Shown here piece after piece: positions 1 through 34,424 of a stretch of DNA of 34,424 nt (position 1 is the stretch's first letter; each line of letters begins with the position of its first letter). The notes below the pieces were generated by a model. That model was not told the origin of the DNA and did no database searches. It saw only the letters and a program-made list of their open reading frames with translations. The stretch is from the NCBI GenBank assembly GCA_016234345.1, contig JACRFG010000034.1, positions 1 to 34,424 of the forward strand, in the 5' to 3' direction. Position numbers and translations under genes: made by a program. Source of the DNA: Candidatus Jorgensenbacteria bacterium (GTDB taxonomy: Bacteria > Patescibacteriota > Minisyncoccia > UBA6257 > GWB1-50-10).

Positions 1-896
1 CCCAAAATTGCCGGTATTGCTTATGGCTTTTGGTAAAACCGGTAAAGGATTGCTGGGATTATACAGAGTTCGGGGACGGCGCAGAACGAGTGTATGAATG
101 CGCAACAGTTGGAAATGGAGCAACCAATGTGTCGTTTTCCATCTATGCTGGTAAGGCGTCCTTTAATATGGAATACGCAGCGTATTGTTTCGGCGTAAGT
201 CATGTTTTCGGTTGCGTAGGGCTCCGAAAAAAAGAGCATTGTATTCTAAACAAACAATATACGCCGCAAGCCTTTGAAGGATTACGCCAAAAGATAATCA
301 ATGGCATGCATGAAACCCCATATATAGATACAAAAGGCAGAGTTTATACGTACGGAGAGTTCTTCCCGGTAGAATTATCTCCGTTCGCTTATAACGAAAC
401 TTCTGCGCAGCAATTTTTCCCATTGGATAAGACTCAGGCAGACCAGTTTGGATTTCGTTGGACAGAATCAGAAGAAAAGAATTACAACATTGATGTGTTT
501 CCGGATGAATTGCCTGATGCGACTTCCGATACGACGGAAGAAATCACTAACAAGATAATAGGGTGCGAGCATAAAGGAACCTGTAAAGAGCAGTGCGCAA
601 CGGCATTCAAAATTACGCCTTCCGAGGTTATTTTTTACAAGAAATGCGGGCTTCCTCTTCCGCGACTTTGTCCGAACTGTCGTCACTATGAACGACTTCA
701 AGAACGTACTCCGCTTATTTTTATAAAACGCGTGTGCGCTTGTAACGGAGAGAAATCCAAAAATGGTGTATATACCAACTCAAGCGTTCACTTTCATGGC
801 GCCAGTAACTGTCCTAATGAATTCGAAACGTCCTATGCCACCGATCGCCTCGAAATAGTATACTGCGAACAATGCTATCAGGCCGAAGTGGCGTAA
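1..896 (+). CDS. Zinc-ribbon-like Cys-rich hypothetical protein, truncated at the left window edge (the frame is open upstream of the TTG at 30)
   Basis: The frame continues to base 3 as ...QNCRYCLWLLVKPVKDCWDY..., so the ORF-track start is probably internal. Several CxxC pairs (CPNC, CEQC, CEHKGTC). Confidence 0.8.
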   Translation, partial: QNCRYCLWLLVKPVKDCWDYTEFGDGAERVYECATVGNGATNVSFSIYAGKASFNMEYAAYCFGVSHVFGCVGLRKKEHCILNKQYTPQAFEGLRQKIINGMHETPYIDTKGRVYTYGEFFPVELSPFAYNETSAQQFFPLDKTQADQFGFRWTESEEKNYNIDVFPDELPDATSDTTEEITNKIIGCEHKGTCKEQCATAFKITPSEVIFYKKCGLPLPRLCPNCRHYERLQERTPLIFIKRVCACNGEKSKNGVYTNSSVHFHGASNCPNEFETSYATDRLEIVYCEQCYQAEVA

Positions 897-1023
897 CCTA
901 AATTTAATCTTCAAACAGCAAAAACCTATGAATTCCTTATGATTCACTCCAAAACTAAAAAGACCAGTTTCTTAACCAATTCTTTGCTTTGTCTTAATTA
1001 GCACAATTGAAATTTGCTGTAAT

Positions 1024-1052
1024 TTGACAGTAAAAATCAGCGGAGTCATAAT
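1024..1052 (+). promoter_or_regulatory. Sigma70-like promoter upstream of the 75-aa ORF
   Basis: TTGACA (1024-1029), 17-nt spacer, CATAAT (1047-1052). Confidence 0.6.
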
Positions 1053-1093
1053 TTTATCCTCAACTTTTACAAATAAACAATGAAAGAGTGTGA

Positions 1094-1321
1094 ATGGAAA
1101 AAACATTGACGTTCGGCAAACTCGCTGTTGGAGATAAATTCATTGGTTTACCGATCCCGGGCGACGACAAGGGGCACGGCGGACTGAAAGGCGTACATCT
1201 CATATTCATAAAAACAGAAGAGGCTGAAGCTGCTTTTGATTTAAAAGTTAATAGTGTGCAAGTATCTACCGGCATTCTTTCGCACATGCCAGACAATATG
1301 TCGGTTATCCACGTTAGATAA
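1094..1321 (+). CDS. Small hypothetical protein (75 aa)
   Basis: Promoter upstream and strong terminator hairpin downstream; no overlapping better ORF. Confidence 0.6.
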   Translation: MEKTLTFGKLAVGDKFIGLPIPGDDKGHGGLKGVHLIFIKTEEAEAAFDLKVNSVQVSTGILSHMPDNMSVIHVR

Positions 1322-1352
1322 CCAGTAAGAAATTGTATGGTTTTAACATTCG

Positions 1353-1382
1353 ACCTCCTGAAGAATTCAGGAGGTTTATTTT
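1353..1382 (+). terminator. Rho-independent terminator
   Basis: ACCTCCTGAA-GAA-TTCAGGAGGT followed by TTATTTTT. Confidence 0.85.
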
Positions 1383-1410
1383 TAAGATTGAGAAGGAGGC
1401 AAAACTAATT

Positions 1411-1425
1411 TGGTATAATATACAT
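1411..1425 (+). promoter_or_regulatory. Extended -10 promoter directly abutting the start codon
   Basis: TGGTATAAT (TGn at 1411-1413, TATAAT at 1414-1419), ATG at 1426. Confidence 0.6.
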
Positions 1426-1830
1426 ATGGATCAAATTACTAATACGCCTTCAATCCCGGGCGAGACCTCTTTAAAATCCGCATGGTCGTGGGGAGCTTTT
1501 ATGTTCGATATACCATTTCTCATTGCAATTAAGAAATATGTCTGGCTTCTCTTTTATCTTCTGGCTTTTGTTCCAATCGTGAACGCCATATTTTTAATTA
1601 TCTTTAAAATAGTTATGGGAATGAAGGGCGCGGCGCTGGCTGCGCAGAGCCCTCAGTTTACAAACCAAGACGAATACAATGGTTTTATGAGAGCGCTAGA
1701 TCACGCAGGCAAAATTACATTCTTCGGCCTTATCGTTGTTTTTGTTTTGATTATCGGACTAGTACTTTTTGGATTCAAAACTTTCATCCCCTATCTACAA
1801 CCAAAAGTGCCTGGATTCATGACACAATAA
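1426..1830 (+). CDS. Small integral membrane protein, unknown function
   Basis: ATG at 1426 (MDQITNTPSIPGE...) chosen because the longer ORF start runs through a terminator and promoter; two or more hydrophobic segments. Confidence 0.75.
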   Translation: MDQITNTPSIPGETSLKSAWSWGAFMFDIPFLIAIKKYVWLLFYLLAFVPIVNAIFLIIFKIVMGMKGAALAAQSPQFTNQDEYNGFMRALDHAGKITFFGLIVVFVLIIGLVLFGFKTFIPYLQPKVPGFMTQ

Positions 1831-1860
1831 AACCGCATTGATTTTAAATTGAACTCACAC

Positions 1861-1898
1861 ATCAAAAACGCCGTTACTTGACGGCGCTTTGATTTTTG
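1861..1898 (+). terminator. Rho-independent terminator
   Basis: CGCCGT-TACTTG-ACGGCG, flanked by ATCAAA/TTTGAT pairing, then TTTTT. Confidence 0.75.
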
Positions 1899-1949
1899 TA
1901 GTATTTTATTAAACAGTCAAAGACTTTAACAAGAAAAAGGAGAGTAGTA

Positions 1950-2552
1950 ATGCAACGAATCAGAATGCGGGTTGTAGCTGTTGGTATTAAAGGTACCGAA
2001 TCAGTCCTTATTCTTCGAGAAGAAGGGGGTGAACGTTATTTACCCATCTTCATTGATCCGTTTACGGCTCAAGCAATCACGCGACATATGGGTGGAATTA
2101 AATCCAATCGTCCCCTTACGCACGACCTTATGAAAACCCTGATCGAATTCCTCGGATCACGTCTGGCTGAGGTCACAGTAACGAAAATAGAAAACGAAAC
2201 TTTCTATGCTGTGCTCTCTATCGAAGGCAGAGAAATCGACGCGAGACCAAGCGACGCGATAACGCTTGCCTTGAAATGCAACGTTCCCATATATGCGGCC
2301 AGAGAGGTAGTGGACGAAGGAAGCTGTACCCTCGATGAAATGAAATCTGGTTATCCCGCTACAGAGAGAAAGGGTGATCCCCAAGAGAAAACAAAACAGC
2401 CGCAACGCAAAACGGAGATTGTTCGAAAAACCAAGGAGCCCCAAAGCCTGGAAAGCCTTAAAAAACAGCTGGATAGCGCCATTAAACGAGAAGATTACGA
2501 AAAAGCCGCGGAACTGAGAGACGAAATAAAACAACTGGAGGATAAAGATTGA
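1950..2552 (+). CDS. Bifunctional nuclease (DUF151/BFN) family protein with C-terminal UVR motif
   Basis: BFN-like core (...YLPIFIDPFTAQAI...RPSDAITLALKCNVPIY) and UVR motif LKKQLDSAIKREDYEKAAELRDEIKQLE. SD-like AAGGAGAG upstream. Confidence 0.85.
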   Translation: MQRIRMRVVAVGIKGTESVLILREEGGERYLPIFIDPFTAQAITRHMGGIKSNRPLTHDLMKTLIEFLGSRLAEVTVTKIENETFYAVLSIEGREIDARPSDAITLALKCNVPIYAAREVVDEGSCTLDEMKSGYPATERKGDPQEKTKQPQRKTEIVRKTKEPQSLESLKKQLDSAIKREDYEKAAELRDEIKQLEDKD

Positions 2553-3067
2553 AAAAATCTCTAATACCCAAAAAGCTAATTCGCTGTAATTGCTGCGGCT
2601 ACGCATTTCACCTACCGCTTATAGAAAACGCAACTAGCCATGATTTATCGAAAATAAAAAGATTCTTGGGCACTTTCATGAATAGAGGCCTCACCCCTGA
2701 AGAATTGAAACATATAATTATTCTTAAAGGTGGAGATGATCCTGACAATCAAATCATACTAGGATGCCTTGTAGCTCTCCCTATATCAGAAAAAACAATG
2801 TATTTGAGCCGCATGAAAATAGGCAAGCCGTTTCGGAAAAATAAGTTGGCGAGTGAACTCCTTGCTCACGCGTTGCACGATGCCAAAGACCGAAAATTTT
2901 CTTTTGCATTCGCTGTAACGCTTTCGGAAAAGGCCGCCCGACTACTCCAAAAGTTTAATGCGGAAGAAATAAACCGTTACGATTTTTTCAAAGAAATACC
3001 TCAATCCATAGCACAGCGAAATTGTCCATGCAGTGAAAACCACCGCTACTGGCGTATCCGCATATAA
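2549..3067 (+). CDS. Hypothetical protein, possibly GNAT-like
   Basis: TTG start overlaps the previous stop by 4 nt; GNAT-like pattern is weak; two CxxC/CPC-type Cys clusters. Confidence 0.65.
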   Translation: MKKSLIPKKLIRCNCCGYAFHLPLIENATSHDLSKIKRFLGTFMNRGLTPEELKHIIILKGGDDPDNQIILGCLVALPISEKTMYLSRMKIGKPFRKNKLASELLAHALHDAKDRKFSFAFAVTLSEKAARLLQKFNAEEINRYDFFKEIPQSIAQRNCPCSENHRYWRIRI

Positions 3068-3070
3068 TTC

Positions 3071-3099
3071 AGCCGAGTCTTTGACTCGGCTTTTCATTT
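3071..3099 (+). terminator. Rho-independent terminator
   Basis: AGCCGAGT-CTTTG-ACTCGGCT followed by TTTCATTT. Confidence 0.85.
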
Positions 3100-3110
3100 A
3101 AAATTTGGTG

Positions 3111-3125
3111 TGTTATTATAGTAAT
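3111..3125 (+). promoter_or_regulatory. Candidate extended -10 promoter of infC
   Basis: TGTTATTAT (TGn + TATTAT 3114-3119); predicted +1 about 3126. Confidence 0.45.
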
Positions 3126-3626
3126 ATCCATTACCGAGTCAACAGCCAAATAACCGCTAAGGAGCTTAGGGTTCTCGACGAAAAAGGGGATAATCTCGAC
3201 GTACTATCTAGAGAAGCGGCGTTGCGCTTAGCCGAAGAGCGTCACGTTGATCTTATTGAAATCGCTCCGAACGCAAACCCGCCTGTCGCGCGTCTCATGA
3301 GTTTCGACAAATTCCGTTACCTCAGAGAAAAAGCCGAAAAGAAACAGCGCCATCTTCAAAAAACCAAAGAGATGAAGCATGTCCGTATTTCACCTCGAGC
3401 CGCCCAGAACGATCTTCAAATTAAAGCGAGTAAAGCCGATGATTTTTTGAAAGAAGGACACGGAGTTGAAATCAGTCTTTTTCTCCGCGGACGAGAAAAA
3501 GGCAATCGCGATTGGAATCTTAAAAAACTTAACGAGTTTCTAACAATGGTCAAGGTTCCGCATCACGTAACGCTCACTCCGAAATTTGTAGGTAAGGGAT
3601 TTATAGTACAGATAGCTAAAAAGTGA
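3126..3626 (+). CDS. infC: Translation initiation factor IF-3 (start uncertain; ATC at 3126, or GTG 3108 / TTG 3105)
   Basis: IHYRVNSQITAKELRVLDEKGDNLDVLSREAALRLAEERHVDLIEIAPNANPPVARLM...; followed by L35 and L20 genes. Confidence 0.9.
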   Translation: MHYRVNSQITAKELRVLDEKGDNLDVLSREAALRLAEERHVDLIEIAPNANPPVARLMSFDKFRYLREKAEKKQRHLQKTKEMKHVRISPRAAQNDLQIKASKADDFLKEGHGVEISLFLRGREKGNRDWNLKKLNEFLTMVKVPHHVTLTPKFVGKGFIVQIAKK

Positions 3627-3633
3627 CGGACGG

Positions 3634-3661
3634 TTGAAAAAAATATAGAGCAGGGTATAAT
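3634..3661 (+). promoter_or_regulatory. Promoter of rpmI-rplT
   Basis: TTGAAA (3634-3639), 16-nt spacer, TATAAT (3656-3661). Confidence 0.6.
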
Positions 3662-3680
3662 AGGCTCTGCCTAAAAATCT

Positions 3681-3854
3681 ATGGCTAAAAACAGTATCGA
3701 TCATCGTATCAAAACAACCAGAACAGGCAAGGTGCTTCGCAGAGCTATGGCGCTCGGCCACTCCCGTGGCAACAAAAGCAGCGTACAAATGCAAAGAAAA
3801 AAACGATCAAGAAATCTGTCGCTTTCCCATCTTATTACAAAAAGAGGCTTATGA
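3681..3854 (+). CDS. rpmI: Ribosomal protein bL35 (57 aa; absent from the supplied ORF track)
   Basis: MAKNSIDHRIKTTRTGKVLRRAMALGHSRGNKSSVQMQRKKRSRNLSLSHLITKRGL; lies between infC and rplT with ATGA overlap. Confidence 0.85.
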   Translation: MAKNSIDHRIKTTRTGKVLRRAMALGHSRGNKSSVQMQRKKRSRNLSLSHLITKRGL

Positions 3855-4195
3855 GCCGAGTAAAAAGGGGCATAATCGCCCACAAAAAACGCGAGCGTTT
3901 GCTCCGATATACAAAAGGATTCAAATGGAGCAGAAAATCAAAAGAACGGGCCGCTAAAGAAGCGCTTCTTCATGCTTGGAGCCGAGCTTTCGAAGGACGC
4001 AAAGAAAAGAAACGCGTATATCGAACGTTATGGAATACGCAAATTAATGCTGCCGTGAGGGCCGAAGGGCTAACATACAGCGTCTTCATAAAAAAGCTCA
4101 AGACTAAAAAAATAGTCTTGGACAGAAAAATATTGGCTGATTTAGCCAAAAATGAACCGGCGGTTTTCAAAAAAATAGTGGCTCTGGTCAAATAA
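3851..4195 (+). CDS. rplT: Ribosomal protein bL20
   Basis: MSRVKRGIIAHKKRERLLRYTKGFKWSRKSKERAAKEALLHA... typical L20. Confidence 0.95.
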   Translation: MSRVKRGIIAHKKRERLLRYTKGFKWSRKSKERAAKEALLHAWSRAFEGRKEKKRVYRTLWNTQINAAVRAEGLTYSVFIKKLKTKKIVLDRKILADLAKNEPAVFKKIVALVK

Positions 4196-4229
4196 AAATT
4201 CCAATCGCGTTGATTGGAATTTTTTTATT
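4195..4229. terminator. Bidirectional rho-independent terminator between convergent genes
   Basis: AATTCCAATC-GCGTT-GATTGGAATT with T-run on + and complementary A-run (T-run on -). Confidence 0.85.
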
Positions 4230-4236
4230 TTATAGA

Positions 4237-4539
4237 TTAAACTCGCCAACCGAAAACATGTAAGTCGATCTTTTTACCGATAACAATAATTCCTTCCTGT
4301 TTCAAAAATTCAATTTTCTTTTTAGCGCCTCTCGCGTAACCGCCAACGGTTCCATCCGATCGGATTACGCGGTGACACGGGACTTGTGGCGCGTACGGAT
4401 TGCATTTCAAGGCATGACCAACGGCACGGCTCGCTCGAGGCTTATGAATTGCTCGGGCCACGGCTTGATACGTCGAAACTTTACCTTTGGGAATATTCTT
4501 AACGACTCGGTACGCTTTTTTTGCGAATAATGTTGTCAT
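4237..4539 (-). CDS. Methylated-DNA--[protein]-cysteine S-methyltransferase family (MGMT/Ogt C-terminal domain)
   Basis: PCHRVIRSDGTVGGYARG active-site motif; MTTLFAKKAYRVVKNIPKGKVSTYQAVA. Confidence 0.9.
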   Translation of the reverse strand: MTTLFAKKAYRVVKNIPKGKVSTYQAVARAIHKPRASRAVGHALKCNPYAPQVPCHRVIRSDGTVGGYARGAKKKIEFLKQEGIIVIGKKIDLHVFGWRV

Positions 4540-4939
4540 AGGCTTTTTTAAGGTTCGACTTAAGATTAGGATACATGAGCATCCGCAAGGCATCTCTCAA
4601 TAAAAACCATCCGTATCCATGATGCTCGCTTGAAATCTTAATAATGGGATTATCAGTCTCCGCCAAATAGTACATTACTATTTTAAAAACTTTTTCTTTG
4701 TTTTTAGTAAACGTAAAGCGATCGTAAACCTTAAACCATTCTTTAAGTCTAAGCTCATTTGAGCTTAGGCCTGTTTCTTCCTTAACTTCCCGGAGTGCTG
4801 CTCGGAAACTTTTTTCACCCTGATCAAGTTTTCCTTTAGGGAAATTCCAATATCGACCTCCGTGATAAAGAAGTAAAAATTTAATACCTTCACTGGTTTT
4901 CCGGTAAATGATTATGCCGGCCGAAATTTCTTTAACCAT
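4499..4939 (-). CDS. NUDIX hydrolase
   Basis: GKLDQGEKSFRAALREVKEETGL fits the NUDIX box; start MVKEISAGIIIYR. Confidence 0.9.
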   Translation of the reverse strand: MVKEISAGIIIYRKTSEGIKFLLLYHGGRYWNFPKGKLDQGEKSFRAALREVKEETGLSSNELRLKEWFKVYDRFTFTKNKEKVFKIVMYYLAETDNPIIKISSEHHGYGWFLLRDALRMLMYPNLKSNLKKAYDNIIRKKSVPSR

Positions 4940-4949
4940 AATAGATATT

Positions 4950-6719
4950 CTACCGTTTAAAGTATTGTAACATCTTCTCGAACGGCCAGGCATTCACAAT
5001 GTCCTCACGGGTAGCCCAGCCGCGGCGAGCCTGAGAGATACCATATTCAATATACGCAAGATGGCTTACCGAATGAGCATCGGAATCAATGGTCAATTTA
5101 ACGCCGGCATCAACGCATTTACGCACGTATTCGTCTTTCAAATCCAATCGATCCGGATAAGCATCTATTTCCAAAATAGTTCCTGTTTTTTTAGCTGACC
5201 GGATGATGTCGTCGATATCAATATCATATGCTTCTCTTTTCTTTATTATCCGGCCAGTCGGATGAAAAAGGATGTCTACGTGAGGATTTTCCATGGCTCG
5301 CTTGATTCGTTCGGTTTGTTCCTTTCGGGAAAGATTAAAATACGAATGCACAGAGACACCAACAACATCTAGCCTGGAAAGAACACTATCGGACAAATCC
5401 AACGATCCGTCTTTCAAAATATCACATTCGGTTCCTTTAAGGATTTTGAATTTTTTATTACCATTGGTCGATTTAAACTTTGAATTAACGGCGTCTATCT
5501 CTTTCCATTGATCCTTAATTCTTTCATCGTCTAACCCGTGAGTCATAGCAAGTCTTTTAGTGTGGTCGGTAATAGCAATGTACTCTAATCCCAAACCTCT
5601 GGCAGTCTTTGCCATCTCTTCGATGGAATTTGCGCCATCAGTCCAATTAGATTGAATCTGCAGATCACCGTATAAATCTCCGTAGCCGACAAGCTTAGGC
5701 AAATTTGATTTTTTATTTGCATCTTTTAGAATAGCTGCCTCGATTTCACCATTGTTTTCCCTAAGCTCAGGCTCAATATAAGCGAGGCCGAGCGCGTCAT
5801 ATAATTCTTCTTCTGTTTTACAGGCAATACGCATTTCTCTGTTCGATTTCTTTTTAAACAATCCGTATTCATTCAACTTCAATCTCCTCTTTATAGCCAT
5901 TTCTCTCAAGGCAACATTGTGTTCTTTAGAGCCGGTGAAATAATTTAATGCCGCACCATATGATTCTTGACCCACAACCCTCAAATCAACATCAAGTCCG
6001 TTATTAAGTTTAATTGCCGATTTTGTCTCACCATGCGCATAAACACGCGCCACTTCAGGCATCGCTACAAAAAAATCCATTACCGCATTCGGTTTTTTAG
6101 AAATAACCAGGATGTCTATATCGCCTATTGTTTCTTTGCGCCGCCGTACCGATCCGGCAACCACGATTTTATCCACCTCTTTCAAACCGCGTAACCTGGA
6201 TTCTATTTCACGAACGAGCGGCATAACAAACCCCAAAACGAACCGGCCGCTCGATTTCTTTACGAATTCAATGCCTTTCAAAATGTTTTCTTCTGATTTT
6301 TCGCCAAAACTTTCAACGGCTCTAATCTTATGGCTCAAGGCCGCTTTTTCTAAATCGGCGATATTTTTAACATTGAGGGCGCGGTATAACTTGGCAATGC
6401 TTTTAGCTCCTAGGCCTTCAATGCCACGAAAAGAATTGAGATCTACCGGCGTTTTTTTCTTAAGCTCTTTGTAGTATTTAAGACTGCCCGTACGCAAAAG
6501 CTCTTCAATCTTTTCAGCAATTGATACACCGACACCAGGAATTTCTCCAAGCGCTTTAGATCCTCCACGCTCATAAATTAAACCCGCTTCTTCATTCAAA
6601 TTCTCAATAACTTCGGCTACTTTTTCATAAGCGCGTGGCTTAAAAGGAACTGCCTGCATTTCTAAATAAGCGGCTATTTCATAAAACAATCTTGCGATAT
6701 CCCTATTTGTTATTTTCAT
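4950..6719 (-). CDS. polX: Family X DNA polymerase with C-terminal PHP domain
   Basis: HhH region, catalytic GSVRRRKETIGDIDILV, then PHP domain (GDLQIQSNWTDG, ITDHT, IDSDAH). Confidence 0.92.
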   Translation of the reverse strand: MKITNRDIARLFYEIAAYLEMQAVPFKPRAYEKVAEVIENLNEEAGLIYERGGSKALGEIPGVGVSIAEKIEELLRTGSLKYYKELKKKTPVDLNSFRGIEGLGAKSIAKLYRALNVKNIADLEKAALSHKIRAVESFGEKSEENILKGIEFVKKSSGRFVLGFVMPLVREIESRLRGLKEVDKIVVAGSVRRRKETIGDIDILVISKKPNAVMDFFVAMPEVARVYAHGETKSAIKLNNGLDVDLRVVGQESYGAALNYFTGSKEHNVALREMAIKRRLKLNEYGLFKKKSNREMRIACKTEEELYDALGLAYIEPELRENNGEIEAAILKDANKKSNLPKLVGYGDLYGDLQIQSNWTDGANSIEEMAKTARGLGLEYIAITDHTKRLAMTHGLDDERIKDQWKEIDAVNSKFKSTNGNKKFKILKGTECDILKDGSLDLSDSVLSRLDVVGVSVHSYFNLSRKEQTERIKRAMENPHVDILFHPTGRIIKKREAYDIDIDDIIRSAKKTGTILEIDAYPDRLDLKDEYVRKCVDAGVKLTIDSDAHSVSHLAYIEYGISQARRGWATREDIVNAWPFEKMLQYFKR

Positions 6720-6731
6720 GAGTATCGCCTA

Positions 6732-7361
6732 TTAACGATGGGGGCGATGTTCAGGTAACGCATTGGCTTCACGACGTTTCGGAAAAATGTGGCGCCGCAA
6801 ACCAAGAAGCAATAACGAGGAAGTAGAAGCAATGGTGCCGGCGGCAATAAAAAGCGAATTGAAACCAAACCGATCAACAACGTAACCGCCAAGAGCGGCC
6901 GCAATAGCAGTTGCTAATCCAACCGAAAAAACACTCTGAAGACTCCACTCGAAACTCACGCGCCATTTATCAACGTGGCGCGTAAAAATAGCGTACCAAC
7001 TTGGCACCGCCCAAGCCATACAAACACCATAAAAAGCCTGAAGAACATAAAGATGCCACGGCTCGCTCACAAATAGATAACCGAAGGGCAGAAGACCACC
7101 CAATAAATACCCGAAGAAAAGAGCCCAGAAATCATCAAACTCACCATCGGTTTTATCCAAAAATCGCGCAACAGGCAACTGAACCAAAGATTTAACAATC
7201 CAAAAGACCGAGGTGGCAAAACCAGCCACGCTCGCGCTACCGTTATGAATCTGACCGGTAATGAATATAGCAAAAATAGGCGCAAATGAACCGAATGCCG
7301 AGTTTACGAAAAAATCGGTCATGACCAAAACTTTTACAACTTTATTGATGTGTTTAAACAT
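6732..7361 (-). CDS. MFS-like transporter, half length (209 aa)
   Basis: Hydrophobic, about 6 TM-like segments, motif-A-like ARFLDKTDGEFDD; start overlaps end of the Clp-like gene by 8 nt. Confidence 0.75.
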   Translation of the reverse strand: MFKHINKVVKVLVMTDFFVNSAFGSFAPIFAIFITGQIHNGSASVAGFATSVFWIVKSLVQLPVARFLDKTDGEFDDFWALFFGYLLGGLLPFGYLFVSEPWHLYVLQAFYGVCMAWAVPSWYAIFTRHVDKWRVSFEWSLQSVFSVGLATAIAAALGGYVVDRFGFNSLFIAAGTIASTSSLLLLGLRRHIFPKRREANALPEHRPHR

Positions 7362-9858
7362 GGTTTAAAATATTTAGCTCAAATTGATTGCCATTAAATG
7401 ATAGCTGAAGGGTGTTGCCACGGCTAACTTCGCGCCGCAGAATTTTTTCGGCCAGTGCGCTTTTAACTTTTTCCGAAATAACCTGGCGGAGAGGACGGGC
7501 GCCAAAAACAGGACTATACCCAAGTTCAGTTATCTTCTGAATGGCATTATCATCAACTTTAAGCTCGATTCCTTGAGATTCCTGTAAAATATCAACAACT
7601 TCTTTAATAAGCATAATTGTAATCTTATTGATCTCTTTCACGGTTAAATTACGGAAAACCATTACGTCTGAAAAACGATTAATAAGCTCCGGTTTAAAAT
7701 AATCAGTTAATTTTTTCTTGAGTTCCTCGGCAACCTCTTCGCTAGTCTTACCTTTTTCGATCTCTTCTTTAATAAAATTTGAATGGGCATTCGAAGTAGC
7801 GATTATAATCGTGTTTTCGAAACTCACCGTTCTTCCTAAAGTATCGGTCAGTCTACCGTCGTCGAAAACCTGCAAAAAAAGATTGAGGATGTCGGGATGA
7901 GCTTTTTCGAATTCATCAAGCAAAACCAAACTGTAAGGAGCGTGAAAAACCGCATCGGTTAAAGTTCCTGTTTGTTCACCGCTTGGAGTTCCTAAAAATC
8001 TGGAAATACTATCTTTGTTTTGATACTCAGTCATGTCAAAACGATGCATGAATTCTTTGGAACCAAACTGAGTTTGGGCTAAAATTTTGGCCAATTCGGT
8101 TTTTCCGACACCGGTTGGACCGACAAACAAAAATGCTGCGATTGGCCCTCCCCGACGGCTAAGACCACTTCGATACTCCCTGAGAGCTCGAGACACCGCC
8201 TTAACGGCCGCTTCCTGATTTACCAACCGATCATGAATAATCTTTTCAAGCTGTAGAAGTTTTTCGGCCTCGGCCGCCCCGGCTTTTTGTATAGGAATTT
8301 TGCTTTGGGTTTCGGCTACATCTATAACCATTTCCTCATCAAGCGCTTTGTGGCCCAGCTGATGGGCTTTGGCTAAGGCCTGTTTTAAAAGATCTAAAGC
8401 GCTACCTGGTAAAACCTTGTTTCTAAAATAGCGTTTGGCTATTTTTACTGCGGTGCGTACGGCGCTAAACGTTATGAATACATTAAATTCTCGTTCCAGA
8501 ATCAAACTCGAATATGTTAGGAACCTCAGACATTCTTCTTCGCTTATTTCTTCGACTTTAATCACCTCAAACTGCTCCAAAAAATCTGACCGCGGTTCAA
8601 TGTATTGTTTAAATTCGCGAGAATAAGTTTCGCCGATTACTGGTATAGCTTCGCTTTTCACGATCGGCAAGAGAAGATCAAGAGCGCTTAAGGCTTTGGT
8701 CTGACTGGTTCGAAAAAGATCATGAATGTTGGGTATAAAAAGAACGATGTTGCCGGCCAAAATAATTTCTTGTACAACTTTCTGAATACGTCCGGCCAGA
8801 ACTTCCGGCGGCGCATCAGCAACCAAATCGCCTATTTCTAGCGAAACCAGTCTTTTATCAAAAAGGATTGACGGAACTTGATCCTTAACCATTCTAAAGG
8901 CAAGGTGTGCGATCATGGTCGATTTGCCTATGCCAGCATCACCAACAAGAAGTGCGTTTGGTTTACCCGGTCTAGAAATAATAGAAAGAAGTTGATCAAA
9001 TTCCTTGGTATGACCTATAAGTAATCCGATCTGTTCGGCCCGGGCCATGTCGGTAAGATCCGTACTAAACTGATCAAGCATTGGCGTCGGCCGAGCTGTC
9101 CAAGCCCGGTTCATAACACGATGACGCAAAAAATACGGCCGATGAGCAAAACCGCCCAGTACAGCCGGCATGCGTCGAAGGCCGGCCAAGCGTTTTCGCC
9201 ATCGGCCGAAAATAATTGATTCTCGAAGATCAACTGCCGAAAGTTCAAAAAACTCGAAAAGCTTTACCAAATCGGGGTTTTGAACCGTGGTCAAGGCCAC
9301 GAAAAGATTGCGCGGCTCGATAAAACGCTCGTTAGTGTCGCGAGCAACGTAATAAGCGGTAACCATCAGATCTTTAATTAGTTTACTGCCGTCGCTTGCG
9401 TTCATCTTGGTTATGGCTGATTGTTGCAACGTTTCATCAATTTTCTTCGCAAGGTCGGACGGGGAAACGCCCAACCGACGAAGCGCTTCTTTTATATCTT
9501 CGCGGTCAAGTAGCGCTTTAAGAAAAATAATATAAAAATTCTGCCTGATCATCCGATGCTTACGCATAGTGTAATCAACAATACGATATGCTGCCGGCGT
9601 CACTGCTGCCGCACAATTAATCTTTTCGCCTTTTAACTCGTTCAGGGCGCGTTCGGCCTCACCAATATGAAAAACCCGATCAACAAGAAACAAACCAAAA
9701 AATACGCCCAGCCAAAACAGCTTGGAAATGTCACTGAAAAGCAAAATTATGGTTACAACCGAAAAGAAAATATACCAACAAGTTGTAATAAGCCTTATCG
9801 AAAATTCGCTAACAGCATTAAATTGTAATCTTGGTTCTTTATAATAGTATGTCTGCAT
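7354..9858 (-). CDS. Membrane-anchored Clp/HSP100-like AAA+ ATPase
   Basis: N-terminal hydrophobic hairpin; D1 Walker A GDAGIGKST; D2 Walker A GPTGVGKT, Walker B LVLLDE, GARPLRQVI sensor-2. Confidence 0.9.
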   Translation of the reverse strand: MQTYYYKEPRLQFNAVSEFSIRLITTCWYIFFSVVTIILLFSDISKLFWLGVFFGLFLVDRVFHIGEAERALNELKGEKINCAAAVTPAAYRIVDYTMRKHRMIRQNFYIIFLKALLDREDIKEALRRLGVSPSDLAKKIDETLQQSAITKMNASDGSKLIKDLMVTAYYVARDTNERFIEPRNLFVALTTVQNPDLVKLFEFFELSAVDLRESIIFGRWRKRLAGLRRMPAVLGGFAHRPYFLRHRVMNRAWTARPTPMLDQFSTDLTDMARAEQIGLLIGHTKEFDQLLSIISRPGKPNALLVGDAGIGKSTMIAHLAFRMVKDQVPSILFDKRLVSLEIGDLVADAPPEVLAGRIQKVVQEIILAGNIVLFIPNIHDLFRTSQTKALSALDLLLPIVKSEAIPVIGETYSREFKQYIEPRSDFLEQFEVIKVEEISEEECLRFLTYSSLILEREFNVFITFSAVRTAVKIAKRYFRNKVLPGSALDLLKQALAKAHQLGHKALDEEMVIDVAETQSKIPIQKAGAAEAEKLLQLEKIIHDRLVNQEAAVKAVSRALREYRSGLSRRGGPIAAFLFVGPTGVGKTELAKILAQTQFGSKEFMHRFDMTEYQNKDSISRFLGTPSGEQTGTLTDAVFHAPYSLVLLDEFEKAHPDILNLFLQVFDDGRLTDTLGRTVSFENTIIIATSNAHSNFIKEEIEKGKTSEEVAEELKKKLTDYFKPELINRFSDVMVFRNLTVKEINKITIMLIKEVVDILQESQGIELKVDDNAIQKITELGYSPVFGARPLRQVISEKVKSALAEKILRREVSRGNTLQLSFNGNQFELNILNHV

Positions 9859-9880
9859 ACGATAAATAGAAATTAAAATA

Positions 9881-10225
9881 TCACCATATTATTTTTGCGA
9901 TTACAAAAAGAGGAAATAGAACCCAAATAAGATATATGCCGATCGCCAACATAAAAATATTGAAATAAATGAGCGTTCCAATCATAAGCCGAAGAGATCT
10001 GAAAATAAAACCTAAGATGTGACCAAGCACACTGTAGTCCTTATACAAGGGCTGGAAAAGATGTTTTAACGTAATCCGCCAAGCAAGATAATAATCGAAC
10101 TGCTCCAACTGGCTAATCACGAAATGCCAATACATACGCATGCTCTTCACGTACCAATGACGCAAGAACTCAATAATATGGTAAAAAAAATGATAAATAA
10201 TATAACCGATCGCAAAATTACTCAT
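9881..10225 (-). CDS. Small membrane protein, unknown function
   Basis: Hydrophobic C-terminal segments; TATAAT on minus strand at 10247-10242 upstream. Confidence 0.65.
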   Translation of the reverse strand: MSNFAIGYIIYHFFYHIIEFLRHWYVKSMRMYWHFVISQLEQFDYYLAWRITLKHLFQPLYKDYSVLGHILGFIFRSLRLMIGTLIYFNIFMLAIGIYLIWVLFPLFVIAKIIW

Positions 10226-10269
10226 AGAGGGTTTTGTCTTTATTATACCCGATTTTTAAGTCCTTCTCT

Positions 10270-10305
10270 AAACAAAATCCCGTTGATTCGAAAGAATCAA
10301 CGGGA
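10270..10305 (-). terminator. Rho-independent terminator for the 10334-10786 gene
   Basis: TCCCGTTGATTC-GAAA/TTTC-GAATCAACGGGA followed on minus strand by TTTTGTTT. Confidence 0.8.
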
Positions 10306-10333
10306 CGATAAACTGACGCCCGGCTTTTAACCG

Positions 10334-10786
10334 TCAGAACTTAGAAAACAGGAGCATGCCGGCGAGAAAAAGACATACGATCACAATAATTAAGGCTGTT
10401 GTGACGACCACAAACCCATCCTTCTCAAGCTGAACAACAATCTCGTGTGTTTTTGATTTAACCACGATCTTGCCGATCACTTGCCTAAACGAAGCAACGT
10501 TTGGTTTCGACGCGTAGTATACATCTCCTTCTTCGGTATAACCGAAAAAATTAAGATCTCCACCTTCGACCAATGCCTGAATTTCTTCAAAAGGGGTTTT
10601 TGTAAAATCGTGTAGCCGTGAATGCGCTGCTTGAACATCCGATGAATAATCCTCAATTACCGAGATCTTCTCTGCTTTGGGAAGCGCCATCGAAAAAATC
10701 TCTTTATGGTTTTCAGTGACAGTTTTGTACGCACCCGATAAACCCATAGCAAAAACTGCTATAGCAGACATTATACGTAGAAACAT
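10334..10786 (-). CDS. Hypothetical protein with N-terminal signal/TM and C-terminal TM segment
   Basis: MFLRIMSAIAVFAMGLSGA... and ...VVVTTALIIVIVCLFLAGMLLF; SD AAGGAG upstream; own promoter and terminator. Confidence 0.75.
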   Translation of the reverse strand: MFLRIMSAIAVFAMGLSGAYKTVTENHKEIFSMALPKAEKISVIEDYSSDVQAAHSRLHDFTKTPFEEIQALVEGGDLNFFGYTEEGDVYYASKPNVASFRQVIGKIVVKSKTHEIVVQLEKDGFVVVTTALIIVIVCLFLAGMLLFSKF

Positions 10787-10836
10787 TCGTTATCTCCTTA
10801 AGATTGTTATTAAATAATACAAATGGACTAAAAATA

Positions 10837-10865
10837 AGCATAGCATATATTATGCTTTATGTCAA
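10837..10865 (-). promoter_or_regulatory. Sigma70-like promoter
   Basis: Minus strand TTGACA (10865-10860), 17-nt spacer, TATGCT (10842-10837). Confidence 0.65.
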
Positions 10866-10900
10866 TAGATAAGATTATGCTTGTTTAGAAAACTCAACTC

Positions 10901-12181
10901 CTAAAACAATCCTTTTTGGGCAGCCAATTCATCACGTTCAGATTCATTAAAAATCTTTATTTTGCCATATTCGCCGTCATAACCCGGCTCAATATGGATC
11001 TTTCTCTCTCGTATACGAATAACGCCTTCAGCCACGGCCGGAGCAAGCCCGGCGCGAAGATCCGATTCGGTTGCATCCATAAGAATAGCGAACTCGGAAC
11101 CAAAACGTTCGACGGCTTCCTCATACGCTTGCCATACCGCTTTCGATTGCTTACCAACGCCGAGCGCCTCTCCGATAACTTCATCAAACGGCACAAAACT
11201 CCAATATGGTTTGCCTGAAGCCGACTTGAATCCTTCAGGACGTTTAGGATCGGCCAAGGCATCGATTCTCGCCATAACCCCTACCGTAACCTTCCTGCCA
11301 CATACACTGCATATACCTTTATTTTTTTTGGTTTCTTCGGGCTTCCACGAAACTTTGCAATCACGATGACCGTCATAATGATATTTACCTTCTTCAGGAA
11401 AAAATTCTACAGTACCGACAAAACGCTTATCTCGGGTTTTAATCGCTTCCATAATTCCGGTATAAGAAATTTCCGAATCAAATATGGTCGCCTCTCTGCC
11501 AATCCGCGGCAACGAATGAGAATCTGAACTGGAAATAATAGCTTTATTATCCAAAAACGGAATTCGCCAGTTCATGGGCGGATCGGAAGAAAGGCCTGTT
11601 TCTATAGCGAATACATGCGGCTCAAGCTCTTCAAAACATTCTTTAAGGGAATCGAATCCTGACGCGGAACCGAAAACTCCAAAATGAGGGGTCCAAACAT
11701 GAGCCGGAACGAGAACGCACTCCGGCGAAGCATCAAGAAGTATCTTTAAGAGGACTTTTGAATCAATGCCTATGATCGGCCGACCATCAGATGCAATGTT
11801 GCCTATTAAACTAAGCTGCACATTAACCCTTTCAGCGACTTCGATTGATGGGGCATAAACAAGATTATGAACTCGCCGCACTCTTCCACCTTTCGAGTAA
11901 ATACAACTGATCTCACCGGAGAGAAGAAATCGAGTGTTCAACGCATTGTGTTTATGAGCATCTCCGGATAAATACTCTTTTTTCAAACGAAAAAGTCCGA
12001 GCTCGGCTGGTTCCAGTTTTTCTTTAATTTCTTTCATCCAGCGGGGGTGGCTAAAATCACCCGTACCCAAAACAGTGATTCCTTTTTTAGCTGCCCAAAG
12101 AGCAAGATTTTCCAAAACCATTTGAGGACTTACGGCCCGGGCATATTTGGAATGAATCTCCAAGTCGGCGACAAAACGCAT
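10901..12181 (-). CDS. Endonuclease Q-like PHP-domain protein
   Basis: MRFVADLEIHSKYARAVSPQMVLENLALWAAKKGITVLGTGDFSHPRW..., zinc-finger segment CSVCGRKVTVGVMARIDALADP. Confidence 0.85.
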   Translation of the reverse strand: MRFVADLEIHSKYARAVSPQMVLENLALWAAKKGITVLGTGDFSHPRWMKEIKEKLEPAELGLFRLKKEYLSGDAHKHNALNTRFLLSGEISCIYSKGGRVRRVHNLVYAPSIEVAERVNVQLSLIGNIASDGRPIIGIDSKVLLKILLDASPECVLVPAHVWTPHFGVFGSASGFDSLKECFEELEPHVFAIETGLSSDPPMNWRIPFLDNKAIISSSDSHSLPRIGREATIFDSEISYTGIMEAIKTRDKRFVGTVEFFPEEGKYHYDGHRDCKVSWKPEETKKNKGICSVCGRKVTVGVMARIDALADPKRPEGFKSASGKPYWSFVPFDEVIGEALGVGKQSKAVWQAYEEAVERFGSEFAILMDATESDLRAGLAPAVAEGVIRIRERKIHIEPGYDGEYGKIKIFNESERDELAAQKGLF

Positions 12182-12295
12182 AAATTTAATAGTAACACCA
12201 GGGACAAACGCTGCAACAAACTTAAAAATTTAGTATGGTCTTAAATAAACCCCAATCAAACACAAACTAACCATTATTGATATAACGACTTGTTT

Positions 12296-13213
12296 TTAAA
12301 AATACCTGATTTCTTCTTCGAGTTGGATCTTGAATTTTTTGTAGACTTTTAATTTTAAAATTCTGGCCAGCCTTTTTACGTCTTTCGCGGTTGCGCCGCC
12401 CTGATTAATGAATAAATTTCCGTGAAAATCAGCGATTTTAATCCTACCAACCTTCATGCCTTTTGCACCGACTTGTTCTAATAAATAACCGGCTGGAATC
12501 TTACCGTCGATAATTTTTTCTTTAGGAATCATTCGAAGCGAACGCTTAGAAATATTCTTTACGAGAACGTTTTTAAAAAAACTCCCCGGGCATCGAAGTC
12601 CTGGCTTGTATTTTTTAAGACGGAGTTTGATAATCGTGCGCGAAATTCCACGAAGTTTTTTGGTGTTGCCTCTGTGAAACCTCAATACGGCCCGGAGCAC
12701 AAGAAATGGTTTGTATTTCAAAATGCTATCGCGGTACGCAAAACGACATTTATTTTTAGCAATCCATGCACACCTCGCTCCATCCCAAATCTCAACCTTT
12801 TCTACAACTTCAGCGATCGAATGTCCGTAAGCGCCAGCGTTTCCAACGATTGCTCCACCAATAGTTCCAGGAATCCCTGAAAGTGTTTCTAAACCACTCA
12901 ACTTTTTCGAAATTGATTTGCTTATAACATCGCGAAGCGGAGTTCCTGCATGCACGAGCAATCGACGACGAGGCAAAACCTGTATATTTACTCCATTATA
13001 CTGAACCAATAATCCTCGAAATCCTTCATCAGGAAACACAATGTTACTACCGCCGGCAAAAACCCTATACATCAGTCCCCGCTCCAGAGCCCACAAAACA
13101 ACCCACAAAAGATCTTCAGGTGTCTTAACTATACAAAAATATTCGGCTCGGCCTCCGATTTTAAATGTGCTGAATTTTGCTAAATTAACGTTTCTTTTTA
13201 TAACCATATTCAA
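12296..13213 (-). CDS. murB: UDP-N-acetylmuramate dehydrogenase
   Basis: KFSTFKIGGRAEYF, VFAGGSNIVFPDEGFRGLLV, SGIPGTIGGAIVGNAGAYG. Confidence 0.93.
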   Translation of the reverse strand: MNMVIKRNVNLAKFSTFKIGGRAEYFCIVKTPEDLLWVVLWALERGLMYRVFAGGSNIVFPDEGFRGLLVQYNGVNIQVLPRRRLLVHAGTPLRDVISKSISKKLSGLETLSGIPGTIGGAIVGNAGAYGHSIAEVVEKVEIWDGARCAWIAKNKCRFAYRDSILKYKPFLVLRAVLRFHRGNTKKLRGISRTIIKLRLKKYKPGLRCPGSFFKNVLVKNISKRSLRMIPKEKIIDGKIPAGYLLEQVGAKGMKVGRIKIADFHGNLFINQGGATAKDVKRLARILKLKVYKKFKIQLEEEIRYF

Positions 13214-13674
13214 CTTATACGAACTCCGGAATCAGACTGCATAAAACTTAAAGCTGTGCTAACTGCCGGAGATAAAAAATCGGGAAGATCTTGAATCGGA
13301 AACCAGCAAGCCTCTCCAACTTCATTCCCGTCTATGCAAAAAATTCTTGAAGCCACTCTAGCATAAAAACAGAAGACTTGATCGCGTTTGTATTCGCAAG
13401 TATTCCAATACTGACCCAAGGATTTTACCGCATCAAGTTTTATACCAACTTCCTCCTCGACTTCACGCACTATACCGCACTCAGGCGATTCCATCTTTTT
13501 TACGCCGCCGCCAGGCAAAGTCCAGTGCATTCTTCCATACGTATTTCGTATAAGCAGGACCTCATCGCCATACTGAAGCAAACACTTAACTCCTTTTGTA
13601 TGCGGACGGAACGCAAACCAATACGCCTTACGAATCGGCCACGCAATTCTATAAAACATCTTTATAATAATCAT
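13210..13674 (-). CDS. NUDIX hydrolase
   Basis: GGGVKKMESPECGIVREVEEEVGI NUDIX box. Confidence 0.85.
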   Translation of the reverse strand: MIIIKMFYRIAWPIRKAYWFAFRPHTKGVKCLLQYGDEVLLIRNTYGRMHWTLPGGGVKKMESPECGIVREVEEEVGIKLDAVKSLGQYWNTCEYKRDQVFCFYARVASRIFCIDGNEVGEACWFPIQDLPDFLSPAVSTALSFMQSDSGVRIS

Positions 13675-13706
13675 GATCGCAAAAAGATTTAGGTATAACC
13701 GGAATG

Positions 13707-13778
13707 TACCCCCACGAGGAATTGAACCTCGATCTCAGGCTTCGGAGGCCTGCGCTCTATCCGTTGAGCTATGAGGGC
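13707..13778 (-). tRNA. tRNA-Arg (anticodon CCG), CCA not encoded
   Basis: Cloverleaf read by hand on minus strand: GCCCTCA / GCTC..GAGC / CAGGC-CTCCGAA-GCCTG / CGAGG-TTCAATT-CCTCG / TGGGGGT. Confidence 0.93.
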
Positions 13779-13800
13779 TTACAAAAACCATAGTCTCACC

Positions 13801-15108
13801 TCAATTCGATTTAAGATGCTGATTTTTATACCCCATTAGTATTCCTAAAACAACCCAAAACATCAATCTGCCAGACTGCAAATCCCACGTAAAATGATCG
13901 AAAAGACCGAATACGAGAAGACCTATAAACATTATTGAAATGAAATCAAAGCTTCTCTTGATCAAAAGCCACCCAACCAACAACAAAAATGCTGCGAGAC
14001 CCAAAAAACCAATTTCTGAACCAATCAGCAAATAGATGTTATGAATCGGCTGCCAACTCCAGAACCACGTAAGGCCGTGTGATTTATAAATTCCTTCTTC
14101 TACTCCACTAACAAGCTGATTGCCAACGCCTACGCCAAAAGGGTGTTTTTGCATAAGCTCCCAGCCAATTTTGTTGTACTCCCACCTATGAGCAACCGAG
14201 AATTCATGCGAAGTAAAATGAGCTCGTGGAAATATTGCCCAATTTAAAGTGGAAAATAATAAACCTAAAATAAAAACCAGAACCAGAAAAAGGATTGCCG
14301 TTTGATTGCGTAGTTGTTTATTCAAAAAGCCGTAACACAAGGTCGCAACTGTGGCGATTCCAGCCACTATCCAACCCGAGCGAGAAAATGTAAATACAAG
14401 GCCAAGCCAAAGCATGAATATCGATAATACGATAAAAAGTTTATAAACCTTCTTCAAATCATTCGTTCTAAAATAAAGGCAATAAAAACTGACGAGGCCC
14501 ACGACTAAAAATGCGGCTAGAATATTCGCATGAGCCATGGTGCCATAAGCACGCAGAAGTTCAGCGCCTTCAACAGTTGCACGCGCCACCCCAACCGACG
14601 TCTCGGTAATGAACGATTCGCCTAATAATTTAAGGCCAACGCTCCGCTGGAATAAAAACTGAAGGAAGGCGGCAATAGCCTGAAATACGGCCGATGCTCC
14701 AAGAGCTGTCAAAATTCGCTCTATAGATGTGTAACCACTCTTTAAAGCTGCGGCCACGGCTAATGCCGCGAGAATCACGAAAACGAGACGTAAAGAAGCA
14801 TAGAGAGCGAGCGGTACGTTTAAGGCCTGAGAAATAGAAATCAATGATAACCCCACAAACACAGCTGTCATCCACCATTGTTTACATAACTCCGATAAAA
14901 CTTTGCGCAAAAACAAAAAAACCAGCACCACAAAAACAAAACCTATAATATCGGTTCCGTAGAGAAAAACCGATGAATACTCACCAACCGCATTATTCGT
15001 AAACGGGAATGGCAAAAAAAATAAAAACTTCTTGGTGCCAAACGGTATGGCAAATATAAACAGCAAACAAATCCAATTTATTAATTTCTTTCTAAAATTG
15101 CTGTTCAT
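13801..15108 (-). CDS. O-antigen ligase/polymerase-like polytopic membrane protein
   Basis: Many TM segments; Wzy/WaaL-like region ...FTFSRSGWIVAGIATVA... and HNIYLLIGSEIGFLGLAAF. Confidence 0.8.
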   Translation of the reverse strand: MNSNFRKKLINWICLLFIFAIPFGTKKFLFFLPFPFTNNAVGEYSSVFLYGTDIIGFVFVVLVFLFLRKVLSELCKQWWMTAVFVGLSLISISQALNVPLALYASLRLVFVILAALAVAAALKSGYTSIERILTALGASAVFQAIAAFLQFLFQRSVGLKLLGESFITETSVGVARATVEGAELLRAYGTMAHANILAAFLVVGLVSFYCLYFRTNDLKKVYKLFIVLSIFMLWLGLVFTFSRSGWIVAGIATVATLCYGFLNKQLRNQTAILFLVLVFILGLLFSTLNWAIFPRAHFTSHEFSVAHRWEYNKIGWELMQKHPFGVGVGNQLVSGVEEGIYKSHGLTWFWSWQPIHNIYLLIGSEIGFLGLAAFLLLVGWLLIKRSFDFISIMFIGLLVFGLFDHFTWDLQSGRLMFWVVLGILMGYKNQHLKSN

Positions 15109-16214
15109 GAAAATATATTAATAATTTCATACGTTATGGCAGCAAAAAATATAAGATAAAGCGGCCAGACAACCCAACGCCAGCTATTCTCGGGGAATGC
15201 CTTGCGCCACATAGTTACAATGAATAATCCTTCAAGCGCCAGAAAAACGCTCCCCGTAAAACTCACCGCAGACAGAAAATCTTGAAAACCAAGAGAATAC
15301 AAAAACAACGGTATTCCGACAACAACGAGGCCAGCTACTGTTTTGGAAACCTTCATGTCAAAACGTAAAATATCTTTTACGTTTATACCGATCATGAAAT
15401 ACGAAGTCCAAAGGGTAACCAAACCCATTATCCCCAAAAGAGAAAAAATGGTCGGCGGAAGATAACCAAGACTATCTAACGCTTCGGGAGAAACTTGAGG
15501 ATTTAACTTAATAATACCGATCACGAAAAGCGTATACACAATAGCCGGTATTACTGTTCCCCAAACAATTGCTTTGCGCAAAGAAAAGTTTTTGCCGGAT
15601 AAACGGTGTTCTTCAACCATTTTGGAAACGGCCGGCCGGCCGGAAAGAGAGAATAGAAGCGGGCCGAACGGCAAGAAAAATGCCGAGAGCGGCATATTAC
15701 CTAGATTAACCGTGGTCGACGGAAATGGTTTGTCGACCGCTGCAATCAAAACCAAACCGATGATAAATAAAATCGCGACCGTGCCGGCTATTTCAGTTAT
15801 TCCAAGCCACGATAGCCTGACAAACATAAAAACCGACCCAAGAATCCAAAAAATCAAAAGAGCTGTTTTACCACCCACACCAAAAGCTATTTCAAAAAAC
15901 GTCGGAGCAAGAATCAAATAAACAACGAGTACAAGAAGCAGTTCACCAAGAACCGCAAATGTCGCTACACGCGCTGTTAATTTGGATAGATATGTTTTGG
16001 CAAGATAGAAAAATTGATGCTCGCCTTCAAATTTTTCCGAGAGATCTCCGTACATTATATGAATCACCGAATATACGGCGGTAAAAATAGACATATAAAC
16101 CAGACTCGGAATCAGTCCTATTTGATTAAAAACATATGGTAAAGAAAAAATGCCCGCGCCAATAATGGTACCCGCGAGCAATCCTGTCGCTAGGATAAAG
16201 CTTTTACCCTTCAT
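15105..16214 (-). CDS. Amino acid permease family transporter
   Basis: Polytopic; LLAGTIIGAGIFSLPYVFNQIGL typical of the APC superfamily. Confidence 0.8.
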   Translation of the reverse strand: MKGKSFILATGLLAGTIIGAGIFSLPYVFNQIGLIPSLVYMSIFTAVYSVIHIMYGDLSEKFEGEHQFFYLAKTYLSKLTARVATFAVLGELLLVLVVYLILAPTFFEIAFGVGGKTALLIFWILGSVFMFVRLSWLGITEIAGTVAILFIIGLVLIAAVDKPFPSTTVNLGNMPLSAFFLPFGPLLFSLSGRPAVSKMVEEHRLSGKNFSLRKAIVWGTVIPAIVYTLFVIGIIKLNPQVSPEALDSLGYLPPTIFSLLGIMGLVTLWTSYFMIGINVKDILRFDMKVSKTVAGLVVVGIPLFLYSLGFQDFLSAVSFTGSVFLALEGLFIVTMWRKAFPENSWRWVVWPLYLIFFAAITYEIINIFS

Positions 16215-16238
16215 AAAGACTTGATTTGTCCCTTTGAT

Positions 16239-16499
16239 TTATTCGGCGTCGTAAATCTCATCGCCTTCGCGAACCTTATCACCGACTTTTATGCCTACCT
16301 CTTGGCCCTTTTTAGCTGACGAAATATCCTTATGGTCATACTGCATTGATTTTATAGTTTCTTCAAAATCGGTTGTTGCTCCCTTGAAGCGGACCTCCGC
16401 ACCGACAGCAACGGCTTTCTTAAACTTAACAATGGCAACGCCGATAGCGCTGTAATAGTGGGTAACTTCACCAATGGGTTTTGGTTCTTTTGAAGCCAT
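16239..16499 (-). CDS. Translation elongation factor-like (beta-barrel domain) small protein
   Basis: IGEVTHYYSAIGVAIVKFKKAVAVGAEVRFKG...GDKVREGDEIY resembles EF-Tu domain 2/U32-peptidase C-terminal barrels. Confidence 0.7.
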   Translation of the reverse strand: MASKEPKPIGEVTHYYSAIGVAIVKFKKAVAVGAEVRFKGATTDFEETIKSMQYDHKDISSAKKGQEVGIKVGDKVREGDEIYDAE

Positions 16500-16508
16500 A
16501 CGCGTTTA

Positions 16509-17132
16509 TTAAATAATTCGACCTTTTACACCGTTTTTTTCTTCTTCTGATTCGATCATATCGAGAAGTTTATCCAAAAGTTCCGACGGATTTTTAGAAA
16601 AAACGACTTTGCCCGGTCCGCGATGCACGTTTTCCAATAAATTCGACACAAGATCGGCCGTACCGCCGGTTCCTTCAAGAATACCAACCGGTTTTTGATC
16701 TTCAAAACCTATGGTAAATTCGTTCAATGTTCCCATTCTGCCGCAAATAACAATTATGGCATCGGAAGATCTCGTAAGAATCAAATTACGGCCAGTGTAC
16801 TCGAATCCCGTATAAACTATTACATCATGGTAATCGAGCGGTAAATGATACGTACGCACATGCTGTGCTTTGGAAGAAGCTGGCGAAAAACCAATCACAA
16901 TACCACTTTCTTCTTTAACTCCTTTGGCTGCCCAATAAGGAATACCGGTGGTGGCTCCGGTTACAAGAACCAATCCTCTCCGCGCGATTTCTCGGCCAAG
17001 CTCTTCGGCTTTCTCAAGCGCATCTTTGGCACAATGACCGGTTTCAGCCGCGCCGGATACGCAGATTTTATACTTTAATTTATGGCTATGATTTGAGTGA
17101 TACTGAGGCGGAATGGTCTTTTTAGGCGGCAT
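16509..17132 (-). CDS. LOG/SLOG-like (TIGR00725-type) nucleotide-binding protein
   Basis: GREIARRGLVLVTGATTGIPYWAAKGVKE, CGRMGTLNEFTIGFEDQKPVG; start MPPKKTIPPQ. Confidence 0.75.
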   Translation of the reverse strand: MPPKKTIPPQYHSNHSHKLKYKICVSGAAETGHCAKDALEKAEELGREIARRGLVLVTGATTGIPYWAAKGVKEESGIVIGFSPASSKAQHVRTYHLPLDYHDVIVYTGFEYTGRNLILTRSSDAIIVICGRMGTLNEFTIGFEDQKPVGILEGTGGTADLVSNLLENVHRGPGKVVFSKNPSELLDKLLDMIESEEEKNGVKGRII

Positions 17133-17148
17133 ACGTATGATCAATCTA

Positions 17149-18504
17149 TTATAACACCACCGATTCTCCGAGCGAAGGAACTTCTGCTTCAACAGCCAAT
17201 TCATCTTTTATCTTTTGAGCCAACGGTACGGCTTGATCTTCTTCACCCTGCACAATAAAAAGTCTTTTGAGATTTAATCTCATAGGCGAAACCCACTTTA
17301 ATAACTGTGTTTGATCGGCATGAGCTGAATAACCGCTGATAGATTTTACCCGGCAACGAACCGGTATTTCATTACCGTATATGCGCACCGATTTTGCTCC
17401 ATCCAGAATTTGCCGACCTAAAGATCCTTTGGCTTGATGACCAACTATAAGAATTGAATTGCGATGATCGGAAAGATACTGTTCTTCGTGACGCAGAATT
17501 CTCCCCGCATTCGACATGCCCGATCCGGCAATGATAACTTTTGGTGGCGGTACCTCGCTTATTTCTTTGGATTGATGCCTGGTTAAGGTCATCCGGAGAC
17601 CCGGAAAATTGAAGATCGCATCCCCTTTCTCAATAAGGTGCATAGAATCGGAATTAAAATACGTGGGATCTTGAGAATATTTCTGGTACACCGAAGTAAG
17701 TCTTATCGCCAAAGGACTATCAATAAAAACAGGAATGCGGGGAATTCTGCCGTTTTCCACAAGTTCGTTTAATTCGAAAATCATTTCTTGCGTACGCTCA
17801 AGAGCAAAAGCCGGTATCATAAACGTTCCTTTGGTTTTAACCGTCTCTTCAATCATGTCTTCAAGAATATCCTTCCGTTTAGCCAGATCTTCATGCAAAC
17901 GGTTGCCATAAACCGATTCGATAAGAGCGTAATCGGCGTTTTCTATGTACTCGGTGGATTTTATAAACGGCGATGGATTATTGCCCAGATCTCCGGAAAA
18001 CACTATTTTCTTTCCTTCGGCCTCAATGAATATGGAAGCGGAACCTAAAATATGGCCGGCATCGTAAAATTCGATAACAAAGTTTCCAATAGTAACCCGG
18101 TTATGATATGAAACCTTATGCCACAAAGGCATAAGACGGATAACATCATTAATATCATAAAGCGGCGGCCGTTTATGCTTCTCAGCTTCCTCATAAAGAA
18201 TGTGTTCGGAGTCCAATAACAAAACCTCGCTAAAATCTTTGGTTGGTGGGGTTGAAAATATTTGGCCGCGGAAACCAGCGCGGTAAAACTGCGGCAGTCG
18301 ACCGACGTGATCAATGTGGGCATGAGTTATGAAAACCGCTGTAATTTCACTCGGCTTATAAGGAAATGGCTCGAAGTTCTGTTTTTCAGAATATGAACCC
18401 CCCTGATGCAAACCACAATCAATTAAAATTTTGGTGTCACCGGACTCAAGTAAATAATTGGCTCCCGTAACCGACCGGGCACCGCCACAAAAAGTTAATC
18501 GCAT
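17149..18504 (-). CDS. MBL-fold beta-CASP RNA-processing exonuclease-like protein
   Basis: THAHIDHVGRLP, SGDLGNNPSP, IPAFALERTQEMIFEL, SGYSAHADQ. Confidence 0.9.
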   Translation of the reverse strand: MRLTFCGGARSVTGANYLLESGDTKILIDCGLHQGGSYSEKQNFEPFPYKPSEITAVFITHAHIDHVGRLPQFYRAGFRGQIFSTPPTKDFSEVLLLDSEHILYEEAEKHKRPPLYDINDVIRLMPLWHKVSYHNRVTIGNFVIEFYDAGHILGSASIFIEAEGKKIVFSGDLGNNPSPFIKSTEYIENADYALIESVYGNRLHEDLAKRKDILEDMIEETVKTKGTFMIPAFALERTQEMIFELNELVENGRIPRIPVFIDSPLAIRLTSVYQKYSQDPTYFNSDSMHLIEKGDAIFNFPGLRMTLTRHQSKEISEVPPPKVIIAGSGMSNAGRILRHEEQYLSDHRNSILIVGHQAKGSLGRQILDGAKSVRIYGNEIPVRCRVKSISGYSAHADQTQLLKWVSPMRLNLKRLFIVQGEEDQAVPLAQKIKDELAVEAEVPSLGESVVL

Positions 18505-18574
18505 AATATATTAGCTATTATATGCTCAATTGTTTCGAAAGAAAAACCTAGATAGATTATGTTTATCGATTATC

Positions 18575-18603
18575 TTGACATTCTATCAATAGTAGTATAT
18601 TAT
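18575..18603 (+). promoter_or_regulatory. Sigma70-like promoter
   Basis: TTGACA (18575-18580), 17-nt spacer, TATTAT (18598-18603). Confidence 0.7.
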
Positions 18604-18641
18604 TATAATTAGTACTTAACAAACTCTGCGGAGAAAACATC

Positions 18642-18941
18642 ATGATGTCTGACTTCTTATCCGAACAACCAGGTTCGTTCATGTTCTGGTTTCAAATTGT
18701 ATTCAGTATTGTTGGAAATTTCTGTCTTTCTTATTTCTTCCCCTCTCGCCGTTTACAATCAATAAAATGGCGAACTCGTGTTATTGGAAACGCATTTCCT
18801 GCAATAGTAATACCCTTCGCTCTTATTTTCTTCTTCAATACCCAACCACTACTTTCATGCGCTATCGGCTTTGCCTTTTTTGTAGGCGGAACGGTGGCCG
18901 ATCTTATGCTATATGCAAAAGAAAGGGGTAAAATATTGTGA
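18642..18941 (+). CDS. Small membrane protein, unknown function
   Basis: Three or so TM-like segments; promoter and GGAGA upstream. Confidence 0.65.
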   Translation: MMSDFLSEQPGSFMFWFQIVFSIVGNFCLSYFFPSRRLQSIKWRTRVIGNAFPAIVIPFALIFFFNTQPLLSCAIGFAFFVGGTVADLMLYAKERGKIL

Positions 18942-19216
18942 AACAGAATCCAGAAGTATTTGTAGAAACAGTTGCCTCTGATGGTTCTTCGGTAAAAATA
19001 TGGGCTGGGAGTGTATTCTTTGTTTTTGGTTTAGATGAAAAGGGCCAACCGAAAGAATTGTCTCGTGGAAGCTTGAGCCAATATTTCGATCGTAGCGCCC
19101 TCCGAACACCACCCAAACTCTACGCCGACGCCATAAAACAAGCCGCAGGAATCTTGAGAGATCGAAGAAAAACCATTAAGGTCAAATCATTGCAACTATC
19201 ATTCGTATTTTCATAA
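18938..19216 (+). CDS. Small hypothetical protein (92 aa), GTG start overlapping the previous stop
   Basis: 4-nt overlap coupling with the preceding ORF; terminator directly after. Confidence 0.6.
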   Translation: MKQNPEVFVETVASDGSSVKIWAGSVFFVFGLDEKGQPKELSRGSLSQYFDRSALRTPPKLYADAIKQAAGILRDRRKTIKVKSLQLSFVFS

Positions 19217-19241
19217 AGCCCCATGTTTCATGGGGCTTTTG
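19215..19241 (+). terminator. Rho-independent terminator
   Basis: AAAGCCCCATG-TTT-CATGGGGCTTTT. Confidence 0.85.
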
Positions 19242-19290
19242 TGTATTACACCAAAACACTTAATCGTTCTCATGGATTTAAAAGAGGACC

Positions 19291-20574
19291 TTAAATGCTT
19301 TTATTGCTAGTGTTTTTTAAAGCTTCTTCCACAGCACACCGTTCACTCCAAGAAATCTTTTTACCGCGCGCCACATGAATCCATCGCTCGCTACCCTTGC
19401 CTGTAATCACTACCACATCTCCTTTTTTAGCGATGGAAACGGCTTTTTGAATAGCCTCCTTGCGATCAAGAACGCAGAAATAATGATCCGGCCTCAACCG
19501 AGGATGGTCAATCTCAAGAAAACCGTCCTCAACTTCTTTTATTATTTCCATAGGATCTTCGTCGTAAGGATCTTCGTTGGTTAATATAATTTTGCTGCAA
19601 TGGGTTGCGGCAATTTTACCCATAGCCGAACGTTTCCACTTGTCACGACCTCCGCCAGCCGACCCCAAAACACAAATTAATTCTCCTCCTGATCGCGGAG
19701 TAAGGGCTACCGGATCAAGTGCTTGATACACTTTCTCAAGCGAATCCGGCGTATGCGCATAATCAATCACCACAGAAAATGGCTGCTTCTGAACAAATTC
19801 AAGCCGGCCGGGAACACCACGAAAACTATCGAGAGCGCGCTGGATACTCGGCCAATCAACTCGTAAAGTGCGTGCAATCGCAACCGCTGCAGCCGCATTC
19901 TCAAGATTAAAATCAGCCAAAAGCCAGTCGCCTATGACGCGACGGCTCGCTTGAGACCTCAAATCATAATGCCGTCCTAATTCCTCTTTTATGAAACGGT
20001 CACGGCTGAAAAAATTTATTTTGGCATCGGGTACCCGACGAGCAGCTTCTTCAAAATAGTGGTGATTTGCGTCGTTTTCATTAATAAAAAAATGCTTCGT
20101 TGTTTTCTTTGATTTGGCTAAATACCGGAAAAAATCTACCTTAGCTTCGCGATATTCCTCAAATGATCCGTGAGACTCTATGTGTTCCGGCGCCAAATTA
20201 ATAAAGACTGCCGCATCCCAATCAATAAAACGGTGGCGGTGCTGTGTTACGCCCTGAGAAGTAACTTCAATGAGCGCGAACTCGCATTTGGCCTTAACCG
20301 CGTCTTTCAAAAAACCTTGTATGGCCAACCTCCCCGGCATGGTGTTATCCGAAAGGTTGGCCGCATCATGCGCACACACTTTTCGGCGCACCGAAGAAAG
20401 GAGCGCTGTCCGCTTGCCAGCCGCCTCAAGCGTAGCATTGATAAGTTCAAGTACGGTTGATTTACCTTTGGTGCCGGTAACGCCTATCACAAAAAGTTTG
20501 CGACTCGGAAAACCGAACAATAAATTACCTAAAAAAGCCAGGATTAAGTGATAATACGATTTAATAAATTGCAT
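19291..20574 (-). CDS. Mur ligase family protein, MurE-like
   Basis: VTGTKGKSTVLELI, FINLAPEHIESHGSFEEY, VVIDYAHTPDSLEKV, GSAGGGRDKWKRSAMG. Confidence 0.88.
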   Translation of the reverse strand: MQFIKSYYHLILAFLGNLLFGFPSRKLFVIGVTGTKGKSTVLELINATLEAAGKRTALLSSVRRKVCAHDAANLSDNTMPGRLAIQGFLKDAVKAKCEFALIEVTSQGVTQHRHRFIDWDAAVFINLAPEHIESHGSFEEYREAKVDFFRYLAKSKKTTKHFFINENDANHHYFEEAARRVPDAKINFFSRDRFIKEELGRHYDLRSQASRRVIGDWLLADFNLENAAAAVAIARTLRVDWPSIQRALDSFRGVPGRLEFVQKQPFSVVIDYAHTPDSLEKVYQALDPVALTPRSGGELICVLGSAGGGRDKWKRSAMGKIAATHCSKIILTNEDPYDEDPMEIIKEVEDGFLEIDHPRLRPDHYFCVLDRKEAIQKAVSIAKKGDVVVITGKGSERWIHVARGKKISWSERCAVEEALKNTSNKSI

Positions 20575-20577
20575 GGT

Positions 20578-21162
20578 TTAGGCATGCCGTGGGCGACCAA
20601 GTTCTTTAAGGGCTAGTTTTAGCTTATCTTCTACTGTTTTAGCCTCTCCTACCTGTTCCAAAGCTTGTCGCACTTCATGCCTAGAGTATCCCAATCCCGT
20701 AAGCACGTCCTCTGCTTCTTGATTAATGTTGATTGCTTGAACCGCTGTTTTTGAACGGGAATTTTTTATTTTACTTTCGAGATCAAGTATGATGCGCTCG
20801 GCTGTTTTTCGACCAATGCCCGAGGCATGCGTTAAAAGATCGCTTCTTTTTTCAATAATCGCGGCCATAATATTAGGGACGGAGTCAACATCAAGAACAG
20901 ATAATGAGGTCCTAGGGCCAACTCCGGCCACCGCATTCAAAAGCTCAAAAAGCCTAAGTGCTTCTTCTTCCAAAAACCCAAAAAGCTCTATCCTCTCTTC
21001 GCGAACATATAAAAAAGTATAGAGATCTATCTCGCTACCCAATGACGGAAGCTTGGTTAGTGTTCGATTGTTGGTAGTTACCTTAAATCCAATGCCGCCA
21101 ATTCGTACCACCAAAAGATTTTCACCGCACTCAACTAATTCACCGTGCAAAGTGTAGATCAT
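20578..21162 (-). CDS. ruvA: Holliday junction branch migration protein RuvA
   Basis: MIYTLHGELVECGENLLVVRIGGIGFKV..., GVGPRTSLSVL, GIGRKTAERIILDL. Confidence 0.93.
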   Translation of the reverse strand: MIYTLHGELVECGENLLVVRIGGIGFKVTTNNRTLTKLPSLGSEIDLYTFLYVREERIELFGFLEEEALRLFELLNAVAGVGPRTSLSVLDVDSVPNIMAAIIEKRSDLLTHASGIGRKTAERIILDLESKIKNSRSKTAVQAININQEAEDVLTGLGYSRHEVRQALEQVGEAKTVEDKLKLALKELGRPRHA

Positions 21163-21205
21163 CTTTTTTACATTATATATTAGAAAAGGCCTAGCTGCAC
21201 TCACC

Positions 21206-21234
21206 TTGACGCCATGCTTAATTTACTCTATCTT
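21206..21234 (+). promoter_or_regulatory. Candidate promoter
   Basis: TTGACG (21206-21211), 17-nt spacer, TATCTT (21229-21234). Confidence 0.45.
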
Positions 21235-21281
21235 GATCAAAGCCTTAATTTTATTTAAAAACAGACCAAGGAGACAATAAA

Positions 21282-21674
21282 ATGTCGACAAAACAAGCCA
21301 AAGAAAGCATAGAAATAAAATGCGTCTTCTGTCCGGATACAATATTCGTACCCGTATATATACCTACAGATAAAAATCTGCCGGTCTTACCACAATATTT
21401 TGAAAAGCGCTCTGGGCTTTCGGGACGAGATCCGTTCCTCGGTTTTTATATATTCAAAGAAAATGGGTTCGGCGTACAACTGTATAACCCCGAATATAAC
21501 CCGAAACTACCGGAACGCCCAATCGTTCCAAGGCTCGGCCTTGGCAAAGGGTTGGTTTTTTGGCTCTGCGACCATTGTAAAGATTTATTGAATCACGACC
21601 TAGAAAACATCTGGAGCGAGATTATAACCTGTAACCAAAAATACGTAGAATTTCGCATAAGAGGGGCAAATTAA
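21282..21674 (+). CDS. Hypothetical protein with two CxxC pairs (possible zinc-binding)
   Basis: SD AAGGAG upstream; CVFC near N-terminus and CDHC near C-terminus; terminator overlapping the stop. Confidence 0.7.
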   Translation: MSTKQAKESIEIKCVFCPDTIFVPVYIPTDKNLPVLPQYFEKRSGLSGRDPFLGFYIFKENGFGVQLYNPEYNPKLPERPIVPRLGLGKGLVFWLCDHCKDLLNHDLENIWSEIITCNQKYVEFRIRGAN

Positions 21675-21692
21675 TGCCTCTCTTTATTTTTA
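21661..21692 (+). terminator. Rho-independent terminator overlapping the stop codon
   Basis: GAGGGGC-AAATTAAT-GCCTCTC then TTTATTTTT. Confidence 0.7.
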
Positions 21693-21702
21693 GTTTTTGT
21701 AG

Positions 21703-21731
21703 TTGACTCAAAAAGCGTACATCGCTATAGT
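21703..21731 (+). promoter_or_regulatory. Promoter of rpsT
   Basis: TTGACT (21703-21708), 17-nt spacer, TATAGT (21726-21731), 7 nt before ATG. Confidence 0.65.
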
Positions 21732-21738
21732 AAACGTT

Positions 21739-22005
21739 ATGCCAAGAATAGCTTCAGCCAAAAAAGCTCTCAGGCAAAACGTCCGGCGCCGAACCCGTAA
21801 CCTAGAACGCCAGAAAAATCTTAAAACAGCCTTAAAAGATTACCGTAAGCTTCTCACAGGCAATAAAACCGAGGAAGCCAAACGATATCTTTCTAGCGTC
21901 TATAAGACACTCGACAAAATGGCTAAGGTTGGTTTTATCAAAACCGGCAGAGCTAATCGCCTTAAATCAAGGCTTTCTAAAAAACTCAAGACAGATAAGA
22001 AATAA
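21739..22005 (+). CDS. rpsT: Ribosomal protein bS20
   Basis: MPRIASAKKALRQNVRRRTRNLERQKNLKTALKDYRKLL...GRANRLKSRLSKKLK. Confidence 0.92.
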   Translation: MPRIASAKKALRQNVRRRTRNLERQKNLKTALKDYRKLLTGNKTEEAKRYLSSVYKTLDKMAKVGFIKTGRANRLKSRLSKKLKTDKK

Positions 22006-22025
22006 CGGTTTGGGGATCTTTGCGC

Positions 22026-22835
22026 CTATTTACCGATGGCAAAATCGGTCAACGCTTCTTCGTACTCTAGAGAGCCACTTTTTATCGATATATCATAATC
22101 AGCCAGAAGATTAATATCATTGCTCCGGGCTTGATAAGCCATTGAATTAAAAATATACGCTGGAGCATCACCTTGAACCAATGCCTGTTCAAGTAAACAT
22201 AGTTTTTTTGAAACTTGAGAAGTTCCCAAAAATTCTCGAGCCAGACCAAAAACTTCGCTCCGCGGCAACCATTGAACCAGCGAACGTAGATCGAGTAATG
22301 TGATTGGTTGAGAAAAATTAGCCAACGAAATTTTGTCTAATTCATTAATCAACATCCAACTACGGTTTTCAAGTGATTGAACGTATTCGAAGAAAAACCG
22401 TTCCGCCTCCGGAGCAAATACAAGATTCCTTATAAAGGATTCTTTTTTTATAAAACTTTCGAGCAAGCGGCCATCGGGATAATCAAATAATTGTGATTTA
22501 ACTGGATCTTTGAGCAGAAAAGAAAACTTTTTGGTTGGTTTGTCTTCGTCGGAAATTATAACAAAAGTCTTTGTTGTTTTAATTTCAGCCTTAAGAGCTG
22601 AAACCCATTCCGGTTCATCGACTGATCCACCATCTTTCACTATTAAAACTTTCGATTCTACGAACATTGAAGGCTGTGACAAAAAATTCTTGGCTCGCGT
22701 CCAATCAACCGAATCATGACCTAAATCAACTCCATAGAGATCAATAACTTGATTCTTCCTACGATATTCTGAAATAAATTCTTGTGTTTTTTTATGACGC
22801 CGGTACGAATCCGAACCGTAAAGATAAATGATCAC
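22026..22835 (-). CDS. holA: DNA polymerase III delta subunit-like (HolA family)
   Basis: IIYLYGSDSYRRHKKTQEFI...; HolA-like organisation, convergent to rpsT. Start GTG at 22835, because the longer ORF start runs through a terminator hairpin. Confidence 0.65.
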   Translation of the reverse strand: MIIYLYGSDSYRRHKKTQEFISEYRRKNQVIDLYGVDLGHDSVDWTRAKNFLSQPSMFVESKVLIVKDGGSVDEPEWVSALKAEIKTTKTFVIISDEDKPTKKFSFLLKDPVKSQLFDYPDGRLLESFIKKESFIRNLVFAPEAERFFFEYVQSLENRSWMLINELDKISLANFSQPITLLDLRSLVQWLPRSEVFGLAREFLGTSQVSKKLCLLEQALVQGDAPAYIFNSMAYQARSNDINLLADYDISIKSGSLEYEEALTDFAIGK

Positions 22836-22842
22836 TGAATAA

Positions 22843-22882
22843 GTATAAAACAAAGCCCCCCCGCCTTCGAATGAAGTGTGGG
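22843..22882 (-). terminator. Rho-independent terminator of the SPFH gene
   Basis: Minus strand CCCTCCCACACTTC-ATTC-GAAGGCGGGGGGG then CTTTGTTTT. Confidence 0.65.
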
Positions 22883-22905
22883 AGGGAATTAATCGATTTT
22901 GCAAA

Positions 22906-23847
22906 TTATTTGTTCTTAGCTGTCTTCTCGCCTGATATATCCATGGTTCCTACAATCGGCACGCCCATCGGGCCAACCGGAAGATAAATAGTCGTATGAT
23001 TCGGGGAATTAACCATTGCTTTCTGAGCATCAATGGCTTCATGCTGAAGATACTGTGATGTAAGTCTGGCATTGATGATCTCCATAGCTTTAGCAATCCC
23101 CTCGGCATCAACGATCCGTTTTTGTTTCTCTTTCTCCTGAATCTTAATCTCGATATCTTTCCGTTCCAATTCTTGGGAAGCGGCTAATTTTTGTGCTACC
23201 GCGTTTGATACCTGCGGCGGATACTGAATGTTCCCGACAACAACGTTTGTAATCTCAAAAGGAGTGTTAATGAATCTTTTTTGAAGCCTCTCGGTAAGAT
23301 TCTTACCGATTTGATCAATCTTATCCTTGATCTCCAAGGCCCTTAAAGATTGGATTTCGCTACGGGCCATTGTCCGCAAAGGCTCTTTAAGATTGTTGTT
23401 GTAGGCAATTTGAGCAACTTGATCGGATTGCTGACCAGCCTCAAGAATAGTAAATCCTTCTACGAAGGATTGAATGCGTTCCGGATTTATCCTGAAAATG
23501 GTATGAATTTTGAAACTAACCTTCAGATTATCACTCGAGAGAACGTCTTGGTCATTCGAGAATTCTTCGGTATAGGTATACGGCGTGATACTCACATTAG
23601 TCACCTCATACATCCAGTTTCTACCAGGTGATCCCGGTCCTTTTTGAAGACCGATGAATTTGGCTTGCCCGAAAACCGCTCCTTGAGTAACGTACCCAAC
23701 ATAGCCAGCCGGCGTATAGGGATTTCCTGACCCCACAAACCAGACGATCGAAACAATGAAAGTAATGACTGCGAACACGATCGCGCCTATCATCATTCTC
23801 TTCCTGTTTCGTGTTTTCTGCTCTTCTTTCACATAATCATCGCTCAT
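22906..23847 (-). CDS. SPFH/Band 7 (prohibitin-like) membrane protein
   Basis: N-terminal TM, then prohibitin-type coiled coil (AQKLAASQELERKDIEIKIQEKEKQKRIVDAEGIAKAMEII). Confidence 0.85.
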   Translation of the reverse strand: MSDDYVKEEQKTRNRKRMMIGAIVFAVITFIVSIVWFVGSGNPYTPAGYVGYVTQGAVFGQAKFIGLQKGPGSPGRNWMYEVTNVSITPYTYTEEFSNDQDVLSSDNLKVSFKIHTIFRINPERIQSFVEGFTILEAGQQSDQVAQIAYNNNLKEPLRTMARSEIQSLRALEIKDKIDQIGKNLTERLQKRFINTPFEITNVVVGNIQYPPQVSNAVAQKLAASQELERKDIEIKIQEKEKQKRIVDAEGIAKAMEIINARLTSQYLQHEAIDAQKAMVNSPNHTTIYLPVGPMGVPIVGTMDISGEKTAKNK

Positions 23848-23943
23848 TGACTTACTTATCCTTTCTTACTTTTTAATGATTGATTTGATTAATTAGATTG
23901 TTAAGGATTGCAAAAACTATTGTGCGTCAATATATTTTATATG

Positions 23944-24822
23944 TCAATGCCTCTGACATTTTGGACAAAAATGGGCTGAACGGCCACCGACCACAATTCG
24001 TTTGATCGGCTGCTTACAACGCGGACAAGGTTCGCCGGTTCGCTGATAAGCGTAACGAACCACATCATATCCGCCCCGCCGACCGCTTACGTCACGATAA
24101 TTATCAATAGAGCTACCATGAAGCGCAAGCGCTTTTTTTAAAATTCTCTTGATTGAGGCGTAAAGACGCTTTAATTGTGCTTCGTTTAATTTCTCGGCCC
24201 TACTTAAAGGGTGTATTCTAGCCAACCATAAAGCCTCATCGGCATATATATTGCCGATACCGCTTATAAAATCCTGATCCATTAACACTGGTTTAATTCT
24301 GCCTCGTTTATTATTGAATAGCGCTTTAAAATTCTTGTAATAAAAGGTTGGCTCGAGTGGTTCCGGCCCGAGTCCTTTTATTTCTGGTAATGAAATTATT
24401 GTTTGGGTAGGTCCAAAACGAACCTTAGCTAACCGACGGACATCCGAAAGACCAAGAGCTTCGTTGTTATCGAAAAACAATATTAACCGGAGATATTGAT
24501 TGATTTTATCCTCTCGAAGAGGCCCGCTTTTTAAGCTTAGCCATTTACCGTTAACCGACTTCCATTTACCAAAAAGCAAATGACCGGTAATTTTTTGATG
24601 TACTAGAAGCATACAATCATCGGAAAGGCTAAATAAAATGTTTTTACCGCGTCTTTCAATCTTTAAAATCTTCTTCCTTATAACGCATTTTCTAAGTGCG
24701 TTTTCTCCGCCGGACGCACGTAAGTATTTGCGCCAATCAGTCCATATTTTCTTTATCTTTCGACCAATAATGCGTTGTTTAAGACCACGAACAATTGTTT
24801 CAACTTCAGGTAATTCGGGCAT
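23944..24822 (-). CDS. mutM: Formamidopyrimidine-DNA glycosylase
   Basis: MPELPEVETIVRGL start, DQDFISGIGNIYADEALW, C-terminal zinc finger PCPRC...FCPKCQ. Confidence 0.95.
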   Translation of the reverse strand: MPELPEVETIVRGLKQRIIGRKIKKIWTDWRKYLRASGGENALRKCVIRKKILKIERRGKNILFSLSDDCMLLVHQKITGHLLFGKWKSVNGKWLSLKSGPLREDKINQYLRLILFFDNNEALGLSDVRRLAKVRFGPTQTIISLPEIKGLGPEPLEPTFYYKNFKALFNNKRGRIKPVLMDQDFISGIGNIYADEALWLARIHPLSRAEKLNEAQLKRLYASIKRILKKALALHGSSIDNYRDVSGRRGGYDVVRYAYQRTGEPCPRCKQPIKRIVVGGRSAHFCPKCQRH

Positions 24823-24840
24823 GCTTCTATTGTAAAACAT

Positions 24841-24868
24841 ATAGCCCCATTCTTCCGAATGGGGCTAT
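24841..24868 (-). terminator. Hairpin, likely terminator of the 24881-25696 gene
   Basis: ATAGCCCCATTC-TTCC-GAATGGGGCTAT; short T-rich tail on the minus strand. Confidence 0.55.
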
Positions 24869-24880
24869 TGATAAACATGA

Positions 24881-25696
24881 TCAATACATACGATGGAGGT
24901 CGCTGGGACCGAAAAGATATTGAACCGCGTGAGGATGGCTATCTTTGAGATTGCCTGCCTCAACATAAAAAGATCCATAATCTTTGGTACCACCGGTGTG
25001 TAAGAGGTCGCCACTTGGAGTCCGCTGCACAAATCGAACAACAAGCTTACGCTCAATACGGTAATCCCTATCGTTCGCATCAGCCGTAAAAAATACCTCA
25101 CCAGGTCCAACCACGTAAACGTCGGATGCGCCATCGATATCAACGTGAGCTTCGTAATTAGTTGCATTCGCAAACTGCTCACCGGTAATCGAACGAATCG
25201 GAAGTGTCGGAAACTTTATTTCCTTTGGCGCGTACAACACGGTTGCTGGATACGGACTCGCAGTACCCCAGTTTTGCCAATACTCAACGCGATTATCTAT
25301 ATAGACAATCTCGTTCTTGTAGAGCGGCCATTTCTCGATGAACTCTTGACCTGGCCCAGGATTACCTTGAACCCACAACACTTTTGCAGCCATTCCGATA
25401 AAATTCTTGTGGCAACTGTCGGAATATATCCGACGAACAATAGAGAGGGGCACTCTTTGAAAACCGGTGCTTACATAACCAAACGCTTCCTGACCGGGGT
25501 TTAGCCAACCCACGATTTTTCCCTCAACCACCACGTCTTCGTAAAAAGGCGTGTGGCTTTCGAGAACCACTCTGGTCTTCGGACCAATACCGAAAATCTG
25601 AGTCGGACCGGAAATAGTTACCTTGACGCCAAATTCGATTTGCGCTGACGCCATAAGAGGTATAAATAGAAAACTTAACAATATTAAGTGTTTCAT
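24881..25696 (-). CDS. Secreted hypothetical protein (signal peptide)
   Basis: MKHLILLSFLFIPLMASAQ signal peptide-like; SD AAAGGAG; consensus promoter upstream. Confidence 0.75.
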   Translation of the reverse strand: MKHLILLSFLFIPLMASAQIEFGVKVTISGPTQIFGIGPKTRVVLESHTPFYEDVVVEGKIVGWLNPGQEAFGYVSTGFQRVPLSIVRRIYSDSCHKNFIGMAAKVLWVQGNPGPGQEFIEKWPLYKNEIVYIDNRVEYWQNWGTASPYPATVLYAPKEIKFPTLPIRSITGEQFANATNYEAHVDIDGASDVYVVGPGEVFFTADANDRDYRIERKLVVRFVQRTPSGDLLHTGGTKDYGSFYVEAGNLKDSHPHAVQYLFGPSDLHRMY

Positions 25697-25747
25697 TTCT
25701 GAACTCCTTTGTTGGTTAATGAAAAAGAATGAAATTTACTAATATAT

Positions 25748-25775
25748 ATTATACTATAAAATCAACATTTGTCAA
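25748..25775 (-). promoter_or_regulatory. Consensus sigma70-like promoter
   Basis: Minus strand TTGACA (25775-25770), 16-nt spacer, TATAAT (25753-25748). Confidence 0.8.
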
Positions 25776-25791
25776 ATTACCTGTATTTTCC

Positions 25792-25820
25792 TTGCATTTA
25801 AGGCGTTAAAAAGATACACT
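25792..25820 (+). promoter_or_regulatory. Promoter of the GspE-like gene, abutting ATG
   Basis: TTGCAT (25792-25797), 17-nt spacer, TACACT (25815-25820), ATG at 25828. Confidence 0.5.
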
Positions 25821-25827
25821 GGATATA

Positions 25828-27507
25828 ATGCTCAAGGCTTCAAAAGACCTCGAAGAGCAATTATTAAAACAGCGACGGCAAGCCGAAGAAAATGACGCTA
25901 AACGCAGAGCCGATCGTTTAGGACTCGCTTACATCGATCTTATTTCGGTTAAGGTACCCACGGAAATAAAAGCTATGCGGCTTGTTCCTGAAGAAGAAGC
26001 AAAAAGGGCACTGCTTGTCCCTCTTCAGGTACTCCGTAAAAAACTTATTGTTGCCGCATTCGACCCCGATATACCTGAGGCTAAAAAAGCTATTGAAAAA
26101 CTTAGGAAAATATACGAAACCGAGGTTGCTGTTGTTTCCATGACAAGCCTTAAACACGCGTGGTCATATTACCACTATGTTATTAAAGAAGAAGGTGAAA
26201 TTAGCGGCAAAATAGAAATAGACGAAACAAAACTTCAGAGCCTCCAAGCGACCATCAAAAATCTGGAGCAACTCAAAGAAACCATCAGATCATTCAAGAG
26301 TCCGCTCGTGTCGCAAACTCTGGAAATTATAATTGCCGGAGCTTTATCGCTTAAGGCGTCTGATATCCATCTTGAACCCAACGACGAACGCGGCGCAATC
26401 AGATTACGCATTGATGGGCTCTTGCATGCCGCTTACGAAGAGTTTACTCCAGCAACTTATCATTCAGTCGTCACGCGCATAAAACTCCTCTCGAATTTGA
26501 AATTGAATATAACCGACCAACCGCAGGACGGCAGATTCACCATCGGCCTCAAGGATCGGGATATAGAAATAAGAACTTCGGTTATACCATCGGAATACGG
26601 CGAAACAGTTGTGCTCAGAATTCTCGATCCTCTGGCACTTAAGGTTAATTTGGAGGAACTCGGCTGGCGACCGGACGATTTAGCTATCGTAAAGGCTGAA
26701 ATTGCCAAACCAAACGGCTTGATACTCAATACCGGACCAACTGGATCTGGAAAAACAACAACCCTCTATGCTTTCTTAAAATACGTGTTCAGACCGGAAA
26801 TTAAAGTGATCACCGTAGAAGACCCAATAGAGTATCATCTGGACGGCATTTCACAAACCCAAGTCGACCCTGGCGCCGGCTACACTTTTGCATCAGGCTT
26901 ACGTTCAATTCTAAGACAAGACCCTAACGTCATACTCGTCGGCGAAATAAGGGATAAGGAAACGGCCGAAATTGCTATGAACGCGGCCTTAACCGGACAT
27001 ATCGTATTTTCCACACTACACACAAACGATGCGGTCGGAGCAGTACCAAGATTAATCGATCTCGGCGCCAAACCGCAGATATTAGGACCGGCTCTCGCCT
27101 TAGTTATAGCTCAACGCCTGATCAGAATACTCTGTCCACAATGTAAAACGACAAAACCCAACGATTCTAAATTCAAAACAAAAGCCGAGGAATTTCTGAA
27201 AAATCTCCCGTCTCGAGTCGACCGAACGCTTTATAAGCAATTATCTATCTACGAACCGAAAGGATGTGATCAATGTGGAAGTTTAGGTTACCGCGGGAGA
27301 ATTTCGATATTCGAACTTTTCGTGGTAAATGAAAATATAGAACAAGCAATCTATGCCAATCCTACCGAATTAACCTTAACCGACTTGGCAAAAAAGCAGG
27401 GCATGACTACAATGCAGGAAGACGGAATTTTGAAAATGTTCATGGGGATTACAAGCCAAGCCGAAGTCGAACGGCTAACCGGACCAATTAACTGGCTTAA
27501 GGACTAA
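25828..27507 (+). CDS. Type IV pilus assembly/type II secretion ATPase (PilB/GspE family)
   Basis: Walker A GPTGSGKTTTLYA, ITVEDPIEY, RSILRQDPNVILVGEIRDKETAEIAMNAALTGHIVFSTLHTND; CxxC zinc motifs CPQC/CDQC. Confidence 0.95.
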   Translation: MLKASKDLEEQLLKQRRQAEENDAKRRADRLGLAYIDLISVKVPTEIKAMRLVPEEEAKRALLVPLQVLRKKLIVAAFDPDIPEAKKAIEKLRKIYETEVAVVSMTSLKHAWSYYHYVIKEEGEISGKIEIDETKLQSLQATIKNLEQLKETIRSFKSPLVSQTLEIIIAGALSLKASDIHLEPNDERGAIRLRIDGLLHAAYEEFTPATYHSVVTRIKLLSNLKLNITDQPQDGRFTIGLKDRDIEIRTSVIPSEYGETVVLRILDPLALKVNLEELGWRPDDLAIVKAEIAKPNGLILNTGPTGSGKTTTLYAFLKYVFRPEIKVITVEDPIEYHLDGISQTQVDPGAGYTFASGLRSILRQDPNVILVGEIRDKETAEIAMNAALTGHIVFSTLHTNDAVGAVPRLIDLGAKPQILGPALALVIAQRLIRILCPQCKTTKPNDSKFKTKAEEFLKNLPSRVDRTLYKQLSIYEPKGCDQCGSLGYRGRISIFELFVVNENIEQAIYANPTELTLTDLAKKQGMTTMQEDGILKMFMGITSQAEVERLTGPINWLKD

Positions 27508-27525
27508 AAAATGCATTTTTAATAA

Positions 27526-27704
27526 TAAAAAGCACCCCACCCTAAGATCTGTGGGCAATTGCCTTACGGCATGTTTCGAAAACTTTTCTGAAATGAATTT
27601 CAGAAAAGGTAGGATATTCCCGAGGAGTTCTCCAGCGTAAAGCCAGGGAGTCCTGAGACGTGAGGATGATATCCATATGCCCACAGATCTTAGTTTAGGA
27701 TGCT
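27526..27704 (-). ncRNA. Putative free-standing structured ncRNA, family not identified
   Basis: Closing stem TAAGATCTGTGGGCA (27543-27557)/TGCCCACAGATCTTA (27678-27692) extended by AGCA/TGCT ends, internal hairpins at 27583-27608 and 27560-27571, GGATAT/ATATCC helix (27669-27674/27612-27617), own promoter, terminal T-run on minus strand. Confidence 0.8.
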
Positions 27705-27710
27705 GTATAA

Positions 27711-27739
27711 AGTCTAGCATAAATGTAATAATTTGTCAA
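27711..27739 (-). promoter_or_regulatory. Promoter of the putative ncRNA
   Basis: Minus strand TTGACA (27739-27734), 17-nt spacer, TAGACT (27716-27711); +1 predicted at A27704. Confidence 0.7.
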
Positions 27740-27771
27740 TCATCAACGTCACGCATTAAAAATACCTAACA

Positions 27772-28770
27772 ATGCAAGAAATAACCAACTTAAATCCGGA
27801 AGATCAAACAGTTGATCTTGCTCTACGCCCCAAAACCTGGGATGAGTACGTCGGTCAGGACAAGGTAAAATCTAACCTCCGTCTAATTATTGATGCCGCC
27901 AAACAACGAAGTGAGGCGTGCGACCATTTACTCTTCTATGGTCAAGCTGGCTTAGGCAAAACCACCTTAGCTTATCTCATTGGCAAAGAAATGGGCGTAA
28001 ACATTAGGCCGACCACCGGACCTACACTAGAACGGGCCGGTGATGTTGCCGCGCTTCTATCAAACCTGGAACCTTATGAAATACTATTTATTGACGAAGC
28101 TCACCGCCTAAACAAACTTGTTGAAGAAATTCTATACCCAGCCATGGAAACGCGCCGCCTACATCTGATTGTCGGAAAGGGCCCTTCAGCTAGAACTTTT
28201 TCCATTGACCTGCCACCATTTACCATTGTCGCCGCAACCACCAAAGTTAATCTTCTCTCCGGTCCTCTTCGCTCCAGATTTGGCGCCACATTTAGACTTG
28301 ATTACTATCAACATTCGGATATAGAAAAAATAATCAAAAGATCAGCTAGCATGCTTAATGTAAGTATATCCTCCGAAGCGGTAGCGACGTTAGCTAAGGC
28401 TGCCCGGTTTACACCACGAGTAGCCAATCGCCTTCTCAAACGCACGCGTGACTACGCCCAAGTAAACAATCTTAAACAAATCGACGAGACGACAATAAAT
28501 CAAACACTCGAACTTCTTGATGTTGATACGCTGGGCCTAGAAAACGCGGACCGCCAACTTCTTACTACCATAATTAAAAAATTCAACGGTGGACCGGTGG
28601 GCTTAAAAGCCTTGGCCGCAGCATTGAATGACGAAGTTGGAACAATAGAAGACGTATACGAACCATTTTTGATGAAATTGGGCTTTATTCATCGCACGCC
28701 AACCGGCCGAATCGCTACCGCTTTAGCCTACGAACACTTAAATCTCCCCAATCGCGCAACTCTAGTTTAA
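27772..28770 (+). CDS. ruvB: Holliday junction branch migration helicase RuvB
   Basis: LRPKTWDEYVGQDKVKSNL, LLFYGQAGLGKTTLAYLI, ILFIDEAHRLNKLVEEILYPAME. Confidence 0.95.
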   Translation: MQEITNLNPEDQTVDLALRPKTWDEYVGQDKVKSNLRLIIDAAKQRSEACDHLLFYGQAGLGKTTLAYLIGKEMGVNIRPTTGPTLERAGDVAALLSNLEPYEILFIDEAHRLNKLVEEILYPAMETRRLHLIVGKGPSARTFSIDLPPFTIVAATTKVNLLSGPLRSRFGATFRLDYYQHSDIEKIIKRSASMLNVSISSEAVATLAKAARFTPRVANRLLKRTRDYAQVNNLKQIDETTINQTLELLDVDTLGLENADRQLLTTIIKKFNGGPVGLKALAAALNDEVGTIEDVYEPFLMKLGFIHRTPTGRIATALAYEHLNLPNRATLV

Positions 28771-28794
28771 TTTACCGAAAACGGCGATATCCCT

Positions 28795-29283
28795 ATGACC
28801 CACTACGTAAGCCGTTCCTCAAACACAACCAAGAAAATAGGGGCTGTTTTGGCCGCTGAAGCATCTAGTCATCTCCGCAGAACCAACCAATCCCTAGTTA
28901 TAGCTCTAGTTGGAGAATTGGGGTCAGGCAAAACAACTTTTATACAAGGGTTTGCTCGCGGCCTCGGCATAAAACAACGCCTTACAAGTCCCACCTTTTT
29001 AATATTAAAACGTTATTATTTACCTAAAAAACAAAAGGGCGTTAAATCTCTCCTATCAATAAATAAAAACTCGCTTTTCCACATTGACGCTTACCGAATC
29101 AAAAGATCGAGGGATTTAAATTTTGTTGATCTTAAAAAGATAATCAATAACGGAAAATGTATATTATTAATCGAGTGGGCCGATAAAATAAAACGTCTGA
29201 TGCCTAAAAGCACTCTCTGGATTTATTTTCGTCATGGATCGGACGAACATGAAAGACTAATCGATTTCAGCACCAAACCATGA
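28795..29283 (+). CDS. tsaE: tRNA threonylcarbamoyladenosine biosynthesis ATPase TsaE
   Basis: VGELGSGKTTFIQGFARGLGI, LTSPTF, LFHIDAYRI, LLIEWADKI. Confidence 0.9.
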   Translation: MTHYVSRSSNTTKKIGAVLAAEASSHLRRTNQSLVIALVGELGSGKTTFIQGFARGLGIKQRLTSPTFLILKRYYLPKKQKGVKSLLSINKNSLFHIDAYRIKRSRDLNFVDLKKIINNGKCILLIEWADKIKRLMPKSTLWIYFRHGSDEHERLIDFSTKP

Positions 29284-31763
29284 AAACCTTTCTGCTCATT
29301 GATGCAAACGCCTTAATACACAGATCGTTCCATGCCTTGCCACCGTTAACCACGCCTGATGGTAGAGCGGCTGGTGCGCTTTATGGCCTCTCAAGCACGC
29401 TTCTTAAAACACTGAAGGATCAACCTCCCGAATACATCGCCGCCGCCTTTGATCGTCCCGAACCTACCTTCCGGGACGAAATCTTCGATGATTACAAAGC
29501 CCACCGACCGCCGGCCGCTCAAGAACTTATAGATCAAATTATTGCTGCACACGAACTCTTTAAACGATTCGGCATAACCACATTCGAACAGCCCGGCTTT
29601 GAAGCTGACGATATTATCGGCACCCTAGTTCAACAATTTAAAACAGAAAAAGATCTCCGTGTTGTTATACTTACCGGCGATCTCGACACGCTTCAGCTAG
29701 TAGAAAATGATAAGGTGCTTGTCCAAACCATGAAAAAGGGTGTAAGCGAAACCGTTCTATATAATGAAGAAGCAGTTAAACTGAGATACAATCTTTCGCC
29801 TCTACAACTTCCCGATTATAAAGGCTTGGTCGGTGATCCTTCTGACAACATTCCTGGAGTTTTAGGAATTGGACCTAAAAGCGCCTCCAAGCTCCTTAAT
29901 GAATATCAAACCTTAGAAAATGTATATGCTCATCTATCAGTTTTAAGCGATGTCCTACACAAAAAATTGGCGCCGCAAAAGGAACAAGCATTATTGTCAA
30001 AAAAATTGGCCATCATCCGCCGCGATGTGCCGATCGAAACAAACCTAGAGACGCTAAAATTCGACAAGATCGATCCAGTAAGCCTTGTTAATTATTTTAA
30101 CAAACTGGGTTTTGAAAGCTTGATTAAACGATTTGATAAAATTAATACTAATGAAACGGATAACGGAACCGTTGATTCTCGATCGATGATCGAAACATCA
30201 GATATAATAGTAGTTACAGACGAAAAAGACGCACGCGAAAAAATAAAATCTATTACCACCGACGACGGGTTAAAAGTGGCATTTGATTGGAAATCTATCA
30301 TCAAAAACATGGAATCTCCGCGGTTGGCCATTAAGCCGCCTATTTTCGATATACAAATAGCTGGCTGGTTACTTGATCCGGATCAAAAAGATTTTTCTAT
30401 TAAAGCTCTCAGTCGTCGTCTCTTAAAAAAATCGGTGTTGGACGATCTTTATCCAAGCAAAAACGCTGTTGTTGATCTTTTTTTATTTCTTGATAAAAAG
30501 ATTAAATCTTATGAACTTGATCATGTATTCAAAAATATAGAAATGCCGCTTATTCCTATATTAGCGGCTATGGAACGAAGCGGCATTGCGGTACACACCA
30601 AAACTCTCTCGTCGCTAAAAAATGCCCTGGATTCAGAACTTAGTTCACTAACTTCACAAATTTATAAAGAAGCGGGTGAAGAATTCAATATCAACTCACC
30701 TCAACAAGTGGCTCATATTCTATTCGAAGTATTAGGTCTGAAACCCAAAAAACGGGCTGGTAGCGGACACCACCGTACCGACAAAGAAGTGCTCTCTACG
30801 CTTGTAGAAAAACATCCCATTATCTCCTTAATGCTTAATTACCGGGAAGATTTCAAAATAAAAACAGCTTTTATTGAGCCTTTAATAAAATCGATCGAAG
30901 AAGACGGAAGAATACGTACTACCTTCCTGCAAACCGGAACAGCTACCGGACGCTTAGCCTCCGAAAAACCAAATCTTCAAAACATTCCTCAAGAATCAAA
31001 ATGGTCCAAAGAGATAAGAAAGGCTTTCGAAGCCACTCCGGGTTACACCTTGCTCTCCTTTGATTATTCTCAACTTGAACTCCGCGTACTTGCTCATTTA
31101 TCAAACGACAAAAATCTTATACGGGCGTTTTGCGACAATCGCGACATCCATCAACACACCGCCTCAAAAGTTTTCAATGTTTCTCTAGACCAAGTAACAC
31201 CGGCTATGAGGAGAACCAGTAAAACCTTAAACTTTGGAATAGTTTACGGCATGGGAGTGCGCGCCTTCAGCCGTGAAAGTGGTTTTAATCTAGATGAAGC
31301 CGAACGGTTTATGGACGAATATTTTATGGAATTTCCCACCATAAAAGAATGGCAAGACCGAATTAAAGCTGACGCACAAACTTTCGGCTACATAAAAAAT
31401 GAAAATGGGCGGCGGCGTTGGTTTATTAAAATGGCTGGTAATGGTTTGTTTTCAGGGGAGTTTGAGCGGGCGGCTATAAACATGCCAATTCAATCTCTCG
31501 GAGCCGATATCTTGAAATTGGCTATGATCAAAATAGCCGCAATGGTTAAAAAGAACGATTGGAACGAAAATATTCTAAGATTACTTCTTACCATACACGA
31601 TGAATTGCTCTTCGAAGTACGCGATGATATGCTTAAAATTATAGCGCTAACTATTAATAAAATAGCAGAAGAGGCATATCCCTTAAACGTGCCATTGGTA
31701 GTGGAAGCGAAACACGGTAAAAATTGGGGAATGATGAGCAAATTATCCGTAAACGCATCGTGA
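29280..31763 (+). CDS. polA: DNA polymerase I
   Basis: 5'-3' exonuclease motifs (EADDIIGTL, LTGDLDTLQLV, GDPSDNIPGV) and family A polymerase motifs (FDYSQLELRVLAHLS, RRTSKTLNFGIVYGM, TIHDELLFEV). Confidence 0.96.
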   Translation: MKTFLLIDANALIHRSFHALPPLTTPDGRAAGALYGLSSTLLKTLKDQPPEYIAAAFDRPEPTFRDEIFDDYKAHRPPAAQELIDQIIAAHELFKRFGITTFEQPGFEADDIIGTLVQQFKTEKDLRVVILTGDLDTLQLVENDKVLVQTMKKGVSETVLYNEEAVKLRYNLSPLQLPDYKGLVGDPSDNIPGVLGIGPKSASKLLNEYQTLENVYAHLSVLSDVLHKKLAPQKEQALLSKKLAIIRRDVPIETNLETLKFDKIDPVSLVNYFNKLGFESLIKRFDKINTNETDNGTVDSRSMIETSDIIVVTDEKDAREKIKSITTDDGLKVAFDWKSIIKNMESPRLAIKPPIFDIQIAGWLLDPDQKDFSIKALSRRLLKKSVLDDLYPSKNAVVDLFLFLDKKIKSYELDHVFKNIEMPLIPILAAMERSGIAVHTKTLSSLKNALDSELSSLTSQIYKEAGEEFNINSPQQVAHILFEVLGLKPKKRAGSGHHRTDKEVLSTLVEKHPIISLMLNYREDFKIKTAFIEPLIKSIEEDGRIRTTFLQTGTATGRLASEKPNLQNIPQESKWSKEIRKAFEATPGYTLLSFDYSQLELRVLAHLSNDKNLIRAFCDNRDIHQHTASKVFNVSLDQVTPAMRRTSKTLNFGIVYGMGVRAFSRESGFNLDEAERFMDEYFMEFPTIKEWQDRIKADAQTFGYIKNENGRRRWFIKMAGNGLFSGEFERAAINMPIQSLGADILKLAMIKIAAMVKKNDWNENILRLLLTIHDELLFEVRDDMLKIIALTINKIAEEAYPLNVPLVVEAKHGKNWGMMSKLSVNAS

Positions 31764-31765
31764 AT

Positions 31766-33100
31766 ATGAATAACGTCTCTACAAAATCTTCCCAAACGCT
31801 CCAAGAACACTTGCGAAATCCTGAGATACTTTCACTGTTCATACTCATCGGCATATCTTTTATTTTGTCGGTAATTACTCTGTTTGTAGCCCCGCTTTTT
31901 ATCGGCGCTATTCTTATCATGACCGTTGCCGGTCTCGGATTTTCGGTAGTACGGATAACCCTAAAGACCTTATCCGTAGAACGGGGCTTGATATTAACTG
32001 GCAGCGAGCTCGATGCTATTATCAAACACTTAAAAGACGGTGTGGTTATTTATAGCCCGAACTTCACCATACTTTCGATGAACCGGGCGGGTGAAGAGAT
32101 TTTCAACGTAGAAACCAAAGACGTTGTCGGAAAATCCATAGACCCAAGCTTAGTCAAAAACCCCAAGCTCCGTACCCTAACACAGGTTATTTTCCCTTCG
32201 TTGGCTCCGACCGTCCGACAAACATCCGAAGCTGATACCTGGCCTCAAATAATTGATATATCTCTGGATGAACCGAGATTGGAACTAGAAACAACCTTAC
32301 ACCGTCTGGCTGACCAAAATGGCAAATCTATTGGCTTTCTAAAAATAGTGAGGGATAGGACTCGGGAAAAAACTATTATCGAATCCAAAACAGAATTTAT
32401 CAATGTAGCAGCCCATCAACTAAGAACGCCTCTTACGGCTATGAATTGGGCTCTGGAAAACCTTAAAAAAATGGCTGCTTCAGGATCCCAAGAGATGCGA
32501 GACTTAATTGACCAAGCTTTCCAAATATCCGAACGCTCTCTCAAAATCACCAACGATCTTTTGGATGCTTCGAAAATAGAGGACGGTAAATTCGGATACC
32601 AATTCAAGGCTATTAATCTTTCCGAACTTATACAAAAAGTTGTGGGCGCCGCAACTCCCATAGCCAACCAATACTCTGTCCGCCTTTATATAGATTTAAA
32701 AACTATCCCATCACTCGAGATACATGCCGACCACGATCGCATAATTACCGCCCTTTTAAACCTTATCGAAAATTCAATTAAATATAACGTTAAAAATGGT
32801 AAGGTTGTAATTACTACAGAATCTAGCTCTGGTGCACCCTTTGTTAAAATAAGCGTTGAAGACAGCGGCATCGGCGTACCAGAAGAAGATCTAAAAAAGG
32901 TATTTCAAAAATTTCATCGCAGCTCAAACGCAGTTCAAGTCGAACCCAACGGCACTGGCTTAGGACTATACATAACCAAAAACATAATAGAGCGTCATGG
33001 CGGAATAATCGGCTTTACATCAACCCTAAACAGAGGCACCACTTTTTGGTTCACCCTACCACTAAACCCGGATTTAATACCTCACAAAGAGTTTGTTTAA
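31766..33100 (+). CDS. Membrane-associated PAS-domain sensor histidine kinase
   Basis: Two TM segments, PAS-like region, H-box VAAHQLRTPLTAMNW, N box LLNLIENSIKYN, G boxes DSGIGVPEED, GTGLGLYITKNII. Confidence 0.9.
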   Translation: MNNVSTKSSQTLQEHLRNPEILSLFILIGISFILSVITLFVAPLFIGAILIMTVAGLGFSVVRITLKTLSVERGLILTGSELDAIIKHLKDGVVIYSPNFTILSMNRAGEEIFNVETKDVVGKSIDPSLVKNPKLRTLTQVIFPSLAPTVRQTSEADTWPQIIDISLDEPRLELETTLHRLADQNGKSIGFLKIVRDRTREKTIIESKTEFINVAAHQLRTPLTAMNWALENLKKMAASGSQEMRDLIDQAFQISERSLKITNDLLDASKIEDGKFGYQFKAINLSELIQKVVGAATPIANQYSVRLYIDLKTIPSLEIHADHDRIITALLNLIENSIKYNVKNGKVVITTESSSGAPFVKISVEDSGIGVPEEDLKKVFQKFHRSSNAVQVEPNGTGLGLYITKNIIERHGGIIGFTSTLNRGTTFWFTLPLNPDLIPHKEFV

Positions 33101-33123
33101 ATAGAAAATAATTATATTATCCT

Positions 33124-33657
33124 ATGGCCGGACATAGCCACTGGAAACAAATAAAAACTCATAAGGGGGTGGCCGATCAGAAAAGAGGAATAGCTTTTTC
33201 TAAACTATTGAATGCTGTAGCTATTGCGGCCAAAAGCGAACCTAACCCCGATTTTAATCCTCGCCTCCGAACCACTATTAATAAAGCACACACAGCCGGA
33301 GTTCCAAACGAAAACATCGAACGGGCCATAAAGCGAGCATCAAGTCAAAACGATAACCTAGAAGAAATTATGGTCGAGGCGTATGGACCCGGCGGCACCG
33401 CTATAATAATCGAAGCGATCACCGACAGCCGAAACAGAACCATACAAGAACTTAAGGCCTTACTTAAAGAACTGGGAGCAAAATGGGCCGAACAAGGAAG
33501 CGTACGATGGGCCTTCGAATTCCAATCGCAAACCAATGGTTGGTTGGCAAAATTTTCTCAACAAATTTCACCCGAAGATATGACAAAATTAAAATCGCTG
33601 ATTCAAACAATCGAAAATCACGGTGACGTACAATCTGTTTACGCCAACGCTATCTAA
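33124..33657 (+). CDS. YebC/PmpR family protein, short form
   Basis: MAGHSHWKQIKTHKGVADQKRGIAFSKLL...AYGPGGTAIIIEAITDSRNRT...GSVRWAF. Confidence 0.9.
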   Translation: MAGHSHWKQIKTHKGVADQKRGIAFSKLLNAVAIAAKSEPNPDFNPRLRTTINKAHTAGVPNENIERAIKRASSQNDNLEEIMVEAYGPGGTAIIIEAITDSRNRTIQELKALLKELGAKWAEQGSVRWAFEFQSQTNGWLAKFSQQISPEDMTKLKSLIQTIENHGDVQSVYANAI

Positions 33658-33658
33658 T

Positions 33659-34129
33659 ATGGTCATACTTGGTATCGATCCAGGAACAACCAGGGTTGGT
33701 TACGGCGTAATTAAAAAGAGTGGACCAACTATTTCGTATATAGATGCTGGACTTCTAGATATACCGAAAGCAGCGCCAAAAACTACTAAGCTTGTTATAC
33801 TTGATCGTGAAATAAATGATCTACTTGACCGTTTCTCACCAGCACGAGTCGGCATAGAACGTATTTTTTTCTCAAAAAATCAGAAAACTGCTTTAGACGT
33901 GGCCGAAGCCCGTGGGGTAATCATGACTTCAATAGTGAAAAAATCCATACCAATGCTTGAGTTTACGCCGTCCAGCGTCAAAGCCGCCCTAACTGGCGAC
34001 GGACGGGCCTCAAAAACAGGGGTGGCCAAGATAGTATCATATATTCTCAAACGCGATGTAGGGCTTATTGACGACGTAACCGACGCTCTAGCAATCGCCA
34101 TTGTAACTAGTAATGAACCTTGGAACTAA
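33659..34129 (+). CDS. ruvC: Crossover junction endodeoxyribonuclease RuvC
   Basis: MVILGIDPGTTRVGYGVI, GIERIFFSKNQKTALDVAEARGV, DDVTDALAIAI. Confidence 0.95.
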   Translation: MVILGIDPGTTRVGYGVIKKSGPTISYIDAGLLDIPKAAPKTTKLVILDREINDLLDRFSPARVGIERIFFSKNQKTALDVAEARGVIMTSIVKKSIPMLEFTPSSVKAALTGDGRASKTGVAKIVSYILKRDVGLIDDVTDALAIAIVTSNEPWN

Positions 34130-34151
34130 CATCCGTCCACTTGGTTGGGGA

Positions 34152-34179
34152 TTGACACCCACAAAACCCTAGTTATACT
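34152..34179 (+). promoter_or_regulatory. Sigma70-like promoter
   Basis: TTGACA (34152-34157), 16-nt spacer, TATACT (34174-34179). Confidence 0.7.
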
Positions 34180-34238
34180 ATCCCCAAGTAATCACCGCAT
34201 TTGCGGAAAAGGTCGTTTGAGCAACAACGAATTACACT

Positions 34239-34403
34239 ATGGTAAGCACGCTACCCTCATCAACAAAAACACCGTGGTTAAACTACAGCGCCGACGACGA
34301 TCTAGACACCAACGACGACGCGCTCACAGACGATGAAGAAGACGACTTAAAACCACAGGAAGATGCTGAGGAATTAGAAGAATCACCAGAAGATCAATAT
34401 TAG
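34239..34403 (+). CDS. Small highly acidic protein (54 aa; not in the ORF track)
   Basis: ATG...TAG: MVSTLPSSTKTPWLNYSADDDLDTNDDALTDDEEDDLKPQEDAEELEESPEDQY; promoter upstream. Confidence 0.55.
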   Translation: MVSTLPSSTKTPWLNYSADDDLDTNDDALTDDEEDDLKPQEDAEELEESPEDQY

Positions 34404-34424
34404 TAGTGTAAATTAAAGTTTTAA

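What the first reader, a model, noticed from the sequence alone, without database searches (positions are those of the whole stretch)
27526..27704. Free-standing, highly structured ncRNA with its own promoter and terminator between the GspE-like gene and ruvB
Seen directly: a 15-bp perfect inverted repeat (TAAGATCTGTGGGCA ... TGCCCACAGATCTTA) encloses about 120 nt. On the minus strand the stem extends outward with G-U pairs (5' AGCAUCCUAAACUAAG / 3' UCGUGGGGUGGGAUUC), broken only by two A-G mismatches. Those U-G pairs would be C-A mismatches on the plus strand, so the transcribed strand is probably minus. Inside are a 12-bp palindrome forming a hairpin (CUUUUCUGAAA/UUUCAGAAAAG), a UGCC-GUAA-GGCA hairpin (a GNRA tetraloop only on minus), a GGAUAU/AUAUCC helix capped by a CUCC..GGAG hairpin, and the outer stem is followed by UUUUUAUUAUU. 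Upstream on minus, TTGACA-17 nt-TAGACT predicts +1 at A27704, exactly the first base of the closing stem. The result is an independent RNA of about 180 nt with a multi-branched fold. I see no signature motifs of SRP RNA, RNase P RNA, tmRNA or common riboswitches. A 6S-like role is possible from size and closed rod shape, but the junction does not look like the usual 6S bubble.
Basis: partly seen in the sequence, partly recalled or inferred. Interest (0 to 1): 0.82.

Follow-up and report, generated by a model that had tools for sequence, protein, structure and literature searches.

The report
Parcubacteria-wide structured RNA beside ruvB
Next to the DNA-repair gene ruvB lies a gene for a small folded RNA that makes no protein; it recurs at the same chromosomal spot across a huge group of tiny uncultured bacteria (Parcubacteria), matches no catalogued RNA family, and its job is still unknown.

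Summary
The minus strand of 27531-27704 encodes an independent, highly structured RNA (fold z = -8.25) with no Rfam 15 match. A covariance model built WITHOUT the window sequence finds it at 107.9 bits. It is present, usually once, in 91 of 120 related genomes and in at least 157 of 289 genomes of the class. Across 81 homologs 92.6% of pair cells are paired and 51 of 58 pairs show changes on both sides (covariation 0.59 against 0.20 shuffled). Gene order is nearly invariant: gspE/pilB convergent, ruvB divergent. A near-consensus sigma-70 promoter sits upstream in most members. SRP RNA is excluded: this order lacks SRP RNA, Ffh and FtsY. Rfam 6S is undetected, and the 6S bubble is not met. It is therefore a new ncRNA family of Parcubacteria. 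The best guess is a constitutively expressed, trans-acting, protein-binding RNA, possibly 6S/Ms1-like in function. The mechanism is inferred; transcription has not been shown.

The parts
27531..27704 (-). ncRNA (174 nt to the end of P1; about 178 with the U tail to 27526)
   Evidence: R1 match 27531-27703 minus, 107.9 bits, model built without this sequence; fold z -8.25
27734..27739 (-). -35 element TTGACA
   Evidence: TTGACA present within 70 nt upstream in 70 of 81 homologs
27711..27716 (-). -10 element TAGACT with extended TG, predicted +1 at 27704
   Evidence: conserved across homologs
27678..27704 (-). P1 5' strand (9 bp + AA x GG mismatch + 16 bp), with the conserved CUGUGGGCA at its inner end
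27531..27557 (-). P1 3' strand (UGCCCACAG ...)
27612..27674 (-). P2/P3 arm: GGAUAU...AUAUCC, inner AGGA/UCCU helix, UUGGCU(loop)GCUGG hairpin; the most conserved part (GG 27652-27653, G 27643, C 27635, CC 27624-27625 essentially invariant)
27583..27608 (-). P4 hairpin CUUUUCUGAAA/UUUCAGAAAAG (11 bp); absent in some relatives
27560..27571 (-). P5 hairpin UGCC-GUAA-GGCA; GCC-N4..6-GGC in 13 of 14 relatives examined
27520..27530 (-). U-rich tail UUUUUAUUAUU, possible terminator
   Evidence: seen directly; no standard terminator scored
27772..28770 (+). ruvB, divergent neighbour (102 of 104 homologous loci in which it is found)
25828..27507 (+). GspE/PilB-like ATPase gene, convergent neighbour (106 of 108 homologous loci in which it is found)

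Best explanation
It is the gene of a free-standing ncRNA, inherited vertically in Parcubacteria at the gspE-ncRNA-ruvB locus. Shown: a conserved fold, with closing helix P1, a conserved P2/P3 arm and variable hairpins P4/P5; a conserved strong sigma-70 promoter; usually one copy per genome; fixed gene order. Inferred: it is expressed constitutively and abundantly. Inferred: it acts in trans by binding a protein, because the strictly conserved bases lie in helices and internal loops at the base of P1 and in the P2/P3 arm, and no exposed loop is conserved enough to be a base-pairing seed. The protein is unknown. The most specific guess is RNA polymerase, that is a function like 6S or Ms1 RNA carried out by an unrelated RNA (about 0.2-0.25); a ribosome- or RuvB-associated protein is the next guess.
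For: No Rfam hit for the window RNA or consistently for 20 diverse homologs. Homologs by blastn and by covariance model in 91 of 120 relatives and 157 of 289 class members. 51 of 58 pairs with changes on both sides, 92.6% paired against 49% or less when the partners are slid. The strongest covarying column pairs are those of the model and no pseudoknot signal appeared. Promoter score of at least 10 of 12 in 64 of 81 upstream regions against 1.4% of shuffles. Synteny 106 and 102 of 114 loci. Even in genomes counted as negative, an unfiltered search finds weak copies just upstream of ruvB, nearly all on the expected strand. About 70 ruvB loci of other bacteria give no hit. Not coding: longest sense ORF median 34 codons.
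Against: No transcript evidence was available. Protein binding is inferred from the pattern of conservation only. A lineage-specific regulatory RNA with rapidly changing targets is not excluded. The conserved place beside ruvB could mean a cis role.
Confidence: 0.58

Rival explanations
1. Functional counterpart of 6S/Ms1 RNA: it binds RNA polymerase and holds it inactive. This is the specific form of the best explanation.
For: Size, closed rod or multi-branch with a long closing stem, one copy, strong own promoter. No Rfam 6S in any of 60 relatives although the control search works. Precedent: Ms1 takes this place in Actinobacteria, is little alike in sequence and was traced by synteny (PMC9130861).
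Against: The defining large two-sided single-stranded bubble is missing: the 5' side between P1 and P2 is 3 nt in most members and the 3' side carries hairpins. No 6S score even at loose thresholds.
Confidence: 0.22
2. Trans-acting base-pairing sRNA that regulates mRNAs.
For: Free-standing gene with its own promoter; contains conserved AGGA and CUCCUC stretches that resemble a Shine-Dalgarno site and its complement.
Against: AGGA and UCCU are paired with each other in P3 (invariant GG/CC). The loops of P4 and P5 and the joining strands are not conserved, and P4/P5 are missing in part of the family.
Confidence: 0.15
3. Cis-acting element of ruvB or gspE (leader, antisense or terminator device).
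For: Fixed place between the two genes across the class. All 3 RNA-less genomes of the own family also lack RuvB.
Against: It is on the strand opposite to both genes, with a promoter pointing away from ruvB, and ends near the gspE stop without conserved overlap. Joint loss is also what one deletion of neighbouring genes gives. G090 has a second copy far from both genes.
Confidence: 0.1
4. Strongly diverged SRP RNA.
For: Canonical SRP RNA is not found in these genomes (RF00169 0 of 30, RF01854 0 of 20).
Against: There is no SRP to serve: Ffh M-domain and SRP54/FtsY GTPase domain are absent in 20 of 20 genomes, controls 14 of 14. No domain IV motif above the background of the reversed pattern. 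Parcubacteria were reported to lack ffh and ffs in 2015 (PMC4508563).
Confidence: 0.02
5. Chance palindromes, a repeat, or a small protein gene (81-codon ORF at 27475-27720).
For: An ORF is open across the RNA in the window.
Against: The ORF is not conserved; RNA lengths range from 136 to 205 nt and the longest sense ORF has a median of 34 codons. Strong covariation.
Confidence: 0.01

Closest known systems
6S RNA (RF00013)
   Same: About 180 nt, closed by a long helix, free-standing gene with a strong promoter, single copy
   Different: No two-sided central bubble (5' side about 3 nt), multi-branched junction, no score with the 6S model
Ms1 RNA of Actinobacteria
   Same: Lineage-specific RNA in genomes without canonical 6S, kept at a conserved locus (PMC9130861)
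   Different: About 300 nt with a central bubble plus terminal hairpins as described there; neighbours HAD hydrolase/oxidoreductase, not gspE/ruvB; RNA polymerase binding shown for Ms1, not tested here
Bacterial SRP RNA (RF00169, RF01854)
   Same: Structured housekeeping-type RNA of similar size
   Different: No domain IV motif; the host lineage lacks Ffh and FtsY
Orphan structured bacterial RNAs such as raiA, OLE or ROOL (from own knowledge)
   Same: Widespread, well folded, protein-free genes found by comparative genomics, function long unknown
   Different: No Rfam match to any of them; other lineages

Membership tests
6S RNA | Match to the Rfam 6S model | tested here: not met
   0 of 60 relatives, control genomes ring; no hit for window RNA or 20 homologs at E up to 10
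6S RNA | Large, mostly single-stranded internal bubble on both strands between closing and terminal stems | tested here: not met
   5' side between P1 and P2 mostly 1-5 nt, commonest 3; 3' side median 52 nt with hairpins
6S RNA | Binds the sigma-70 RNA polymerase holoenzyme and templates pRNA | not testable with these tools
   needs biochemistry
Ms1 RNA | Binds RNA polymerase core | not testable with these tools
   needs biochemistry; PMC9130861 describes the assay in Actinobacteria
SRP RNA | Match to SRP RNA models / conserved domain IV | tested here: not met
   RF00169 0 of 30, RF01854 0 of 20, motif in 1 of 20 genomes against 2 chance hits of the reversed pattern
SRP RNA | Partner protein Ffh in the genome | tested here: not met
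   PF02978 and PF00448 0 of 20, controls 14 of 14
RNase P RNA | Match to RF00010 | tested here: not met
   RNase P RNA of this genome is elsewhere, G000 C90 5194-5543
tmRNA | tRNA-like domain and tag reading frame | tested here: not met
   ARAGORN finds no tmRNA in the window
Structured ncRNA (any) | Compensatory base changes across homologs beyond chance | tested here: met
   51 of 58 pairs; 0 of 500 shuffles reach any of the five measures

The most novel reading that the evidence does not exclude
A core RNA-protein particle specific to Parcubacteria, kept for the whole history of the class, that carries out or replaces a housekeeping task done by another machine elsewhere (6S-type control of transcription, or a step of translation or repair) by a mechanism not yet known.
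Probability: 0.35. Interest if true: 0.92.

Novelty: categorically new. Interest (0 to 1): 0.76.

Why it matters
Parcubacteria are one of the largest bacterial radiations, with genomes near the minimum for cells. A single-copy RNA kept at one locus across the class, with a near-consensus promoter, implies a basic function that current annotation misses. Because the lineage has lost SRP and has no recognisable 6S RNA, it is a concrete, testable entry point to how such reduced cells manage core processes. The covariance model would also let annotators mark the gene in very many genomes.

Tried and rejected
Rfam at gathering and loose thresholds for the window, for 20 homologs and for the hits outside the class: nothing consistent. 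Search for extra covarying pairs or a pseudoknot: none convincing. A pseudoknot UUAG/CUAA between the P2 loop and the strand after P2 was considered by eye and dropped because it is not general in the family. SRP RNA, RNase P, tmRNA and coding gene: rejected. Literature searches for a described Parcubacteria ncRNA of this kind found none in the open library; subscription journals and preprints were not searchable.

Full report
What is there. The minus strand of 27531-27704 lies between a GspE/PilB-like gene (25828-27507, +) and ruvB (27772-28770, +). It folds at -80 kcal/mol, z -8.25 against dinucleotide shuffles; the opposite strand is less stable. A TTGACA-17-TAGACT promoter points into it, with the predicted start at the first base of the closing stem. 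No standard terminator was found; a U-rich tail follows the stem.

It is not in Rfam. Gathering-level and loose scans gave only chance-level hits to eukaryotic or unrelated families, for the window and for 20 diverse homologs.

It is a family. A blastn search of 60 related genomes gave a dozen hits at 69-82% identity. Seven of these sequences, without the window's own, were aligned by structure (alignment helped by N padding in loops) and made into model R1. R1 scores the window minus strand at 107.9 bits. In 120 relatives 91 have a match, generally one per genome. Eighty-one sense-strand members were aligned. On this alignment 92.6% of pair cells are standard pairs, 51 of 58 pairs have changes on both sides, and the covariation score is 0.591, against 0.203 for shuffles and 0.147 or less for slid partners. 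The alignment was fitted to the model, which favours the structure, but the margins are large and the same picture came from plain MAFFT plus RNAalifold on 14 sequences (30 of 49 pairs with double changes). An independent covariation scan ranks the model pairs on top and shows no pseudoknot.

Anatomy. P1 is about 25 bp, with an outer part that changes freely by compensation and an inner part CUGUGGGCA/UGCCCACAG that is nearly fixed. The P2/P3 arm is the most conserved: GG and CC of the AGGA/UCCU helix, UUGG..GCUGG around a UUCG-type loop, and ACUCCUC. P4 and P5 are variable; some relatives lack them, others have an extra hairpin on the 5' side. Length is 136-205 nt, median 168, and no ORF is conserved.

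Distribution. A second model (R2) finds it in 157 of 289 class members under strict filters. In the phylum sample only four genomes outside the class give weak hits (29-47 bits); one of these lies about 1 kb from ruvB. Named carriers include Parcubacteria group bacterium M10-OD1-1 and a Candidatus Moraniibacteriota bacterium; about 70 ruvB loci without this RNA, mostly from other bacteria, gave no match. Thirty genomes counted as negative were re-examined: 10 have no RuvB at all, and in the 20 that have it an unfiltered search finds weak copies (22-79 bits) just upstream of ruvB in about 13, nearly all on the expected strand. So the true prevalence is higher than 54%. The class name is inferred from these carriers.

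Locus. Of 114 loci, GspE is convergent in 106 (other arrangement in 2, not within the fetched flank in 6) and RuvB divergent in 102 (other in 2, not in flank in 10); the median distance from the RNA start to the RuvB start is about 106 nt.

Promoter. TTGACA is present within 70 nt upstream in 70 of 81; 64 of 81 reach 10 of 12 consensus matches against 1.4% of shuffled sequences. This suggests strong constitutive expression; it does not show it.

What it is not. This order has no SRP RNA, no Ffh M-domain and no SRP54/FtsY GTPase, while RNase P RNA is found in 20 of 20. Loss of SRP in Parcubacteria was reported in 2015 (PMC4508563). So the RNA is not an SRP RNA. Rfam 6S is absent in 60 relatives, and the two-sided bubble that defines 6S is not there.

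How it probably works. Conserved bases sit in helices and internal loops, not in exposed loops, which argues for protein binding rather than base pairing. The strong promoter, single copy and class-wide retention argue for a housekeeping role. A 6S/Ms1-like action on RNA polymerase is the best single guess, by analogy with Ms1 in Actinobacteria (PMC9130861), but it fails the structural membership test for 6S and is given about 0.22. The neighbour genes may only reflect a shared divergent promoter region.

Novelty. The grade 'categorically new' refers to the RNA family: no known family shares its sequence or architecture, within what Rfam 15 and the open literature show. Its mode of action may still turn out to be of a known type.

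Noticed in passing
G000 and 19 related genomes: The whole SRP pathway is missing: no SRP RNA, no Ffh and also no FtsY (PF00448 0 of 20, controls 14 of 14). The 2015 paper mentions ffh and ffs only.
   Followed up: partly
27621-27653, minus strand: The conserved core GCUGG-N4-ACUCCUC resembles the 3' end of 16S rRNA (GCUGGAUCACCUCCU, from own knowledge). In this RNA the N4 covary with the other strand and UCCU is paired with AGGA, so it may be chance.
   Followed up: partly
G003, G015, G062, G043, G073, G091, G067, G093: RNA-negative genomes of the order that also lack RuvB, compatible with loss of the whole locus; related family members keep both.
   Followed up: partly
L106 (G090 C6:9843-9978): A second, diverged copy of the RNA in one genome, away from gspE and ruvB.
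   Followed up: no
L249, L251, L252, L253: Weak R2 matches outside the class, one near a clpP-like gene; not confirmed as homologs.
   Followed up: partly
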